This document shows positions 1 to 64,000 of a stretch of DNA of 64,000 nucleotides, piece after piece. The stretch is from NCBI GenBank assembly GCA_040752595.1, contig JBFMGX010000014.1, forward strand, positions 1 to 64,000, written 5' to 3'. The translations under genes were made by a program, and so were the position numbers. Under the pieces are notes generated by a model, which searched no databases, was not told the origin of the DNA, and saw only the letters and a list, made by a program, of their open reading frames with translations. Numbering within the stretch: the first letter of the stretch is position 1; every line of letters starts with the position of its first letter. The DNA is from Candidatus Zixiibacteriota bacterium (GTDB lineage: Bacteria; Zixibacteria; MSB-5A5; WJJR01).

Positions 1-2
1 AT

Positions 3-230
3 ATCCTGGCCCGCCAAATCCGCAAGGGCGCCCGTTGCATCCGCCGTCATCCCGACTTGCCCCGTGCCTTCCTCAAACACTCCGGCCTCTTTCTTTTGAA
101 CCTCATGTCACTGTATTATGCGAGACTCAATAGATGTATCCACGGTCGTGACATTTTCCCCGCAGCGGAACGCCGGCCCACCGGGCCGGCGTTGTGCTGT
201 TGTCCCATGAATGGAAGTCGGTCGATGTGA
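3..230 (+). CDS. 3' fragment of an unidentified CDS cut by the window edge
   Basis: Reading frame 3 is open from the window edge to a TGA at 228-230, about 75 codons. Over its first 35 codons most third positions are G or C, as in real genes here, and the translation is basic and aliphatic. The tail of a glycosyltransferase is possible but I cannot identify it. Third-position GC falls after about base 105 and the frame runs through the hairpin at 170-194, so the true end is uncertain. Confidence 0.3.
   Translation: MLARQIRKGARCIRRHPDLPRAFLKHSGLFLLNLMSLYYARLNRCIHGRDIFPAAERRPTGPALCCCPMNGSRSM
170..194. terminator. GC-rich hairpin, possible bidirectional terminator
   Basis: An 11-bp perfect stem (AACGCCGGCCC and its complement) closes a 3-base loop. 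No clean T-run follows, so intrinsic termination is only possible. It sits between the fragment entering from the left and the end of the minus-strand gene at 292. Confidence 0.4.
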
Positions 231-291
231 TTGGGTTATGGGCGCCCGTACTCCAGTGGCAGATGATCTCCGCGAGGGGGTTACAGCTCGC

Positions 292-1611
292 TCACGAAGG
301 TCCCATCGCGCCGGAGGAAGAGCCCGACGACTTCCATTCCGATTCTGTCGCGAGAAAGGACAAACGTCCCCGTGACACCAACACCCGGCGGATTCCCACG
401 AGTGCCGTCGGTAAGAGAAACATGTAGGGAAGAATCAGGTATCGCGACTCCGTCCTGACGGGAAAGAGAACCGCAGCGCTATAGACGGCATAGCCGATCA
501 AAAGTGCGGGCAGGAACAGCGATCCCCGTCTGAGAGTGAAGACGCCTACGATTATCATGGCATAGAAAGTCAGCATCACCAATCGACCGATCTGAAACAG
601 GACGGGGGCATCCCGTGCGGCACCACGAGTCCCCGGGATGAATGCCCAGGCAAAGCCGGCTTGGTGCAGGCATCGTCGCAAATAGCCGCCTAGGTCGGAT
701 CTGATGCGCGCCATTGCCGCCTGGCGGAACCGTTCACTGGGATCCCAATTGAACTGACACTCGTCCCTGACGATCGACTTGTAAGTCGCTGTAGCCATAA
801 CATCGGCTACGCCGCCCAAATGGAGGATGCCATAGAGCTCGGCATCGCTCATGTAGTACAGCAGCCCCCAGTTGGACACCATGGGGACGAAGCGATGAAA
901 GAGGACGGCGTTCCGGACCAGCCACGGCGTGACAACGACAACGTGGATGACCAGGATCATCGCGGTTGGACGCAGGAACCGGCGAAAGGCAACCACGATC
1001 ATCAGCAGAAGCGCCAGCGGCCAGAACAGGTTGGAGGCACGAACATATGCCGACAGGCCGTATGCCAAGCCGGCGATCAACGCCCAGCGCGTCCGCCGCG
1101 ATTCCCAGAGCCGACACGTCGCGGAGATCCCCACCGCAGTCAGAAGGTAGAAGAGCGGTTCCGACATGAGGTTGTACACGAGCAGCGGCATTGGATTGCC
1201 GATCACGAGCACCGCAAGCAGCGCCAGGGCCCAGCCCGCTCCGACGACCCGAGAGGCCATGGCAGCGACCAGCAGGAAGGTCGCGAACAGAAAGAGCATC
1301 TGCAGATGCTGGAACCCTGTCGGGGAGCCGACTACGCGCAGGTAACAGGCGAGCAGGAAGGGGAAACCCGGCGGCTTGCCGACGACCGGGTTGGTGCCGT
1401 CGTAGGTGAAGCTCCCTGTTGATAGGAGGTTCCGCGCCATCTGCAAGTACTCGGAGCCATCGAACGTGATGATGAAATCCCAGCGTACGGCCCCGAGGAC
1501 AAGGTGGATAATCAGCAGCAGCAAGACGGCGAGGATCCGCAGCCGTCTCTGTTTGGTGCCCGGCGGTCCCAGAAGGGGCGATGTCGAGTCAGTGGACGGG
1601 TGCGGACACAT
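292..1611 (-). CDS. Polytopic membrane glycosyltransferase, GT39/ArnT-like
   Basis: A 439-aa protein with about ten hydrophobic segments, the first at residues 26-41. An acidic motif FDGSEYLQMARNL follows at residues 50-62, in the first extracytoplasmic loop. That layout (TM1, then an Asp/Glu loop, then many TMs) is typical of GT-C enzymes of the PMT/ArnT type, which move sugars from a polyprenyl-phosphate donor on the outer face of the inner membrane. The conserved KPPGFP loop follows near residue 79. It lies just downstream of, and is co-oriented with, an O-antigen ligase-like gene, so a role in surface polysaccharide or glycolipid modification is inferred. The exact donor and acceptor cannot be read from sequence. 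Confidence 0.65.
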   Translation of the reverse strand: MCPHPSTDSTSPLLGPPGTKQRRLRILAVLLLLIIHLVLGAVRWDFIITFDGSEYLQMARNLLSTGSFTYDGTNPVVGKPPGFPFLLACYLRVVGSPTGFQHLQMLFLFATFLLVAAMASRVVGAGWALALLAVLVIGNPMPLLVYNLMSEPLFYLLTAVGISATCRLWESRRTRWALIAGLAYGLSAYVRASNLFWPLALLLMIVVAFRRFLRPTAMILVIHVVVVTPWLVRNAVLFHRFVPMVSNWGLLYYMSDAELYGILHLGGVADVMATATYKSIVRDECQFNWDPSERFRQAAMARIRSDLGGYLRRCLHQAGFAWAFIPGTRGAARDAPVLFQIGRLVMLTFYAMIIVGVFTLRRGSLFLPALLIGYAVYSAAVLFPVRTESRYLILPYMFLLPTALVGIRRVLVSRGRLSFLATESEWKSSGSSSGAMGPS

Positions 1612-1638
1612 CCTGATCTACCGGTGGACGTACGAGTC

Positions 1639-3051
1639 TCAAGAGCCGCGTTGGGCGCCAGTCGGTGACTGTGGCAGACATAGGCGGACCAGCATTCCGA
1701 AGCACAACGAGGTCATCAGGCCGGCGATGGAATAGAAAGTGTGTGCTCCGAAGAAGAACGCCATGACAATCCCGCTAACCGGAATCCACAGTGACAGGAT
1801 TGCTGCCGCATCCTCCACGGAGGAGCGGGCGCGGAACGCCTGATACCCAACCCGCAAGACGCGCAGGAACAACCACAGAATGACTGTGACGCCGATCAAC
1901 CCGGTTTCCGACAGGTACGTGATCATGTCGTTGTGGGCTCCGAGACCGTGCGTGTAGAGCCCCATCGTTTCGAGCCTCCACTGGGGGAGAAGCTCGTCCA
2001 GATGTCGGACGGCGGCGAGTCCGGTGCCCAGAAGCGGCGAGGCGAGGAAGGCGTCCATTCCCATCTTCCAGAGAAAGAACCGCATGTTGAGCGACAATGA
2101 CTCTCCGGCGAGGCTCTCGTACACACGTGATGTCGGCTGATCAAACAACGGGATGGCGCCCGACAGCAGGACCAATGCCACTACGAACGCCACGATTCCC
2201 AATGTCCGCAGTCGACGGCGAATGGCCGGAAAGCCATTGTTCCCCGCCCACTTCCAGAACACCCATGCGAGCAAGCCGATGCTCAGGGCCGTCTGCAGCC
2301 ATGCGGCGCGGGCTTGGGAGGACAATTGGCCCATGAACAGGATCAGCAGGGCTGCGCCCCACGTGACGCGCGTCCGGGTATCGTCGACGATCAGGAAGAA
2401 CACCGTGCCATAGCCGATCGCTACGGATAGAAACAGCGGGAAGAATGCTCCCAGTGGGCCGAACAGCCGGGCGGTGCCGCCGATGAGAATGAATCGAACG
2501 GCATTGTAGGCGGCCATCGCGGTCGTGATGATGAACATGCCGCGCAACAGCCGATGAACATCCCGTCTGTCCAGAGATGCCGTCACGGCGAGACTCAGCC
2601 CAAGAATCTGGGCATGCCTCATCCAGTTGACGACGCCCGCGTTCAGGAACTTGCTGCTGACCAGCGAGAGTGCGAAGACGCCGAGAACCGCAATGGTGGG
2701 TTTGGTCAACGGATTCACCTCTGACGGTTGCCTGTTGGCTGCCAGGTGGCCAACGGCAGCTCCTGCCAATATCAGGATGGCCACGATGTCCGCAGGGTAG
2801 ACGCCGACTGCACCGGACAGCGGCACTCGTACATAGACTAGGACCACCAAGAAGTAGACTCCCAAGCGTGGAGAGAGAAACGCTATGGATGCGACCAACA
2901 CCGCTGCCGGAGCCCACATCCACAGCGCCCCGAGCTGGATCGCCGCAATTGCCGCCACCATCTGGATGAGTCCCAGCGCGGCCAGCCACGGCCATACGGT
3001 GTCCCAGCTCCACGGTCGGTCATGCACAATCGCCGGTTCCATGAGTCGCAT
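1639..3051 (-). CDS. O-antigen ligase/polymerase family membrane protein (Wzy_C-like)
   Basis: About 470 aa with roughly eleven hydrophobic segments. The C-terminal half carries the family hallmark loop GLGAHNDMITYLSETGLIG, preceded by SSQARAAWLQ and a long periplasmic stretch, as in WaaL/Wzy-type proteins. These join polysaccharide or O-antigen units to lipid A core or to each other at the periplasmic face. The ATG at 3051 is chosen because the longer frame to 3090 begins with TTG and has no ribosome site; ATG 3042 is also possible. It is transcribed toward the GT39-like gene with a 27-base gap, so they probably form an operon. Ligase versus polymerase cannot be decided from sequence. Confidence 0.75.
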   Translation of the reverse strand: MRLMEPAIVHDRPWSWDTVWPWLAALGLIQMVAAIAAIQLGALWMWAPAAVLVASIAFLSPRLGVYFLVVLVYVRVPLSGAVGVYPADIVAILILAGAAVGHLAANRQPSEVNPLTKPTIAVLGVFALSLVSSKFLNAGVVNWMRHAQILGLSLAVTASLDRRDVHRLLRGMFIITTAMAAYNAVRFILIGGTARLFGPLGAFFPLFLSVAIGYGTVFFLIVDDTRTRVTWGAALLILFMGQLSSQARAAWLQTALSIGLLAWVFWKWAGNNGFPAIRRRLRTLGIVAFVVALVLLSGAIPLFDQPTSRVYESLAGESLSLNMRFFLWKMGMDAFLASPLLGTGLAAVRHLDELLPQWRLETMGLYTHGLGAHNDMITYLSETGLIGVTVILWLFLRVLRVGYQAFRARSSVEDAAAILSLWIPVSGIVMAFFFGAHTFYSIAGLMTSLCFGMLVRLCLPQSPTGAQRGS

Positions 3052-3165
3052 CGCTTGGTTCCGGCCAAACGAAGGTGGCCGATGGGGCAAGATAGTGGAT
3101 CCGGGACCGGGCGCGCAGCAGAGAGTAGCACCCCGCCCGACGGTCGCCGTGCGGAAGAGTCCGGT

Positions 3166-3675
3166 TCAGGAAACCAGACGACGGATCTGATCGAGATCGC
3201 TGTCGGTCAGAGCACCGATCCAGCGGTTCTGCTCGCGTCCGTCGGGATCGTACAGGATCGTCGTGGGGATGACGCCGGTCAGGGAGAAGTGTTGAATCAG
3301 GTCATCGGTGGAACCGGAGAAGACGACAGTGGGATAGGACATCTGATACTTGGCGGCAAAATCGGTGACCTTGCGCACGGCCGCCGGCTCATCATTGGCG
3401 ACCAGCAGGTCGAGCGAAATGCCGATCATGGTGAACGGCCGGTCCGTGAGCTTGCCTGCCAACCCCACCAGCGCCGGCGTCTCCGCCACACACGGTCGGC
3501 ACCACGTTGCCCAGAGGTTCATCAACACCCAACGGCCGCGATGGGCGGTCAAGAGCGACTCGATCTGTGGGATGTCGCCGGTCTGAATGGCGGTCCCGTG
3601 TGCGGCCGGTGGCGTCGGCTCGGACTTGCGGGTACACGATCCGAAGAGAACTCCGACTAGAATCAAGGCAACCAC
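3166..3675 (-). CDS. TlpA-like thioredoxin-fold lipoprotein
   Basis: The core contains WATWCRPC, the CxxC active site of TlpA/ResA-type thiol-disulfide oxidoreductases, then the usual fold up to the cis-Pro region (VIPTTILYD). From GTG 3675 the protein is 169 aa and starts with a short hydrophobic stretch ending FGSC, a weak lipobox, so a membrane-anchored periplasmic reductase is likely. The frame stays open to 3840, but that extension is only translated palindromic repeat (3693 onward) and is unlikely to be real. No good ribosome site is visible at any start. The repeat may have replaced the original start region, including the basic end of the signal peptide. Confidence 0.65.
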   Translation of the reverse strand: MVALILVGVLFGSCTRKSEPTPPAAHGTAIQTGDIPQIESLLTAHRGRWVLMNLWATWCRPCVAETPALVGLAGKLTDRPFTMIGISLDLLVANDEPAAVRKVTDFAAKYQMSYPTVVFSGSTDDLIQHFSLTGVIPTTILYDPDGREQNRWIGALTDSDLDQIRRLVS

Positions 3676-3692
3676 TGCGCGCGATGCACGGC

Positions 3693-4011
3693 AAGGGGCT
3701 GAAGCCCCTTGTTTACCGTGTGAGACCAAACGGAGCGCTTTGGGGCACGGCGTGCCGTGCCCGTCGGGTGGGTGCTCTGCACCCACCGTTAGGGGGCTGA
3801 AAGCCCCCTGTCCGCGTACTTCGGTCGCAGAGATCGTCAAGGGGCTGAAGCCCCTTGTTTACCGTGTGAGAGCAAACGGAGTGCTTTCTGGGGGCACGGC
3901 GTGCCGTGCCCGTCGGGTGGGTGCTCGGCACCCACCGTCTGGGGGCTGAAAGCCCCCTGTCCGCAGGCCATTGCTCGGATGGTCTTCAAGGGGCTGAAGC
4001 CCCTTGTCCGC
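3693..4011. repeat. Family A palindromic repeat, tandem array with about 146-base period
   Basis: A unit containing AAGGGGCTGAAGCCCCTT, a GGCACGGCGTGCCGTGCC palindrome, a GGTGGGTGCTC..GCACCCACC palindrome and a GGGGGCTGAAAGCCCCC palindrome occurs at 3693 and again at 3839. A third partial copy starts at 3988. Each palindrome could form a hairpin. Similar elements recur throughout the window. The array separates two minus-strand thioredoxin-fold genes and abuts the start of the left one. Confidence 0.9.
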
Positions 4012-4044
4012 GAGTTGATCTGTGGAGGGCCGAGTGGGGGGTCA

Positions 4045-4698
4045 TCACTTCCGTTTTCCCGGCTCCAAGACATCGGGGCGCCACTTGATCGAACAGCCGA
4101 ACGCCACTGTTGTCGCGGTGGGGATCGGTTTGCCCGCCAAGAGGGCATCGAGGGCGTCGGTCAATTCGCGCTTCTTCACGGCACTCTCTTTGGCGGAATC
4201 GTCAATCCGTCCCCGATACACCAGGGTCTTGGTCGAATCAAAGAGGTAGATATGCGGCGTGACCCGGGGGCCGTACTTGAGGGCGATTCCCTGGGATTCA
4301 TCATAGAGATAGGGGAAGTTGAACTTCTTCTCGGCGGCGCGCTCCTTCATCTTCGCGAAGGAATCGTCGGGATAGGCCTTGGCGTCATTGCAGGAGATGG
4401 CGGCCACGCCGATTCCCAATGGACGGTAGTGCCCGGCCAGCGCGATGATCCGGTCCTGATAAGCAATCGCATAGGGGCAATGGTTGCAGGTGAAGATCAC
4501 CAATGTCCCCTTCGGGCCGACGACGTCCGCCAATGAGTATGTCTTGCCGTCGGTGGCGGGAAGCGAGAAGTCGGGCGCGGCCTTGCCGATTGCCAGTTCC
4601 TCGACTCCCGGGGGGGTCTTGTCGGCGGCGACAAACACCAGTGCGGCGCTCACGGCCAGGGCCGGGGCCGCCAGAATCCGTCGAGTGCTTCCTATCAT
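4045..4698 (-). CDS. Exported peroxiredoxin/redoxin-like protein (PRX-like1 type)
   Basis: 217 aa from ATG 4698, which has a GGGAG ribosome site; the in-frame extension to 4794 lacks one. A signal peptide (MIGSTRR, then a hydrophobic Ala/Val core) is followed by the AhpC/TSA fold: APDFSLPATDGK, then FTCNHCPYAIAYQDR with a CxxC, then ISCND, FPYLYDESQGIA and the cis-Pro segment VTPHIYLFD. That pattern matches the PRX-like1 group of thioredoxin-fold proteins rather than catalytic 2-Cys peroxiredoxins. The substrate is unknown. It is co-oriented with the TlpA-like gene but separated from it by the tandem repeat. Confidence 0.8.
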   Translation of the reverse strand: MIGSTRRILAAPALAVSAALVFVAADKTPPGVEELAIGKAAPDFSLPATDGKTYSLADVVGPKGTLVIFTCNHCPYAIAYQDRIIALAGHYRPLGIGVAAISCNDAKAYPDDSFAKMKERAAEKKFNFPYLYDESQGIALKYGPRVTPHIYLFDSTKTLVYRGRIDDSAKESAVKKRELTDALDALLAGKPIPTATTVAFGCSIKWRPDVLEPGKRK

Positions 4699-4883
4699 GG
4701 TGCTTCTCCCTTTGTGTCCATGAGGGCACAGCCGGTGCACGCTGCGCCGAGCATCAGTCCACTTAGCAAGAACAGCGCCGGAGCGAAAGGACAAATGTGA
4801 GGATCAGGGCTTATTTGGTCCAGTTTGGCGTCGTCTGTCCGGTCCTCACCTCGTCTTAGCGTAATACCCCGTCAGGGGGTCGG

Positions 4884-5759
4884 ATGTTTCGCTCGACCTT
4901 CTTGCTTCCGGCCCTGTATTTTCACCGCATGGGGTCATCCGACATGGGCGTGAAGGTCGCGGCAGGGCATCTGAGAGGTGTCGTTCTGGCGGGCGGGCTG
5001 GGGCGGCGGCTGGGGCCTCTGACCGCCATCACCAACAAACACCTCCTTCCGGTCTGGGACCGGCCGATGATCTTCTATCCGCTGCGTTCGCTGATCGAGG
5101 CGGGGATCAACGAGGTTCTGATCGTGACCGGCGGGCAGCGTCCCGGCGATTTCATGCGGCTTCTGGGGGATGGGCGCGAGTTCGGCTTCCGCCGCTTGTA
5201 CTACACCTTCCAGAAGGGGGAAGGCGGAATCGCCGCGGCGCTGGCGCTGGCGGAGGATTTCGCATCGGGCGGTCCGGTCTGTGTCATCCTCGGGGACAAC
5301 ATTCTCCAGAAGAGTATACGTCCCGAGGTCGGCCGCTATGCCCGGCAGGAAAGCGGTGCTCGCATTCTGCTCAAGAAGGTCGATACACCGCAGCGCTTCG
5401 GTGTCGCGCGTTTCTCCGGGAAGCGACTGGTGGGGATTGTCGAGAAGCCAAAGCGGGCGCCGTCGCCGTATGCGGTGATCGGCGTGTACTTCTACGATAA
5501 CACCGTGTTCGACATCATCCGGGGGCTGCGTCCGTCGCGTCGCGGCGAGTTGGAGATCACGGACGTGACGAACACCTATCTGGCGCGCGGCAATCTGACC
5601 TATGGCATCCTTCCCGGCTGGTGGAGCGATGCGGGGACCGTGGAATCACTGCATCGCGCCGCGACGCTGGCGGGGCGGACATGGTTCGGGCCGAGGGCGA
5701 AAGAAGAGTTCTGGCCGCCGTTTGACCGGTGGGTGAAGGGACGGGTGACAGGGCGATGA
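4884..5759 (+). CDS. rmlA: Glucose-1-phosphate thymidylyltransferase
   Basis: 291 aa. The nucleotide-binding signature reads GVVLAGGLGRRLGPLT followed by NKHLLP, and CVILGDNI carries the metal-binding Asp. EKPKRAPSPYAVIGVYFYD and GWWSDAGT are typical of RmlA, which makes dTDP-glucose from dTTP and glucose-1-phosphate, the first step to dTDP-L-rhamnose. ATG 4884 has an AGGGGG ribosome site; ATG 4944 would sit closer to the usual RmlA start. The stop overlaps the next start as ATGA, so it is coupled to the epimerase gene. The next genes complete the pathway, which makes this assignment firm. Confidence 0.9.
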   Translation: MFRSTFLLPALYFHRMGSSDMGVKVAAGHLRGVVLAGGLGRRLGPLTAITNKHLLPVWDRPMIFYPLRSLIEAGINEVLIVTGGQRPGDFMRLLGDGREFGFRRLYYTFQKGEGGIAAALALAEDFASGGPVCVILGDNILQKSIRPEVGRYARQESGARILLKKVDTPQRFGVARFSGKRLVGIVEKPKRAPSPYAVIGVYFYDNTVFDIIRGLRPSRRGELEITDVTNTYLARGNLTYGILPGWWSDAGTVESLHRAATLAGRTWFGPRAKEEFWPPFDRWVKGRVTGR

Positions 5760-6232
5760 TCCCAAACGCCGAGCACCGTCGCCCCATCCACGGCAGCGCC
5801 GTGCGGCCGCTGGTCGTGCATCCTGATGAGCGGGGGCGGCTCTTCGAGGTGCTGCGGTGCGATGATGCGGAGTTCCAACGGTTCGGGCAGGTCTATGTTA
5901 CGACCGCGCATCCGGGGATCGTCAAAGGGTGGCATCGTCATACACGGCAGACCGACTTATTCTGTCTGATCGCCGGACGGGCGCGTTTTGTGCTGTATGA
6001 TCCGCGCGGTGATTCGCCGACGCGGGGGCAGATTGATGTCATCGAGTGCGACGGTGAGCGGCCGCAATTGATTGTCATCCCGCCTCTGGTCTATCACGGG
6101 TTCAAGAACATCGGCGATGTCGAGGTTGTATGCCTGAATTGCCCCACGGAGCCGTACAATGCCGCCGATCCGGATGAGGAGCGGGTGGATCCGTTTGATA
6201 ATGATATTCCGTATGATTGGGGGCGGGAGTAG
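5756..6232 (+). CDS. rmlC: dTDP-4-dehydrorhamnose 3,5-epimerase family cupin
   Basis: 158 aa from ATG 5756, which overlaps the rmlA stop (ATGA). It is a cupin with GIVKGWHRHTRQTDLF supplying the conserved His, then LIAGRARFVLYD, then PPLVYHGFKN and a tail EPYNAADPDEERV typical of RmlC-like proteins. RmlC inverts C3 and C5 of the 4-keto sugar. The protein is shorter than classical RmlC (about 180 aa) and its motifs are somewhat divergent, so a related epimerase or isomerase is possible. Its place between rmlA and rmlB/rmlD strongly supports the rhamnose role. Confidence 0.8.
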   Translation: MIPNAEHRRPIHGSAVRPLVVHPDERGRLFEVLRCDDAEFQRFGQVYVTTAHPGIVKGWHRHTRQTDLFCLIAGRARFVLYDPRGDSPTRGQIDVIECDGERPQLIVIPPLVYHGFKNIGDVEVVCLNCPTEPYNAADPDEERVDPFDNDIPYDWGRE

Positions 6233-6264
6233 TGCTCCGACGGGCCTGATTGGTATGAACGGAC

Positions 6265-6362
6265 TTTCCCTCACCCGATCCGTTCTCCGGGCGGATCGAC
6301 CTCTCCCGGAGGGAGAGGTTATGATCTCCCTCTCCCTCCGGGAGAGGGCTGGGGTGAGGGAG
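6265..6362. repeat. Family B repeat (CTCCCTCCGGGAGAGG type)
   Basis: Begins TTCCCTCACCC and ends GGGGTGAGGGA, with internal CCTCTCCCGGAGGGAGAGG and CCTCTCCCTCCGGGAGAGG palindromes. Two further copies lie near 25393 and 34492. It sits between rmlC and rmlB. Confidence 0.85.
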
Positions 6363-6366
6363 ACGA

Positions 6367-6406
6367 GATTAGAAACAGCAGATTCCTCGCTTCGCCCGGA
6401 ATGACA
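6367..6406. repeat. Family C half-repeat (CAGATTCCTCGCTTCGCxCGGAATGACA type)
   Basis: The right arm of the element seen complete at 14559-14652: AACAGCAGATTCCTCGCTTC, then CCGGAATGACA. It directly follows the family B element, so two unrelated repeats are stacked in the rmlC-rmlB gap. Confidence 0.75.
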
Positions 6407-6454
6407 GGGGGGGTGGAGGGCGGTCGCGAAGGGCGCGAGATCCGGATTGTCGGC

Positions 6455-7456
6455 ATGAACCTCCTCGTCACCGGCGGATGTGGGTTTCTGGGGTCGCACT
6501 TTGTGCGGCGGTGGCTCGTGGGTCATCCGGGCGACTCGGTCACCAATGTTGACTGTCTCACATATGCGGGTTCAGTAGACAATCTGGAAGAGGCGCAATC
6601 CGACCCGCGCTATCGACATGTGACGGTAGATGTGGCTGATCCGGCGGACCTGGGAGCGGCGTGGCCGCAGGCGGTCGACCTGGTTGTGCACTTTGCCGCT
6701 GAGACGCATGTGGACCGTTCGCTGGAAGAGGCGGGGCGGTTTGTGCGCACGAACGTGTTGGGGACACAGGTAGTCCTGGAGGTGGCGATGGCGCATGGGC
6801 GGCCGCCGGTCATCGTGATCTCCTCCGATGAAGTGTATGGGCCGACGCCCAAGGGGGCGATCTTCGGCACCGGTGAGCCGTTGCGCCCGACGAGTCCGTA
6901 TGCGGCGAGCAAGGCGGCGGCGGACTGGATGGCGTTGGCGTATGCGCGTTCGTTTGAGATGGATGTGACGATCGTGCGTTCGGTGAATGTCTACGGACCG
7001 CGACAGTACCCGGAGAAGTTCATTCCTCTGTTTGCCACGCGCGCCCTGGCCGGCGATTCGATGCCGCTCTATGGTCACGGGCGGCAGCGGCGCTGCTGGC
7101 TCCATGTCGATGATTTCGTGGCCGGGCTGATGGCGATTCTGGCCGACGATGCCGCGCGGAAGTCGCGGCCGGTATGGCATCTGGGATCGCCTGATGAGAT
7201 GGAGAACCGGCAGATTGCATCTGAGATCTGCCGTCTCTGCGACGCGGACCCGGCTCTGATCACGCCGGTTCCCGACCGTCCCGGTCACGATCAACGATAC
7301 GCGTTGGATTTCTCGCAGACCAAGCGGGTCTTTGGTTGGGAACCGCGGGTGCCATTTGGCGAGGGGTTGCGTCGCACTGTTGATTGGATTCGGGATAACC
7401 AGGAATGGTGTCGTCACCGCACAGACTGGACACCGTCGTTCTTGCGGGAGAAGTGA
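6455..7456 (+). CDS. rmlB: dTDP-glucose 4,6-dehydratase
   Basis: 333 aa from ATG 6455, placed right before the Rossmann motif VTGGCGFLGSH; the frame upstream to 6401 is only repeat sequence. VDCLTYAG, HFAAETHVDRS, SSDEVYG (the catalytic T/S-D-E) and YAASKAAAD (YxxxK) are diagnostic, followed by RSVNVYGPRQYPEKFIPLF. RmlB converts dTDP-glucose to the 4-keto-6-deoxy sugar using bound NAD. Serine replaces the usual Thr in the T-D-E triad, a common variant. Part of the rmlA-C-B-D cluster, although repeats separate it from rmlC. Confidence 0.92.
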   Translation: MNLLVTGGCGFLGSHFVRRWLVGHPGDSVTNVDCLTYAGSVDNLEEAQSDPRYRHVTVDVADPADLGAAWPQAVDLVVHFAAETHVDRSLEEAGRFVRTNVLGTQVVLEVAMAHGRPPVIVISSDEVYGPTPKGAIFGTGEPLRPTSPYAASKAAADWMALAYARSFEMDVTIVRSVNVYGPRQYPEKFIPLFATRALAGDSMPLYGHGRQRRCWLHVDDFVAGLMAILADDAARKSRPVWHLGSPDEMENRQIASEICRLCDADPALITPVPDRPGHDQRYALDFSQTKRVFGWEPRVPFGEGLRRTVDWIRDNQEWCRHRTDWTPSFLREK

Positions 7457-7476
7457 GTTGGACTGGATACACAAGA

Positions 7477-7496
7477 GGGCGCACGGCCGTGCGCCC
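7477..7496. repeat. Family A-like 20-base perfect palindrome
   Basis: GGGCGCACGGCCGTGCGCCC followed by CTACAAG, in the rmlB-rmlD gap. It resembles the stems of the scattered family A elements. Confidence 0.7.
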
Positions 7497-7516
7497 CTAC
7501 AAGAGTTCCGTTTGCT

Positions 7517-8437
7517 GTGACGTCTTCGTTGCGACCATTGCGCCTTGCAGTGACCGGTGCCGGCGGGCTATTGGGTAGCGCGGTGGTCGAGACGGCCATG
7601 GCGCGCGGACATGTGGTGATTGCCGGCGTGCATCGGGTGCGACGGGCATGGCCGACGGACGTGCACGTGATTCCTTTGGATCTCACGCTGCCACGTTCCA
7701 CAGAGAAATTCATCGAGCAGGCCCAAGCCGACTGGGTCGTGCACACAGCGGCAATGACCGACGTCGACCGCTGCGAGCAGGATCCTGCCGCGGCGATCAT
7801 TCTCAATGTCGCGGGCACGCGATTCCTCGTCGAGGCGGTACGCACCGCGCCGACGCGCGTGGTCTATCTGTCGACGGATTATGTTTTCGATGGTGAACAT
7901 GGGCCGTACGCTGAAGATGACCCGGTTGCTCCGATCAATGTCTACGGCCGGACCAAGTACCAGGGCGAAATGATAGTCGCGGAAGACAGTAATCGGCATG
8001 TCATCGTGCGCTCCGCCAGCTTCCTGGGGAGTGGAGGGCATGGTCGTCGCACGTTTGTTGACGCCATGGTCGAGAAGATGCGCCAGTCGCCGCCGCTGCG
8101 GGCGGCGGTCGATCAGTTCTCCAACATCACGCCGGTGGACTACCTCGCCGCGGCCATTGTGGAAGTCTGTGAACGTGGACTGGGAGGCATCTGGCACATC
8201 GCCGGGCGTGAAGTCATCTCGCGCTATGAACTGGCGCGACAGTTGGCCGTGCTATCGGGTTTGCCGGTGAATGTTGTCGAAGGTGTCGAGTACCTCGAAC
8301 TTGGACGTCCCGCTGTACGACCACTGAGAGGTGGGCTGCGTGTGGACAAGGCCGCCGCGGCTCTCTCAACGACCACCCCCACATTGGCAGAATCGCTCAC
8401 CGAGTGGAGAACGGCGGCCCATACGGACCTCCCGTGA
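7517..8437 (+). CDS. rmlD: dTDP-4-dehydrorhamnose reductase
   Basis: 306 aa from GTG 7517, with only a weak ribosome site. An N-terminal Rossmann motif TGAGGLLGSAV is followed by HTAAMTDVDRCE, STDYVFDG, the catalytic YGRTKYQGE (YxxxK) and RSASFLG. All are standard for RmlD, which reduces the C4 keto group with NAD(P)H to give dTDP-L-rhamnose. A small palindrome lies between it and rmlB. It completes the pathway and is the last clear rml gene of the cluster. Confidence 0.9.
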   Translation: MTSSLRPLRLAVTGAGGLLGSAVVETAMARGHVVIAGVHRVRRAWPTDVHVIPLDLTLPRSTEKFIEQAQADWVVHTAAMTDVDRCEQDPAAAIILNVAGTRFLVEAVRTAPTRVVYLSTDYVFDGEHGPYAEDDPVAPINVYGRTKYQGEMIVAEDSNRHVIVRSASFLGSGGHGRRTFVDAMVEKMRQSPPLRAAVDQFSNITPVDYLAAAIVEVCERGLGGIWHIAGREVISRYELARQLAVLSGLPVNVVEGVEYLELGRPAVRPLRGGLRVDKAAAALSTTTPTLAESLTEWRTAAHTDLP

Positions 8438-8727
8438 CCACACGCGCTTAGGGCGTCTCGCCAGTATCTCCCGGAAAAAAGTTCCTGACCGTTAGACTCC
8501 GCATTCCCTCGCACAACTGTTGCGGCGTCGAATCTGTCCACGCCGGTCGGCCGGAGACATCCGAACTCCCTCTTTGCCAAATGGTTACGGCTGTCGCGCC
8601 AGGCGGTCGCTGCGTTGGCACCGGGTTTGTGGTCGTTTCGATCCGCCGCTTTGGTCCGCATGGATGCGGAGAGGCGGCCCGGCCACCGATAAGAGTGGCA
8701 GGGAGAGGTCACAACGAAGGATCGGGC
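8438..8727 (+). other. Intergenic stretch without recognised gene
   Basis: About 290 bases between rmlD and the next small ORF. I see no convincing ORF, repeat or terminator here. It may carry a promoter for the genes that follow, but none is clear. Confidence 0.4.
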
Positions 8728-8904
8728 ATGGAGCGCAGGGAAGAGAGTACCGGACTTTGGTTCTGGCTGTTTCTGATCATCGCCATCTTCGTGCTCTACT
8801 GTCTGATGATGCAGCGTCCGTACTGCCGGACGCTCGACGGTGTCAGGAGCGATCGCGCCACTCCGTGCGCGTGGAATCAACCCGATGGCCGACCGGCCCG
8901 ATGA
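8728..8904 (+). CDS. Small single-span membrane protein, unknown
   Basis: A 58-aa candidate from ATG 8728, with AAGGATCGGG upstream as a weak ribosome site. A charged start (MERREESTG) precedes one strong hydrophobic helix (FWLFLIIAIFVLYCLMM, about residues 12-28) and a polar tail. It overlaps the start of the nucleotidyltransferase gene by 20 bases. I do not recognise it. The helix argues for a real protein, but it could be a chance ORF. Confidence 0.35.
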   Translation: MERREESTGLWFWLFLIIAIFVLYCLMMQRPYCRTLDGVRSDRATPCAWNQPDGRPAR

Positions 8905-9703
8905 ATCACTCACCGCGGTGGTACTGGCGGGTGGTCGCGGAACCCGCCTGCTGCCGTACACGACCTCCTTCCCCAAGCCATTGATGCCGGTCGGCGACCG
9001 GCCGATCCTGGAAATCCTGCTCGGGCAGTTGGCCGGACATGGGTTCGGCCATTTTGTTTTTGCGGTCGGGCATCTGGCGTCGCTGATCGAGGCATACTTT
9101 GGCGACGGCTCCCGCTGGGGTGTTCGAATCTCCTATTCCCATGAAGAATGGCCTTTGGGCACGGCGGCTCCGCTCAAAACGCTGGCCGACCGTCTGACGG
9201 AGGATTTCCTGGTCGTCAACGGCGATGTGCTCAGCGATCTCGATTTTGGTGCCTTCTTTCTGAACCATAGAATTAACACCCCGCGGCGCGTACTGACGAT
9301 AGCGACGCATCCGCGCACGCTCGATTCCGAGTATGGGGTCCTGCAGGCGGGCGCCGACGGACGTGTCCTCGATTACCTCGAAAAGCCCTCGTATCCGCTC
9401 TGTGTCTCCGAGGGAATCTACGCCTTCCGGCGGGAGGCGCTGGATTGGATCCCGGCGGGGCAACGCTTCGACTTCCCGGAGTTGGTGACGGCATTGATTT
9501 GCGATGGCCAGCCGGTGTACACCCACGAGCACACCGGGCTGTGGCTGGACATCGGTCGACCTGATGATTATGCACGGGCACAGCAAATGACCGCGGAGAA
9601 CCCGGAGCAGTTTGCCTTGCTGCGCGACGGCAGATCATCCGGGACACGGGAAGGGCCGGCGAGATGGCCGGCCACCCTCGCGGCGGCGTTACCGCACCGC
9701 TGA
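8885..9703 (+). CDS. Sugar-phosphate nucleotidyltransferase (NTP_transferase)
   Basis: 272 aa from ATG 8885, just ahead of the signature VVLAGGRGTRLLPYT..FPKPLMPVGDRPILE. FAVGHLASLIEAYFGDGS, PLGTAAPLK, FLVVNGDVLSDLDF (metal-binding Asp) and EKPSYPLCVSEGIYAF are typical of GDP-mannose/CDP- or dTDP-sugar pyrophosphorylases. The glycine-rich loop and the C-terminal HTGLWLDIGRPDDY place it with mannose-1-phosphate guanylyltransferase-like proteins, but the base and sugar cannot be fixed from sequence. It follows the rhamnose genes on the same strand, so it likely feeds the same surface polysaccharide. Confidence 0.8.
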   Translation: MADRPDESLTAVVLAGGRGTRLLPYTTSFPKPLMPVGDRPILEILLGQLAGHGFGHFVFAVGHLASLIEAYFGDGSRWGVRISYSHEEWPLGTAAPLKTLADRLTEDFLVVNGDVLSDLDFGAFFLNHRINTPRRVLTIATHPRTLDSEYGVLQAGADGRVLDYLEKPSYPLCVSEGIYAFRREALDWIPAGQRFDFPELVTALICDGQPVYTHEHTGLWLDIGRPDDYARAQQMTAENPEQFALLRDGRSSGTREGPARWPATLAAALPHR

Positions 9704-9730
9704 CCGGCCACGGTTTGGGAGGGGGCAGCG

Positions 9731-10573
9731 ATGAGTACGATCGAGACAGCACCGATCACCATCAACCGTCTGACTCCCTTCACAACCGATCCGGACTCGT
9801 CCGCGGTGGCCTCGTTGCGTCCCACGGGTCTGCCGTTGCGGGGACACGTGGCGTTGGTCTCCGGCGGGTCACAGGGGATCGGGCGCTGCGTCGCCATTGG
9901 TCTGGCGCAACAGGGCGCGACGGTCGCCGTGAACTACCACCGCTCTCCCGCCGGGGCGGAAACGGTCTGCGAGGTCATCGAGTCGTTCGGATCGCGCGCG
10001 CTGGCGATCGCCGCCGACGTGGGGGACGATGCGGCCTGCGCGGGCATGGTGACCAGGGTGTTCGATGAATTCGGCCAGATCGACATCCTTGTGCACAACG
10101 CGGGGATTCGCGACGATGTCCCGTTCCATCTCATGCACCGGCGGCAGTGGGAGGACGTGCTGCGGGTGCATCTGGGTGGTGCCTACAATCTCGCCCGTGC
10201 CGTGATCAATCCGATGCGGCAGCGGGGGTACGGCCGGATCGTCTTCGTCACCGAATCGCCCCAGCGGCACCAGAGCCGGGGTTTCGCCAATCTGCTGGCA
10301 GGGAAGGCGGCCCTGGTCGGGCTGGCGCGCAGCCTGGCTCTGGAAAACGCGCGTCAGGGGATCACGGTCAACTGCATTTGCCCCGGTATCATCGAGACCC
10401 GACGCCTACAGCGAGCGTCGAGCCGGGAACGACAAAGGCTCGAAACGGTCGTGCCGATGGGACGCATGGGGCGTCCCGAGGAAGTGGCGCATTTGGTGGC
10501 GTTCCTGGCGTCCGATCGGGCGGCGTACGTCACCGGGCAGGAATGGCACATCGACGGCGGGTTGTCGGCGTAG
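9731..10573 (+). CDS. SDR family protein, FabG-like but lacking the catalytic Tyr
   Basis: 280 aa. A 40-residue N-terminal extension precedes a classical SDR fold: VSGGSQGIGR (cofactor loop), HNAGIRDD, then the region where FabG has Ser...YxxxK. Here that region reads GFANLLAGKAALVG: the Tyr position (residue 188, codon 10292-10294) is Leu, while the Lys (192) remains, and the Ser position is Glu. The rest (GITVNCICPGIIETR, EWHIDGG) is normal. It is probably not a standard ketoreductase; it could be a binding or structural homologue, or use other chemistry. A hairpin terminator follows at 10604. Confidence 0.8.
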   Translation: MSTIETAPITINRLTPFTTDPDSSAVASLRPTGLPLRGHVALVSGGSQGIGRCVAIGLAQQGATVAVNYHRSPAGAETVCEVIESFGSRALAIAADVGDDAACAGMVTRVFDEFGQIDILVHNAGIRDDVPFHLMHRRQWEDVLRVHLGGAYNLARAVINPMRQRGYGRIVFVTESPQRHQSRGFANLLAGKAALVGLARSLALENARQGITVNCICPGIIETRRLQRASSRERQRLETVVPMGRMGRPEEVAHLVAFLASDRAAYVTGQEWHIDGGLSA

Positions 10574-10603
10574 CCGGCACACGATCTGACATACGGGCAT
10601 GCA

Positions 10604-10637
10604 CAAGCCCCGCGAGGCCTTCGCTTCGCGGGGCTTG
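10604..10637. terminator. Bidirectional hairpin terminator between convergent genes
   Basis: CAAGCCCCGCGA pairs perfectly with TCGCGGGGCTTG around a 10-base loop, in the 90-base gap between the plus-strand SDR and the minus-strand MocA-like gene. No long T-run is present on either side. Confidence 0.5.
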
Positions 10638-10663
10638 CGCATGGCACCCCGGCTGTGGAAATC

Positions 10664-11281
10664 TCAGAGGGCTCGCACGATCATACCGGCGGGTGCGGCC
10701 AGACGGGGTTTGATCCGATCGAGATCATCACGCGTGTCGACGTCGACGAGGACCTCATCGGAGTCGATCGGAACCTCGCGCACATCTTTGGGGAACGCGT
10801 CGGCCACGGCGTGGGTGCTGATGTCGCCGCGCAGCCCGAGAAAGAACTCGAGGTACTTCATGTCGACGATCAGGGGGTGGCCGCGGCGTTGATCATGTAC
10901 AGGCACCACAATCCCCTTGCGTCCGCGTTTGTATTCACGGATGAGCCGATCGATCGTCTCGGTCGTGACGAGCGGCATGTCACCGAGCGCCAGCATCACC
11001 GCTTGGGATCGCGAAGCCACATACGCCAGCCCGCGCTGGATCGAGGAGGCCAACCCGAGACGGAACTGGCCGTTGATCACGACCTTGAGCCCGCCGAGGT
11101 TGAGGCGCTGGACCATGCGACGGGCCTCGTGACCGAGCACGACGATCAGATCGTCGAGCGCGGCTGAACGGCAGCGCGAAACGACAGTCTCCAACATGGA
11201 CGCCTGCTCCTGTACGAGCAGTGGTTTGGCGCCGCCCAAGTGTTTGGCTTGGCCGGCTGCCAGGATCATACCGGCAACCAT
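10664..11281 (-). CDS. MocA/MobA-like nucleotidyltransferase
   Basis: 205 aa, a complete small NTP transferase fold: GMILAAGQAKHLGGAKPLL at the N-terminus, a central Asp motif MLALGDMPLV, and VPVHDQRRGHPLIVDMKY. This matches the molybdopterin cytidylyl/guanylyltransferase-like family, also used by other small-molecule nucleotidylation systems. The usual Arg of LAAGxxxRxG is replaced (QAKHLGG). No molybdenum cofactor genes are nearby, so the substrate is open. It lies downstream of the small-protein operon on the same strand, beyond a likely terminator. Confidence 0.75.
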   Translation of the reverse strand: MVAGMILAAGQAKHLGGAKPLLVQEQASMLETVVSRCRSAALDDLIVVLGHEARRMVQRLNLGGLKVVINGQFRLGLASSIQRGLAYVASRSQAVMLALGDMPLVTTETIDRLIREYKRGRKGIVVPVHDQRRGHPLIVDMKYLEFFLGLRGDISTHAVADAFPKDVREVPIDSDEVLVDVDTRDDLDRIKPRLAAPAGMIVRAL

Positions 11282-11365
11282 ACTCTATCCCCCCGCACGA
11301 AGGCCGACGGCCTTCGCCAATGCGATGCGCTCAGTTACGGGGAGTGGTAGCGGCCAGGCAAGAAC

Positions 11366-11383
11366 AAAAAACGCCCCGGGCGT
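11366..11383 (-). terminator. Short rho-independent terminator after the small-protein operon
   Basis: Read on the minus strand, ACGCC and GGCGT form a 5-bp stem around a 3-base loop, followed by a run of six T. It lies 17 bases past the stop of the glycosyltransferase-like gene. Confidence 0.5.
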
Positions 11384-11399
11384 GGATCGGGGTCGGATT

Positions 11400-12521
11400 T
11401 CAGCGTCCGGCAGTGGCGGCGAGCGACGGATGCATGGGGGAGGCGGCTTCGAGTTCAGCGCCAGATACCCGATGGCCAATCCAGAGGGCCTGGATATCGG
11501 CGTACAGTGCCTGTGCCACAGCCCGATGATTGAAACGCTCCCGAACGAAGCGCATCCCTTCGGCATGGATCGGGTAGAGGGTGTCCGGGTCGGCCAGGTA
11601 TGATGCCAGCTTCCCCAAGAAGTCGGCGAGATCGGATTCCCGATAGGTGATGCAATGGACGCCGCCAAAGAACCCCAGATCGCGATAGCAGGGATGGTCG
11701 GGGCAAATCATGACTCCCCCGGTCGCCGTACCGCTGAACGCGACGGGAGGGGGATAATGCAGCCCCGATTCCAGCGGGGCAAACAAGCGGTAGCCATTGG
11801 CCAACTCGTCGCGGCCGCCGCCGGCGTCGGTCGGGAGACTGCCCTGCAACGGCACATCCAGCCAGTTCCGCAGCTCGGCGGTCGGGGCGGCAAGTCGCTG
11901 GGAGAAGTCACTCCGACGGGTCTCGGCCGCGGGGCCATCGGTCGAAAGAGAATGCGCGCGTTGCCATTGATTCTGGTCGGACGTGGGATCGTCGGTGCCG
12001 ATGGCGACGCACTTGTTCTTGCGAACGGCGAATGGCACGATGTCTGAGTGTCGGGGATGAAAGCCGACGGGGACGCCGATCACTCGCCCGGTGAACTCCG
12101 GGAAGGCGGCACGGAAGGCGGGATCGTAGCGGTCATGGGCGGCACACGCCATCAAGAAGTCGACCCGCCCTTCGACCAGCGCCTCGTGGACTTGCACGCA
12201 GTCTCGCATGCCGTCCATAATGTGATAGATCTTGAGCCCGGCGAATCGGCGCACCGGTTCGTGCGGGGGGATGTGCGGGAATCCATTGAAGCACAGCAAG
12301 ACATCGGCCTCGCGGTTGAGGACCGAGACCGAGTGAGTCACTTCGAAATCGTCAGCGGATAGGTGCTTGGCTTCGAGGAAGCGCGACAGCAACGGTCGGT
12401 CTTCGGCGCGCGACAGGAAGAGCAGCGGCTTGTACAGGCGCAGAAACTCGACGCCATAGTCGTGCGTCTGACGTGAATCGGTCAGGTATATCCAGTGCGG
12501 ATTCTGGACGGCGAGCTTCAT
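11400..12521 (-). CDS. GT-B-like glycosyltransferase, last gene of the small-protein operon
   Basis: About 373 aa from ATG 12521, whose ATGA overlaps the stop of the 77-aa ORF upstream; a GTG at 12542 is an alternative. The C-terminal third has the pattern of GT-B family 1/4-type enzymes: APLESGLHYPPPVAFSG, GGVMICPDHPCY, GVHCITYRESDLADFLGKL, a YLADPDTL segment and a final FNHRAVAQALYADIQALW helix. This resembles spore-coat CgeB-like glycosyltransferases. The N-terminal half is divergent. Translational coupling to the small ORF suggests that it acts with, or on, a product of the small proteins. Donor and acceptor are unknown. Confidence 0.6.
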   Translation of the reverse strand: MKLAVQNPHWIYLTDSRQTHDYGVEFLRLYKPLLFLSRAEDRPLLSRFLEAKHLSADDFEVTHSVSVLNREADVLLCFNGFPHIPPHEPVRRFAGLKIYHIMDGMRDCVQVHEALVEGRVDFLMACAAHDRYDPAFRAAFPEFTGRVIGVPVGFHPRHSDIVPFAVRKNKCVAIGTDDPTSDQNQWQRAHSLSTDGPAAETRRSDFSQRLAAPTAELRNWLDVPLQGSLPTDAGGGRDELANGYRLFAPLESGLHYPPPVAFSGTATGGVMICPDHPCYRDLGFFGGVHCITYRESDLADFLGKLASYLADPDTLYPIHAEGMRFVRERFNHRAVAQALYADIQALWIGHRVSGAELEAASPMHPSLAATAGR

Positions 12522-12751
12522 GGCCGGGTCCGTGGCTTGCACCGGGCCGGCGGGGGTTCGTCCGAGGGCGCCGTTCCGCCGCCGAAGAACCAGACGGACG
12601 CGACTGGTTCACGGATGCGATCGACGAACACCGAGTATCCGGTTGGACAGGTCGCTCCGGGTCCGCGCTTCCGTGATTGTCGAGGGCGCCTGGTCCCGGG
12701 GGCTCGTGCCGGCCGGCGTCGGTCGGCGGCGATGGTCGAGTTCGTCTTCAT
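12518..12751 (-). CDS. 77-aa basic small protein of unknown function
   Basis: ATG 12751 has an AGGAA ribosome site 8 bases upstream. Its TGA overlaps the ATG of the glycosyltransferase gene (ATGA), which argues that it is translated. The N-terminal half is rich in Arg/Pro/Lys; the centre reads PTGYSVFVDRIREPVASVWF, then GGGTAPSDEPPP. No signal peptide or known domain is visible. It is fourth of the four small ORFs in the operon. Position and coupling are the main evidence that it is real. Confidence 0.5.
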   Translation of the reverse strand: MKTNSTIAADRRRPARAPGTRRPRQSRKRGPGATCPTGYSVFVDRIREPVASVWFFGGGTAPSDEPPPARCKPRTRP

Positions 12752-12848
12752 GTCTCAGTTCCTGGACGAGTCGGGTGCCGTCCGCATCGCGGAACTACGA
12801 GGGAGGGATCGTGCTGCGACCCCTCCCCGTGTGGTTGTCGGACCGGTC

Positions 12849-13067
12849 TTACCCGTTGAAGTTCGGCGTCGGATTGTCGTTGGTGAAATCCAGCGTGCCG
12901 TGCAACACGATGCGATACTCGCCCGTGGTGGGGTTGATCGAATCGACTTTGCAACGGCACGTGGAGGAATTGAACAGCACCTCGGAGATCTTCCACTGCA
13001 AGCGCGACGGCGAGGTGGGGGTCTTCTCCACGGAGTGGATGTCGTTGATGGTCCAGTTGACTGGCAT
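12849..13067 (-). CDS. 72-aa small protein, paralogue 2
   Basis: Starts at ATG 13067 with a GAGGAGA ribosome site; the frame is open to 13094 without one. The sequence holds EKTPTSPSRLQ near residues 14-24 and the core NPTTGEYRIVLHGTLD at 45-60. About half of its residues match the neighbouring 71-aa protein. Cys 37 and 39 form a CRC motif absent from its paralogue. There is no signal peptide, TM helix or domain I recognise. The conserved core looks like a beta-hairpin. It could be a substrate, carrier or structural subunit of the operon. Confidence 0.75.
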   Translation of the reverse strand: MPVNWTINDIHSVEKTPTSPSRLQWKISEVLFNSSTCRCKVDSINPTTGEYRIVLHGTLDFTNDNPTPNFNG

Positions 13068-13130
13068 GTCTTTCTCCTCTACCGGGTCCTTCACCTTGTG
13101 GGGTCGGGCACACGGCTGTTGTGGCGCGGC

Positions 13131-13346
13131 TCAATAGCCGGGGCCGTACCAGTAGTTCGAGTTGTCCATGTCGAGCGTCCCCTGCAACACGATGCGGTAC
13201 TCGCCGGTCTCCGGGTTGCACGACTCGACCTTCGCCCGGGTGTTCACCGAGCAATACACCAGACTGGAAATGCCGCCCTGCAACTGCTTCGGCGATGTCG
13301 GGCACTTCTCCAGCGTCCGGAAGTCGTTAAACGTGAACTTGGTCAT
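13131..13346 (-). CDS. 71-aa small protein, paralogue 1
   Basis: ATG 13346 has a near-perfect AAGGAGGTGA ribosome site, so strong translation is expected. It shares EKCPTSPKQLQ (13-23) and NPETGEYRIVLQGTLD (44-59) with the 72-aa neighbour; the rest is diverged and the C-terminus is NYWYGPGY. Cys at 15, 32 and 43. A GG at 24-25 could suggest a leader cleavage site but is not conserved in paralogue 2. No signal peptide or known domain. Duplication and strong ribosome sites suggest an abundant product of the operon, not a regulator. Confidence 0.8.
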   Translation of the reverse strand: MTKFTFNDFRTLEKCPTSPKQLQGGISSLVYCSVNTRAKVESCNPETGEYRIVLQGTLDMDNSNYWYGPGY

Positions 13347-13389
13347 TTTGTCACCTCCTTCGTCAGCGTTTGGCGTGAGTGGGTGCGGA

Positions 13390-13593
13390 TTACCCCCGCT
13401 CCGGCTCGGCCGGTCCTTCGACGGTCAGACTTGGCCGTCCGGCCCGGCAGTTCAAAAGCAGGCGGTAGTGTGTTGTCGGTATGGATGGCTCCTCCGCGCC
13501 GGGGGACGGTTGCTCGACACGCACCGCCCGGCGGGTCGTCTTCACGGTCTTGCGCGTGTGCACGCGGATGAGAGGTTCAATGATGGTGTCCAT
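13390..13593 (-). CDS. 67-aa small protein coupled to the CphA-N-like gene
   Basis: ATG 13593 is preceded by GGGAGGGGA at a good distance and lies 17 bases inside the end of the upstream gene, so translation is probably coupled. The sequence begins MDTIIEPLIRVHTRKTVKTT, is basic, and has a Pro/Glu-rich middle followed by PTTHYRLLLNC. I do not recognise it. The PTT..YR.LL stretch faintly recalls the PTTGEYRIVL core of the paralogous pair, but this is too short to claim homology. Confidence 0.6.
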   Translation of the reverse strand: MDTIIEPLIRVHTRKTVKTTRRAVRVEQPSPGAEEPSIPTTHYRLLLNCRAGRPSLTVEGPAEPERG

Positions 13594-14248
13594 TACCATT
13601 CCCCTCCCCATTGTCCAGAAACCCGAAAGCCCCCAGCCCCGCGAAGGCCCATTTCCCCCGCGGCGGGGACCAGGACATCCAGCGTGCCAGCTCGATGCCG
13701 TCGCGGGGATCGGTCCGTGTCTCGCTCAACAAACGCGCCGATTGCACCAGGTCGCGGTAACGCCCCGATAGTCGCGGTTTGACGAACATGGCCCCCACGA
13801 GATAGGCGGCGAAATTGGCTGCAAATCCCCCCACGCGGGGGTCGACGCACTCCACAAACAGATCGAAGCGATTCTCCGGCACCCTGTGGCCGCAGGTGAT
13901 CCCCGAGCACAGGCGCATCCCCGACACGGCGCATTGCAGGTCGACGATCACGTGCTCGACCAGGTGCGCCACGTCCGCCACCTCGCCGACCCACTTGAGC
14001 GCCACGCCCTGTTGCGTGTGGAGAAACAGCGGCGTGTTCTCCCATTGCTCGCAGCAGGAGTGACGGGAGAGCGTGGGGAACAGTCCGGCCAAGGCCTGAT
14101 AGATCGTGAGAAAGCCGTTGGTGCGGGGCGGGTCGTACCCCTCCACGTCGAGCGTGACGACGAGATGCCGCCGCTCGGGGCGAAAATTGTGATTGAGCAT
14201 CCGTATCTGCGGAACACGGGCGTACTGGATGCGTCGAATCAGCATCAT
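13577..14248 (-). CDS. Stand-alone cyanophycin-synthetase N-domain-like protein
   Basis: About 224 aa from ATG 14248 (ATG 14245 equally likely; the frame extends to GTG 14308). It lines up with the N-terminal domain of cyanophycin synthetase CphA: RRHLVVTLDVE, then GFLTIYQALAGLFPTL.RHSC, then VAHLVEHVIVDLQCAVSGM (CphA-like HxxEHVxxxLQxxxGM) and RFDLFVECVDPRVGG. The ATP-grasp and Mur-ligase domains that make CphA an enzyme are absent, and none is encoded in this window. It is first in an operon with four small proteins and a glycosyltransferase. A binding or docking role for a peptide-like substrate is inferred from the family only. Confidence 0.6.
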   Translation of the reverse strand: MMLIRRIQYARVPQIRMLNHNFRPERRHLVVTLDVEGYDPPRTNGFLTIYQALAGLFPTLSRHSCCEQWENTPLFLHTQQGVALKWVGEVADVAHLVEHVIVDLQCAVSGMRLCSGITCGHRVPENRFDLFVECVDPRVGGFAANFAAYLVGAMFVKPRLSGRYRDLVQSARLLSETRTDPRDGIELARWMSWSPPRGKWAFAGLGAFGFLDNGEGNGNGHHH

Positions 14249-14861
14249 GACAAAAGATGTCGCACATTGTGACGGTTGCCAATGAAGCCGCGCGGCGGTA
14301 GCACCCACCGCACACCAACTGTATCGTCGTCCGTCCGGCCCGGCTTTAATCCGGCACTCCCACTCGGGAGCAGATTCCCCGTTTTCCGGTGCTGAATCAC
14401 CGTCCGTGCCCGCCGGACCGGAGCGCTATGGGACGAATCCCATACTTCCGGATGCGGCCGGTCTTGTGCCGCGTGGGGGCTCCCTGGAACTTGGGCATAC
14501 AGCAATGCGCCAGCGGACAAAGCCCGCTCTGGCAGGTTGCTGAAAAAGGGCAACCTTTGTCATTCCGAGTCCCGCCGCTCTTTGGCGGGGCGAGGAATCT
14601 GCTTTCCTCCCATCGGAGAAACAGCAGATCCCTCGCTTCGCTCGGGATGACAAATGGGCGCAAAGGACCACTCCCATGTGCTTTTCAGCAACCCGTTAGG
14701 AAAGCGAGGTCGGCCACCGACGCAGGCGGGCTTCCCTCGGCTTCGCTCGGGACATGCCGCTCGCCGCCCGATCCCCGAGGTCTGGGTGGCACGCGGGCGG
14801 AAATCGCGTATCTTGCCATCATGCGGTCGGCGGTTGTGCCAGAACTGTTGGAGGATGAGGA
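14249..14861. other. Divergent intergenic region with a family C repeat
   Basis: About 600 bases between the minus-strand small-protein operon and the plus-strand membrane protein gene, so promoters for both should lie here. I see no convincing ORF. A complete family C repeat fills 14559-14652. No clear -35/-10 pair stood out. Confidence 0.6.
14559..14652. repeat. Family C repeat, complete copy
   Basis: GTCATTCCGAG..GCGAGGAATCTGC on the left pairs with GCAGATCCCTCGC..CTCGGGATGAC on the right, giving a long imperfect hairpin around TTTCCTCCCATCGGAGAAA. Partial or variant copies lie at 6367, 50281 and 52320. Confidence 0.85.
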
Positions 14862-16592
14862 ATGGCCGAACCGGGTGATCAACAGCAGGGTTTGACACTC
14901 GCGTCCGCGCGGGACGGTTCGGCTCCGGCGATGCCGTCGCTCCGGTTCTGGTGGCGGGCGGCACTGATGGCTTCCGCTTCAGCGGCGGTGGCCCTGGGGA
15001 CCTTCCGGCTGTTCACGGCGCTGCCATGGGGACACTATTTCCCCTACTATTGGGACGGCGCTTCGGTTCTGGAGTCGGTCCAGCGCCCCGGTTTCCTTCT
15101 GGGGACCGATCCCGGTCTGAGCGACTACGCGCTGTCGAAGTACGGATACAGCGCCCTCGTATGGGTTGCCAACCGCTTCGTGGGGTTTGACGCGCCGCTC
15201 TATGTCGAGACGCTGTGGTTCCTGGTCTTGTTGATCGCACCATTCTTCGCGCCGGTCTTTCGCACTTCGGAGCGTTTCGGTTGGTTCGGATACTCCGTCT
15301 ATGCGGCGGGGGTGATCACCCTGCCGTTTGTCCACAAGTACGTCGGCATGGCCAATCCGACGATGCAGTCGACGGCGTTGTGGCTCTTGCTCGTGCTTTT
15401 CTACGCGCGGCGACGTGGCGAGCGGGGGGAGTTGATCGGGTGGGCAGTCGTACCGGGTTTGCTGTGCGCCGCCCTCGCGCTGACCGACTACAAGTGGATC
15501 CCCTTTGTCGTTGTCGGCGTTGCCGCCGTCGAGATTCTCGACCCGTTGCGACGACGTCATTGGGATGTGCGGGAATCCTGGCGCAGTGAGCGCGGCCGCA
15601 CGCTCAGGCGCGTGGTCCTGATTCTCTTCTGGACACCGGCACTCCTGGGGATCGTAGCGTGGGCCAACCCGGCATATCGGGAAGCGGTGTTGCGTTACGC
15701 CGTCTCGGGAAACACGATCGATGCTCTCCGTCCGGCGGTGTCATGGAATCTGTTGATCTTTCTCTGGGTATTGGGCGGCTTTTGGGCGGCCGTGTGGACG
15801 GTGTGGCATTGGTGGAGCGAGCACCGACGCATGAGACGAACGGATGCCTGGACTCCCGATGCGCTGTGGCCGGGACGCGTGTTGGCCATCCTGATTGTCG
15901 TGCTGTTCAGCGGGATCATGTGGCCACGTAGCGCGCGCATGTTCGCTCCGGCGGTCGTCTTCGGCATTTTGGTCTTCGCACGGCGGGCACAGCAAACGTG
16001 GGACCGCTGCGATGGGCGCGGGACGCGGCAGGTCGTGACGGCGGTCGGGCTGACGCTGGTCATGCTGGGATTCGCCTGGCGCAGTGTCCGGGCGGGGGAT
16101 TGCCATCGTCTACCGGGGGGCATTGAAAAGATGGCGCGACACATCGTCGCGCACAGGGAGCAAATCGGCCGCGCCCCGGTGGGGACCTACATGCTCCCGT
16201 CGTTTGCGCTGGCGACGGGTCCGGCGATCCGATGGTTCTTCCCGCCGGTTCGCGTAACCAACGAGACCGATTGGATCGTCACCAGCGATTTCCTCGATCC
16301 GGCGGGAATACGGGAGCAACAAGCGATGCGGCGCTACGACTGGCGCTGGACGGTTGACCGTTTTGAAACACGGGGCATCCTGGGCGAGTCCGGAGTGAAG
16401 GTCGCATCATTCCGCAATGAATTCTATACGTCGGCGGGCTATTGGTGCGAGTCGAGCTTTTCGGATGGCGAACTGCTGTTCATTCTCGATCTGGCTTCGA
16501 AGGAAAAGGAACCGACTTGGGACTTGCGCTATGTCGGCGGGATTTTCGGGCGGGCATTGCCGGACACGACGGGGATGGGGACAGGGCGGTGA
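14862..16592 (+). CDS. Polytopic membrane protein, possibly GT-C-type glycosyltransferase
   Basis: 576 aa from ATG 14862, with a strong GGAGGATGAGGA ribosome site. About ten hydrophobic segments lie between residues 30 and 410, followed by a roughly 170-aa hydrophilic C-terminal domain. After the first TM comes YYWDGASVLESVQRPGFLLG, an Asp-containing loop in the position used by GT-C enzymes. I recognise no specific family. It stands alone, upstream of an ABC-2 exporter and a repeat block. A role in polysaccharide or lipid-linked sugar metabolism is a guess from topology and neighbours. Confidence 0.6.
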   Translation: MAEPGDQQQGLTLASARDGSAPAMPSLRFWWRAALMASASAAVALGTFRLFTALPWGHYFPYYWDGASVLESVQRPGFLLGTDPGLSDYALSKYGYSALVWVANRFVGFDAPLYVETLWFLVLLIAPFFAPVFRTSERFGWFGYSVYAAGVITLPFVHKYVGMANPTMQSTALWLLLVLFYARRRGERGELIGWAVVPGLLCAALALTDYKWIPFVVVGVAAVEILDPLRRRHWDVRESWRSERGRTLRRVVLILFWTPALLGIVAWANPAYREAVLRYAVSGNTIDALRPAVSWNLLIFLWVLGGFWAAVWTVWHWWSEHRRMRRTDAWTPDALWPGRVLAILIVVLFSGIMWPRSARMFAPAVVFGILVFARRAQQTWDRCDGRGTRQVVTAVGLTLVMLGFAWRSVRAGDCHRLPGGIEKMARHIVAHREQIGRAPVGTYMLPSFALATGPAIRWFFPPVRVTNETDWIVTSDFLDPAGIREQQAMRRYDWRWTVDRFETRGILGESGVKVASFRNEFYTSAGYWCESSFSDGELLFILDLASKEKEPTWDLRYVGGIFGRALPDTTGMGTGR

Positions 16593-16603
16593 TCGCATGT
16601 AGA

Positions 16604-16728
16604 GTGGGTGCTCCGCACCCACCGTCTGCGGGCTGATGTTCCTCAATGCGCGGTGGGTGCAAAGCACCCACCCTACTCACTCCCTGTCCGCGATACGGAT
16701 CAACTCCAAGGGGCTGAAGCCCCTTGTT
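16604..16728. repeat. Family A palindromic repeat cluster
   Basis: GTGGGTGCTCCGCACCCAC, then GGTGGGTGCAAAGCACCCACC, then AAGGGGCTGAAGCCCCTT, separated by short spacers including CCTGTCCGCGATACGGAT. It lies between the membrane protein gene and the ABC ATPase gene. Confidence 0.85.
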
Positions 16729-16777
16729 TGCCGGGCGTGTCTTGGCGTAGCTGTGGCTTTGGATGATGGGAGAGGGC

Positions 16778-17818
16778 ATGCAATCGGCGATTGAGACGAG
16801 GCAACTGCGGCGGGTCTTCCGGGGTGGGCAGGTGCGTCGGTGGTGGCGCAAGCGCACCGGCAATGGGAGCCGCGAGATTGTCGCGTTGGACGACGTCGAT
16901 CTGTCGGTGAAGCCGGGAGAGCTCTTCGGGCTTCTGGGTCCGAACGGGGCGGGGAAGACGACGCTCCTGAAGATTCTCTCGACCCTGCTTCTGCCGACCA
17001 GCGGTGCGGCGTTTGTCGATGGGATCGACGTGGCCAAGGATCCCGAGAACGTGCGCAGACGGATCAACATGGTCTCCGGCGGCGAGCATTCGGGATTCGG
17101 CATTCTCACCGTGCGCGAGACGATCTGGATGTTCGCGCAGTTCTACGGCGTCCCGACACGCATTGTGCGCGAGCGGGGCGATCGTATGATGGAGATCCTC
17201 GGTCTGAAGGAGTTTGCCAACACGAAGACGTCGAAGCTCTCGACGGGGACGCGGCAGAAGATGAATATCATCCGCGGCTTCGTCACCGATCCGCAGATTC
17301 TCTTTCTCGATGAGCCGACATTGGGGCTTGATGTCGGCGTGGCGCGGGAAGTTCGGGCCTTCGTGCGTGCGTGGATGGATGAGCATCCGGGGCGCACCGT
17401 GATCCTCACGACACACTACATGGCCGAGGCCGACTCGATGTGCGACCGGGTGGCCATCATCGACCAGGGGAGATTGCGCGCCTGCGACACGCCGGCGAAC
17501 CTCAAACGCGACTGGGCGCCGGAATGTGTCTATCGGATCGAGATTCCTCTCTGGGTCAAGGGCGGTCATCCGCTGGAGGGACATCCGGCGGTGCGCTCGG
17601 TGGACGTCGAGCACCATGGCGACCGGGGGCGCACGCATTTGCGCGTGATTCTCGATTGTGAGGAAGGCGTCGGATCGGTGACCGATCGGCTCCGGGAGCG
17701 CGGCGCTGCAGCGCTGTCGGCGACGCGTCTGGAACCGACTCTCGAAGATGCCTTTCTGAACCTGGTGGGTCACGGCTTGGCCGCCGGAGAGACCGTCAAT
17801 GGTCAACAAGGGGCTTAA
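16778..17818 (+). CDS. ABC-2 type exporter, ATP-binding protein
   Basis: 346 aa from ATG 16778 (ATG 16763 and 16766 also in frame). Walker A is [12 protein letters not shown], the signature is KLSTGTRQKMN, Walker B is ILFLDEPTLGLD and the switch His lies in TTHYMAEAD, as in DrrA/NodI-type ATPases. A roughly 100-aa C-terminal domain follows. The next two genes encode the permeases, so this is the motor of a drug, lipid or polysaccharide exporter. The last codons and the TAA stop lie inside a perfect 20-base family A palindrome, so the C-terminal VNGQQGA is partly repeat-derived. Confidence 0.88.
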   Translation: MQSAIETRQLRRVFRGGQVRRWWRKRTGNGSREIVALDDVDLSVKPGELFGLLGPNGAGKTTLLKILSTLLLPTSGAAFVDGIDVAKDPENVRRRINMVSGGEHSGFGILTVRETIWMFAQFYGVPTRIVRERGDRMMEILGLKEFANTKTSKLSTGTRQKMNIIRGFVTDPQILFLDEPTLGLDVGVAREVRAFVRAWMDEHPGRTVILTTHYMAEADSMCDRVAIIDQGRLRACDTPANLKRDWAPECVYRIEIPLWVKGGHPLEGHPAVRSVDVEHHGDRGRTHLRVILDCEEGVGSVTDRLRERGAAALSATRLEPTLEDAFLNLVGHGLAAGETVNGQQGA

Positions 17819-17826
17819 GCCCCTTG
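17807..17826. repeat. Family A palindrome overlapping the ABC ATPase stop codon
   Basis: CAAGGGGCTTAAGCCCCTTG, a 20-base perfect palindrome. The TAA stop of the upstream gene is its central TAA at 17816-17818. Confidence 0.85.
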
Positions 17827-17856
17827 TCCTCGATTGGAGGGGTGAGGCGCGATTCT

Positions 17857-18675
17857 ATGAAGACTGATCTGTCGACCAATCTGCGCGCGATCTGGGGACG
17901 CGCCTATGTGCGCGTGGTCGGCGGCAACCGCGAGGTATCGTGGCTCGTCTTCGAAGTCACCTTGCCGCTGTTGGCGGTCTTTGCCTTCGCCCTGATCTAT
18001 CGCGGCCTGAGGGCGCCGGAGCAGTACATCGGCTTTGTCGTGGTCTCCGGGGCGATGATCGCCTTCTGGCAGAACATCCTCTGGGCGATGGCGGCGCAGT
18101 TCTACTGGGAAAAGGAGATGGGGAATCTCGAGCTCTATCTGATGGCACCCATCTCGCGTGTGGCGATTCTGCTGGGGATGGCGATCGGCGGGCTGTTCAT
18201 GACCGCGGTGCGGGCCGCGGCCATCCTCGTCATCGGTTCATGGGTGTTCGAAGTCCACTATACCGTCGTCAGTTGGTTCGCGCTGTTGGCGGTGTTCTGG
18301 CTGACGATGGCGGCGATCTACGGCCTGGGGATGCTATCATCGTCACTATTCATGCTATTCGGGCGCGAGGCATGGCACACGGCGAACCTGTTTCAGGAGC
18401 CGATCTACTTCCTCAGCGGATTCTACTTCCCGGTTCGCTCGCTCGGGAGCGTAGTCGCGTTCGCGGCTTCGGTGCTGCCCTTGACACTGGGCTTGGATGC
18501 CATCCGCCAACTTGTGTTCTCCGGAGCGCCGGTCAACCCGTTGTTCTCCGTGCGGACCGAGTTGCTGTTGCTGTTGATTGCGACGTTGGTCCTGAACTGG
18601 GGGGCGTTGCGAGCACTCAGGTACATGGAGGAGTTGGGCAAACGGACCGGACGGTTGACGTTGAAGGCGCAGTAG
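17857..18675 (+). CDS. ABC-2 type exporter, permease 1
   Basis: 272 aa from ATG 17857, with GGAGGGG further upstream; the frame opens at 17824 inside repeat-flanking sequence. About six hydrophobic segments in the ABC-2 membrane pattern: EVTLPLLAVFAFALIY, an amphipathic EKEMGNLELYLMAPIS stretch (typical coupling region), then GMLSSSLFMLFGREAWHTAN and FQEPIYFLSGFYFPV, a hallmark of NodJ/DrrB-like permeases. It is paired with the ATPase before and a second permease after it, so a heterodimeric membrane unit is likely. The substrate is unknown. Confidence 0.85.
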   Translation: MKTDLSTNLRAIWGRAYVRVVGGNREVSWLVFEVTLPLLAVFAFALIYRGLRAPEQYIGFVVVSGAMIAFWQNILWAMAAQFYWEKEMGNLELYLMAPISRVAILLGMAIGGLFMTAVRAAAILVIGSWVFEVHYTVVSWFALLAVFWLTMAAIYGLGMLSSSLFMLFGREAWHTANLFQEPIYFLSGFYFPVRSLGSVVAFAASVLPLTLGLDAIRQLVFSGAPVNPLFSVRTELLLLLIATLVLNWGALRALRYMEELGKRTGRLTLKAQ

Positions 18676-18678
18676 AAT

Positions 18679-18695
18679 GGTGGGCGGAGCCCACC
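18679..18695. repeat. Family A palindrome (GGTGGGCGGAGCCCACC)
   Basis: A 17-base hairpin element followed by CTAC, located between the two permease genes. Confidence 0.7.
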
Positions 18696-18744
18696 CTACG
18701 AATCCGACAGACAGTAGCGGAATCAAAGGCGGCGGTATGACGGC

Positions 18745-19614
18745 ATGAAGATGATATCACCGACGAACGCCTTTGCCGTGCGCGTGCGCCCGTGGTGGGC
18801 GGCGGCGCGGTTGGGATGGGCCATTGAATCCAATTGGACCGATCCGTTTGTTTTCTTGACCTACCAGATTGTGCGTCCGCTGTTCGGAGCGCTCATTCTT
18901 GTGGTCATGTTCAAGGTCGTCGCCGGGCGGCTGGTGGGAGAGGTGGCATTTGCCCAGATCTACGTGGGGAATGCATTCTTCATCTTCGTCGTGCAAATGA
19001 TCGGCGGACTGGGGCTGGTGGTCATAGAGGATCGTGAGCGCTACCAGATGATCCGCTACGTCTATTTGTCCCCGCTGGGGCTGGGGACCTACCTGGTGGC
19101 GCGGGCATCGGGACGACTGGCCGCGACGGCGCTCTCGATGCTCGTGACCCTCATTGTGGGAGTGTGGTGGTTCGGCGTCCATGGTCACCTGACGCTGGGG
19201 CAGCTTCCATTGTTCGTCGTCATGCTGCTGTTGGGGATGGCGGCGACGCTGGCGTTGGGCGTCATGCTGGCGGGGACAACGCTGGTGCTCGCGCATCATG
19301 GCTGGTCGATGCCGGAGGGCGTGACTGGGGTCCTATATCTTCTGTGTGGCGTGGTCTTCTCGATCGATATCCTGCCCGGTCCGCTGGCGGCGATGGGGCG
19401 ACTTCTGCCGTGGACCTGGTGGTTGGAGGGACTGCGCCGCGTCTGGCTTGGAGAGCCGTTCAACGGATCGTTGCGGCACTTCAGTGATGGGCAGGTTCTG
19501 TTGTGGCTCATTGTGTCGACTGCGGTCGTCACGGTGCTCGCTTGGGTAGTCCTGCGCGGGGCGGAGCATCTGGCGGTGGCGACCGGGAAGCTGGACCAAC
19601 GGACGGATCACTAA
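18745..19614 (+). CDS. ABC-2 type exporter, permease 2
   Basis: 289 aa with six hydrophobic segments. DRERYQMIRYVYLSPLGLGTYLVARASGR is the cytoplasmic coupling region (quoted here only to show the ERYxMIRYVYLSP core), and GVTGVLYLLCGVVFSIDILPG is the conserved late segment of ABC-2 permeases. It is distantly similar to permease 1. The gap to the previous gene holds only a small palindrome, so co-transcription is likely. A hairpin at 19622-19652 follows the stop and probably ends the operon. Confidence 0.85.
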   Translation: MKMISPTNAFAVRVRPWWAAARLGWAIESNWTDPFVFLTYQIVRPLFGALILVVMFKVVAGRLVGEVAFAQIYVGNAFFIFVVQMIGGLGLVVIEDRERYQMIRYVYLSPLGLGTYLVARASGRLAATALSMLVTLIVGVWWFGVHGHLTLGQLPLFVVMLLLGMAATLALGVMLAGTTLVLAHHGWSMPEGVTGVLYLLCGVVFSIDILPGPLAAMGRLLPWTWWLEGLRRVWLGEPFNGSLRHFSDGQVLLWLIVSTAVVTVLAWVVLRGAEHLAVATGKLDQRTDH

Positions 19615-19621
19615 ACAAGAT

Positions 19622-19652
19622 GGCGGCCCTCCCTTGTTCAGGGATGCCGCCC
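19622..19652 (+). terminator. Hairpin after the ABC-2 operon
   Basis: GGCGGCCCTCCC pairs with GGGATGCCGCC (one bulge) around TTGTTCA, 8 bases after the permease stop. No strong T-run follows, so termination is probable but not certain. Confidence 0.45.
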
Positions 19653-19901
19653 TCTATGGCCCGAACGGTCTTTCCTGGTTACTCTCAGTTCATCGGCCGG
19701 TTGTTCTGAACCTTGAGTCGGTCGGGCATAACGGCCGTGTCGTGCACGCGATGTTCAGGAGCCAGTCGCAAGTCTGTCTGCTTATTCTGCAGGACCGCCG
19801 AATGCCGCCGGCGATGAGTTCCGGGTCGATTACCGCTTGATTCCGGCCGCACCGAAACGCATTTTCGCACGCAGCGGGCGGGGCAATCCCGCCGCGACCA
19901 T

Positions 19902-19973
19902 GGCGCTATCGTCTAGGGGTGAGGACGGGTGGTTCTCAGCCATCAAACCGGGGTTCGAATCCCCGTAGCGCTA
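19902..19973 (+). tRNA. tRNA-Glu (anticodon CTC)
   Basis: A full cloverleaf can be drawn: acceptor GGCGCTA with TAGCGCT (G-U at the first pair), a D-arm, anticodon stem GGTGG/CCATC with loop TTCTCAG and anticodon CTC at 19935-19937, and T-arm CGGGG TTCGAAT CCCCG. The 3' CCA is not encoded. Glutamate identity follows from the CTC anticodon. Confidence 0.93.
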
Positions 19974-20065
19974 TGATTGATTCCCGGAAAGGTCCCCGCC
20001 ATTTGTCAGGAGCGCGGTTCGACCTACTCACCGTAAGCAGGGCTCCTGACCTACGGGGTTCACAA

Positions 20066-21238
20066 TCAGCGGACCAAGGCGCTCTTGCGGCTGCGGGCGA
20101 GTTCGCCCACGGCGCCGATGGCGTGAGCGATCTCGGCCTCGGTGTTGAACGGTCCGAGGCCGAAGCGCAGCGTGCCATGGACCTTGTCGGTCCCGAGTTG
20201 TTCGTGCACGAGTGGGGCGCAGTGCAGCCCGGTCCGGCAGGCGATGTTGTAGTCGACATCGAGCATCGTGCCGGCATTGAGCGCTTCCAGGCCATCGATG
20301 TTGAACGCCAAGACGGCGATGTGGTCGGTCAAGTCATCCTGGCAGTACATCGTGACGCCATCGATCTCTCGTAGACCGTCGCGCAGCGTCCGCAACAGCC
20401 GGTCTTCGTGCTCCTGAATCGCGTGGAGTCCCTTCGCCTCGATCCAGGTCACGCCCGCGTGGAGCCCGGCGATTCCGGGTACATTCGGAGTGCCGTATTC
20501 GAGCCGGTAGGGATACTCATCGAGGTGGGCGCGCAAGGCGGAGCGGACGCCGGTTCCGCCCGCCCGCGTATGACGGATCTCGACCCCCTCGCGGACATAC
20601 AGTCCGCCGGTCCCCATGGGTCCCATCAGTGACTTGTGGCCGGTGAAGGCCACGATGTCGATGTTCATTGTCTCCATATCGATGGGAATCTTGCCGGCCG
20701 TCTGCGAGGAGTCGATGAGGAAGGTGACTCCCCGCTCGCGACACAGGGCGCCGATCTCCCCCACCGGCTGCACTGTACCGATCACGTTCGACCCGTGGTT
20801 GACGACGACCAGCCGTGTATTCTTCTTGATCTTCCGCACGATCGCATCGGGATCGACGAATCCCCGGCCGTCGAAGGGGACATAGTCGACCTCCACGCCC
20901 TCCAGACTCAGGTGGTAGAGCGGGCGGAGGACGGAGTTGTGCTCGATCGTGGTGGACACGGCGTGGTCGCCCGCTTTGAGCGATCCGAAGATCGCCAGGT
21001 TGAGGGCATCAGTGGCGTTGGCGGCGAAGATCAGGCGGTTGGGGTCGGTGCCGTTGAAGAACCGGGTCAGCAGTCTGCGCGTGTCATCGACCATGTTACC
21101 CGCGACCATGCACATGTCGTAGCCGGAGCGGCCGGGATTGACGCCGTATTCGCGGTAGAACCGGTCCATTTGTTCATAGACCGATTCCGGCTTGGGAAAG
21201 GTGGTCGCCCCGTTGTCCAGGTAGATGAGTTTGTCCAT
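20066..21238 (-). CDS. Cysteine desulfurase family aminotransferase (class V)
   Basis: About 390 aa from ATG 21238; the in-frame extension to 21385 is not needed. The start YLDNGATTFPKPESV is typical of SufS/CsdA-like enzymes. The PLP Lys lies in AFTGHKSLMGPMGTGGLYV, and the active-site Cys in CRTGLHCAPLVH near the C-terminus. The sequence fits the am_tr_V/EF2568 group of class V aminotransferases, which take sulfur from cysteine or use related substrates. No Fe-S assembly genes are adjacent, so the sulfur acceptor is unknown. It converges on the tRNA-Glu gene. Confidence 0.85.
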   Translation of the reverse strand: MDKLIYLDNGATTFPKPESVYEQMDRFYREYGVNPGRSGYDMCMVAGNMVDDTRRLLTRFFNGTDPNRLIFAANATDALNLAIFGSLKAGDHAVSTTIEHNSVLRPLYHLSLEGVEVDYVPFDGRGFVDPDAIVRKIKKNTRLVVVNHGSNVIGTVQPVGEIGALCRERGVTFLIDSSQTAGKIPIDMETMNIDIVAFTGHKSLMGPMGTGGLYVREGVEIRHTRAGGTGVRSALRAHLDEYPYRLEYGTPNVPGIAGLHAGVTWIEAKGLHAIQEHEDRLLRTLRDGLREIDGVTMYCQDDLTDHIAVLAFNIDGLEALNAGTMLDVDYNIACRTGLHCAPLVHEQLGTDKVHGTLRFGLGPFNTEAEIAHAIGAVGELARSRKSALVR

Positions 21239-21406
21239 AGGTGGCCTCACGCGCAGACGACAAGAACCATACCCGTCCTGGGGCCCGAAATCAAGCTGGG
21301 CGCGTCGACTGACCGTGCTGTCGGCGCCGTGCGTGTCAAAATGAGAGGGGGACGCCGCCGACTCGCCGCGGCATCCCCGCCTCATGATCCGAGGAATCGC
21401 GGCGGC

Positions 21407-23443
21407 TCAGGGTGTTGTGCAGGGATCGCAGAACTCGGTCGTCTTCACCGCGCCGCGGAAGGATACGTTGATCACGCGCACGACGTCCTGAAGGGTCGTT
21501 ACGGCGTCGCAGTCGACATCGGTCCGCTCCTGTGGGCATTGGGGATCGACCGTCGGTGCTGCCCCACGGAAGGCCACATTCACACATTGAACGACATCCT
21601 GCACATTGGCCAGGCTATCGCACTGCGGGTCACCGACACAGGGACAGAGGCAGGACGGTGATGTCACCGTGATGCGCACCAGAAATGTGTCCGTCAGAGC
21701 GCCATCGTCGGCAATGGCCAGGACACCGCGAACACCCTCATCGCCGGGCAGCGGCGCCAGAGACAATGTTCCGTGGCCGTTGCCGGAATCGACGAACGCG
21801 GCATAGTTGGGCAGCCCCAGCGCAGACAGGGCCGGGGCCGTGCAATTGGCATCGGTCGCCGAGATGAGCACCTCACGCGTCTCGGACACTTCGATTACGA
21901 TCGGAGCGACCGGCATCAGGACCGGCGCCTGCGGTTTGCTGATCCGGATGGTCATCTGGTCGCTGGTCTGGGACAGGACCTCGATCGAAATCCCGGAGGA
22001 ACCTGAGTAACCGTTGCTGGAGGGTGTCGTCGTCGGGGAACAGAGAGTCTGGCCCGGATCATTGGGGGAGTAGAGCGTGCCGACGCGGAATTCATAGGGA
22101 TACCACCACTCGGTGAACTCGGTCCCGTTCCAGGGATGGGCGGGATCGTATCCGGCGTCGACCACCGTCACGGCATAGTGGGAGTAGGAGGGCGTTCCGT
22201 CATTCGGAGACACCAGATCATCGATGTGGGTGATCAAGAGTCCGGCGTCCAGCGTGTCGCGTCCCGGCGTAAACCACGGGCAGTAGGCGGAGAAGTCGGA
22301 ATTGAGATGGTCGAACAACCCGGCGTTCCCCGGGTTGCGGTATTCCAGCAGGAAGTACTCGGTTCCCTGCGCATTGATGGGGATCTTGAAGAGGTTCTCT
22401 GCCGCGTGCTCTTCGATGTTGTACAGCGTGTAGGTTCCCTCCAGACAGGTGGGAATCACCGGCGTCGCCCATCCCAGGAAGGTGCGCGACCAGCCGCAGA
22501 AGTGCGACGGACACGAGCGGTTGCCATAGGCCATGATGTTGTACCCGCCGTAGCCCATGACGTCCCAGTCGACCAGAGGATGATCGTTCTCATCGTTGGG
22601 CGTGAAGTAGGTCGCGGTGTCCAGCTTACCATCGTAGTCGTACAGGTCGGGCATGCCGAGGATGTGTCCGTACTCATGGCAGAAGACGCGGATGCTGATG
22701 ATCTCGCCGCTCATGTGCTGCTCGGGCTGGACCGACCAGCGGTCGAGGGCGACGCCGTCAGAGGTCGGCACGTGCACGCCGCGATAGGCATGAGACCAGA
22801 TGTCATTGGGGTCATGCGTCTCCTCCTGCCCCGGGCCGGCATGGATGATCCAGAGCGCGTCGACATACCCATCGTGGTCGCCATCGTAGTCGGCGAAGTT
22901 GACAAAGGGGTCGACGGTGGCAACGATCTCGTTGATATTGTACCAACCGTTGTACCAGGAGCTCAGGTAGACCCACCCGAATACCGCGCCTGTGACCCCG
23001 AAGCTGCCGTAAGAGACCTCTTCATAGTAGTCGCGCACGCTGCCGGTCGGATAGAGATGGTCGGAGTATAGGAGAGAGTCGTACGCCTCGGCCGGGTGCA
23101 GCAGGGGGTTGGCGGGATGGTTCTCCCATTCGACCAGAATGGTGAGCACCCGACCGGTGGCGGCGGCGGGTGCCAGAATCTGCCGCCCCAACGGTGCCTC
23201 GGTTGCCTGTCGATCCGGTGAAAAGCCGGTGATCCGTTCGAATCCCATCCGGGGAATGTCGTAGACGTGAAACCGGGTGGGATCGACCGTGAGTTCGCCG
23301 CCGTACTTGGCCGTGATGGTCACGGCGTTGGGAGGGAGTGAGGGGAGACGGGCGGCAGAACTGACCGCAGCCAACAGGAAGGTCGACCCAATGGCCATGA
23401 GGCCGAGCGGAATCACCCCGCCGAAGCGTCGGAACGCAGACAT
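21407..23443 (-). CDS. Exported M6-family metalloprotease with dockerin-like tail
   Basis: 678 aa from ATG 23443, which has a GGAGG ribosome site. A signal peptide is followed by an M6 (immune inhibitor A-like) catalytic domain. The zinc motif FCHEYGHILGMPDLYDYD has HExxH at about residues 256-260, and VMGYGGYNIMAYGNR lies downstream. A beta-rich middle follows. The last 75 residues carry two EF-hand-like loops (GDPQCDSLANVQD and DVDCDAVTTLQD) flanked by Cys-rich CPC and CDPC motifs, like the repeats in the 963-aa protein at the end of the window. It is a secreted endopeptidase, probably anchored or assembled through this tail. Confidence 0.88.
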   Translation of the reverse strand: MSAFRRFGGVIPLGLMAIGSTFLLAAVSSAARLPSLPPNAVTITAKYGGELTVDPTRFHVYDIPRMGFERITGFSPDRQATEAPLGRQILAPAAATGRVLTILVEWENHPANPLLHPAEAYDSLLYSDHLYPTGSVRDYYEEVSYGSFGVTGAVFGWVYLSSWYNGWYNINEIVATVDPFVNFADYDGDHDGYVDALWIIHAGPGQEETHDPNDIWSHAYRGVHVPTSDGVALDRWSVQPEQHMSGEIISIRVFCHEYGHILGMPDLYDYDGKLDTATYFTPNDENDHPLVDWDVMGYGGYNIMAYGNRSCPSHFCGWSRTFLGWATPVIPTCLEGTYTLYNIEEHAAENLFKIPINAQGTEYFLLEYRNPGNAGLFDHLNSDFSAYCPWFTPGRDTLDAGLLITHIDDLVSPNDGTPSYSHYAVTVVDAGYDPAHPWNGTEFTEWWYPYEFRVGTLYSPNDPGQTLCSPTTTPSSNGYSGSSGISIEVLSQTSDQMTIRISKPQAPVLMPVAPIVIEVSETREVLISATDANCTAPALSALGLPNYAAFVDSGNGHGTLSLAPLPGDEGVRGVLAIADDGALTDTFLVRITVTSPSCLCPCVGDPQCDSLANVQDVVQCVNVAFRGAAPTVDPQCPQERTDVDCDAVTTLQDVVRVINVSFRGAVKTTEFCDPCTTP

Positions 23444-23835
23444 GATGTAACCTCCAATGGCCAATGCGTGCGGACCTGTCTCGGGACGCGACAGGGTGGT
23501 TGAACGCTACCGCCACCATGAATATAGAGCCCGTCAGTCACTTGTCAATTCACAAGTTGCGTCGGCCGTGGCGACAGCGTCGCCAATGTCCGTTCGCCCA
23601 GACGTCCGGCGATGCCGTGACCAATGACCCTGCATCACCGACCGGTCGAGCCACGCCGCAGCGATGGCATGCGCCCTCACCGGGACTTGCCTGTTATTGG
23701 TGACACCGAACCGGACAGGGCGATTGATATCCGCCTGTAAGTCTGTTACATACATCGGGGCTGCGGCTCCAGGCAAGGGGCGCGGAGCGGGCGGATCAGC
23801 GACGCGATCCGCGATAGGCGGAAGGACAAGGTCGT
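23444..23835. other. Divergent intergenic region
   Basis: About 390 bases between the M6 protease (minus) and the saccharopine dehydrogenase-like gene (plus). No supported ORF. A sigma70-like promoter for the plus-strand gene lies at 23724-23752. Confidence 0.5.
23724..23752 (+). promoter_or_regulatory. Sigma70-like promoter for the 23836 gene
   Basis: TTGATA and TACATA are separated by 17 bases, about 85 bases before the ATG at 23836. Motif match only. Confidence 0.4.
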
Positions 23836-24975
23836 ATGCGGATTCTGGTTCTGGGAGCGGGGTTGATGGCGCGCGGGGCCGTGCATGATTTCCTGCGCAA
23901 TCCGGCGGTGGAGTCTCTGACGGTTGCCGACATTTCCTCAGATGCGCTGTGCGCCCTACATGAGCGTTTTCCCGATCGGCGGCTGGTGACGACGGTCTTC
24001 GAGGCGGATGACGTCGATGAGGTTGAGACGCTGATGCGGAAGGCCGATGGGGTTCTTTGCAGCGTGCACTACGATTTCAACGTGGCCTTCACCGAAGCTG
24101 CGATCGCCACACGGACGCACATGGTGGACCTGGGGGGAAACAATGACGTCGTGGCGGCGCAGTTGTCGCTGTCCGGCAAGGCCGAACAGGCGGGGGTGAC
24201 CGTGATTCCCGACTGCGGGCTGGCACCGGGAATGGTGTCGGTTCTGGTGGCGTGGGGACTCAACCGGTTTGCCTGGGCCGATACTGTGAAGATCCGCGTC
24301 GGCGGGCTTCCCCTGTCGCCGGAGCCACCCTTCCGATTCCAACGGTTGTTCTCGGTCGAGGGACTGATCAACGAGTATGTCGAGCCGCCGCTGATGCTGC
24401 GCGACGGACGAACTGTCACCGGTGAACCGTTGGGGGACGTGGAGACGGTCGAGTTCGGGCCGCCGGTCGGGACGCTGGAGGCCTTCAACACGTCGGGCGG
24501 GCTCTCAACCCTGGCGAAGACCTTTGGCCGTCGGGTCAAGAACCTCGACTACAAGACATTGCGGTATCCGGGTCACGCCCGGGCGATGCAGTGGCTGCTG
24601 CATCTCGGCCTGTTCTCCTCCGAACCCGTGCCGATAGACGGGCAGGTGATTGTCCCCCGCCGTCTGGTGGCGGACCGGATCGTTGCCAATGTGCCGTTGG
24701 GGACACACGACCGGACCATTGTCCGCGTGGAATTCACCGGGCGTGAGGGTAACCAAGAGCGGGTCCACCGGCTGGACACCGTCGACGAGTGGGACGCCCA
24801 AACGGGTCTGACGTCGATGATGCGAATGACCGCCTTTCCGGCTGCCATCATCCTGCAGATGGTCTGCGACGGGCGGGTGTCCCGGCGGGGGGTTGTCCCG
24901 CAGGAGGTCGCGGTCGACCCCGACGGCTTCGTGCAGGAATTGGCGCGCAGAGGGATAGACATCCGCGGGATTTAG
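23836..24975 (+). CDS. Saccharopine dehydrogenase family oxidoreductase
   Basis: 379 aa. An N-terminal Rossmann fold (MRILVLGAGLMARGAVHDFL) binds NAD(P). CSVHYDFNVAFTEAAI, HMVDLGGNN and VIPDCGLAPGMVSVL are the family landmarks, seen in lysine-6-dehydrogenase and saccharopine reductase-like proteins. The C-terminal domain ends in an aliphatic helix followed by GVVPQEVAVDP. The likely reaction is NAD(P)-linked oxidation or reduction at an amino group of a lysine-type amino acid, but the substrate is not fixed. The gene is isolated, with AAGGACAAGG upstream as a ribosome site. Confidence 0.8.
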   Translation: MRILVLGAGLMARGAVHDFLRNPAVESLTVADISSDALCALHERFPDRRLVTTVFEADDVDEVETLMRKADGVLCSVHYDFNVAFTEAAIATRTHMVDLGGNNDVVAAQLSLSGKAEQAGVTVIPDCGLAPGMVSVLVAWGLNRFAWADTVKIRVGGLPLSPEPPFRFQRLFSVEGLINEYVEPPLMLRDGRTVTGEPLGDVETVEFGPPVGTLEAFNTSGGLSTLAKTFGRRVKNLDYKTLRYPGHARAMQWLLHLGLFSSEPVPIDGQVIVPRRLVADRIVANVPLGTHDRTIVRVEFTGREGNQERVHRLDTVDEWDAQTGLTSMMRMTAFPAAIILQMVCDGRVSRRGVVPQEVAVDPDGFVQELARRGIDIRGI

Positions 24976-25601
24976 TCCCGATTCGGCACCGTCGGACCAT
25001 CAAACGGGATCGTCAACACCCCTTTGTCAAAAAAACTGCTTGATTTCCGGGGTCGGGCAGTCGGATTCTTGCGTCGTAGTGGGCCGCGCGGGCCACTCCC
25101 GTGGACGGCCGATCCGGGCGGACACCACCCCCAGGCTCGCAGGGCCCAGTTAAGAGTCAGTAGAATCTCTCTGTGTGGTTGGGTCAAGGTCAACAGGCTG
25201 GCTCGGCAACGTTCCTCACACTCGGAAAGCCGACCGAAAATCTCCAGATAATGGGCGGGTGATTGACTTCGTGGGCTGACTGAGCCGCGTGCATTCGATT
25301 GGGAAAATGGGTCGGGAGTTCCAGGAGCCTCTAACAGAATGAGACGCGCAAAGTGCGTCGGGGCTTCGGCATGTGTCATGCACTGGTCGCGACCCCTCAC
25401 CCTTCCCACTCCCCAAGGGGGAGAGGGGAAAAATCTGATCCCCTCTCCCTTGTAGGGAGAGGGCTGGGGTGAGGGTGTCTACCATCATTTCCGTTCGTTT
25501 CGTTGGACGACTTAAGCAAGTCTGAATACCTGGTGGCAGAGACGCTCGTAGTGTCATACCTGTCGTTGTATCACACTCAAACCTCTACTTAAGGAGGAGG
25601 A
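24976..25601. other. Intergenic region with a family B repeat
   Basis: About 625 bases before the subtilase gene. It contains the family B repeat at 25393-25475 and, at its end, a strong AAGGAGGAGGA ribosome site for ATG 25602. No supported ORF in the rest. Confidence 0.6.
25393..25475. repeat. Family B repeat
   Basis: CCCTCACCCTTCCCACTCCC..GGGGGAGAGGGG on the left and CCCCTCTCCCTTGTAGGGAGAGGGCTGGGGTGAGGG on the right (quoted here only as landmarks). Same layout as the copy at 6265. Confidence 0.85.
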
Positions 25602-28508
25602 ATGAAACGGGTCTGGGTACTGTTTTTGGCGGGCTTCGCCCTCACCGTGGCCGTCGCGGTACCTGTCGTCGCCGACAATGTCCTGCAGAGGCCACTCGTC
25701 ATCGTTCCGAACAACGTCCAGCTGGTTCCGGACGAGTTCATCGTCCGGTTCAAGCCATCGGCGAACCTGGGGGAACTGACCAGCTTCTCGACGGGGGCGT
25801 TGGGAAAACTCTCGGGCACCGCGCGCAGTGAATTGGCGAATCTCGCCGCGGCCTTTGGCGTCCAGAAGGTCGAGCCGCTGTTTCCGCGGGCCGCAGCGCG
25901 GGGAATCACCGAACTCAACGGCTATCATCGGGTGAAGGTCGGCGCCGGGCAATCGCTGGATGCGGCGATGCAGATGTACGCGCAGAGCCCGTTGGTCGAC
26001 CACGTCGAGGCGATCGGCATCCATCCGGTCTACGCCACTCCGAGCGATCCCTACTATGACGATCCGACGATCTTTCCTCCCTACTATCAATGGGGGATGA
26101 ACAACGCCGGTGACCATGATGTGGACGCTCCGGAGGCCTGGGACTTGGAGACGGGTGATTCGACGGTCATCCTCGCCATACTCGACACCGGGATTCGCTA
26201 CTTCCACAAAGACCTGGGCGGTCCGAACGGGTCGTATTCCAACCCGACGGGGGCGGTTAACGGCAACAGTTGGATCAACTGGGCCGAAAAGAACGGTTCG
26301 GCCGGTGTCGATGACGACGGCAACGGCTACGTGGATGACTGGGTCGGCTACGACTTCGTCAACGGCGCCACGCCGTGCTGGTCGGGCGAGGACTGCAATA
26401 CCACCGACAACGATCCGCGTGACTTCAACGGCCACGGCACGCACTGCGCCGGTATCGCCGCCGCGATCACCAACAACGCCTCCGGCGTCGCCGGGATGGC
26501 GGGCGGCTATGCCGCCGGTGCCGGCACCTATGGCAACGGTGTCAAAGTGATGGCCTGCCGGATCGGTTGGTCGGGGTCTTACCTGGGTCAGGAAGTCGGC
26601 TATGTCCGCATGGATTTCGCCGCCTCCGCCTTCTACTATGCCGCGGACAAGGGGGCGCGCATTGCCAGTTGTTCGTGGGGATCGTCCAACAGCGGCGGCA
26701 TTGACGCGGCGATCACCTACTTCCAGAACGCCGACGGGCTGGTCGTCCACGCCGCCGGGAACAGCAACAACCAGACCGCGGACTACCTGGGCGGGCTGAC
26801 GACCGTGCTCAATGTCGCCGCGACCGACTCGCTCGACAAGAAGGCGAGCTTCTCCACCTACGGGACCTGGGTCGATGTCTCGGCCCCCGGCGTGGCGATC
26901 ATCAGTCTCTTCCACTATCATGCCGACGCCACCAACGACTACATCGCCGCGATGGATGGGACCTCGATGGCCACACCGTATGCAGCGGGCGTCTGCGCGC
27001 TGATCCGCTCGGCGTTCCCGTCGTACACCCGGCAGCAGGTGTTTGATCGCATCGTGGCCACCACAGACAATATTGATGCTCTGAATCCATCATACGCGGG
27101 CAAGCTCGGCTCCGGACGGATCAATGCCTACAACGCAGTGCAGGGCGCCGGACCGGTGCCGCCGGTGGCCCAGTTCGTCGGCTCGCCGACCTCGGGTTGC
27201 GCGCCTCTGGCTGTTCAGTTCACCGACCAGTCAACGGGTGGTCCGACCTCTTGGTCGTGGGACTTCGGCGACGGCGGGACCTCGACACTCCAGAACCCGT
27301 CACACACGTACACGGGTTCGGGCTCGTTTACCGTGACGCTCACCGCGACCAATGCCCAGGGCTCCGACAGCGAGATCAAGACCAACTACATCGTCGTGTC
27401 GACGGGCAGCGCGCCGGTGGCGGACTTTGTCGGGTCGCCCTTGACCGGGGAGGCGCCGTTGACGGTCTACTTCACCGACCTGTCGACGAATTCCCCGACG
27501 TCGTGGTCGTGGACCTTCGGCGACGGCGGGACTTCCACCGCGCAGAATCCGTCCCATGTGTACACCTCGGCGGGGACCTACACGGTGGCGCTGACCGCGT
27601 CCAATAGTTGCGGCTCGGACGGCGAGACCAAGACCGGATACATTACGGTCTCGGCGCCGGCGCAGCAGTGTGATGATTTCGCCGACGGCAACATCAGCAA
27701 CTGGCTGAACAAGACCGGCACCTGGACGGCCACCAGTGGGTACATGAAAGGGAACTCCAACACCACGAATGCGCAGACGACGTCGCCGTTCGGCTCGTTT
27801 GCGGCCGCGACGCTCGACGCCGACGTCCGGATGAACACCGGCCGCAGCCAGCGCAATGCACGGATCATCTTTGCCTACACCAGCAGCACGGCGTACCGTT
27901 TCATCGAAGGGGATGATGTCAACAATCGCTGGCGGATCTACGAACGGTCCCGCGGCAGGAACACCGTGCGGGCGACCTTCAATGCCACGATCAACACCGC
28001 GCAATGGTACCACGTGACGGTAACGCTGGCGGCGGACGGCAACTGCACGCTGGCGGTGGGCGGTTCCACGCTCGGGTCATACAAGTTCTCCTCGGCGGTC
28101 AGTGGCCTCGTCGGTTGCGGCTTCACCAAATCCAACTCCGACTTCGACAACTTCTGTGTCGGCTCGGGCGGCACGCTGGCCGAGGGACCGATCGTGATCA
28201 AGCCGATTTTGGGATCGAACCCGGTGCCGAGCGGATTCGCGCTGGCGCAGAACTATCCCAACCCGTTCAATGCCGGCACCAACATCTCCTTCACGCTGGC
28301 TGAAGGGAGTGACGTGGCGGTCATGGTGTATGACCTGCTGGGCCGCGCCGTGCGTCACCTGGCGGCGTCGTACTATCCCGAGGGCACGCACACGGTTGCC
28401 TTTGACGGCACCGATGACTACGGCGGATCTCTGGCCTCGGGGATCTACTTCTACCGCCTGATCGCGAAGGGCTTCACCGACACCAAGAAGATGGTGCTGC
28501 TGAAATAG
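25602..28508 (+). CDS. Large secreted subtilisin-like protease with PKD domains and a sorting tail
   Basis: 968 aa. Signal peptide 1-24, then a prodomain (DEFIVRFKPSANLGEL) to about 145. The S8 catalytic domain has Asp195 (LAILDTGI), His278 (NGHGTHCAGI), oxyanion Asn387 (HAAGNSNN) and Ser455 (GTSMATPYAAG). Two PKD domains follow at about 522-600 and 605-684 (WSWDFGDGG, WSWTFGDGG), then a lectin/LamG-like beta-sandwich from about 690 to 850. The C-terminal tail starts NYPNPFNAGTNISF and ends YFYRLIAKG, a FlgD/Por-type sorting domain seen in FCB-group secreted proteins. It is a cell-surface or secreted endopeptidase. A terminator hairpin at 28537 follows. Confidence 0.93.
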   Translation: MKRVWVLFLAGFALTVAVAVPVVADNVLQRPLVIVPNNVQLVPDEFIVRFKPSANLGELTSFSTGALGKLSGTARSELANLAAAFGVQKVEPLFPRAAARGITELNGYHRVKVGAGQSLDAAMQMYAQSPLVDHVEAIGIHPVYATPSDPYYDDPTIFPPYYQWGMNNAGDHDVDAPEAWDLETGDSTVILAILDTGIRYFHKDLGGPNGSYSNPTGAVNGNSWINWAEKNGSAGVDDDGNGYVDDWVGYDFVNGATPCWSGEDCNTTDNDPRDFNGHGTHCAGIAAAITNNASGVAGMAGGYAAGAGTYGNGVKVMACRIGWSGSYLGQEVGYVRMDFAASAFYYAADKGARIASCSWGSSNSGGIDAAITYFQNADGLVVHAAGNSNNQTADYLGGLTTVLNVAATDSLDKKASFSTYGTWVDVSAPGVAIISLFHYHADATNDYIAAMDGTSMATPYAAGVCALIRSAFPSYTRQQVFDRIVATTDNIDALNPSYAGKLGSGRINAYNAVQGAGPVPPVAQFVGSPTSGCAPLAVQFTDQSTGGPTSWSWDFGDGGTSTLQNPSHTYTGSGSFTVTLTATNAQGSDSEIKTNYIVVSTGSAPVADFVGSPLTGEAPLTVYFTDLSTNSPTSWSWTFGDGGTSTAQNPSHVYTSAGTYTVALTASNSCGSDGETKTGYITVSAPAQQCDDFADGNISNWLNKTGTWTATSGYMKGNSNTTNAQTTSPFGSFAAATLDADVRMNTGRSQRNARIIFAYTSSTAYRFIEGDDVNNRWRIYERSRGRNTVRATFNATINTAQWYHVTVTLAADGNCTLAVGGSTLGSYKFSSAVSGLVGCGFTKSNSDFDNFCVGSGGTLAEGPIVIKPILGSNPVPSGFALAQNYPNPFNAGTNISFTLAEGSDVAVMVYDLLGRAVRHLAASYYPEGTHTVAFDGTDDYGGSLASGIYFYRLIAKGFTDTKKMVLLK

Positions 28509-28536
28509 CCGTCTCGCTTCCCGGCTCGATCTTGGA

Positions 28537-28568
28537 CGCCCCGCTGCACTATTGTGGCGGGGCGTTTT
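28537..28568 (+). terminator. Rho-independent terminator after the subtilase
   Basis: CGCCCCGC and GCGGGGCG form an 8-bp stem around a 12-base loop, followed by TTTTGTTT. Confidence 0.75.
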
Positions 28569-28577
28569 GTTTGGAAT

Positions 28578-28747
28578 GTAGGGTGGGTGCTTTGCACCCA
28601 CCGTCAGGGGGCTGAAAGCCCCCAGTCCGGAATTTCGAACGACATGAGAGGATTGGTAGGGGCACGGCGGGCCGTGCCCACGGTGTGTCACGGACCCTGG
28701 CCCTCGTGAATCGGAAGAGCGAGATGGTGGGCGGAGCCGACCCTATG
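28578..28747. repeat. Family A palindromic repeat cluster
   Basis: GGTGGGTGCTTTGCACCCACC, GGGGGCTGAAAGCCCCC, GGGCACGGCGGGCCGTGCCC and GGTGGGCGGAGCCGACCC in sequence, between the subtilase terminator and the convergent TauE-like gene. Confidence 0.85.
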
Positions 28748-28763
28748 TCACCTGCGACGTCAT

Positions 28764-29489
28764 TCACCGCACCAGGAAGAACACTCCCAACCCGACCAGC
28801 AGCACATCGACGGCGAAGAGAAAGGTTGTGGGCTGCGCGCGCATCAGGATCTGCTTGCCGATCCAGGTGCCGCCGATCATGGCGAGGCCGATGAAGACAC
28901 CGGTCTGCAGAAGCGGTCCGTTCAGGAGTCGGAACTGGCTGAACGCTGCGACGGCCGTGAGGTGCATGACGAAAGCGCCGAAGGCGACCGTGCTCACGAA
29001 GGCTTCCTTGTGCAGTCCGGTGGCCAGGAAGAACGGGATGGATGCCGGTCCCACGACGCCGAAGATCGACGAGAAGAAGCCGACCACGGCCCCCAGCGGA
29101 TAGAAGATTGTCCACCGGGTCAATAGCGGCCGGTGGGACTGCCAGCGGGAAATGACGACCGAGACGATGAGGAAGACGCCGATCAGCGTGGTGATCAGTT
29201 GCGTGGGTATCTGCACGAAGACCAACGCTCCGATCAGCGCGCCCGGAACCGCTCCCGCCGTGTATCGCCACGTCAGCGGCCAAACACAGTGTCGACGCAA
29301 CAGCCAGAATCGGGTGAAGTTCGAGATCATCAGCCCGAACGCCATCAGCGGCACGGCGCTGCGCGGACCGACGATTGCCACCATCAGCGGCAGGTAGAGA
29401 ATCCCGCCTCCGAAGCCGCAGACGGCGGAGATGACGGCCGACAGGAAGGCACCGGCAAGAAGCAGGGTCAGGTTGATGTCGGAGGTCAT
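28764..29489 (-). CDS. TauE/SafE family membrane permease
   Basis: 241 aa with about eight hydrophobic segments and the family repeat: GAFLSAVISAVCGFGGGIL near the N-terminus and GAVVGFFSSIFGVVGPASIP in the second half. Such proteins move sulfonates, sulfite or related small anions across the inner membrane. It is the last gene of the minus-strand block. Family A repeats flank it on both sides, and no sulfur-metabolism genes are close, so the substrate is unknown. Confidence 0.85.
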   Translation of the reverse strand: MTSDINLTLLLAGAFLSAVISAVCGFGGGILYLPLMVAIVGPRSAVPLMAFGLMISNFTRFWLLRRHCVWPLTWRYTAGAVPGALIGALVFVQIPTQLITTLIGVFLIVSVVISRWQSHRPLLTRWTIFYPLGAVVGFFSSIFGVVGPASIPFFLATGLHKEAFVSTVAFGAFVMHLTAVAAFSQFRLLNGPLLQTGVFIGLAMIGGTWIGKQILMRAQPTTFLFAVDVLLVGLGVFFLVR

Positions 29490-29516
29490 GGGGATGTGGT
29501 GTCGTCTCGTGGATTA

Positions 29517-29605
29517 AGGGTGGGTGCTCCGCACCCCCCATCAGCGGGCTGAAAGCCCGCTGTCCGCGATTGGCTCTTGGTGGGTGCCAAGCACCCACCC
29601 TACAT
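29517..29605. repeat. Family A palindromic repeat cluster
   Basis: GGGTGGGTGCTCCGCACCCCCC, GCGGGCTGAAAGCCCGC and GGTGGGTGCCAAGCACCCACC, between tauE-like and birA. Confidence 0.85.
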
Positions 29606-30577
29606 TCGTAGCGTTGCTTCCCCGGCGTGGATCGTCACGCGACGGCGTCCGACGCGGACGACCAGCGCGCCGGAATCATCGACCTCCGACGCGATGCCGT
29701 TGATCGTTCGGTCTCCCTGTTTCACGACGACCTCCCGGCCCAGCAGAATCGAGCGCTCGCGATAGCCGGGCATGAAGGGCGCGATCCCATTACGCCGAAA
29801 GCCGCGGTATGCTGTCTCGAAGCGATGCAGGAAGGTGCGGTAGAACGCGAGACGGTCGACCGGTCCCCCCTTGGCCATTGCCAGCGAACCGGCAGTGTCG
29901 CGCAGCGATGGCGGGAAATCGCCGCGACGGTGCGCGACATTAATCCCGGTGCCACAGACCGCATAGTATACCCGATCCACTTCCGCGGAGACCTCGGTCA
30001 GCACACCGAACACTTTCATGCCGCCGATCAGGCCATCATTGGGCCATTTGAGTCCGACCACCAGCCCCAGCTCGTGTTCCACAGACTCCGCGAAGGCGAG
30101 CGCCGCCAAAAGGGAAATCCCCGATGCCTGCCGCAGCGAGAGCATCGGACGAAGAATGATGGATGACCAGATCCCCAAGCCCGACGCCGAGTGCCAACCG
30201 CGTCCGAGCCGACCCCGTCCTTTGGTCTGTTCTTCGGCCACAACCACGGTCCCCTCCGGGGCACCGGCCTCCGCCAGTTCCTGGGCACGCGCGTTGGTCG
30301 AGCCGATGCGCCGGTAGCAATGCAGGTGGCGGGCAAAGGTTTTTGTCTTGAGGCCGGACCAGATCTCGGTATCGATCATCCGGTCGGGAGACGACACAAG
30401 CGTGATTTCGCCCTGCGGCATCTCCCGAAACACATAGCCCAGTTGGCGCAGTTCTTCGATGCCCCGACCAAACCGGGATCGCGAGATGCCAAGAGAGTCC
30501 GCCAGACGCGGCAGCGTGAGCCCGCCGCGGTGTTTGCTGCGGAACAGTTCCACCATGTCGATCAGCAGCGGGTCCAT
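29600..30577 (-). CDS. birA: Biotin-[acetyl-CoA carboxylase] ligase/repressor
   Basis: 325 aa. An N-terminal winged helix-turn-helix (about residues 1-65, LADSLGISRSRFGRGIEEL) is followed by the ligase domain with GRGRLGRGWHSASGLGIW, the biotin/ATP-binding motif, then LKWPNDG and a C-terminal SH3-like domain. It biotinylates carboxylase carrier proteins and, by the HTH, may repress biotin genes. It lies downstream of nadC with a 16-base gap, so co-transcription is likely. Its last bases touch a family A repeat. Confidence 0.93.
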   Translation of the reverse strand: MDPLLIDMVELFRSKHRGGLTLPRLADSLGISRSRFGRGIEELRQLGYVFREMPQGEITLVSSPDRMIDTEIWSGLKTKTFARHLHCYRRIGSTNARAQELAEAGAPEGTVVVAEEQTKGRGRLGRGWHSASGLGIWSSIILRPMLSLRQASGISLLAALAFAESVEHELGLVVGLKWPNDGLIGGMKVFGVLTEVSAEVDRVYYAVCGTGINVAHRRGDFPPSLRDTAGSLAMAKGGPVDRLAFYRTFLHRFETAYRGFRRNGIAPFMPGYRERSILLGREVVVKQGDRTINGIASEVDDSGALVVRVGRRRVTIHAGEATLRM

Positions 30578-30593
30578 CAGCGGCCGGCGGGGA

Positions 30594-31481
30594 TCAGCGG
30601 AACCATGTCAATGAGAAATCGATGGCCGGCGCCGAATGCGTGATGCTGCCCGAGGAGATATAGTCGACACCGGTGCGGGCAAAGGCGGCGACATTGCGCA
30701 TGGTCACGTTACCGGATGCTTCCAACGTGATGCGTGTGCCGTGCTCCCGTTCCCAGCGGCGAATGAACCGTACCGCCTCCTTCAGATGCGCGGGCGTGTA
30801 GTTGTCCAAGAGAAGCCAGGTGACGCCGGCGTCGAGCGCGGTTGTGATCTGCTTGTAAGTGTGCGCCTCGCAGATCAGCGGACGGCGGGTCTTGCGTGCC
30901 CGACTCAGCGCTACGGTCAGGCCCTGAGCAGCCACGACATGATTGCCTTTGATCATGGCGGCATCATAGAGCCCGAGGCGATGATTGAGTGCCCCCCCGA
31001 CGGCGGCGGCATGCTTTTCCAGAAGACGCCAACCCGGAGTCGTCTTGCGTGTGTCCAGAAGCCGCGCCGTCCGCGGCGGAATGCGTACCACCATCCGTCG
31101 CGCCGCCGTGGCCACGCCGGAGAGATGGGCCAGGAAGTTGATCGCCGTGCGCTCGGCGGAAAGCAGCGCAGACGCCTGCCCGCGCACGTTCACGACCATG
31201 TCGCTGGCTTGGAAATCATGCCCCTCGGGCCAGTACCAGAAGAACTCAACACGCGGATCCAAGTGGCGAAAGGCGGCCTCAAAAGCATCAACACCGGCCA
31301 GCACCCCGTCTTCATGTGCCTGCAGATGCGACACGACCCGCTCACGCGGGAGCTTGAGAGCCTTCGTCGTGATGTCACCGGTCCCTATGTCCTCTGCCAG
31401 GGCGCGGCGCACGAGATCATGAACGTCCCGCGTGTAGGCGGCCGGCGGGACGACAAACGGATGCGGTGTCTTCGGTCTCAT
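30594..31481 (-). CDS. nadC: Nicotinate-nucleotide pyrophosphorylase (carboxylating)
   Basis: About 295 aa from ATG 31481, 7 bases after the tsaD stop. ALAEDIGTGDITT, ERTAINFLAHLSGVAT, RLLDTRKTTPGWRLLEKHA, NHRLGLYDAAMIKGNH and the C-terminal EASGNVTM..DYISSGSITHS are all NadC hallmarks, including the quinolinate- and PRPP-binding residues. NadC converts quinolinate and PRPP to nicotinate mononucleotide in de novo NAD synthesis. nadA and nadB are not in the window. An in-frame upstream start at 31532 would overlap tsaD and is not preferred. Confidence 0.95.
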   Translation of the reverse strand: MRPKTPHPFVVPPAAYTRDVHDLVRRALAEDIGTGDITTKALKLPRERVVSHLQAHEDGVLAGVDAFEAAFRHLDPRVEFFWYWPEGHDFQASDMVVNVRGQASALLSAERTAINFLAHLSGVATAARRMVVRIPPRTARLLDTRKTTPGWRLLEKHAAAVGGALNHRLGLYDAAMIKGNHVVAAQGLTVALSRARKTRRPLICEAHTYKQITTALDAGVTWLLLDNYTPAHLKEAVRFIRRWEREHGTRITLEASGNVTMRNVAAFARTGVDYISSGSITHSAPAIDFSLTWFR

Positions 31482-31488
31482 GTTGAGC

Positions 31489-32517
31489 TCATTGCGAAAA
31501 GGGTTCACCCAATTCCCAGTTGGGCACGGCATCGACGATGGGCGACGCTCGGTTGCCTGTCCGCCGATAGGCGCCGACCGCCGCGATCATCGCGGCGTTG
31601 TCGGCGCACAGATTGGGTGGTGGCACGACGGCTCGTCGACCGGTTCGATCGGCCCATGCCGCGACTTGGCGTCGGAGTCGCCGATTGCAGGCCACGCCTC
31701 CGGACAGCCCTACTGTGCCGACCGAGTGGTCGTCGGCGGCACGAAACAGGTTGTCGCATAACGCCTCAATGACGGCCCGTTCGAACGACGCGATCCAGTC
31801 TGCGCGGCGAATCGCCGGCCTCTGTCCCGAGAGCCGCTTCTCCCAATCCAGCGCCGCAGCGGTCTTCACGCCGGAGAACGAGAAGTCGTATTCCTGACCT
31901 GCGAATTTGGCCTTGGGGAATTCCACGGCAGAATCATCAGCCCCCTCGGCCGCGCAGTCGATCTGCGGACCGGCGGGATAATCGAAACCGAGAATCTTGC
32001 CGACCTTGTCGAGCGCTTCCCCCGCGGCATCATCGCGCGTGCTGCCGACGCGGCGGAAGACACCGGGACCCTCAACGATCACCAGCGCGGAGTGCCCACC
32101 CGAGGCGATGAGGACAAGGTGAGGGTAGGGAGCATCGGGATCGGTCATCGCCGGTGTATGGGCATGGCCCTCGAGATGGTTGACGGGGACCAGTGCTATG
32201 CCGCGCACCTTGGCGGCCGCCTGCGCATACGCCACGCCGACCAACAGGCATCCAACCAATCCTGGTCCGGCTGTGACGGCGATCGCGCCGACATCGTCCC
32301 AACCGATTCCGGCGGCCCCCATGGCCGCGTCGACGATCATGGGAAGGCGACCGGCATGCTCGCGTGAGGCCAACTCCGGCACCACGCCGCCGTAGTCGGC
32401 GTGAATCGTCTGTGAATGCACGACGCTGGACATAATGCGCCCGTCGCCCGCCGCAACCGCTGCGGCGGTTTCATCACAGGAGGTCTCAATCCCCAGGATG
32501 GGACGGGAGGCGGTCAT
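31489..32517 (-). CDS. tsaD: tRNA N6-threonylcarbamoyladenosine transferase
   Basis: 342 aa. ILGIETSCDETAAAV at the N-terminus, VNHLEGHAHT with the metal-binding HxxxH, LIASGGHSALV and LSGGVACNRRLR identify TsaD, which works with TsaB/TsaE to add threonylcarbamoyl to A37 of ANN-decoding tRNAs. Its ATG overlaps the ybbR stop (ATGA), so the genes are coupled. nadC starts just after its stop. Confidence 0.95.
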   Translation of the reverse strand: MTASRPILGIETSCDETAAAVAAGDGRIMSSVVHSQTIHADYGGVVPELASREHAGRLPMIVDAAMGAAGIGWDDVGAIAVTAGPGLVGCLLVGVAYAQAAAKVRGIALVPVNHLEGHAHTPAMTDPDAPYPHLVLIASGGHSALVIVEGPGVFRRVGSTRDDAAGEALDKVGKILGFDYPAGPQIDCAAEGADDSAVEFPKAKFAGQEYDFSFSGVKTAAALDWEKRLSGQRPAIRRADWIASFERAVIEALCDNLFRAADDHSVGTVGLSGGVACNRRLRRQVAAWADRTGRRAVVPPPNLCADNAAMIAAVGAYRRTGNRASPIVDAVPNWELGEPFSQ

Positions 32518-33437
32518 TGGCGGAGCAGGGTGACGGTGTCAGGGTGAACAGCCACCACAACGAGCGGCGGGTGGACCCGGACGGTCACCGGTAGGCGCGT
32601 GCCCGTGGTGTCATTCCGGCTGATAATGAGATTGACCCACACTGAGTCATTCGTCACTTGGGCCATGGCCGACTGTGGTCCACCGAGTTCCACGGCCACG
32701 TGATCCGGGTCCGATTGAGCCGTCATATCTCGCAACCCGACGATCCGCACGCTCAGAGATTCCAGTTTGCGTGTGACGTACGGCTCGATCCTCTGCAGGA
32801 ACTCCGTCTCTTGCCGATCCATGGTCACATTGTACCCAGGAGGAGGGACAAGGGCGACCGTGGCACGCTGAGAGTCCCTCACGTCCACCAAGGCGACGGA
32901 TCGCGTACGGATCTGCTCGATGGCGGTCAGTTCCCCGCGTGGCCCGGAAAGCCGGACCGAGTCCGGGGCCAGGATGACCGGCCCCATCGCGACGAATCCC
33001 GGCGCCGCATGTACCTCGAGGGCGCTCCGAATGGGTACGGTCCTGTGACCGATTGAGTCCACCGAGAGCCCCAGTTCCGCAGGGCCGACAAGTTCCGTGA
33101 CCGCCAAGCCTGCCAAGCCGTACCTGGGCGCCAATTCGGGATCGAGTCGGACCGTTACGGTCCCCGCAGACGCGTAGGACAGATCGATCGGCCAGCGGCG
33201 GTCCTGCCACATGAGCCGCAGCAGCGCCTTGCCGGTGCCGCGCACATGCACGACCGCGCGGACCGGCGGCGGGGCGGCCAGTAACAGCGACGAGGGAAGA
33301 TCCAGATAGTGCAGCGAATAGTCGAGATTGACATCGTAGATCTGGTTCGTGGCGACATGCAACCAGAGCAATCCGGCCAGAACCAGGGCGATGAGCTTGA
33401 GCTCGGTGTGGCGGAAGATGAGGTGGAGGAGTCGCAT
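32514..33437 (-). CDS. YbbR-like domain protein
   Basis: About 307 aa from ATG 33437. One N-terminal membrane anchor (LIALVLAGLLWLHVA) precedes a series of YbbR-like beta-domains (DLPSSLLLAAPPPVRAVVHVRG; PVILAPDSVRLSGPRGEL). Such proteins face the periplasm or exterior and often accompany diadenylate cyclases. No cdaA-like cyclase is visible here; a partner may lie elsewhere. It is coupled to tsaD by overlapping start and stop, and transcribed after lptB across an inverted repeat. Confidence 0.75.
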   Translation of the reverse strand: MRLLHLIFRHTELKLIALVLAGLLWLHVATNQIYDVNLDYSLHYLDLPSSLLLAAPPPVRAVVHVRGTGKALLRLMWQDRRWPIDLSYASAGTVTVRLDPELAPRYGLAGLAVTELVGPAELGLSVDSIGHRTVPIRSALEVHAAPGFVAMGPVILAPDSVRLSGPRGELTAIEQIRTRSVALVDVRDSQRATVALVPPPGYNVTMDRQETEFLQRIEPYVTRKLESLSVRIVGLRDMTAQSDPDHVAVELGGPQSAMAQVTNDSVWVNLIISRNDTTGTRLPVTVRVHPPLVVVAVHPDTVTLLRQ

Positions 33438-33495
33438 GTCGTGTGCCCATTGGTTGTTCGTGATCATCCGCGATGAGCAGAGCAGCGAGTATTTT

Positions 33496-33593
33496 GGGAG
33501 GGCGAGGCTCCTGTTTACCCTGAGCGAAGCGCGAGGGCCGAGCCGTCCTCTCCGACCGCATAGTACGCGGCTCCGCGGGAGCCTCGTCCTCCC
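33496..33593. repeat. Family D inverted repeat
   Basis: GGGAGGGCGAGGCTCC on the left pairs with GGAGCCTCGTCCTCCC on the right, with secondary stems inside. It separates lptB from the ybbR-like gene. Confidence 0.8.
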
Positions 33594-33642
33594 GATCGAC
33601 CGAGGGTGTCCATCTTGTTGAATGGTCGTAGCGGGCAGCCCA

Positions 33643-34392
33643 TCAGTTCAACCGGAAACGCTCCCCCAGATAGATCTTGCGTGCCTCGGGATCATCGGCC
33701 AGGAATTGCGAGGTCCCTTCCTTCAGGATGTCGCCGTCGCACATGATATAGGCACGGTCGGTGATGGCCAGAGTTTCCCGTACGTTGTGATCGGTGATGA
33801 GGATGCCGAGACCCTTGGAGCGGAGTTGCGCGACGATCCGTTGAATGTCCTCCACCGCGATGGGATCGATGCCGGCGAAGGGTTCATCCAGGAGCATGAA
33901 CTTCGGCCGCGTGGCCAGGGCGCGGGCGATCTCGACCCGCCGCCGCTCGCCGCCGGACAGTTGATACCCTCGCGAGCGGGCGACATGCGCGATGCTCAAC
34001 TCGGTGAGCAGTTCGTCGAGTCGTGCCCGCCGTTCGGCGCGCGGCACGCCCTGCACCTCCAGCACCGCCAGGATGTTGTCGGCGACCGTCATCTTGCGAA
34101 AGACCGATGGTTCCTGCGGCAGATAGCCGATCCCCAGACGCGCCCGACGGTACATGGGCAGCATCGTGATCGGCCGGCTCCCCAAGTACACGTCACCGGC
34201 GTCCGGCTTGATGAATCCGATCGTCAAATAGAAGGTCGTGGTCTTGCCGGCGCCGTTCGGACCCAAAAGACCGACCACTTCGCCGGGGCCGATCGCCACG
34301 GACACGCCATTGACCACACGCCGCCGCCGGTACGACTTGACCAGGTCGACCGTGTGCAGGCGCAGTGCTTCCGTCTCTGCGGTCGCGCCCAT
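33643..34392 (-). CDS. lptB: LPS export ABC transporter ATP-binding protein
   Basis: About 249 aa from ATG 34392; the frame is open to 34500 without need. Walker [28 protein letters not shown], signature [15 protein letters not shown], Walker [14 protein letters not shown] and the closing [12 protein letters not shown] are the LptB pattern. LptB powers lipopolysaccharide extraction by LptFG from the inner membrane. LptF/G/C are not in the window. Its presence supports a diderm, LPS-making cell. Confidence 0.92.
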
Positions 34393-34491
34393 AGTCGCAA
34401 GATCAGGGAGAAGGCGGTTGTGATCAAGGGGAACGATGGCGGGCGTGAGCGGTGTCCATCCTGGCGTGATCAGGACGATTCCGCTCGCGGA

Positions 34492-34625
34492 TTCCCTCAC
34501 CCGCCCGCCTGCGGCGGGCGACCTCTCCCAAAGGGAGAGGTTATTGCGCCGGGCGGACCGGCATATCAGTTACCTCTCCCTCCGGGAGAGGTCGCTTGGA
34601 CCGCAGGCCCAATGGGGTGAGGGAA
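34492..34625. repeat. Family B repeat
   Basis: Begins TTCCCTCACCC and ends GGGGTGAGGGA, with CCTCTCCCAAAGGGAGAGG and CCTCTCCCTCCGGGAGAGG inside and a GCCCGCCTGCGGCGGGC stem. It lies between the radical SAM gene and lptB and fills most of their gap. Confidence 0.88.
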
Positions 34626-34707
34626 GTCCCGTAGGTCTCCCAACCCTGTGGAGTCTCAAGGGCAGAACGCCGGACAGACTACATCGAAAGCAACGCGCCG
34701 GGGCGAC

Positions 34708-35826
34708 TCAGGGTGCCGTGGTTGGCGCCAACCAACCGGGCGTCACAGGCGCGGGGATCGGGGCCATCTTCGGACGTGTGGTCTGTTCTTGGTGACGCAG
34801 GCGATCGATGGCGGAGGCGCGGCGCACACACGCGATCGTGCAGGCTGATTCACACCCCTTGCGCTCGCGGAAGAAGTGACGGATGTGTTTCACACCATAG
34901 GCCAGAAGCGGAATGCCGGGCTCACCGCGACGCTGGCTGCAGTACGAGACAATCCCATCCTCATCGATGTAGAGGTACCGGGCCCCGGCGCGACACTTCC
35001 AGTCGCTGGCGCCGGTCTGAATCATCTCACGTTCCCACCCTTCGCCGAGGTGATGCGTCACAGTGCGGCGCCGGTCGGCGTTGATCTCACGATAAAGAGT
35101 CTGCAGATCGGCGTGCTTCAGCAGCCCACGGTCGAGCATCCCATCACTCGAATGCAGGAGCCCGACTGTCATGTAGAAACCCAGCTCGCGCACCTGGCGG
35201 ACCAGCTCTCTTGTCTCCCGTACCGGCGATGAACCGAGAACGGCGTTGATGTTCACTTTGAAGCGCGCATGCGACTTCAGAAGCGGCAGCCGCTTCTTGA
35301 GGAGGTTCAGGGACTTTTGGGAGGATTCATTCGGTTCGAGGTTATCGACCGAGACCTGCAGCAGATAGAGCCCAGCCCGGTTGAGCCGTTCGATCCACTC
35401 GCGGGACAAGAGGAAGCCGTTGGTGATTGACGTGCAGAACATGTGGCGGGACACGGTGTGGCCGACCAGCCGATCCAACTGGGGATGCAACAGCGGTTCT
35501 CCCCCGGTCAGCGTGACGACGGTCGTGCCCAGGTCTGCCAGATGGTCGATGCGCCGCAGCAATTCGTCGGTGTCGACCGGCGCCGAGAACTTGTCGTACT
35601 CGTTGCAGTAGCCGCAACTGAGGTTGCAGCGCCGCGTCACAACGACCTGTGCCAGAAGCGGGCGGTGGGGGTCCAGTAGTCCACGCACGCCGCGCGCCAG
35701 GGCGCGGGCCGTGTAAGGTCGGGTGCGGGTCGTCGTCCGTGACGGCTTCACGTCTATCCGGTCGTCGGTTTGGGGGAGGCGCGCACCGTTCCCCGCGCGC
35801 CCGTTTCGGTCGGTTCCAATTAGCAT
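34708..35826 (-). CDS. Radical SAM protein with SPASM-like C-terminal cysteines
   Basis: About 372 aa from ATG 35826; GTG 35751 is an equally possible start. The 4Fe-4S motif RRCNLSCGYCNEYDKF is CxxxCxxC. TLTGGEPLLHP and CTSITNGFLL match MoaA/PqqE-like enzymes. The C-terminal region has several Cys (KCRAGARYLYID, SYCSQRR, GCESACTIACVRR), suggesting an auxiliary cluster as in SPASM proteins. Such enzymes modify peptides, proteins or small molecules. It sits between a sulfatase-fold protein and lptB, which gives no clear substrate. Confidence 0.78.
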   Translation of the reverse strand: MLIGTDRNGRAGNGARLPQTDDRIDVKPSRTTTRTRPYTARALARGVRGLLDPHRPLLAQVVVTRRCNLSCGYCNEYDKFSAPVDTDELLRRIDHLADLGTTVVTLTGGEPLLHPQLDRLVGHTVSRHMFCTSITNGFLLSREWIERLNRAGLYLLQVSVDNLEPNESSQKSLNLLKKRLPLLKSHARFKVNINAVLGSSPVRETRELVRQVRELGFYMTVGLLHSSDGMLDRGLLKHADLQTLYREINADRRRTVTHHLGEGWEREMIQTGASDWKCRAGARYLYIDEDGIVSYCSQRRGEPGIPLLAYGVKHIRHFFRERKGCESACTIACVRRASAIDRLRHQEQTTRPKMAPIPAPVTPGWLAPTTAP

Positions 35827-35921
35827 CGACGGCACCGGCCGATCAAGAGGCAGGATTCTCGCACGCCCCCCGCGCACCGTGCCGGGCCGCAACGAAGAGT
35901 ATTATGATCCTTTTTTGCGTG

Positions 35922-37877
35922 TCAAGAGGCATTCTCCCGTGCCCCGCGCGCAACCCCGGGAGAATCAGTCGGCTCAGTGTCCAGGGGAATGCCGCAACCG
36001 CGGAATATCCGCCGACACAGCTCATACCGGGCAAAGGCACCGTAGATGCTGGTCCGCAGTTCCGGTGGGAAGATGTCGATGCGGTTGATTTTTTCCCCCG
36101 GGTCGTCGGCCCAATGATAGAGTTCCTCCGTGCCGGCCTTTGCGCCCTGGAGATTCAAGAGATAGTGCCAGTCGCCGGTGATGAGCGACAGGTTGCTGTG
36201 ACCGGACGAAGTTTCATTGCTGTTGGAGGCGATCAGCGGGCGGTTTGGGTCGACGGGTCGCAGCAGCGATTGGCCGTAGAATCCGTCGCGTACTCCGTCG
36301 AGCGATGGATCATTCCAGACACCAGCAAAATCCAGGAGTGTCGGCAGGATGTCGGGATTGGCGACATTGCGCACGCTGTTGGCGGTCAGAACGGCGAGTC
36401 GACCGGACCACGCGGTGTCCCCGATGAGTGGCGCCGGCAGGAAAACGAGCATGGGTATCTGCCGGCATTCCCGGTACAGGCCACTCAAGTGACCGAGAAA
36501 CCCGTGCTCCATGAATCCCTCGCCGTGGTCCGACGTGAGGACAATCAGCGTTCGATCCCGGAGTCCGCGTTCAGTCAGTCCCTGGATGATCCGCGCCACT
36601 TGGCGATCGTCGTAGCGGACCGCGTTGTCGTAGCGGTCACGGGGAGTGTCGGTTCCGAAGGGACGCGCATCCTCCGGTGTCCAGAAGGGATAATGCGTCT
36701 GATTGAACTGCAAGAGTCCGGCAAAGGCGACGGCCGTGTCACGGTGGCCCAGCCAGCCGAGAAAGTGGTCGACGACATGGCGGTCATCCACCCCCATGTC
36801 GTTGATTCGCTTGAACCCGGCAATCTCCATGTTGTAGAGATCGTCGATGGCGGGGATGGTGAAGTATACCTTCAGGTGACGCCACTCGTGGCTCTGCGAC
36901 GTGAAGAAGAAGGTCTGTCTCCCCATCGCCTTGAAATACTCCCAGAAGACCGGCTGTGTGTGCAAGAGACGCGCCGGCATGACCGGTGCCAGACCGGTGA
37001 TCAGCGAAGGCAGGGAGATGAAGGTCGAGGAGGCCGGCGAAAAGGCACGGGCAAAGCGCACGACGTGTTGCGCATCGGCGGTCACGAGAGAATCGAGAAA
37101 CGGCGACGTGCTCCGGCTCTGGCCGTAGAGACCCAACTCGTCGGCCCGCAGACTCTCGGTCAGGATGATCAGCACGTTGACCGGACGCCCGTCGATTGTG
37201 TGCGCACCGGCGGGAGCGTTCTCCGGGAGATCAGGCACCGGGGTCGGAATCCGTGCCCCCAGCCCTCCCAAGCCGACCGGTCGCCGACTCAAACGCGTGG
37301 AGACGTTGCGCAAGAGGCCGGTCGTCGTGGTCAGGTCGGCGACGTATGATTGATCGACGAATCGGATGTTGTTGTGCAAGACGAGTTGGATGACCACGAA
37401 CACCGTGGCGGCCAGCCCGAGTCCCCATGGCGAACGCGTGCGTCGGACGGGCGCCCGCGCGCCGTGACGCGACCCGTGACGCAACGCCAGAATCCACAGG
37501 CCGGTCATGAGCACCATCACGGCGACATGCCCCGTGCGCAGCGAATCGAGAAACAGCGTCCAGCTATTCCGGGGCTCGTCGAAGAGGAACGTGAATGTAT
37601 AGTAGTTGGGCAGCGCGCCGACGATCAGTCGATACCCGTACACCAACACCAGGTTGACGCCGTACAGTGCGCCCAACAGGATGGTGACCATCCATGCCAG
37701 CCGCGGGCGCCCCCGCCGCAGACCAGCCAGGATTCCAGCCGCCAGAATCCAAAGGGCCAGCGACGCCAACAGAGAAAGAAGGTAGTAGAGTGCTTGGAGT
37801 CGGCTGAAGTCGAACAGACGTCCCAAGACCAGGTCAATGACCAGATACAGCGAGGGCGGGCTGAGCAGCATCGTCAT
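35922..37877 (-). CDS. Sulfatase-fold membrane protein (LTA synthase/phosphoethanolamine transferase-like)
   Basis: About 651 aa from ATG 37877. Five hydrophobic segments span the first 200 residues, followed by an alkaline phosphatase superfamily domain in the periplasm. VLIILTESLRADELGLYG holds the expected nucleophile/metal motif, with Ser at the Thr/Cys/Ser position, and VLTSDHGEGFMEHGFLGH supplies Asp-His metal ligands. The layout is that of LtaS, MdoB or EptA-type enzymes, which transfer phospho-alcohol groups or cleave sulfate esters. Substrate not determinable. It is the next minus-strand gene after rplY, separated from it by about 175 bases. Confidence 0.8.
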   Translation of the reverse strand: MTMLLSPPSLYLVIDLVLGRLFDFSRLQALYYLLSLLASLALWILAAGILAGLRRGRPRLAWMVTILLGALYGVNLVLVYGYRLIVGALPNYYTFTFLFDEPRNSWTLFLDSLRTGHVAVMVLMTGLWILALRHGSRHGARAPVRRTRSPWGLGLAATVFVVIQLVLHNNIRFVDQSYVADLTTTTGLLRNVSTRLSRRPVGLGGLGARIPTPVPDLPENAPAGAHTIDGRPVNVLIILTESLRADELGLYGQSRSTSPFLDSLVTADAQHVVRFARAFSPASSTFISLPSLITGLAPVMPARLLHTQPVFWEYFKAMGRQTFFFTSQSHEWRHLKVYFTIPAIDDLYNMEIAGFKRINDMGVDDRHVVDHFLGWLGHRDTAVAFAGLLQFNQTHYPFWTPEDARPFGTDTPRDRYDNAVRYDDRQVARIIQGLTERGLRDRTLIVLTSDHGEGFMEHGFLGHLSGLYRECRQIPMLVFLPAPLIGDTAWSGRLAVLTANSVRNVANPDILPTLLDFAGVWNDPSLDGVRDGFYGQSLLRPVDPNRPLIASNSNETSSGHSNLSLITGDWHYLLNLQGAKAGTEELYHWADDPGEKINRIDIFPPELRTSIYGAFARYELCRRIFRGCGIPLDTEPTDSPGVARGARENAS

Positions 37878-38052
37878 GGCGGTGAACAGCAACGGCGGAA
37901 CGGGACAGTACGGCTTGGGCCTGGCTCACCCTGGTCCGAGTTGCCTTTGCAAGAGGATCGATCCCGATAGCGCGGCGCCCGAGAGACCCCGGTACTCGAC
38001 GGGGCGCCTCGGGCGCAGTGATTAGGAGAGCAGGCGGCGGGACACGGTCTGT

Positions 38053-38769
38053 CTACTTCTTCTTCTCCTTTACCTTCTCCTTCTCTTTCTCTTTTACCTC
38101 TTCCGCTTCTTCTTCCTCTTCCTTCTTCTCGCCGATCACTTCGGGCGCCCCGGCGGCACCCTCAGCGGCGGCCGCACCCTCGGCAACCGGGACGGCCTCC
38201 TTGACCACCGTCGGCGGCACGACTGAGGCGATGGTGTGCTCAGGACCGGTGACGACCACGACGCGCTCAATCGAGATGTCGCGCACATGAATCGCATCGC
38301 CGATCCCGAGGGCCGAGACGTCGACGTCAATGACCTCGGGGATGTCCGCCGGCAGGGCCTCGACTTCCAGCTCGCGCATCGTGTGTTGCAGGATCCCGCC
38401 GAAGTTCTTCACGCCGTCGGCGACACCGCGCACGCGCACGGGCACCGTGACGCTGATCTTCTTGGTGGGGAGAATGTGGAGGAAATCGACGTGCAGAACG
38501 CCGCCGGTGATCGGATCGTGCTGCACGTCCTTGACCAGAGCCAACTCCGTGCCGGAATCAGAACCCTGGACGCTCAAATCAACGAGCACGTGCTCTGACG
38601 AGGACTTCTTGAGCACAGAGGCAAACTCTCGTGCGTTGACCGATAGTGCCACCGGTGCTGTGTGCTCGCCATAGAGAATGGCCGGGACCAGGCCGCCCAG
38701 GCGGAGTTGACGGGCCCCTCCCTTGCCTGCGGCAGTACGGGGACGGGCGGAAAGCGGCAGTGATTTCAT
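38053..38769 (-). CDS. rplY: 50S ribosomal protein L25/general stress protein Ctc, with a long charged tail
   Basis: 238 aa from ATG 38769, with GAGGAG upstream. RPRTAAGKGGARQLRLGGLVPAILYG is the 5S-rRNA binding start of the L25 domain; a TL5/Ctc C-terminal domain follows (DVDVSALGIGDAIHVRDI). The last roughly 45 residues are Ala/Glu-rich and then KE-rich (EEEEEAEEVKEKEKEKVKEK), a long low-complexity charged helix-like tail. It binds 5S rRNA in the large subunit. It follows prs by 28 bases, the usual prs-ctc pairing. Confidence 0.92.
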   Translation of the reverse strand: MKSLPLSARPRTAAGKGGARQLRLGGLVPAILYGEHTAPVALSVNAREFASVLKKSSSEHVLVDLSVQGSDSGTELALVKDVQHDPITGGVLHVDFLHILPTKKISVTVPVRVRGVADGVKNFGGILQHTMRELEVEALPADIPEVIDVDVSALGIGDAIHVRDISIERVVVVTGPEHTIASVVPPTVVKEAVPVAEGAAAAEGAAGAPEVIGEKKEEEEEAEEVKEKEKEKVKEKKK

Positions 38770-38797
38770 ACGATGGGCTCCTCACAGGTTGCAGATG

Positions 38798-39838
38798 TCA
38801 GGCCCCGGTCGGGGCGTTTGTACCTACGCGTGGCGATTCCGGTTGTTTGGGGGCATCGTCCGGCCGTCCCCGTTCCCGATGAACGTCTGCCCCGTTGGGC
38901 TCGGAGGGGAACAGCGCCGATACCGATTCCTCATGGGTGATCCGGGCGATGGCCTCGGCGAACAGACGGGCCGTGGAGATGACTTCGACATTCGGCGGCA
39001 GCGACCGCTGCGTCAGGTCGATCGTGTCGGCGACCAGGAGACGCTCGATCGGCGAGTCCGCGATCCGCTCCAACGACCGACCCGACAGAACCGGATGCGT
39101 GCAACAGGCATAGATGCAATGCGCACCCCCCTGTTTCACGGCCTTGGCGGCCTCGGTCAATGTCCCGGCCGTGTCGACCATGTCATCCCGGAGGATCACC
39201 GTTTTCCCGGCGATGGTGCCGATGATGTTGAGCACCTCGGCCTGGTTGGGGCCGGGGCGGCGCTTGTCGATGATGGCCAGACCGCAGGAGAGGGTCTTGG
39301 CAAAGGCACGCGCCATCTTGATCGACCCGACATCGGGAGTGACGACCACCGGATCGCTGATGCCGAGCTTGAGGAAATAGTCATTGAAGACAATCGCCGA
39401 ATAGAGGTGGTCGGAGGGGATGTCGAAGAAGCCCTGAATCTGCGACGCATGAAGATCCATCGTCAGCACCCGGTCGGCCCCGGCGACGGTGATCATGTTG
39501 GCGACCAGACGCGCCGTGATCGAGACACGGGGCTGGTCCTTGCGGTCGGCGCGCGCATAGCCGAAGTAGGGAATGACCGCCGTGATCCGCTTGGCCGAGG
39601 CGCGACGGGCGCAGTCGATCAGCATCAGCAGCTCCATCAGGTTTTCGGCGGGGCTGTTGGTCGACTGCACGATGAACAGGTCGGAGCCGCGGATGTTCTC
39701 GTCGATCTGCACGAAGACTTCGTTGTCGGAAAACCGCGTCACCGTGCAGGCGGTGAGCCGGCGATCCAGTTGGGCGGCGATCTTCTGCGCCAGGGGGCGG
39801 TTCCCGTTTCCGGTTATGATCTTCAGTTCGGGTTCCAT
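38798..39838 (-). CDS. prs: Ribose-phosphate pyrophosphokinase
   Basis: About 346 aa from ATG 39838; the TTG at 39847 is less likely. LKIITGNGNRPLAQKIA, FSDNEVFVQI, MDLHASQIQGFF, PDVGSIKMARAFAK, and the PRPP-binding ILRDDMVDTAGTLTEAAKA define the enzyme, which makes PRPP from ribose-5-phosphate and ATP. A roughly 30-residue Pro/Arg/Glu-rich C-terminal extension beyond the usual end is unusual. It lies just downstream of tRNA-Gln and upstream of rplY, in the ispE-spoVG-prs-ctc type cluster. Confidence 0.95.
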   Translation of the reverse strand: MEPELKIITGNGNRPLAQKIAAQLDRRLTACTVTRFSDNEVFVQIDENIRGSDLFIVQSTNSPAENLMELLMLIDCARRASAKRITAVIPYFGYARADRKDQPRVSITARLVANMITVAGADRVLTMDLHASQIQGFFDIPSDHLYSAIVFNDYFLKLGISDPVVVTPDVGSIKMARAFAKTLSCGLAIIDKRRPGPNQAEVLNIIGTIAGKTVILRDDMVDTAGTLTEAAKAVKQGGAHCIYACCTHPVLSGRSLERIADSPIERLLVADTIDLTQRSLPPNVEVISTARLFAEAIARITHEESVSALFPSEPNGADVHRERGRPDDAPKQPESPRVGTNAPTGA

Positions 39839-39924
39839 GGTCGACAATCGGGCAGAGTGGTGAGAGTCATCGTCGTGATTGGGAGTGTCCTAAACGGCCA
39901 GTTCGTCGAGTGCGCGGCCGCGGA

Positions 39925-39999
39925 TGGCTGGGGCGCCAGGATTCGAACCTGGGAATGCGGGCTCCAAAGGCCCGTGTCTTACCGCTTGACGACGCCCCA
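39925..39999 (-). tRNA. tRNA-Gln (anticodon TTG)
   Basis: On the minus strand: acceptor TGGGGCG with CGCCCCA (U-A first pair typical of tRNA-Gln), anticodon stem CGGGC/GCCCG with loop CTTTGGA and anticodon TTG, and T-arm CCAGG TTCGAAT CCTGG. The 3' CCA is encoded (39925-39927). It lies between spoVG and prs. Confidence 0.95.
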
Positions 40000-40076
40000 T
40001 GTATCTTGGACGGCTCCGATTGGACACCGACGCCGTGACGGCCGGCGACGGCCGCAGATCGCCACGGCCGGAGCGC

Positions 40077-40424
40077 CTAAGGGGCGGTTGGACCTCCTGC
40101 GCCGGTGTCGGGAGATTGTGCATCATAGTCATCGCGCGGGTCGGCGGCTGTCCGCTTTCCGGCGGCGGCATCTTTCAATTCCTGCTCATAGGCCGCCAGC
40201 ACCGTGGTTTCGATCTTCTGCCGCATCTTGTTGTTGATCGGATGGCAGATGTCCTGATGGGTCCCATCGGAGCGCTTGCGCGACGGCATCGAGACGAAGT
40301 ACCCGTTGTTGCCGTTGATGATCTTCAGCCCGCGAATGACAAACTCCTCGTCGAACGTAACATTGGCGAATGCTTTGAGCTTGTCCTCGTCCCGCAGGGT
40401 GATGCGCACTTCGGTGATTTCCAC
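40077..40424 (-). CDS. spoVG: SpoVG family RNA/DNA-binding regulator
   Basis: 115 aa from GTG 40424, with GGAG upstream. EITEVRITLRDEDKLKAFANVTFD, FVIRGLKIING and GYFVSMPSRKR..DICHPIN are the SpoVG fold in order. SpoVG-like proteins bind nucleic acids and modulate gene expression in many phyla, not only spore formers. The Ala/Asp-rich C-terminus is a variable tail. It is preceded by ispE with a 35-base gap. Confidence 0.93.
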   Translation of the reverse strand: MEITEVRITLRDEDKLKAFANVTFDEEFVIRGLKIINGNNGYFVSMPSRKRSDGTHQDICHPINNKMRQKIETTVLAAYEQELKDAAAGKRTAADPRDDYDAQSPDTGAGGPTAP

Positions 40425-40459
40425 GGGTTACTCCTTGGCTGCAAACCGAGACTGCACAA

Positions 40460-41359
40460 CTACCCGATCACCAACGCCAGGGGAGTCTCAACCGGCCGGA
40501 CCACGTACAGCCGGGCTCGTTTCGGTCCGTCCTGCTCCAACCGTCCCATGTCGGGCGGCGCGGTGAATACACCGAACACCGTCGGCCCGCTGCCGGACAC
40601 ATACACCCCCGCTGCACCCATCGCCAGAAGTTGCGTGCGCCAATACGAGACCTCGGGGACCCGGTGAATCACAACAGGTTCCAGATCGTTGGTGATTCGA
40701 CCGAGGGCGGCGATGAAGCCCTCCCCATCAAGGCGCCCGGAAACATGTGAAGCCACCCCGGTCGAAGTCAAGTCCAAAGCGGCATAGACCTCACCCGCCG
40801 TCAAGGGGACGGCGGGGCAGGCCAACACGGCCCACCAGGCTGTCGGGATTGACCGTGGTTCGAGCCGCTCACCGCGTCCCCTCGCGAAGGCGCACGGCTC
40901 CCCCAGGAAAAAGGGGACATCCGACCCCAATTGCGCCGCCCAATCGGCCAACTGCTCCCGCGAGCGACCCAGAGTATACAGTCGATTCAGGGCCGCCAGG
41001 GTCGCTGCCGCGTCTGATGACCCGCCGCCCAGACCGGCGGCGATCGGAATGCGTTTAAGCAAATGGGCGGCCAGACTCAGCTTCAGACCGCATTCGCGTT
41101 CCACCAGACGGGCCGCGCGCGTGATCAGGTTGTTCTCCCCGGTCTCCAATTCAAAGGCCGCGTCAGGGTCGGCGTTCTCCCACGTGAGCTTGAACCCCCC
41201 CGCGTCGCCACGGTGAAACGTGAGTCGGTCATAGAGATCCACCGCCACAAACGTCGTTTCCAGCTCGTGGTAGCCATCGGGGCGCCTGCCCAAAACGCGC
41301 AGACCCAGATTGATCTTGGCCGGGGCCAGCACGGTGCAGTGGTCGGATGACGAGGTCAT
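40460..41359 (-). CDS. ispE: 4-diphosphocytidyl-2-C-methyl-D-erythritol kinase
   Basis: 299 aa. APAKINLGLRVLGRRPDGYHELET at the start, PIAAGLGGGSSDAAATLAAL as the GHMP phosphate loop, and a SGSGPTVFGVF C-terminal glycine motif are diagnostic for IspE, the GHMP kinase of the MEP isoprenoid pathway. Other MEP genes are not in the window. It starts the ispE-spoVG-tRNA-prs-rplY run, downstream of the Wzi-like gene. Confidence 0.94.
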   Translation of the reverse strand: MTSSSDHCTVLAPAKINLGLRVLGRRPDGYHELETTFVAVDLYDRLTFHRGDAGGFKLTWENADPDAAFELETGENNLITRAARLVERECGLKLSLAAHLLKRIPIAAGLGGGSSDAAATLAALNRLYTLGRSREQLADWAAQLGSDVPFFLGEPCAFARGRGERLEPRSIPTAWWAVLACPAVPLTAGEVYAALDLTSTGVASHVSGRLDGEGFIAALGRITNDLEPVVIHRVPEVSYWRTQLLAMGAAGVYVSGSGPTVFGVFTAPPDMGRLEQDGPKRARLYVVRPVETPLALVIG

Positions 41360-41393
41360 CGGTGGCAGAAAAGGGACAAGGCGAACGTGGCCG

Positions 41394-42959
41394 TCACATA
41401 GCGAACGTCTTCCACCAGAATCCCTGGAGTTGCAGTCTCACGAACAGACCCTCGTGTGTACAACCCGGTACATTCTCCGCATTGCGGACCCGATCGTAGC
41501 CCGCTTGGCACTCGCCCACGAGACGGGCTCTGATGTTGACCCGGAGCCCCGCCCCGACCCTCGCGTGTCGCTCCACCACGCCGGAGGGAAAGGCGACGTG
41601 CTTTGGCACAGAGCCCTCTTGGGGCGTGTCGATACGGTTGCTGCCCCGACGGATGTGCTCGGCCAGGGCCGTCAAATCGACCGTCGCGGACAGATGGTAC
41701 CGCGGACGGAGCGTCATCCGGTCCGCGTCGGTCCCGAGGTCAGAGCCGATACCGATCGCCTTCCCGGTGTAGTCGCGGCCGTGCATAAACCGGTTCCACG
41801 AGCGACCCTGGCCGTAGACAAACGTGTTGATGCGCTGGTACTCCACATTGAGAAACAGCCGCCTGTCGGCGGCATTCGGGGTCCAGGCGATTCCGCCAGT
41901 CACTCCGATCTGCTGGGGTTCGCTGACAAAATCGATCTGGAAGTCGTCAATGAGCCACTCGCCATAGAGCGCCAGCCCCGGGTACGGCCGCCATGATCCC
42001 TCCACGCTCCACAGTGGGTTGTCATTCACATCATTGTTCAATTGCTCCCAATAGTAGGGCAGGAGTGGATTCATGTAGTAGAAAGGCCAGCGACGGTCGA
42101 CGCCGCCGAACACGAGCACCTCCGAGAACGCGAACTCCAGGTTGTGCCGCGGGCGCCAGTCGAGCCGGTGACCGACCAGATAGCGATCGGCGACTCCCGC
42201 CGGCTCATCAGGGTCGGTGGGATCGGTGCCCATCGACTCCAGCCGTGTGGCATGGAAGCTGAAGGCCCACCGACGTCCGCGATAGGTCAGCCGCAGGCCG
42301 TCGAACGACGGCGAGTGATCGGAGATCAGCATGGCGTCGATCGGCGATGGTCCCCAACGCCAGAATTCGCGTCCGAACGCCGCCCGCAGACGACCGAAAC
42401 GGCCGGTGATCACCGCCTGATCGACCCACGCGGTGAACTTCTCCTTCCAGTACTCGCCGTGGAACTGTGTGTCATGACGGCCGTCGGAGTCGATGCGGAC
42501 CCGTGTCCGTGCCGTCAGGTGGTCCGAGGCGCTGTACGACCCGGCTAGGTCGAGTCCGACCCGGTTCTTGGCGTACCCATGGCAAAACTGGTCCAGGCGC
42601 ATACCCGGTCCCACGGCGAGGCGGACACGGTCGCCCGGTTGCTGGTTACCGCCGGAAGCACCAGTGGCCAACTCCTCGGCGAACTCCTGCCGGAGCCGGG
42701 CCCACAGACATCGCGCGCCCTGTGATAACGATGCCGTTGTCGTCATGTCCGCCACCGCCGCCGCGATCTCGCCGCGCGTATACGGGCGCGTGTGCAGAAG
42801 CAGCGAGCGAAACTCCCCTTGCGAGGACAACTCGAAGACGGCGTCGTAGATCCAGGAATCGAGCGGGACATCTTCCCACGGGCTGCCGCCGGCTCTGATC
42901 CGGCCCGCTCCCAGAACCAATAGGATGGTCAGCAGCAAGCGTAGCCGGGGCGTCTTCAT
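41394..42959 (-). CDS. Wzi-like capsule assembly outer-membrane protein
   Basis: 521 aa. A signal peptide (LLLTILLVLGAGRIRAGG) is followed by a helical N-terminal segment (SWIYDAVFELSSQG) and a long stretch of alternating beta-strands with many Trp/Tyr/Arg, consistent with an 18-strand beta-barrel. AVITGRFGRLRAAFGREFWRWGPS and SFDGLRLTYRGRRW are typical of the Wzi family, which binds capsular polysaccharide at the outer membrane. It is the most upstream gene of the minus-strand block. No capsule export genes (Wza/Wzb) are nearby, so it may serve another surface glycan. Confidence 0.75.
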   Translation of the reverse strand: MKTPRLRLLLTILLVLGAGRIRAGGSPWEDVPLDSWIYDAVFELSSQGEFRSLLLHTRPYTRGEIAAAVADMTTTASLSQGARCLWARLRQEFAEELATGASGGNQQPGDRVRLAVGPGMRLDQFCHGYAKNRVGLDLAGSYSASDHLTARTRVRIDSDGRHDTQFHGEYWKEKFTAWVDQAVITGRFGRLRAAFGREFWRWGPSPIDAMLISDHSPSFDGLRLTYRGRRWAFSFHATRLESMGTDPTDPDEPAGVADRYLVGHRLDWRPRHNLEFAFSEVLVFGGVDRRWPFYYMNPLLPYYWEQLNNDVNDNPLWSVEGSWRPYPGLALYGEWLIDDFQIDFVSEPQQIGVTGGIAWTPNAADRRLFLNVEYQRINTFVYGQGRSWNRFMHGRDYTGKAIGIGSDLGTDADRMTLRPRYHLSATVDLTALAEHIRRGSNRIDTPQEGSVPKHVAFPSGVVERHARVGAGLRVNIRARLVGECQAGYDRVRNAENVPGCTHEGLFVRLQLQGFWWKTFAM

Positions 42960-43356
42960 GCCGTCACATTAGAGACCGGCATGGGCGGGGTCAATCCGAA
43001 AGACCGTGGCCCGGTCGTCGGTTTCATGGCTCGAATGAACCGTTTCTACGCGGCGCGTCAGGGTCTGTGGACGAAGATCATGGTGGAACGGGTGTTTCTG
43101 TCCGCCTTTGATCAGGCGCGGCAGGAATGCTGGCGCCACCATCGGCCATCTTCGCCGTCCCCGGCAGAATTTTCCGCCCGGTTGGTCCAAACACGCCTGG
43201 CTGGCGCTCCCTCGACGTTTCCGTCAGCCGTTTGCGTGCGCCTTCGCACGTCCGGGCCGCTACGCTTCAGGAACGGGATGTCCCCCGCATGCCCCCTTCA
43301 GCCCGGATCGTTGCCACGTCTCTAATCGGTCCATATGTCAATGTCGATATGAAGAT
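42960..43356. other. Divergent intergenic region
   Basis: About 400 bases between the Wzi-like gene (minus) and the HEAT-repeat gene (plus). The plus frame is open through much of it, but that stretch has no ribosome site and poor coding character. Nothing else recognised. Confidence 0.45.
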
Positions 43357-45159
43357 ATGGGGATGGTCGAGCACAACTACATCGACTTCGGCGAGGCGGC
43401 ATCCGAGTCCGGGCTGCCGTCGGTGCTCAGCGAACGTTACCTCCGGGCGGTGCGGGAGTTCTGTCACACATGGGGGCGTGCGATCAAGACCATCTGCCTC
43501 TACCCGGCCACCAACCCCCTGCCCGACGAATTCCGCGCCAAATTTCTGAATGCTCTCGCGCCTCTCCTGGAGGAGCGGGAGACCTTGACACTCACGATCT
43601 TCGCGGAAGGATTCGACTGCGGTGGACAGACCATTTACGAGACCTTCGGCGACAACAACCTCGCCTACATGTTCTTCGCCGACGGGGTGAGGCAACTTGT
43701 CTTCCATCAGGGTCTGACACGCGAGGAATCGGATCGATTCCTGGCGATCTGCGCGGAGGTGTACGGCACTCCGGGCGCACGCGCGGACGTCGCCAACCGT
43801 CTCTGGGAGGCGGCATTCGAGCACATCAAGCACTTCACGGTGGACCGGCTGGTCGATGGGACGTACATCGAACCGGTGCGTGACGATGTCCTGTCCGACC
43901 GCGCCCACTCTTTCACGGGGCGGCCGTCGCCAGACACACCCGAGCCAGGGGCGGACATGCCGGGTGCCCCGGAGGATACGGCACTCCCCAATCCTTACGC
44001 CGGGATCCAAAGCCACCGCTACATTCAGATCATGAAGGCATTTGGGGATGTCTCTTCACTGACAACGGCGGAACGGGACAGGGTCATCGCATTGTCGTGC
44101 GGCGACAGCGATCAACCTGGCGAGGAACTCGGGATGGATCTGCTTTCGGAGATGATCCGTTCGAGTGAGAGTTGGCGGATGATCAACGAGTCGGTCGCCG
44201 TGCTGGAGCGGCAATTCGAGCACGCCGTGCAGCACAACCGTTGGGATCTGGCACGCCGGCTGCTCGTACGCTGGCACGACGACGCCGCCCAGGCGCCACC
44301 GCTGGTCGCCCGACGCCTGACAGCGGCGCTTCCGGTGGCGGCACAAAGACAAAACATCGAGCGTCTCGCCGCCTACCTGAACACCAACCCGCAGGCCGAT
44401 CTGGAGCCCGTTTCCACGCTTCTGCCGCTGTTTGGACCCCAGGCGATCACGCCGATCACGGCGATGCTCGGAACGCTCGAACATCGCCCGGCACGCATGA
44501 TGGTCTGCGACTTCCTCGGCAAGCACGGCCGGGAGACCGTCGATCTGATCGGCGGCTTCATCTATGACAAGCGCTGGTATGTCGCCCGCAACGTGGCCAT
44601 GATCCTGGGTGAGATCGGCCATGAACGTGGTCTGATGTTCCTGCGCAAATCGGCCAAGCACAGCGATCCGCGTGTCCGGCTGGAGACCTTACGGGCCGTG
44701 CAACGGATGCACGTTCCGGAGGCAGAGCGGATCCTGCGCGATTTCCTGGAAGACAGCGACGACAGTCTGCGGTGCCGCGCCTTGAGGGCGCTGGGGCAGC
44801 GTCCCGGGAGCTGCTCTCCTGAATGGTTGAAAGAGAAGCTCGACACGGAATCACTGACTGGGAAGGACCCGGCGGAGCTGCGGGAGTTGCTGACCGCCTA
44901 TGCCCGGTTGGGCGGCGGCGAGGCGGTCGAATCGCTCAATCGCTTGGCGCATCGGTCGCCGATGTTGGGCAGGGCCCGTTGGCGCCCGGTACGTTTGGCG
45001 GCGATCTGGGCTCTGGGAGCATCAACCGATCCCCGGGCGCAAAGCGAGCTACAGATACTCTCCCGCGGTCGCGACCGTGAACTCGCCCAGGCAGCTCGAC
45101 TGGCTCTGACCCGTCAGGCGCGCGCCGAGGATGACGCCCAGGAGGATCGCCTGCCATGA
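43357..45159 (+). CDS. HEAT-repeat protein with a novel-looking N-terminal domain
   Basis: About 600 aa from ATG 43357 (ATG 43363 also possible); the frame to 43108 has no support. Residues 15-150 form an uncharacterised domain containing AIKTICLYPATNPLPDEF, LTLTIFAEGFDCGGQTIY and FADGVRQLVFHQGL. A linker rich in Pro/Asp follows, then HEAT repeats in the last 250 residues (YVARNVAMILGEIGHERGL; RLETLRAVQRMHVPEAERIL). HEAT arrays bind partner proteins. It ends in an ATGA overlap with the HD-GYP gene, so the two are translationally coupled and likely work together. Confidence 0.75.
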   Translation: MGMVEHNYIDFGEAASESGLPSVLSERYLRAVREFCHTWGRAIKTICLYPATNPLPDEFRAKFLNALAPLLEERETLTLTIFAEGFDCGGQTIYETFGDNNLAYMFFADGVRQLVFHQGLTREESDRFLAICAEVYGTPGARADVANRLWEAAFEHIKHFTVDRLVDGTYIEPVRDDVLSDRAHSFTGRPSPDTPEPGADMPGAPEDTALPNPYAGIQSHRYIQIMKAFGDVSSLTTAERDRVIALSCGDSDQPGEELGMDLLSEMIRSSESWRMINESVAVLERQFEHAVQHNRWDLARRLLVRWHDDAAQAPPLVARRLTAALPVAAQRQNIERLAAYLNTNPQADLEPVSTLLPLFGPQAITPITAMLGTLEHRPARMMVCDFLGKHGRETVDLIGGFIYDKRWYVARNVAMILGEIGHERGLMFLRKSAKHSDPRVRLETLRAVQRMHVPEAERILRDFLEDSDDSLRCRALRALGQRPGSCSPEWLKEKLDTESLTGKDPAELRELLTAYARLGGGEAVESLNRLAHRSPMLGRARWRPVRLAAIWALGASTDPRAQSELQILSRGRDRELAQAARLALTRQARAEDDAQEDRLP

Positions 45160-46679
45160 GCAGCCATCCGCCCCCGATCACCACGGCGCCATCGGTCGAT
45201 GCCGAGCAACGGCGGCGCGCCCACACGGTTCTCAAGGCGCTGTTCGCGGCCTGGCGCGCGGCGGCTGTCTATGACGACAACAACGCCGGCTACCGCAGTC
45301 GCCGTTCGGAACTGGACGAGGCGCTGGCCGATCTGTTCGACCACGGCAGTGATTGCCGGATCAGCTATCAGAACGACTACCTTTTCTTCAACGGCGAGCG
45401 CCTGAACTACGACCGCGAGTTCTCATCCGGACGGCCATTGGCGGAACGGTTCGGTGAATTGGGACTGGGCGATCTGACGATCCACGCCGATGCGTCTCCC
45501 GACCAGATCGACCAGGCGCTCTTCGCGCTTGCCGAGGCGGGCCGTCGTCCTGACCGGACATTCGACGCGCTGCGTGAGACATGGACGGGACTTGCGATCA
45601 CGGGCATCACGATCGGCCCGCTGTCGTTGCACGGCAGCCGGCTCCCATCGTCCGGGGCGACCACAACCAACTCCCAGGAAGCCCGTCGCCGCCGTGCCCT
45701 AGCGTTGTTCCAGCGCTCGGAAGCAGTCGTGCAGGATTTCTGGGAGCGGGTACGGGACCGCAACTCCTTTGATTCCGGCTCGGTCCAGCGCACTGTGCAT
45801 CAATTGATCGACGAAGTTGCCGGCGAGGAGGACATTCTTTTCGAGTTCGCCGCGCTGAAGGATTTCGATGAGTACACGTTCTACCATTCGGTCAACGTCG
45901 CCATCTACTCCATCGCCGTCGGCATGCGTCTGGGGCTGGACCGGATGGCGTTGACGCGCCTTGGCCTGGCGGCCATGTTGCATGACATCGGCAAAGTCAA
46001 ACTTCCGCGCGACCTCATCACCAAACCGAAGGAATTCGACGAGGACGACTGGACGCAGATCAAACGGCACCCGGCGCTCGGCGCTCTCACCATCGCCAGT
46101 ATGCGACCGCTCGATGCGCAGGTGAGTACGGCGATGGCCGGGGCTTTCGAGCACCACCTCAACGTCGACCTCTCCGGATACCCGACCTTGACAAGACCGA
46201 GGGTCCTGCAACTTGAGTCCCGGATCATCGCGCTCTGCGACGCCTTTGACGCGATGACCTCGGGGCGGGTCTACCAGAAAGAGGCGATCAGTCCGGATGA
46301 GGCGATGCGGCGGCTCCTCCACCAAGGGGCCACCCGGTATGATCCCTTGGTGGTGAAGGCGTTTGTCCACACGGTCGGTGTCTTCCCGGTGGGAACGGTG
46401 GGACGGCTGTCGGATGGATCGCTGGCGGTGGTGATCCGAAACGATTCGACGGATCTATATGCTCCCGTGGTCCTTGTGATCCGCGATGCTCATGGGGTGC
46501 CGGTGCGAACAGAGAGGCGACTCGCCCCGCAGCCGGATGCGCCGGCAGACGAACGTCTACATCTGATGGAAATCCTCAACCCGCGGGATGTCGGGGTCAA
46601 CGTGGCCGACTACATCGGCGTGATTAATCCCGCCGAACCCGACGCATCGAACGAAGCTCTCGCCGGTGTCGCCCTGTAG
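45156..46679 (+). CDS. HD-GYP domain protein with an N-terminal sensor-like domain
   Basis: 507 aa, starting inside the stop of the HEAT gene. Residues 20-130 carry a domain with LKALFAAWRAAAVYDDNN, CRISYQNDYLFFNGERLNYD and GDLTIHADASPDQIDQAL, laid out like the N-domain of the HEAT protein. The HD-GYP domain has His244 (FYHSVNVA), His276-Asp277 (LHDIGK), KRHP near 305, and HHLNVDLSGYP at 333-343. HD-GYP enzymes hydrolyse cyclic dinucleotides such as c-di-GMP. The final 100 residues form a beta-rich C-domain (RLSDGSLAVVIRND). It is followed by a family A repeat block. Confidence 0.85.
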   Translation: MSSHPPPITTAPSVDAEQRRRAHTVLKALFAAWRAAAVYDDNNAGYRSRRSELDEALADLFDHGSDCRISYQNDYLFFNGERLNYDREFSSGRPLAERFGELGLGDLTIHADASPDQIDQALFALAEAGRRPDRTFDALRETWTGLAITGITIGPLSLHGSRLPSSGATTTNSQEARRRRALALFQRSEAVVQDFWERVRDRNSFDSGSVQRTVHQLIDEVAGEEDILFEFAALKDFDEYTFYHSVNVAIYSIAVGMRLGLDRMALTRLGLAAMLHDIGKVKLPRDLITKPKEFDEDDWTQIKRHPALGALTIASMRPLDAQVSTAMAGAFEHHLNVDLSGYPTLTRPRVLQLESRIIALCDAFDAMTSGRVYQKEAISPDEAMRRLLHQGATRYDPLVVKAFVHTVGVFPVGTVGRLSDGSLAVVIRNDSTDLYAPVVLVIRDAHGVPVRTERRLAPQPDAPADERLHLMEILNPRDVGVNVADYIGVINPAEPDASNEALAGVAL

Positions 46680-46680
46680 C

Positions 46681-46798
46681 GGCGGGTGCTTTGCACCCAC
46701 CGCCAGGGGGCTCGAAGCCCCGTGTCAGCAAGGGAATGCAGGTTCGAGGACAGCGGGTTTTCAACCCGCTGATGGTGGGTGCAGAGCACCCACCCTAC
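46681..46798. repeat. Family A palindromic repeat cluster
   Basis: GGCGGGTGCTTTGCACCCACCGCC, GGGGGCTCGAAGCCCC, GCGGGTTTTCAACCCGC and GGTGGGTGCAGAGCACCCACC between the convergent HD-GYP and lepA genes. Confidence 0.85.
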
Positions 46799-48600
46799 TC
46801 CCCGATCTTGAGCACAGCCAGGAACGCCTCCGGCGGGACATCGACTCTGCCGACACGCTTCATGCGCCGTTTCCCCGCCTTCTGTTTTTCCAGGAGCTTG
46901 CGCTTGCGGGTGACATCGCCGCCATAGAGCTTGGCGATGACATCCTTGCGCAAGGGCTTGATCGACTCGCGGGCAATCGGCTTGCCGCCGCCCAAGGCGG
47001 CCTGGATGACGACTTCGAACTGCTGACGGGGAATCAACTCCTTGAGGACTTCGCACATGCGCCGCCCGATGCGATAGGCGGCATCGCGATGCACCACGGC
47101 CGACAAGGCATCGACTGTCTCACCGGCCAGACGGATCTCCAAACGCTCCAGCGCGCTGACCCGGTATTCGAGATAGTCATAGTCGAGGGAGCCGTATCCG
47201 CGCGTGACCGACTTGAGCCGGTCGTAGAAATCGAAGATGATCTCGGCCAGTGGGAAGTCGAAGATCAGTCGCGCCCGGTCGCCGGCGACGTATTCGGTGT
47301 TCAGGTACGAGCCGCGCTTGCCGGTGGACAGGGTCATCACCGTCCCAACGGCGTCGGTCGGGCAGACGATGTGAGCCCGCACATACGGCTCGGCGATCGA
47401 CTGGTATTGCCCCCGCGGCGGCACATCCGCCGGATTGTCGATCGTCCGCACGGTGCCGTCGTTCATCGTGACCTCGTATTCGACGTTCGGAACAGTCGCG
47501 ACGATCGGCTGATTGAACTCACGCGCCAGCCGCTCGCGTACGATTTCCAGATGCAAGAGCCCGAGAAACCCGCAACGGAATCCGAATCCCAACGCCAGCG
47601 AGCGCTCGGGAACGAATGACAACGAGGCGTCATTAAGTCGTAGCTTATCCAAGGCGGTGCGCAGGTCGCCATAGCGATCGGAGTCGGCCGGATACAGACC
47701 GGAGAAGACCATCGGCTTGATGGCGCGGAAACCGGGCAGTGCCTCCGCGGCGGGTTCATCGGCATTGGACACGGTGTCGCCGACGCGCGCCTCGTGGATG
47801 TCCTTGAGGTGTGCCGTGATGTAGCCGACCTCTCCGGCAGCCAGATGACCGGTCGGGATGTACCCCAGTTGCAGGATGCCGACCTGGTCGGCGTCATGCC
47901 GGTGCTCGGGCTGGGCGAAGAACCGGAGCGGATCCCCGTCCCTAAGCTCACCGTCAAACACGCGCACATAGACCACCGCGCCCTGATACGAATCGTGCGC
48001 CGCATCGAACACGAGCGCACGCAGCGGTGCTGCCACATTCCCTGACGGCGCTGGGATACGACGGATGATCTCTTCCAACAGCTCGGGCGTGCCCAATCCG
48101 GTCTTGGCGGAAACGCGCAGGACATCGCGCGGCTCGCAGGACAAGAGGTTGGCGACCTCGGCGGCGTGACGGTCGCAGTCGGCCTGCGGCAGATCGATCT
48201 TGTTCAGGACCGGGATGATCGTCAGCCCCGCCTCGATCGCCAGGTAGGCATTGGCGACGGTCTGCGCTTGGATTCCTTGGGCCGCGTCGACGACAAGTAT
48301 CGCCCCTTCACATGCCGACAGCGCGCGCGAAACCTCGTAGTTGAAATCCACGTGTCCGGGGGTGTCGATCAGATTGAGGACATACTCCGCGCCGTCGGCG
48401 GCGACATGGCGCATGCGAATGGCATGGGATTTGATCGTAATGCCGCGCTCGCGTTCGAGGTCCATGTTGTCGAGGACCTGCTCGCGCATCTTGCGCGCCT
48501 CAATCGTGCCGGTGATCTCCAGCAGACGGTCGGCGAGGGTCGACTTGCCGTGGTCGATGTGCGCAATGATCGAGAAATTGCGGATGTGCTGTTGGTCCAT
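46795..48600 (-). CDS. lepA: Elongation factor 4 (LepA)
   Basis: 601 aa from ATG 48600. HIRNFSIIAHIDHGKSTLADRLLE holds G1 of the GTPase (AHIDHGKST), DTPGHVDF G3 and NKIDLP G4; GFRCGFLGLLHLEIVRERL and the C-terminal SLDYDYLEYR..RKRKLLEKQKAGK are unique to LepA. It back-translocates or monitors ribosomes during elongation under stress. It lies divergent from coaX. A family A repeat abuts its 3' end. Confidence 0.96.
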   Translation of the reverse strand: MDQQHIRNFSIIAHIDHGKSTLADRLLEITGTIEARKMREQVLDNMDLERERGITIKSHAIRMRHVAADGAEYVLNLIDTPGHVDFNYEVSRALSACEGAILVVDAAQGIQAQTVANAYLAIEAGLTIIPVLNKIDLPQADCDRHAAEVANLLSCEPRDVLRVSAKTGLGTPELLEEIIRRIPAPSGNVAAPLRALVFDAAHDSYQGAVVYVRVFDGELRDGDPLRFFAQPEHRHDADQVGILQLGYIPTGHLAAGEVGYITAHLKDIHEARVGDTVSNADEPAAEALPGFRAIKPMVFSGLYPADSDRYGDLRTALDKLRLNDASLSFVPERSLALGFGFRCGFLGLLHLEIVRERLAREFNQPIVATVPNVEYEVTMNDGTVRTIDNPADVPPRGQYQSIAEPYVRAHIVCPTDAVGTVMTLSTGKRGSYLNTEYVAGDRARLIFDFPLAEIIFDFYDRLKSVTRGYGSLDYDYLEYRVSALERLEIRLAGETVDALSAVVHRDAAYRIGRRMCEVLKELIPRQQFEVVIQAALGGGKPIARESIKPLRKDVIAKLYGGDVTRKRKLLEKQKAGKRRMKRVGRVDVPPEAFLAVLKIGE

Positions 48601-48802
48601 GGTCACTCGGTCTGCTCCGGCGGCGCCATCACCAAGGTGGCCCACCCATGCCAGTTGTCGGCCGTCGAAGCGACCAATGGTACGGATTCACCGAGTGCTT
48701 CACAAGCACCCGCGCCTCATGCTGAAATTCGCCACGATTGGCAGCAGGTGCAGAACACCCACCGCACTGGAATGGGCACGCTTAATGACATATACTGGAG
48801 TG

Positions 48803-49582
48803 ATGCCCCATCTCCTCACCATCGACATCGGCAACACCACCGCCCACGTGGGGGCGTTTGAAGGTGATCGGCTGGTGTTCTCGTTCCGACTGGCGTCGAC
48901 ACACGCACGGACGGTCGATGAGGCGGCGATGTTGCTCCGTCAACTGCTGGCCGATGCACGGATCGCGCGCGATGGCATCTCCGGCGCGGTCGTCTGTTCG
49001 GTCGTGCCGGTCCTGACCCCGGTCATCGAAGCGGCGGTCGAGGCAGTCATCGGCTCAAGGCCACATGAAGTAACCCACCGTTCCCGGCTGAACATCCGGA
49101 TTGCGACGACATTCCCGGAGCAGGTCGGCGCCGATCGGATCGCCAATGCCGAGGGATTCTGGGTGGAGCACCACTCGGCGGGGATCGTGGTCGACTTCGG
49201 GACGGCGACGACGTTCGATGTGATTTCCCAAGACGGCGCCTACCTCGGCGGCGCTATTGCTCCGGGGATCGAGACATCCGCCGAACGCCTCTCCCATAAG
49301 GCGGCGCAGTTGTTCAAAGTCGCCATCACCTCACCGTCATCTGCCATCGGCAAGACGACCGAAGACGCACTCCGTTCAGGGCTGTACCATGGCACGATCG
49401 GTGCGGTCGACGAGATCGTCTCCCGCATCGCTGCTGAGATGGGCGGCGTTCCCAAGGTGATCGCCACCGGCGGCTTGGCACCGCTCATAGCCGAAGGGTC
49501 GAAGACGATACAGTTGGTCGATCCGATCTTGACCCTCAAGGGCCTCCGGGCCATCTGGCTGGGCAATCGCCCCGTGTCGTAG
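48803..49582 (+). CDS. coaX: Type III pantothenate kinase
   Basis: 259 aa from ATG 48803, with a GGAG ribosome site; the longer frame to 48341 runs antisense to lepA and is not real. LLTIDIGNTTAHVGAF is the phosphate loop, SGAVVCSVVPVLTPV and GADRIANAEGFW the pantothenate region, VVDFGTATTFDVI the second loop and GGAIAPGIETSAERL the C-lobe motif. CoaX starts coenzyme A synthesis by phosphorylating pantothenate. It is followed by repeats and then groESL. Confidence 0.93.
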   Translation: MPHLLTIDIGNTTAHVGAFEGDRLVFSFRLASTHARTVDEAAMLLRQLLADARIARDGISGAVVCSVVPVLTPVIEAAVEAVIGSRPHEVTHRSRLNIRIATTFPEQVGADRIANAEGFWVEHHSAGIVVDFGTATTFDVISQDGAYLGGAIAPGIETSAERLSHKAAQLFKVAITSPSSAIGKTTEDALRSGLYHGTIGAVDEIVSRIAAEMGGVPKVIATGGLAPLIAEGSKTIQLVDPILTLKGLRAIWLGNRPVS

Positions 49583-49613
49583 CAACCGCGCTTGGCATGA
49601 TCACACGGCCCTC

Positions 49614-49720
49614 GTGCCCACCCTTCGGGTGGGGCACCGGACGTTCATCGCCAAGGGAAATCGAACGAGGGAGCCCCGAAGGGGCGAAAGAACCCAGCCC
49701 ACGGCGTGAGCCGTGGGACA
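49614..49720. repeat. Family A-like palindromic repeats
   Basis: GTGCCCACCCTTCGGGTGGGGCAC, GGGAGCCCCGAAGGGGCGAA and GCCCACGGCGTGAGCCGTGGG between coaX and the groESL promoter. Confidence 0.75.
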
Positions 49721-49815
49721 GCCGGCCTAATGACATCGCCTTAATGCATTGAATGGCAATGCGATAAGCAATGGACACCACCTCGTCCCGGAACAACGTC
49801 CCGTACCGAAAAGAT

Positions 49816-49845
49816 TTGCGCCCATCGCCCGATAGCGCGTATAAT
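49816..49845 (+). promoter_or_regulatory. groESL sigma70-like promoter
   Basis: TTGCGC and TATAAT with an 18-base spacer, ending 11 bases before the CIRCE operator. The -10 box is a consensus match; the -35 box matches partly. Confidence 0.65.
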
Positions 49846-49856
49846 GGGGCACGATG

Positions 49857-49883
49857 TTAGCACTCGTTGACATCGAGTGCTAA
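49857..49883. promoter_or_regulatory. CIRCE operator (HrcA binding site)
   Basis: TTAGCACTC, nine bases (GTTGACATC), GAGTGCTAA: a perfect CIRCE inverted repeat, directly upstream of groES. HrcA binding here is expected to repress groESL until heat shock titrates GroEL. The hrcA gene is not in the window. Confidence 0.95.
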
Positions 49884-49945
49884 CAGCGGCTGTGGACGAC
49901 AATACATCACTGTATAGGAGCGAACCAACACACAGGAGGAGCACG

Positions 49946-50236
49946 ATGAACGTGAAGCCGCTGGCGGATCGCGTGGTGATCAAGCCGCTCGACACGGAAA
50001 AAGAAGTGAAGAAGGGCGGGATCATCATCCCCGACACCGCCAAGGAAAAGCCCCAAGAGGGTGAGGTGATGGAAGTCGGTCCGGGACGGAAGACCGATGA
50101 GGGCAAACTCATTCCCCCCGAGGTCAAGAAGGGCGACAAGGTCCTCTACGGCAAATACTCGGGGACCGAGGTGACGATCGGCAGCGACGAGTATCTGATC
50201 ATGCGCGAAAGCGACATTCTCGCGGTTGTCAACTAA
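49946..50236 (+). CDS. groES: Co-chaperonin GroES
   Basis: 96 aa from ATG 49946, with AGGAGGAGCACG upstream. [44 protein letters not shown] and the C-terminal [29 protein letters not shown] are the GroES sequence (segments shown to locate the mobile loop and roof). It forms the heptameric lid of GroEL. Control by the CIRCE operator upstream is expected. About 300 bases of repeats separate it from groEL, unusual for this operon. Confidence 0.97.
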
Positions 50237-50280
50237 CGTTCACACAGGGTCAAGTCCCAGTGCAAACTCGGCAACCACAT

Positions 50281-50424
50281 GTCATTCTGAGGAGCAATGT
50301 CCGCCGGTGGCGGACATGCGACGAAGAATCTGCTTCTCGTCGTGGCGGAACGCGTAGGGGCTGGACAGCAGATCCTTCGCTTCATACCGCCCGCTTCCGC
50401 GGCCGGAATTCGCTCAGGATGACA
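50281..50424. repeat. Family C repeat variant inside the groESL operon
   Basis: Starts GTCATTCTGAGGAGC and ends CGCTCAGGATGACAG, with AGAATCTGCTTCTCG..CAGCAGATCCTTCGC arms as in the 14559 copy, enlarged by CCGCCGGTGGCGG and GCCCGCTTCCGCGGC insert stems. Confidence 0.8.
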
Positions 50425-50453
50425 GGCGGGGATGCCCCGTGGTGATCTTGTAG

Positions 50454-50495
50454 GTCAGGAGCCCGCCGGAGGCGGACAAGCCCCGTGCTCCTGAC
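50454..50495. repeat. Inverted repeat in the groES-groEL gap
   Basis: GTCAGGAGC on the left pairs with GCTCCTGAC on the right around CCGCCGGAGGCGGACAAGCC. It lies 40 bases before the groEL start. Confidence 0.75.
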
Positions 50496-50534
50496 ATGAC
50501 CAAAACAAGAGCAATCGACAAGGAGTCATAAACC

Positions 50535-52184
<1,650 letters not shown>

Positions 52185-52203
52185 GCCTCCCGAGTCTTGA
52201 GGA

Positions 52204-52224
52204 CAGGGGGCTTTCAGCCCCCTG
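52204..52224. repeat. Family A palindrome (CAGGGGGCTTTCAGCCCCCTG)
   Basis: A near-perfect 21-base palindrome 20 bases after the groEL stop, just ahead of the terminator. Confidence 0.75.
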
Positions 52225-52233
52225 CAACAACCA

Positions 52234-52265
52234 CCCCCGCGTCGGGCAACCGGCGCGGGGGTTTT
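52234..52265 (+). terminator. Rho-independent terminator of groESL
   Basis: CCCCCGCG and CGCGGGGG form an 8-bp stem around TCGGGCAACCGG (itself partly paired), followed by TTTT. Confidence 0.8.
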
Positions 52266-52319
52266 CCGTAGACATGAATGAGGATCGCGGGATGGCATCG
52301 CCTCAACGGGCGCTCCCGT

Positions 52320-52420
52320 CCATGAACAGCAGACCCCTCGCTGCGCTCGGGGTGACAGAAGCGCGGACGAGCCTGGAGAATTTCTGTCGTTCCGAGCGTG
52401 GCGAGGAACCTGCTTTTCTC
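52320..52420. repeat. Family C repeat, arms in reversed order
   Basis: AGCAGACCCCTCGCTGCGCTCGGGGTGACAG (right arm; landmark) is followed by GTCGTTCCGAGCGTGGCGAGG and AACCTGCTTTTCTC (left arm). This is the arrangement expected when two adjacent copies share a junction. It lies between groEL and the ABC ATPase. Confidence 0.7.
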
Positions 52421-52491
52421 TGGACACGATCATCTCAATTCGTTCTGTTGAGCACTTGAAGATACAGTACTCTTTCGAGAAGCAGCCCTCA

Positions 52492-53184
52492 ATGGGCCAT
52501 CCCCTCATCCGCACACGCGAACTCTGCCGCTACTACAGACGCGGGCCGCAGGAGATTCGCGCGGTCGACCGGGTGACGCTCGACATCCCGCGCGGCGATT
52601 TCTTGGCTGTGGTCGGGGCCTCCGGATCGGGAAAGTCGACCCTGCTCAATCTGTTGGCGGGTCTGGATTCGCCGACCTCAGGCGGGATCGATTTCGAGGG
52701 AGTGCCCTTCGCTACCCTGTCGCGCCGTCAGCGCTCGGCCTACCGTGCCCACAAGGTGGGGATGGTCTTTCAGTCGTTCAACCTGATCGCGCACCGGACG
52801 GCGGTGGAGAATGTCGAGCTGGCGCTCTACTTCAATCAAACTCTACCCCGTGATCGCCGCCAACAGGCCACGGCGATTCTGGAACGGCTCGGCCTGGCCG
52901 AACGGATGACCCATCGCCCCGCCGATTTGTCGGGTGGCGAGCAGCAACGGGTGGCGATTGCGCGCGCGTTGGTCAAACGCCCGTCGGTGCTCTGTGTCGA
53001 TGAGCCGACCGGGAACCTCGATCAGGATAATGCGCGGCAGGTGATCGAGTTGTTGGCGGAGTTGAATCGCGGGGGGCAGACGATCATTCTGGTCACGCAT
53101 GATCCCTCGATCGCCGCTTGTGCCCGGCGGACGATCCGCATGCGCTATGGGCAGATTGTGACGGACGCCGGAGGCGCGGCATGA
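52492..53184 (+). CDS. MacB/LolD-type ABC transporter ATP-binding protein
   Basis: 230 aa from ATG 52492; an upstream TTG at 52456 is less likely. Walker A VVGASGSGKSTLLN, AHKVGMVFQSFNLIAHRTAVENV (Q-loop region with the MacB-like FQSFNL), signature LSGGEQQRVAIARAL, Walker B VLCVDEPTGNLD and switch VTHDP are those of the MacB/LolD/FtsE branch. Its stop overlaps the permease start as ATGA. With the permease it forms a mechanotransmission-type exporter, for lipoprotein, peptide or lipid. Substrate unknown. Confidence 0.9.
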   Translation: MGHPLIRTRELCRYYRRGPQEIRAVDRVTLDIPRGDFLAVVGASGSGKSTLLNLLAGLDSPTSGGIDFEGVPFATLSRRQRSAYRAHKVGMVFQSFNLIAHRTAVENVELALYFNQTLPRDRRQQATAILERLGLAERMTHRPADLSGGEQQRVAIARALVKRPSVLCVDEPTGNLDQDNARQVIELLAELNRGGQTIILVTHDPSIAACARRTIRMRYGQIVTDAGGAA

Positions 53185-54632
53185 TCCTCCGCGACATGAT
53201 CGCCTTGTCCGCGGGGAATCTGCTGCGCATGCGGCTGCGCGCCACCCTGACCATCGCCGGGGTGGTGATCGCCATCGGGGCGTTCGTCGCGATGCTCTCC
53301 TTCGGCGCCGGGAACCAGCGGTATGTGCGCGCGGAGTTCGAGAATCTCGGGCTGTTCCACACCATGCGGGTTTTCCCCGTGAGAAAGACGGCTGCGACCG
53401 ACACCACGGCGCGTGCGGTCCTCGACAACGCGGTATTGAGGAGACTCGGTGGGATGCCGGGTGTGCGGCTGGTCTTCCCCTATGATGCCTTCACGGCCAA
53501 TGTGATTCTCGGCGATTCGCAGATGACCGCCAAGGTGCAGGCGCTGTCGCAGGAGGCGCTGCACACGAAGTGGTTTTCCCACCTTCGCGCCGGCTCCGTG
53601 TTTGCTGGTGACAGCGCCCGCGAGGCCATCGTGGCCGCGTACTTTCTCAGGCAATGTGGCATCAAGTATCCCGACTCGGCGTTGGGCAAACCCTTGGTGT
53701 TGAACGTGCGTCTGGCCAGCATCGACAGCGGTCTGGCGCGGGTCTTCCCGCCGAAGCCGGAGTACCTCAGACGCCGCTGGCATGAAATCTGGATCGACTC
53801 GCTGTTCGTCCGTGAGTACGTGCGCCGGCAGGTGCGGGCCGAAGTCAACAACGCCATGCGGCAGTTTGTCGACGGGTGGTTGAACGCCCGCGCCTTGGTG
53901 AGTGACACGCTGGTCATTTGCGGCGTGATCGCCGCCGGCGGCGGCATGGCGCCGGTCATGATCCCCGCAGCCGCGGCACGGCGATTCTCCGGTGGTGTTT
54001 CACTGGATGACCCGGCCGCGCTGGTCGGGGCGCTGCAATCGGGTCAATTGCTGGGAGGCGACAATGGAGCCGACGGCAAGACCTACCCGCACCTGACGCT
54101 CGATCTGGATCCCGCCGCCGACCAGAAGATGCTGGCCGATTCGATCCGGGCGATGGGATTCCGCCCCTTCAGTCTCGCCGAGGAATTCAAGGAGATTCAG
54201 AAGTTCTTCTTCTACTTCGACCTGGCGCTCAGCGTCATCGGCATCATCGCGCTGGTCACGGCGTCGCTCGGCATCGTCAACACGTTGGTCATGTCGATTC
54301 TGGAACGCCGCAAAGAGATCGGCATCCTCAAATCGCTGGGTGCCGATGAACGCGACATCAGCGTGCTGTTCCTCGTCGAATCGGTTGTCATCGGATTCGT
54401 GGGTGCCGTCTTCGGCATCCTCTTGGGATGGGTCATCAGCCGCGTCGCCTCCGCCGTGGGACAGGCGTTCATGGCGCGTGAGGGAATCGAAGGGATCGAT
54501 TTGTTCGCCCTGCCGCCATGGCTGATCCTCGCCGCCCTCGCCGTCGGCATGGTCACCAGTCTGCTCGCCGGACTCTATCCCGCCGCTCGCGCCGCGCATG
54601 TCGACCCGGTTGAGGCGCTGCGGAATGAGTGA
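53181..54632 (+). CDS. MacB/FtsX-type ABC transporter permease
   Basis: 483 aa from ATG 53181, overlapping the ATPase stop. One TM near the start (LRATLTIAGVVIAIGAFVAML), a roughly 260-aa periplasmic MacB_PCD-type domain, then three TMs in the C-terminal FtsX domain (LALSVIGIIALVTASLGIVNTLVMSI; the VMSILERRKEIGILKSLGA coupling helix; AALAVGMVTSLLAGLYPA). The final AARAAHVDPVEALRNE is the FtsX signature. No periplasmic adaptor or outer membrane factor is adjacent. Confidence 0.9.
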   Translation: MILRDMIALSAGNLLRMRLRATLTIAGVVIAIGAFVAMLSFGAGNQRYVRAEFENLGLFHTMRVFPVRKTAATDTTARAVLDNAVLRRLGGMPGVRLVFPYDAFTANVILGDSQMTAKVQALSQEALHTKWFSHLRAGSVFAGDSAREAIVAAYFLRQCGIKYPDSALGKPLVLNVRLASIDSGLARVFPPKPEYLRRRWHEIWIDSLFVREYVRRQVRAEVNNAMRQFVDGWLNARALVSDTLVICGVIAAGGGMAPVMIPAAAARRFSGGVSLDDPAALVGALQSGQLLGGDNGADGKTYPHLTLDLDPAADQKMLADSIRAMGFRPFSLAEEFKEIQKFFFYFDLALSVIGIIALVTASLGIVNTLVMSILERRKEIGILKSLGADERDISVLFLVESVVIGFVGAVFGILLGWVISRVASAVGQAFMAREGIEGIDLFALPPWLILAALAVGMVTSLLAGLYPAARAAHVDPVEALRNE

Positions 54633-54683
54633 CACCGCTGAGACGGCGGATTCGACGAATCGAGGAGAGCTTCTGGAGCGGAG

Positions 54684-56186
54684 CTATCTCAGCAGCATCA
54701 GCGAAGAAAGGGGCAGCGTCACGATTCGTGGATCTGTGACGGAGACTCCATCGATCTGTGTGACTAGGATACCAAATGGCGCGTTGTTCTCACGCTTTTC
54801 AACGAACGCGCGCAGTCCTTCTGTGTCACGCATGGGGTCAATCCGTCTCTGATACTTGACCTCGAGGGGAATTCGTTTCGTGCCGATTGTGAGTATGAAG
54901 TCGACTTCTGGCTCCCCGCCGCGCTCCGGCTGGTAGGCGAGGTCAAGACCGGAGATCGCCAGCAGTGTCGCTCCAGTGGCGCTCTCCGCGATGTGACCCG
55001 CCAGTACCGTAAGCTGCGGTTCTTGGAGGAGTCTGTCCGGATCAAGGGGGATCGACTCCTGCAGCGAACTCGCACGCAAGCCGTGGTCGGCCAGACAGAT
55101 CTTCGAGTTGCCACGCTTCTTCTTCAGTCGAATCTCCAGTGGATCGATGAGCCACAGGAGCAGTGTCTCGGCGAGGAACTTCAGATAGTGATTCACCCGC
55201 TGTGTCCCCACAGTGGTGTGCAAAGCGCGGCCCACCTCTCTGGCCATGACGGTCAGGCCCGGCGCTTGACCGGCGTACCGGCAGGCGAGACGGTATACTT
55301 CCTCCAGCAATTGCTCGTCACGTCTCCGCCCGCGTTCTCCGACCCGCAAGTCGTGTCGAATGACCTTCTGGATCACGGTTTCATTGAGCTGGTCTGCGAT
55401 CTGGTTCCAAGGGACGCCCGCCTCCTTATGGGCAATGGGGTACCCACCGCGCTCAGAGAACCAGGCGAATGACCGGTCACGATCCGGTTGCAGCCGTCTT
55501 CCGTAGCCGGCCAAGTCACTCCAGAAGTCTTGCCGCGTGAGCGACTCGAGTCCGTTGTCAGCAAGAAACGGCGGTCCTGAATCGATGCCGTGGAAGTTCC
55601 CTATCTCTGTCAGCGACAAGACCCCAACTTCGATTGTTGAAATGCGCCCGGCAAGGCTATCGCGCCCCCGTTCGATCCGCAATGCCGAACTCCCCGTAAC
55701 GACAACATGTGCTGACGATGCATCGACCAACGCCTTCAACTGTGGTGCCCAGCTCTTGATATTCTGTACCTCATCAAAAAAGAGGAATGCCGGCTCCGCG
55801 TCGCGGGCCGCCCGGTTCAGCGTTCTTCCGAGTATGGCACTCTCGTACCAGTCGACAACGCGCGGAATCGGTTCTGTCAGGCGCGACAGCTCCGGTAATT
55901 CATCGCACTGCATCCGTAGTAGCCGACTGGGGTGCACCCCCTGATCCAGCAGGTCTTGCACGACCTGTTGCTGGGCGACGGTTTTTCCAATCTGGCGAGG
56001 GCCACGTACGACAACGATGGGAGCCAGTTGAATCCTGACCCGCCGGTGGATTGCCTCGACCAAATGGCGGCGAGTGGTCGGCAACGGGGGTAATGGATTG
56101 CCCTCCCACCAAGGGTTCATCCGTCGCAAATCACGGACTAGACCGTCACTGAGTTTCAACTGACTGAAGAGGAATGGATCGTCCAC
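54684..56186 (-). CDS. DUF4143-type AAA ATPase
   Basis: About 500 aa. GTG 56186 is chosen because AAGGAG lies just upstream; the frame runs on to 56486 without support. The N-terminal half is an AAA domain with Walker A VVRGPRQIGKTV, Walker B FLFFDEVQNIKSW and sensor VTGSSAL. The C-terminal half carries a DUF4143-like domain ending in a PD-(D/E)xK-like segment EVDFILTIGTKRIPLEVKYQ. Proteins of this layout are common in archaea and bacteria; their function is unsettled. It converges on the MacB-type operon. Transfer between genomes is likely for this family. Confidence 0.82.
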   Translation of the reverse strand: MDDPFLFSQLKLSDGLVRDLRRMNPWWEGNPLPPLPTTRRHLVEAIHRRVRIQLAPIVVVRGPRQIGKTVAQQQVVQDLLDQGVHPSRLLRMQCDELPELSRLTEPIPRVVDWYESAILGRTLNRAARDAEPAFLFFDEVQNIKSWAPQLKALVDASSAHVVVTGSSALRIERGRDSLAGRISTIEVGVLSLTEIGNFHGIDSGPPFLADNGLESLTRQDFWSDLAGYGRRLQPDRDRSFAWFSERGGYPIAHKEAGVPWNQIADQLNETVIQKVIRHDLRVGERGRRRDEQLLEEVYRLACRYAGQAPGLTVMAREVGRALHTTVGTQRVNHYLKFLAETLLLWLIDPLEIRLKKKRGNSKICLADHGLRASSLQESIPLDPDRLLQEPQLTVLAGHIAESATGATLLAISGLDLAYQPERGGEPEVDFILTIGTKRIPLEVKYQRRIDPMRDTEGLRAFVEKRENNAPFGILVTQIDGVSVTDPRIVTLPLSSLMLLR

Positions 56187-56687
56187 ATTGCTCCTTGTCG
56201 GTGCGACACGACAATCTAATGCGCAACCAAAAGTGTGGTATCGGCGACTGTGCTGCCAAGTCGAAAAGCTCCGCCTGATCTGTCTCGAAGACTCCTGCCT
56301 CGAAATCAGACCGGTCCACGGCCAAGCGACGGGCGCGTCAGACATCCACCTTGAATCGCAGCCGCAAGTTGCGAAGGTGCTCTGCCTGGTCGATGGGGTC
56401 GCACACACAAGCCCTCCGGCCTTTGGCATGAGGGCTTGTGCACGGCAGTCGGCGACGGCAATCAGCGTTATCTGATTACCTGACAATGGCTTGCCTTGGT
56501 TTTTGTCGTCCTCGCCTCGCCGTCAGGCTTGCTTGACCTCTGTGTGATTTCACTTGCACGCGACGGGTGATTGCGTATTTTACTCTGGGAGAATAGGCTT
56601 CGCGCCTCTCACCTGGTAGAAAGCGGGACCTCACCGCCCGCTGAGGAAAGACAACAGAATAGACGGCTTACGGTTAACGGTGTAACC
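56187..56687. other. Divergent intergenic region with an inverted repeat
   Basis: Between the DUF4143 ATPase and the first DUF3857 gene. It holds the 56407-56439 hairpin. The plus frame is open from TTG 56571, but the signal peptide suggests a start at 56688. No RNA gene or other ORF recognised. Confidence 0.45.
56407..56439. repeat. Inverted repeat (ACAAGCCCTC/GAGGGCTTGT)
   Basis: A 10-bp perfect stem with a 13-base loop, similar in style to the family A palindromes. Confidence 0.65.
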
Positions 56688-58670
56688 GTGGGAGCCCAGT
56701 CAGGCCGAATTCGCAGTCTCTGGCTGACCGTTGCAGTGCTAACGGTCGGGGTGGTCCTTCTGTTGCCCGCTCGGTTGCAGGCACAGAATGCCGCTGGTGC
56801 ACCGTGGGGCCAGATGATCCCCACAGAGCAGCGACGTGACCGTCTGGCCGACGACCCCTCGGCGGGCGCGGCGGTGGTCTTCGACGGGGGCCTGATCGTC
56901 GTTGGCCCCGGCTACAAGTTTACGTTTGAACGCCACCGACGGATTCAGATTTTTCGCGCCGACGCCTACCGATTCGCCAACGTCGAGATTCCCTTCCATT
57001 CCTCCGAGAAGCTGGAGCTGGTCGAAGCCCATACGCTGACGAAAGATGGGCGGCGTGTCCCCGTCGACCCGTCGGCGTTCTACCGGACGCAGACCGGCGA
57101 ATGGCAGAAGGTGGTGTTCGCTTTTCCGGAGGTCACGCCGGGATGTGTCGTTGAATACAAGTACAAGATCTTCTCGCGGAACTTCTACTATCTCCGCCCG
57201 TGGGTATTTCAGAATGAGGTTCCGACCGAGTATTCGGAATTGGTGGTCCGTCTGCCGGAGGGGTTCGAGTACGCGGCGGTGTTGAACAACGCCGAATTCG
57301 TCCAGGGCCCGGATTCGACGATGTTCGCCTCGATTCTGCATCGGAATCAGACGGTGCGGCAGTTCACCTGGCGATCGCGCAACCTGCCGCCTCTCGTGCC
57401 GGAGCCGCTCATTGCGTCATTGCTCGATCACCGTGTTCTCTTGGACTTCCAAATCGTGCGGTACCGGGAAGGGAACTACACGAAGGAATTCGTGGACAGT
57501 TGGTCGGATCTTGCCGGACAGGTGCGACGCGTCTATGTCTCCCTGCTCCATCCTGCGTCCAGTTGGCGACCGTGGGGCAAACTCCCGAGCATTGGGGGCG
57601 AAGGCGCCGCATGGGCGCGTCGCCAGCTGGCCCGCCGCATCTACCAGTTTGTTCGTGATTCGATCGCGCTCTCCGGGGTCGCGCCCTCCGTCTACGACGT
57701 CAGTCTGCAGCCGGCGAGCGTCGTCTTGGCGCAACGACGGGGCAATGCGATTGAGAAGAACCTGCTGTTTGTTGCCTTGCTCCGCGCGAACGGCTTCGCC
57801 GCCTGGCCGGTGCTCATCTCGCGCCGCGATCACTTGCGCTTCGACAGCCGCGACCATCGACTGGAGCAGTTCGACCACACGATTGCCCTTGTGAGTCTGA
57901 ACGGGGAAGAGCTCTTTTGCGAGACAAATGTCGCCGGCGCCTGGCTGGGGTATCTGCCCCCCGACGATCTGGTCGATGCCGGCGTGGTCATCGACCGTCG
58001 GGATGTCGAGGACGTCATCGTGGACCTGCCCGCGCCGCCGGTGGACCGGGATGTGTACGCCGACGGTTCGGTCTATCTGCAGACTGACGGCTCGGCGACC
58101 GGCCACTTGGAATTGACGGTTGTCGGTCAGGCAGCCTATGAGTTGTTGTGTGCGCTGTCGGACCACGACACGGTCGGTTATCTGCACCGGGAGTGGCTTC
58201 CCGGCATTGTGCCGACCAGCACGGTGGTGGTCACCGACCCCGACAACGACTGGGCGCCGATTCGGTTGAGCGTGGATTTCGCGTGGCCGGGGGCGGCGAC
58301 GTTGGATGCCCAGCGGCTCTTCATCCGTCCGGCGATCCTGCGACGTCTGGATGAGAATCCCCTCATGGCGGCCAACCGGCGCTATCCGATCTCGTTTGAT
58401 TATCCCTGGAGTGAGGACTGCCGGGTCGTATGGCACCTGCCGGCCGGATATCAATTTGCCGATCTGCTGTCGGCACGAACGATGTCCGGTGACGGCTATC
58501 AGTTCCGGTCATCGGTCATTGCCGACGGCAATCATGTGATCGCCTCTCGATACTGGCGTGTGGAGCGGCGGGATTTTGGCGCGTTGTTCTTTCCGGAATT
58601 GCGCGAACTCTTCAACACGGTTCAATTGGCCCAACGCGGCCTCGTTGTTCTGTACCGCGAGACTCCGTAG
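56688..58670 (+). CDS. Exported DUF3857/transglutaminase-like protein, catalytic Cys missing
   Basis: About 660 aa from GTG 56688, which starts a clear signal peptide (MGAQSGRIRSLWLTVAV, cleaved near RLQAQ). A DUF3857 beta-domain (about 60-260) precedes a transglutaminase-like domain. At the usual RxGDCKDK motif this protein reads RRGNAIEKNLLF: the catalytic Cys is Ala (codon 57747-57749), while FDHTIAL keeps the His. It is therefore probably inactive as a thiol enzyme, perhaps a binding protein. It lies upstream of a related protein with an intact triad. Confidence 0.82.
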   Translation: MGAQSGRIRSLWLTVAVLTVGVVLLLPARLQAQNAAGAPWGQMIPTEQRRDRLADDPSAGAAVVFDGGLIVVGPGYKFTFERHRRIQIFRADAYRFANVEIPFHSSEKLELVEAHTLTKDGRRVPVDPSAFYRTQTGEWQKVVFAFPEVTPGCVVEYKYKIFSRNFYYLRPWVFQNEVPTEYSELVVRLPEGFEYAAVLNNAEFVQGPDSTMFASILHRNQTVRQFTWRSRNLPPLVPEPLIASLLDHRVLLDFQIVRYREGNYTKEFVDSWSDLAGQVRRVYVSLLHPASSWRPWGKLPSIGGEGAAWARRQLARRIYQFVRDSIALSGVAPSVYDVSLQPASVVLAQRRGNAIEKNLLFVALLRANGFAAWPVLISRRDHLRFDSRDHRLEQFDHTIALVSLNGEELFCETNVAGAWLGYLPPDDLVDAGVVIDRRDVEDVIVDLPAPPVDRDVYADGSVYLQTDGSATGHLELTVVGQAAYELLCALSDHDTVGYLHREWLPGIVPTSTVVVTDPDNDWAPIRLSVDFAWPGAATLDAQRLFIRPAILRRLDENPLMAANRRYPISFDYPWSEDCRVVWHLPAGYQFADLLSARTMSGDGYQFRSSVIADGNHVIASRYWRVERRDFGALFFPELRELFNTVQLAQRGLVVLYRETP

Positions 58671-58834
58671 CAAAGCCCCACGATTCGGGCCAACGAGCAG
58701 CGTGTGGTCGTCGTGCAGTCTATGACTGCGCCTGCCGGAGTCGCCGAACAGGTGGGGTTTTGTGTTTGGCGGGTGTTCCGGTGATGGCGTATTGTGGGAG
58801 GGCGCCCGGACGGGCGCTTCGCGTCCGACGCGCC

Positions 58835-60814
58835 ATGTCCAGCTTTAGCCCGAACAACAGGCATAGGTCCGGCCCTCGGACGTGGTGGGCTGCGGCGATT
58901 GTGGTGTGCCTGCTCGGCGCGTCCGCGGTCGGCGCGCAGCCATGGGAGTTGTATCCGGCCGTCTACGAGTTGGACAAGTGGTCGCTCGACTGGTCGCCGG
59001 CGCACGGGTTGTCGGTCGAAGCGCATCGCGTTGTGCGCATCAATCGCGCCGCGGGTGCCGAGGCGGGTCGGATCCATATCTGGGACACATTCTTCCAACG
59101 CCTGGTCGGCTTTCAAGGCGAAGTGCGGGACACGCTCGGCCGCGTTCTCTTCACCGTTGGCCCGGAGGCGGTCCGTCCGATCGCGCCATTTTCCGAATTC
59201 CGACTCTACTCCGGCGACGTGATCCGGGCCGTGGATCTGGTGGCGCCGCATCCGCCCTACATCATCGAAGCCCGTTGGACCGTGAAGATCGACAACCCGT
59301 TCTTCTGGCCCGATTGGGTGTTGGGAGACCACTGGCCGCGTCGACGCGCCGTGTACGAAGTCAAGATACCGGCCGACAAGGCGATCCGCTTCGAAGTCGC
59401 TGCTGCGGGTCTCCAGCAATTCGAAGACCACCATCCGCGGCGACAGGTGACCCGCTGGGAACTGCACGATTGGGTGCCGCCGGACACAACCTTCGGGAGT
59501 GTCAACGGCACGGTGCCCCTCTTGCACGTCGCGCCGCGAGAGTTCCGGTTTGGCCGACGGAACGGCCGCACCGACTCGTGGGAGGCGCTCGGACAGTGGT
59601 ACTGGGGGTTGGCGTCCGGTCAACTCGAATTGAGCGCGGACCAGAGGCACGAGATTGATCAACACCTGAAGGATATTGTCGGCGACCGGGCCCGCGCCGC
59701 CGCTCTCAAAGACTGGGTATCGGATCGCTGGCGGTATGTCGCCATCGAGGTCGGCATCGGCGGCTGGCGTCCGCATCCGGCCCGCGAAGTCTTCGTCAAT
59801 CGCTACGGCGACTGCAAGGACGTTGTCTTCTTGTGGTTGGCGATGATGCGGCATGCCGGCATCCCGGCCTATCCGGCACTGATGCGGGCCCGCAATCCCT
59901 TGCAGTTGAATCCCGATTTCCCGAAGGACTGGTTTGACCATGTGGTCGGCTGGACCGTGATCAATGGAGACACGCTGTGGGCCGATCCCTCGGATCGCCG
60001 CTATCCCCTGGGTACACTGCCGCGCGCCTGCGAAGCACGTTGGGCTCTGGCGGTGGGACCGTTCGGGGGGCGGCTCCTCTTCACGCCTTCGCAGACGGCG
60101 GCGCAGAACCGCTTTGTCACGCGCATGGAAGGCACTCTCGACTCGGTCGGGGATCTGAACTTCACGGCCCATGTGCTGGCCAGCGGGCACTTTGCGCGTT
60201 GCCTGCCCTTGCGTGGGGGAAGCGACGCTCGGGACAACATCGCCGTGCTTCTGGGCGTCGCCCGTCCATCCGTGGACGGCATTGTGGATCGGATCGAAGT
60301 CGTGGCCTCCGATGCGATCGCCGCCGATCTGCGCGGGCGCATCAGCGGCTGGGCTGTCTCCGGCCCCCATCAGTTGCTGATTCGTCCCGCGCCGGCCGGC
60401 TGGGTTGCGGCCGACACTCTGGGTGGCCGGCCCGACCCCGGCCACGTGGAGTTTCGCCAATCGGTCGATGACACGCTGATCGTCCATCTGCCTCAGGATT
60501 GGTCGGCCCAGTATTGGCCCACGGCACCGCCGGCGGTCGATTCCGGAGGAGAATTCCGCGAGGAACGAGAACTGAACGATGGTGCGCTTGTACTGACCCG
60601 CCATCTACGATGGGATGCCTTGGGCCGTACGGATGGGGAGAGGCATACGCTGTCACGGATTCGTGCCGCGTACCGCGCCGCCCGCAACGCCGAATGGCTC
60701 TTCACGCCGTCATCCGGCCGGCAACCGGTCGACAGCAACACCGTATCTCCCGTGAAGGGTGCTGCTCCATCCCAAGACAGAGGTGTTGGTGGGCGGAGAA
60801 TTCCCTCCGGGTGA
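58835..60814 (+). CDS. Exported DUF3857/transglutaminase-like protein with intact triad
   Basis: 659 aa from ATG 58835, the first ATG before a good signal peptide (WWAAAIVVCLLGASAVGA); the frame to 58760 is also open. It has a DUF3857 domain, then the transglutaminase-like domain with Cys327 in NRYGDCKDVVFL, His369 in WFDHVVGWT and Asp384 in WADPSDRRY. The triad supports a thiol-based protease or cross-linking activity outside the cytoplasm. It follows its Cys-less relative on the same strand, so a pseudoenzyme/enzyme pair is suggested. A hairpin at 60896 follows. Confidence 0.85.
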   Translation: MSSFSPNNRHRSGPRTWWAAAIVVCLLGASAVGAQPWELYPAVYELDKWSLDWSPAHGLSVEAHRVVRINRAAGAEAGRIHIWDTFFQRLVGFQGEVRDTLGRVLFTVGPEAVRPIAPFSEFRLYSGDVIRAVDLVAPHPPYIIEARWTVKIDNPFFWPDWVLGDHWPRRRAVYEVKIPADKAIRFEVAAAGLQQFEDHHPRRQVTRWELHDWVPPDTTFGSVNGTVPLLHVAPREFRFGRRNGRTDSWEALGQWYWGLASGQLELSADQRHEIDQHLKDIVGDRARAAALKDWVSDRWRYVAIEVGIGGWRPHPAREVFVNRYGDCKDVVFLWLAMMRHAGIPAYPALMRARNPLQLNPDFPKDWFDHVVGWTVINGDTLWADPSDRRYPLGTLPRACEARWALAVGPFGGRLLFTPSQTAAQNRFVTRMEGTLDSVGDLNFTAHVLASGHFARCLPLRGGSDARDNIAVLLGVARPSVDGIVDRIEVVASDAIAADLRGRISGWAVSGPHQLLIRPAPAGWVAADTLGGRPDPGHVEFRQSVDDTLIVHLPQDWSAQYWPTAPPAVDSGGEFREERELNDGALVLTRHLRWDALGRTDGERHTLSRIRAAYRAARNAEWLFTPSSGRQPVDSNTVSPVKGAAPSQDRGVGGRRIPSG

Positions 60815-60895
60815 CCGACGGATCGGGAAGAGGCACAGACGTAGGTTCGTCGGACTGACGGCTCTTAGGTCAGTTTCGGCTTCTCGTCATTTGCG

Positions 60896-60930
60896 CCGCT
60901 GCGGCCGGGTTGTTTACCCGACCGCAGCGG
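60896..60930. terminator. Hairpin between convergent genes
   Basis: CCGCTGCGG..CGGGT pairs with ACCCG..CCGCAGCGG (one mismatch) around a 5-base TGTTT loop, in the 145-base gap between the DUF3857 gene and the 963-aa gene. Confidence 0.55.
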
Positions 60931-60959
60931 AGTGAGAATGCAGAACGGCGTCCGATGCG

Positions 60960-63851
60960 TCATTGGATCGGTGGACAGTTGGTCGGATAGGGATCACATT
61001 GACAGGGATTGCAGATCCGTGTCGCCGGATCATACCCTCGGAAGGCAACGTCCGCCATCCGAACCACATCCTGCACATTGCAGAAACCACTACAGTCCAA
61101 GTCGGTGCGCTGGGCTGGATTGCCGCTTCCACACAACGGGTCAAATGTCGGCGCTTTGCCCCGGAAGGCCACGTCGGTCGTCGCCACCACGTCTTGGACA
61201 TTCGTTATCGTGTCGCAGTACGGATCCCCCAAGCAGGGACAGTGACAGGCAACGGTGATCGTTCCTTTCGTGAACGACGGCACCCTGATCTGCGGCGTTT
61301 CGCAGGCGGCCCCACCCACGAATTGCAGATGATTCCCCGGTGCCACGCAGCCGGTGTCGATCTCGAACGTCCCCGGATTCATGGTCACGTCGAATGTGAG
61401 GATGAACGAGGCGTTGGCCGTCCCCGGCGGATCGGCACCGGCGGCCAGGACATCATTGGGAGGCTGGGCGAGGCTCGTATACGACCACAGGACGCCATCT
61501 GGGCTCACGAAATCCACAGTGGGTGCCGGAGTCTGATAGCTGTTCGCCGTCGGTCCGCTACACGATGTGCCGCTGGGCGTGGCATAGTATTGCTTGGCCC
61601 CTGATCCCTGGCCGACGGGACTGGCGCCCACGCGGTTGGCGGGTGGGACGCTGAGCACCAGTGAATTGGCGATGTAAGCGCCGCCTGTCACGGTGCGAAT
61701 ATCCAGAGGCAGCGTGATCGCCGAGATGTCGATGTCATTGGTGATGGCGATCCCCGCCTGCACGCTCGTGGCGCCCAGCCAGACAGTCTTGGATTCGACC
61801 ACCACAGCGCCACCGGGGTCCGTCTGCCACGCCAAACACGAGGCACAATCACACGAGTTGCAGAAGATCACATCCGGATCGTACTCCTTGAACGCGGCGC
61901 AGACCATCTTGATGACATCGAGGATGTTGGTGCCATCGTCGCAGTTGACGTTGGTCCGCTCCTTCGGGCAATTGGGATCGAAGACAGGAGTCTGCCCGCG
62001 GAAGGCGACGTTGACTGCCGCGTTGACATCAATGACCGTGACCTCTCCATCGCAATTGGGGTCGCCGTCGCAGGGGCAGTCGCAGATGGTGATGACACCT
62101 TTGGTGAACGCCGGGAGGAATGGCGGCGGGTCGCAGTCCGGTGTGCCCATGAACAGCAGGTGATTCCCTGGGGCGACGCAACAGGTGTCGATCTCGAATA
62201 CCCCGCCGCTCCCGTTCACGTCGAAGGTGAGCAGGAATGAGGCATTGGCGGTACCGGGCGGATCCGCGCCCACTGGCAGAATGCCGGCGGGTGGTGGACC
62301 CGTTACAAATCCGGACCACAAGACCGCATCGGGGCTGATGAAGTCAACCGGCCCCTCCGTCTGGTAACCGCTGGAGATCGGGCCGCTGCAGTTGCCGTCG
62401 GCGGTGGGGTAGTAGCGCTTGTCAATGCTCCCGGAAGCGATCGGACTTGAGCCGACTCGGTTGCCGGGGGGAACGGTCAGGGTAAGCGCGTTGGCAGTGA
62501 AAGCACCGCCGCTGACAGTGCGGAACTCCAGTGGCAGCACGATCCCGGTCAAGTCCATCTTGTTGGCCAGAGAAACCCCGACCTCCACGCCGACCTCGTT
62601 CTTCTGCACCATCTTCGATTCCACCACGACGGATCCGCCGGGAGTCACGGGCGGGCGCTGACATGACGGGCAGTCGCAGGAGTTGCAGAAGAGCTGAGCC
62701 GGCGAGTAACCATGGAAGGCGACACATTCGAACAGTCTCACGTCGAGAATGTTGGTCACGTCATCGCAGTTGACGTTCGTTCGCTCCTTCGGACAGTCGG
62801 GATCGAATACCGGAGCAGCACCGCGGAAGGCGACGTTGACCGCCTGCGTAAGATCGGTGACAGTCACGAAGCCGTCGCAATTGGGATCGCCGTCACAGGG
62901 ACAATCGCAGAGGGTGATGGTTCCCTTGGTGAATGTCGGCAGGCGAACCTCGGCATTACAGCCGTTCCCGGCCGTGAACATCAGGTGATTCCCCGGGGTG
63001 ACACAACAGGTGTCGATCTCAAACGTCCCGACGTTGGCGTTGGCATCGAAGGTGAGCAGGAAGCTGGCGTTGGCCGTCCCCGGCGGGTCGGCGCCCGCGG
63101 GCAGCATGTCTCCGGGTGGGACAGTCGAGCTGTACCCGGCCCACAGGATGCCGTCGGGGCTGACATAGTCCACAGCGCCCGCTCCCGTCGTGTACGTGTA
63201 TGAGATCGGCCCGCTGCAAGGCATACCACCGGGCATGGGATAGTACAGGCTTGTGACCGCGCCGGTGCCGACCGGGCTTGAGCCGACACGGTTGGCGGCC
63301 GGGACCGTGAAGGAGAGGTTGGCTGCAATGTAAGCGCCTCCAGTGACGGAGCGAAGCTCCAGCGGCATCACGATAGCCGAGATGTCGACGTCATTAGCAA
63401 TCGAGATGCCCACCTGAACCCCTGCTGTTGCGGGCGGAACTCTCTTGGATTCAACGGTGACCGAGCCACCGGTATCCGTGGGCGTGGGGATGCAGAACCA
63501 GCACGTGCAGGAATTGCAGAAGCACTGGTCGTGCGGGTCCCCGTGGAACAGATAGCCCACCATCTTCGTGACGTCGAGCACGTCGGTGACGCCGTCGCAG
63601 TTGAAGTTGGTTCTCTCCTTGGGGCAATCGGGATCGAACACAGGTGGCGAGCCCCGGAACGCGACGTCGACTGTATGCGCCAGATCCACGACGGTGACAA
63701 TGCCGCTGCAGTCTGGGTCGCCGTCGCAGGGGCAATTGCAGGTGGCGACTCCGGCCGTCGCCGGGGACGGCTCCGCCACCGGGATGGCAGCCCATGCCGC
63801 CGTAGAGGCCAGCAGAACTAAGACAACAGACAAACAGGCCGCGCGCTTCAT
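60960..63851 (-). CDS. Exported protein alternating four dockerin-like and three cohesin-like domains
   Basis: 963 aa with AAGGAGG upstream of ATG 63851. Signal peptide 1-22. Dockerin-like domains at about 38-120, 315-397, 590-672 and 869-955 each carry two EF-hand-type loops (for example GDPNCDGFVTVTDL and NVNCDDVTNILD) bracketed by Cys clusters (CPCDGDP at the start, CNSCxCxxC at the end). Between them lie three beta-rich domains of about 185 aa (127-310, 404-585, 679-865) with shared GGSVxVESK, ANRVGSSP, DPPGTANASFLLTFD and APGNHL motifs, resembling cohesins. The period is about 277 residues. It could be a surface scaffold or adhesin; binding partners are unknown. Confidence 0.85.
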   Translation of the reverse strand: MKRAACLSVVLVLLASTAAWAAIPVAEPSPATAGVATCNCPCDGDPDCSGIVTVVDLAHTVDVAFRGSPPVFDPDCPKERTNFNCDGVTDVLDVTKMVGYLFHGDPHDQCFCNSCTCWFCIPTPTDTGGSVTVESKRVPPATAGVQVGISIANDVDISAIVMPLELRSVTGGAYIAANLSFTVPAANRVGSSPVGTGAVTSLYYPMPGGMPCSGPISYTYTTGAGAVDYVSPDGILWAGYSSTVPPGDMLPAGADPPGTANASFLLTFDANANVGTFEIDTCCVTPGNHLMFTAGNGCNAEVRLPTFTKGTITLCDCPCDGDPNCDGFVTVTDLTQAVNVAFRGAAPVFDPDCPKERTNVNCDDVTNILDVRLFECVAFHGYSPAQLFCNSCDCPSCQRPPVTPGGSVVVESKMVQKNEVGVEVGVSLANKMDLTGIVLPLEFRTVSGGAFTANALTLTVPPGNRVGSSPIASGSIDKRYYPTADGNCSGPISSGYQTEGPVDFISPDAVLWSGFVTGPPPAGILPVGADPPGTANASFLLTFDVNGSGGVFEIDTCCVAPGNHLLFMGTPDCDPPPFLPAFTKGVITICDCPCDGDPNCDGEVTVIDVNAAVNVAFRGQTPVFDPNCPKERTNVNCDDGTNILDVIKMVCAAFKEYDPDVIFCNSCDCASCLAWQTDPGGAVVVESKTVWLGATSVQAGIAITNDIDISAITLPLDIRTVTGGAYIANSLVLSVPPANRVGASPVGQGSGAKQYYATPSGTSCSGPTANSYQTPAPTVDFVSPDGVLWSYTSLAQPPNDVLAAGADPPGTANASFILTFDVTMNPGTFEIDTGCVAPGNHLQFVGGAACETPQIRVPSFTKGTITVACHCPCLGDPYCDTITNVQDVVATTDVAFRGKAPTFDPLCGSGNPAQRTDLDCSGFCNVQDVVRMADVAFRGYDPATRICNPCQCDPYPTNCPPIQ

Positions 63852-63974
63852 ACCGTTCCTCCTTGCTCCGCGTCGCTGCGTGGAATCACAACGTTGCCAG
63901 ACCGCTCAACTCCTGTCTTTGTTGCGAGGGTACATACATAGAATCGGTTCCATAACCCAAGTGAATCGGTGTGC

Positions 63975-63994
63975 CACGGGTCTTCAGACCCGTG
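63975..63994. repeat. Family A-like palindrome at the window end
   Basis: CACGGGTCT and AGACCCGTG around TC, followed by CCCCTT, possibly the left end of another cluster cut by the window edge. Confidence 0.6.
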
Positions 63995-64000
63995 CCCCTT

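Follow-up and report, generated by a model that had tools for sequence, protein, structure and literature searches.

A conserved five-gene module around a CphA1-N-like protein

The operon described in the window (i.e., the whole stretch of 64,000 nucleotides that was analysed) was confirmed, and its first five genes make up a conserved module, in which a stand-alone relative of the N domain of cyanophycin synthetase CphA1 (named C, for CphA-N-like) that keeps a complete metallopeptidase site travels together with four small proteins, i.e., X (67 aa), A and B (71 and 72 aa) and Y (77 aa). The genome of the window belongs to the Zixibacteria, the phylum within which in-phylum comparisons were made. 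The six minus-strand open reading frames (ORFs) that the initial annotation had placed in under 3 kb as a single unit were all recovered, although only C, X, A, B and Y constitute the conserved module, while the glycosyltransferase-like sixth gene (GT) is no member of it. The features are as follows:

13577-14248, minus strand: C, CphA1-N-like metallopeptidase domain plus winged helix (PF18921, metal site, fold match)
13390-13593, minus strand: X, small basic protein of 67 aa (motif and position after C)
13131-13346, minus strand: A, 71-aa paralogue with the motif TGEYRIVLQGTLD (A clade of the Zixibacteria tree; 55% identity to B)
12849-13067, minus strand: B, 72-aa paralogue with the motif TGEYRIVLHGTLD (B clade; matches in 20 other genomes)
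12800-12828, minus strand: RNA hairpin of 12 bp directly after B, without a T-run (z of -2.97; recurs in relatives)
12518-12751, minus strand: Y, 77-aa basic protein with a WxFG motif, SVWFFGG (position and motif pattern)
11400-12521, minus strand: GT, glycosyltransferase-like neighbour (PF13524 below cut-off)

The finer structure of the operon was also as first described, with the start of X situated 17 bases inside C, an ATGA overlap joining Y to GT, and strong ribosome sites preceding the paralogues A (GGAGGTGA, a Shine-Dalgarno sequence that is kept in relatives) and B (GAGGAG). The terminator-like hairpin that had been proposed to close the unit could be confirmed only as far as a hairpin with a T-run is indeed present (11383-11371), since the region folds no better than its shuffled counterparts (z of +0.57). 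A much stronger hairpin, which had been missed, was found 3′ of the 72-aa gene (12828-12800), and in nearly all related loci B is likewise followed by a strong hairpin, whose sequence differs. A search of Rfam gave no match. Finally, the small ORFs proved to be conserved in related genomes, i.e., A and B by homology, and X and Y by position and motif.

The peptidase metal site of CphA1-N is intact in C

The N domain of CphA1, which is distantly related to the M16 family, was shown to act as a hidden metallopeptidase, cutting cyanophycin into primers at a Cx19HxxEH site that probably binds zinc; it is an endopeptidase and not a ligase, and mutation of H57, C59, H79 or E82 impairs the N-domain-dependent, primer-independent activity of the enzyme (PMC9262961). 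C had initially been taken to carry a peptide-ligase-derived domain, but the domain in question is this peptidase-like N domain, with its metal site intact. It spans about residues 25–156 and scored 33.7 bits against PF18921 in a Pfam profile search (cut-off of 27, E=3.8e-8), while the protein is no member of the cyanophycin synthetase family TIGR02068 (33.1 bits vs. the required >850). Comparison with relatives suggests that translation of C starts at the second Met (14245).

In the window copy, the metal site reads H63-x-C65 and H95-xx-E98-H99-xxx-D103. Across 39 C homologues, the counterparts of H57, C59, H79, E82 and T101 of SuCphA1 are identical throughout, that of H83 is kept in 38 and that of E87 is either D or E in all 39; P58, R127 and D129 of C are invariant in this set as well. 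Conversely, R70 (which contacts cyanophycin) and R100 of CphA1 are not conserved, the R70 position being occupied by W86 in the window copy and varying among homologues. The lack of conservation of both arginines would be expected of a changed substrate, and the chemistry of C looks intact. Cyanophycin metabolism itself was rejected as a role for the module, because CphA1 was above cut-off in none of the 129 Zixibacteria genomes.

The AF2 model of C (pLDDT 87, pTM 0.87) further supports the domain assignment, as the top 11 PDB matches in a fold search were all CphA1 or CphA2 (best E 1.1e-5, TM (query) 0.57). In addition, the model displays about 60 extra residues with an HTH-like helix arrangement, corresponding to a C-terminal HTH/winged-helix region (about residues 163–210), and in one C homologue (L117) the winged HTH family PF13412 scored above the Pfam cut-off. 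No Pfam match to M16 was obtained for C, which measures 223 aa and has its Cys ligand upstream. The intact metal site and the peptidase-like N domain render protein cleavage better supported than ligation or glycosylation. C is probably an active peptidase.

X is conserved by position and motif

X is a variable, basic protein with the C-terminal motif YRxVLxC (HYRLLLNC in the window copy). An ordinary homology search (phmmer) retrieved no relatives of X, as conservation is confined to a motif of seven residues. When formulated as Y-[RKA]-x-x-[LFIVYH]-x-C, this motif was present in an ORF overlapping or directly following C in 22 of the 23 intact Zixibacteria C loci, while only 29 of the 6,316 ORFs in the Zixibacteria C loci overall (those 22 included) contained it. 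Outside the Zixibacteria, 15 of 5,207 ORFs carried the motif at a fixed position near the C-terminus, and every one of them was located directly upstream of A/B-type genes; this count is a largely, though not wholly, independent test, since the motif was built on Zixibacteria loci and then adjusted in view of other loci (R/H at position 2). Despite the negative phmmer result, the possibility that X and Y are unconserved ORFs was overturned by position and motif.

Among 27 aligned X proteins, Y43 and C49 are invariant. The YRxVL run of X is in register with that of A/B, albeit with a weak profile match (hhalign 22%), and the invariant Cys of X sits where A/B have a Gly. X may be a diverged paralogue of A/B.

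A and B are an ancient paralogous pair

When about 85,000 species genomes were scanned together with sets of Acidobacteria, Eisenbacteria and KSB1, the A/B family turned up in dozens of genomes from Zixibacteria, Acidobacteria, Eisenbacteria, Latescibacterota, KSB1 and Caldithrix. Convincing relatives were present in 21 of 132 Zixibacteria genomes, mostly as a tandem pair and with one to four tandem copies, and B had matches with a best E below 1e-13 in 20 other genomes of the phylum. The family shares a near-invariant TGEYRIVLQG (core NPxTGEYRIVLQGTLD), and S34, T48, G49, E50, Y51 and G57 are invariant across 73 A/B sequences. In a tree that is based on few columns and has many weak forks, A and B constitute separate clades across the Zixibacteria, and the A/B-type proteins of Eisenbacteria and Latescibacterota also fall into two clades, suggesting from this recurrence in several phyla that the duplication is old. 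Compared with a genome of the same genus (L060), dN/dS amounted to 0.18 for A and 0.16 for B.

The AF2 model of B consists of two helices and a hairpin with low confidence (pLDDT 69), and a fold search with it gave no match below an E of 0.001. Against the PDB, the A/B profile yielded a single chance-like match of 14 residues and nothing of substance, and A and B had no above-cut-off match in Pfam, NCBIfam, PHROGs or PADLOC. Neither were relatives found in viral contigs (A/B profile) or plasmids (B). The C-terminal tails of A/B are short and aromatic. Since each clade conserves its own tails, in contrast to the usual RiPP core, the sequences give no visible sign of a cleavage of A/B.

Y is the least certain gene

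Y follows the hairpin as a short basic ORF ending in a C-terminal aromatic motif (e.g., SAWFFG or SCWWFG). This pattern was fitted by 11 of the 6,316 ORFs, nine of which sit in place after B. In L065 and L088, this place is taken by a histone-H1-like repeat protein with TRKTTRKP repeats. No Y was found outside the Zixibacteria, so that it appears restricted to this phylum. In the window copy, the WxFG motif is followed by a tail. The codon usage of this copy displays no coding bias, making it the least certain gene of the set.

Co-occurrence of C with the small genes, and their joint loss with the metal site

Most of the genomes compared are environmental-DNA assemblies, in which absences may be assembly gaps. 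In Acidobacteria (n=297), C and A/B were found together in 14 genomes and one without the other in none, and the corresponding numbers for Eisenbacteria (n=47) were seven and none; these counts consider strong C matches only, since most of the weaker ones are located in CphA1-sized frames. Of the 25 Zixibacteria genomes with either component, 19 have both, two have A/B only and four have C only, and one of the A/B-only genomes (G129) carries its B as a fragment at a contig end, such that its C may simply be unassembled. Finally, nine KSB1 genomes have both and one has C only, while about 20 have A/B-type genes without a detectable C. Fisher tests of this co-occurrence gave very small values, which do not take shared ancestry into account.

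Zixibacteria arrange the genes as C-X-A-B, while the arrangement elsewhere is X-s-s-C (with s denoting an A/B-type gene). In RBG-1 (G010), C and the A/B-type gene lie at separate loci. A C-like gene lacking the small ORFs, which would speak against a joint system, was encountered in part, as four genomes of family f14 contain C and X but no A/B. Together with the KSB1 genomes having A/B without C, this indicates that A/B are not obligate substrates. In Zixibacteria, C and X constitute the core pair, with A/B as their usual partners.

At the RarA-adjacent locus of three genomes (G001, G002 and G004), C is shortened and no longer has an intact metal site, and none of X, A and B is present. This joint loss is a natural indication of a link between the metal site and the small genes. 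As the decayed C nevertheless keeps its C-terminal half, part of the protein seems to work without peptidase chemistry.

Relation to known systems

With the CphA1 N domain (PF18921; PDB 7lg5, 7txv), C shares the fold and the complete HxC...HxxEHxxx(E/D) site, but it differs in standing alone without ligase domains, in its added winged helix, in a longer spacer between Cys and HxxEH, in the missing R70 and R100, and in being encoded alongside small proteins in genomes without CphA1. C might be a free-standing relative of the surprising third activity of cyanophycin synthetase, with partners of its own, and would thereby provide a testable route to the origin of this peptidase activity. The M16 inverzincins (pitrilysin, insulin-degrading enzyme) share the HxxEH motif with C, yet are large two-domain proteins with a downstream Glu, Asp or His ligand, whereas C has about 220 aa and an upstream Cys as third ligand.

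Phasin/histone-H1-like granule proteins such as PhaF combine basic low-complexity sequence with a hydrophobic motif, resembling Y, although there is no sequence match and the module is not accompanied by conserved PHA or granule genes. IrrE/PprI has an HExxH motif and a fold unrelated to that of C. In the metalloprotease-repressor switch IrrE/PprI-DdrO of Deinococcus (PMC5552922, PMC10904395), a zinc protease and its dedicated protein substrate control a response, which resembles the module in a general way and by analogy only, since the candidate substrates here are proteins of 67–72 aa without an HTH and the HTH-like region resides in the peptidase.

In line with the initial claim that the unit lacks a described counterpart, no description of it was found in the open-access literature, in which searches for PF18921 or stand-alone N domains also led no further. 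One component stems from a known domain family, but the module and its small-protein families X, A/B and Y have no match in the libraries searched (Pfam, NCBIfam and PHROGs). Its conservation across several uncultured phyla suggests that the function is probably a general one, as yet undescribed.

Possible functions of the module

Going beyond the observation that C, with its peptidase site retained, accompanies X and A/B, we infer, tentatively and as the best-supported reading, a dedicated-peptidase module in which C would be a zinc peptidase acting on X and A/B via their shared YRxVL strand. In this scenario, a stand-alone CphA1-N-type zinc endopeptidase fused to a DNA-binding-type winged helix would, in Zixibacteria, be made together with X, A, B and Y. 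It may bind the Y-R-x-V-L beta strand of X and A/B in the way the CphA1 N domain binds cyanophycin, and might subsequently cleave or mature A/B, which could form a hetero-oligomer. X, being coupled to C, might use its invariant Cys as a cysteine-switch-like, zinc-binding inhibitor or might be the first substrate, and the winged helix could tie cleavage to transcription or DNA.

The steps of this scenario differ in likelihood. That X and A/B are substrates or an inhibitor of C is possible, though rather less likely than not, whereas a cysteine switch in X is distinctly unlikely. It is also doubtful, though worth considering, that the module embodies a new class of proteolytic control spanning several phyla, with C held in check by the Cys of co-translated X and acting on A/B via YRxVL. 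If true, this last reading would suggest that the peptidase domain of cyanophycin synthetase has, or came from, a dedicated protein-cutting life.

The main rival to the peptidase model is a regulatory or scaffold role of C based on zinc or peptide binding. Its metal site would then sense zinc or a peptide and its winged helix would repress the operon, leaving X, A and B with a job of their own (e.g., together with the basic Y in a complex associated with the nucleoid or with polyanions). Such a role would fit the winged helix itself, the persistence of the C-terminal half after loss of metal site and small genes, the histone-H1-like proteins in the place of Y in L065 and L088, and the KSB1 genomes with A/B but without C. 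However, the (near) invariance of the metal ligands and of E98, the general base, exceeds what sensing alone would need, and the decayed loci have lost X, A and B even though they keep the C-terminal half of C. We regard this role as credible but somewhat unlikely.

Alternatively, A, B, X and Y might build a structural assembly (a filament, granule coat or shell) for which C serves as maturation or quality-control protease. The ancient A/B split that is kept across the Zixibacteria and has a comparable counterpart in Eisenbacteria and Latescibacterota, the strong Shine-Dalgarno sites, the one to four tandem copies and the low monomer confidence of B, as seen for oligomer-dependent folds, are compatible with this option, yet no known structural family matches and no other assembly genes are conserved nearby, and we deem it unlikely.

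A RiPP-like or secreted-peptide system, with X/A/B as precursors and C as leader peptidase, is improbable. While small multi-copy precursors with short aromatic tails adjoining a peptidase would suit it, the sequences reveal no evident signal peptide, and no transporter, exporter or tailoring enzyme is conserved in the module flanks. Moreover, the conserved block of A/B lies just before their clade-conserved tails, in contrast to a leader followed by a hypervariable core.

GT and the flanking genes

Lastly, the ATGA overlap between Y and GT in the window could point to all six genes forming one glycosylation or assembly operon, but this is highly improbable with GT missing at every other module locus and from 127 of the 129 Zixibacteria genomes. 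The only GT relative within the phylum is 33% identical and situated on another contig, and the glycosyltransferase call is itself weak (PF13524, 20.2 bits vs. a cut-off of 25).

A phage, plasmid or known-defence origin of the module was likewise rejected, since no homologues emerged from phage (C), viral or plasmid collections and the PADLOC anti-phage defence profiles did not match C, A or B. No further flanking gene is conserved across families at the module loci, and what looked like large flanking clusters turned out to consist of common unrelated genes or of shadow ORFs. Only in families f3 and f12 does C adjoin a RarA-like gene.

Relatives of the module proteins in other contexts

In KSB1/Caldithrix genomes (including G133, G135, G136, and G137), a single A/B-type gene, i.e., a relative of the paralogous 71/72-aa proteins of the module, was found with no detectable C (the CphA-N-like protein). 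These single genes display the sequence pattern LSGxxLKxQIxxML...TGEYRIVLQG, and perhaps represent an independent use of the family. B-type genes standing alone, away from C, were present in G130:C51 (L063) and G129:C1 (L066), both from genomes that also hold a full or cut-off module. At two loci, a histone-H1-like protein with TRKTTRKPVTRKAT repeats occupied the position of Y (the 77-aa basic protein) directly after the B-type gene:

L088 8030-9064, histone-H1-like TRKTTRKPVTRKAT repeat protein
L065 about 8840-9275, histone-H1-like TRKTTRKPVTRKAT repeat protein

Only the C-terminal half of C was left in G001, G002, and G004 (L087, L086, and L085), in a still open reading frame clearly similar to the intact C of L072 and adjoined by a RarA-like gene. 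This might be a re-use of the non-peptidase half. Another Zixibacteria genome, G030, contained a CphA-N-like stretch inside a 486-aa frame, perhaps a further CphA-N fusion:

G030:C528:7824-8231, CphA-N-like stretch (TIGR02068 positions 17-151, E 1.7e-24)

Other features of the window

A 74-nt element, which looks like an intergenic repeat of the REP/MITE type, occurred in six scattered copies, each containing the palindrome GGTGGGTGC..GCACCCACC; related short palindromes (AAGGGGCTGAAGCCCCTT) were found close by:

3742-3815, 74-nt repeat
3891-3964, 74-nt repeat
16578-16651, 74-nt repeat
28557-28630, 74-nt repeat
29494-29567, 74-nt repeat
46656-46729, 74-nt repeat

A Pfam search returned no match for a 963-aa protein with dockerin-like CxCPCxGDPxC motifs, the gene of which contains three internal repeats of roughly 830 nt each; a similar motif forms the C-terminal end of an M6-like peptidase:

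60960-63851, minus strand, 963-aa protein
21407-23464, M6-like peptidase

Follow-up and report, generated by a model that had tools for sequence, protein, structure and literature searches.

The window is a 64,000-nucleotide stretch of Candidatus Zixiibacteriota DNA. Gene N lies on its minus strand, from an ATG at 14248 to a stop codon at 13577 (13577–14248), and encodes a protein of 223 amino acids. It is followed on the same strand by four small genes in the order A, B, C and D. Gene A (13390–13611, minus strand) overlaps the end of N and encodes a basic, variable protein of up to 73 amino acids with a Y-x5-C motif, YRLLLNC, at 13467–13447. Gene B (13131–13346, minus strand) encodes 71 amino acids, TGEYRIVLQGTLD and then the tail MDNSNYWYGPGY. 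Gene C (12849–13067, minus strand, with an alternative GTG start at 13094) encodes a 72-residue paralogue of B that is 52% identical to it and has a tail ending in PNFNG. The candidate for gene D (12518–12751, minus strand; 77 amino acids) is the least certain part of the locus, it has an Arg-rich N-terminus and the motif SVWFFG at 12598–12581, and unlike most of its relatives it continues for about 20 residues after this motif. The three or four small-protein families of the module were not recognised by any library searched, and neither an Rfam match nor a promoter-like site was found. The earlier note had described a small-protein gene coupled to N; this gene exists and is the first of four.

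The N protein matches the N-terminal domain of cyanophycin synthase (PF18921) with 33.5 bits against the curated Pfam cut-off of 27 (E 4.6e-8). The first 137 or so of the 862 positions of TIGR02068 also match it (E 1.9e-8), and the solved cyanophycin synthase structure 7lg5 is matched at E 0.004. An AlphaFold2 model of N, built from a five-sequence alignment and with a mean pLDDT of 71.6, superposes on residues 1–162 of SuCphA1 (7txv_A) with Z 13.8 and 2.5 Å over 138 residues, whereas the best chain outside the cyanophycin synthetases reaches Z 7.0. The CphA-N-like peptidase domain comprises residues 14–160 approximately (13769–14209, minus strand; VIA-align range 15–179 of the model against SuCphA1 1–162). 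The segments RRHLVVTLDVE, HLVEHVIVDLQ..SGM and RFDLFVECVDP, on which the similarity to CphA was originally claimed, are all present in the order given. Of the two outcomes named beforehand as speaking against that claim, an unrelated predicted fold and a similarity that disappears in profile comparison, neither was found. N is thus confirmed as a relative of the first CphA domain that stands alone, and the similarity is genuine.

The ATP-grasp (G) and Mur-ligase (M) domains of CphA are absent from N, as had been stated; the chain ends at 223 amino acids with a winged helix, small unrelated genes come after it instead, and the open frames of its intact relatives span 194–282 amino acids. In a phylogenetic tree the free-standing N proteins form a clade separate from three CphA N domains with a support of 100/100; the tree is midpoint-rooted and its CphA side is limited to these three rows. 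The 24 intact free-standing relatives, their separate clade and the purifying selection on N led us to reject a truncated or decaying CphA. Two earlier proposals, that the fold has been reused outside CphA and that N is linked to small proteins, are supported.

The N domain of CphA is itself an enzyme, a point overlooked earlier. In SuCphA1 this domain acts as a zinc endopeptidase of an inverzincin-like kind, its motif being Cx19HxxEH (C59, H79, E82 and H83); it is active in trans when isolated, and the substitution E82Q abolishes its activity (PMC9262961). The peptidase is slow and its substrate is the beta-Asp-Arg polymer; R70 and E90 touch cyanophycin in the structure (PMC9262961). The description of N as lacking its catalytic domains is therefore doubtful. 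In the window protein H63-S-C65 (14054–14062, minus strand) corresponds to SuCphA1 H57 and C59, the latter being the third zinc ligand, and H95-L-V-E98-H99 (13952–13966, minus strand) provides the predicted HxxEH zinc ligands and general base (H79, E82 and H83). The equivalents of H57, C59, H79, E82, H83 and T101 are invariant in all 24 free-standing N proteins, and the equivalent of E87 is either D or E. Conservation does not extend to F67, R70, E90 and R100, the window protein having W and C at the positions of R70 and E90. The spacing between the Cys and HxxEH is x26–33 in the 24 proteins, compared with x19 in CphA1, and the Cys loop of N (residues 66–87) has a pLDDT below 50 in the model.

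The catalytic site of N is well supported by sequence. The simplest reading is that this site has been retained while the substrate groove has changed. Since the zinc site is kept in 24 of 24 proteins while the residues that contact cyanophycin are not conserved, N is probably an active peptidase with a substrate other than that of CphA1. The idea that N merely holds a peptide becomes doubtful, because none of the 24 proteins deviates at the positions of the metal ligands and the general base; cleavage of the peptide is the better reading. N shares the fold, the C-H-H zinc triad, the base Glu and the supporting H57 and T101 with the SuCphA1 N domain (PMC9262961). It differs in being free-standing, in its winged helix, in a loop that is 7–14 residues longer, in the absence of a G or M domain, in the unconserved R70 and E90 and lost R100 and F67, and in its linkage to small proteins. 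The HxxEH motif order is common to N and the M16 inverzincins (pitrilysin and insulin-degrading enzyme). The M16 enzymes have a large fold, and their third ligand, an acidic residue or His, lies downstream, whereas N is far smaller, at 223 residues, with an upstream Cys, and no M16 Pfam match was found in it.

The model suggests that a winged-helix domain has been added C-terminally relative to the CphA N domain (residues 162–215 approximately; 13604–13765, minus strand). Residues 164–215 of the model match winged helices of the BirA and IclR types weakly, with Z about 5. The Pfam search of the window protein did not detect this domain, and the relative of N in G267 exceeds the cut-off of HTH_24 (PF13412).

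A Y-x5-C open reading frame adjoins N in 23 of 24 loci; these frames were picked by position and motif, and the count carries no chance expectation. The A proteins are variable and often basic, with one such motif each. B and C belong to a family of paralogues of about 70 amino acids, in which a conserved body ending in TGEYRIVLxGTLD is followed by a variable tail. The model of B is weak (pLDDT 64) and has no match in the PDB. A shares the YR-hydrophobic motif with B and C and has a Cys where they have a Gly; the motif was spotted by eye and the resemblance may be coincidental. D-like frames, with an aromatic-x-FG motif near the C-terminus, occur in 15 loci, after C in 14 Zixibacteria and before A in the locus of G267 (L115). 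Their N-termini are rich in Lys and Arg in most loci and acidic or neutral in family f12, and in G267 the N-terminus of D is a helix-hairpin-helix that exceeds the cut-off of PF14520. Pairwise dN/dS is 0.18–0.21 for N, 0.03–0.16 for B and 0.13–0.29 for C; L041/L042, the best measurable pair for the other two genes, gives 0.19 for A and 0.23 for D. N, B and C are under purifying selection, as are A and D in L041/L042, and conservation within the module is highest in B and C. In L034 (G124) the D position is occupied by a shorter basic protein similar to one in L085 (6533–7564, G125), a 344-residue TRK-repeat protein that matches histone H1-like HC2 (PF07382) and follows a C-like remnant.

A search of 132 Zixibacteria genomes gave 26 matches to N, 23 of them intact. 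With one genome outside the phylum, G267 (from a wider set of 386 genomes), in which the module is permuted to D-A-B-C-N, this makes 24 carriers of a free-standing N. The B/C family was found in 21 of the 132 genomes, and 19 genomes have both (Fisher p 4e-17, a value that overstates independence since the genomes are related). Four genomes of family f14 have N and A with B/C undetected. In G010 N stands by itself and a lone B-like gene is found some 440 kb away; an A-like YRLIFNC in G010 was dropped, lying within another open reading frame. B/C is thus not obligatory for N. G129 and G125 carry B/C-like genes without N. Single B/C-like genes, remote from N genes, are found at L083 (6368–6928, G129) and L084 (6003–6329, G130), both upstream of a gene for a trypsin/HtrA-type protease, named by eye from its sequence.

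In family f3, G001, G002 and G003 have only an in-frame C-terminal remnant of N without HxC and HxxEH, G004 keeps HLLEH and has lost the Cys, and B/C is missing from all four genomes, so in this family loss of the site accompanies loss of the partners. The f3 loci L049 (G004), L050 (G002), L051 (G001) and L117 (G003) encode N derivatives of 130–156 amino acids that retain the C-terminal half; the rarA-type neighbours of those in G001, G002 and G004 are common to intact loci. In one genome of the Zixibacteria, G030, PF18921 is matched more strongly by a longer open frame, which is likely to be a true CphA. The genome of the window contains no second PF18921 domain and no cyanophycinase, and its single RimK-type ATP-grasp is on another contig, unlinked to N. 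In the 8 kb around N, neither a ligase nor any other partner gene recurs over a broad range of families.

We propose that N, standing alone with the fold of the CphA N domain, works as a zinc endopeptidase that processes the co-encoded small proteins, a reading to which we give an even chance. What has been shown is the homology, the invariant zinc site, the unconserved cyanophycin contacts, the module and the co-occurrence. The permuted module in G267, the combined losses in family f3, the purifying selection and the lack of another recurring partner also speak for it. The longer, poorly modelled Cys loop, the slow action of the SuCphA1 peptidase on a beta-Asp-Arg polymer and the genomes that have N with B/C undetected speak against it. 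The products of the other four genes are probably what N cuts or is controlled by. N would bind zinc, probably recognise extended YRIVL-type strands of the neighbouring small proteins, and hydrolyse a peptide bond nearby. We infer that B and C are the substrates, in which case the cut would most likely release their variable C-terminal tails after the GTLD(x)(D/E) segment. A, with its variant of the YR-hydrophobic motif, and D, with its putative nucleic-acid-binding N-terminus and xWxFG motif, may regulate or localise the reaction. An extended version, rather improbable as a whole, is an autonomous protease module with N as peptidase, A as inhibitor, B and C as substrates and D as a DNA- or nucleoid-binding localiser. 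Here the invariant Cys of A (YRIVLxC) would cap the catalytic zinc of N as a cysteine switch; the idea arises solely from the Cys of A, which stands where B and C have Gly (YRIVLxG) after the shared YR-hydrophobic strand.

N could instead be mainly a transcriptional regulator, whose winged helix binds DNA and whose zinc peptidase domain is a sensor or switch, as in other proteases linked to helix-turn-helix domains. ImmA/IrrE metallopeptidases have such partners, they carry an HExxH motif and their fold is unlike that of N; the tie between metallopeptidase and helix-turn-helix is shared as an idea, and the motif of N is HLVEH. D would be an accessory nucleoid protein, and A, B and C ligands or target proteins. 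The C-terminal winged helix, the helix-hairpin-helix or basic N-terminus of D, and the f3 remnants, which without catalytic motifs keep the half bearing the winged helix as an intact open reading frame, are consistent with this reading. We nevertheless consider it unlikely, as the recognition helix, judged by eye, is not notably basic in most members, and the high conservation of B and C relative to the other members is more in keeping with substrates or structural components than with targets that vary.

The conserved domain and variable tail of B and C, rich in aromatic residues, Gly and Asp, their two to four tandem copies per locus (three or four in family f19) and the joining of a peptidase to a winged helix also recall a RiPP-like cassette. 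B and C, perhaps with A and D, would be precursors with a conserved leader of about 60 residues and a short core, and N would be the leader peptidase, with its winged helix binding the leader much as the RRE does in lasso-peptide B proteins. The latter consist of an RRE and a leader peptidase, and they too combine a winged helix and a peptidase beside small-protein genes; their peptidase class differs from that of N, and no cyclase or exporter recurs beside N. We think this quite unlikely, since the surroundings of N show no recurrent gene for a modifying enzyme or an exporter, the tails are constant across genera inside one family (DPNFW..VY in f12, WENPETWWTNR in f15), and the N proteins searched have no PqqD/RRE match in Pfam, HTH_24 being the best match in L115.

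A non-catalytic scaffold, in which the fold serves only to bind the small proteins in a chaperone or assembly role, would fit the altered spacing of the zinc loop and the anchoring of nascent chains by the N domain of CphA1 (PMC9262961). It is quite unlikely too, because the four catalytic positions and H57 are strictly kept even where identity to the window protein falls to about 28%, and such strictness is not easily accounted for if N has no catalytic role; the two His and the Cys, but not the Glu, might equally be needed for a structural zinc. A mobile or viral origin of N was rejected after searches of phages, plasmids, IMG/VR and PHROGs gave no match, as was a known defence system after PADLOC gave none.

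CphA has been proposed to be a combination of three enzymes (PMC9262961). The free-standing clade, with its retained zinc site and its ties to four small-protein families, would represent the CphA peptidase as it occurs naturally on its own, and the ancestral substrate of the N domain and the origin of CphA priming would become directly testable. We found no description of the family in the open-access literature on PF18921, standalone N domains, or Zixibacteria and cyanophycin, of which our coverage was incomplete.

Two further features of the window lie outside the module. A palindrome-rich dispersed repeat of about 74 nucleotides, GGGTGGGTGCTC.GCACCCACC...GGGGGCTGAAAGCCCCC, which looks like a REP-type element, is present in at least six direct copies (3742–3815, 3891–3964, 16578–16651, 28557–28630, 29494–29567 and 46656–46729) and one inverted copy (46742–46798). 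A gene at 60960–63851 on the minus strand encodes a 963-residue protein with Cys-rich, dockerin-like CPCDGDPNCDG units, and contains internal repeats of about 825 nucleotides at 61316–63774.
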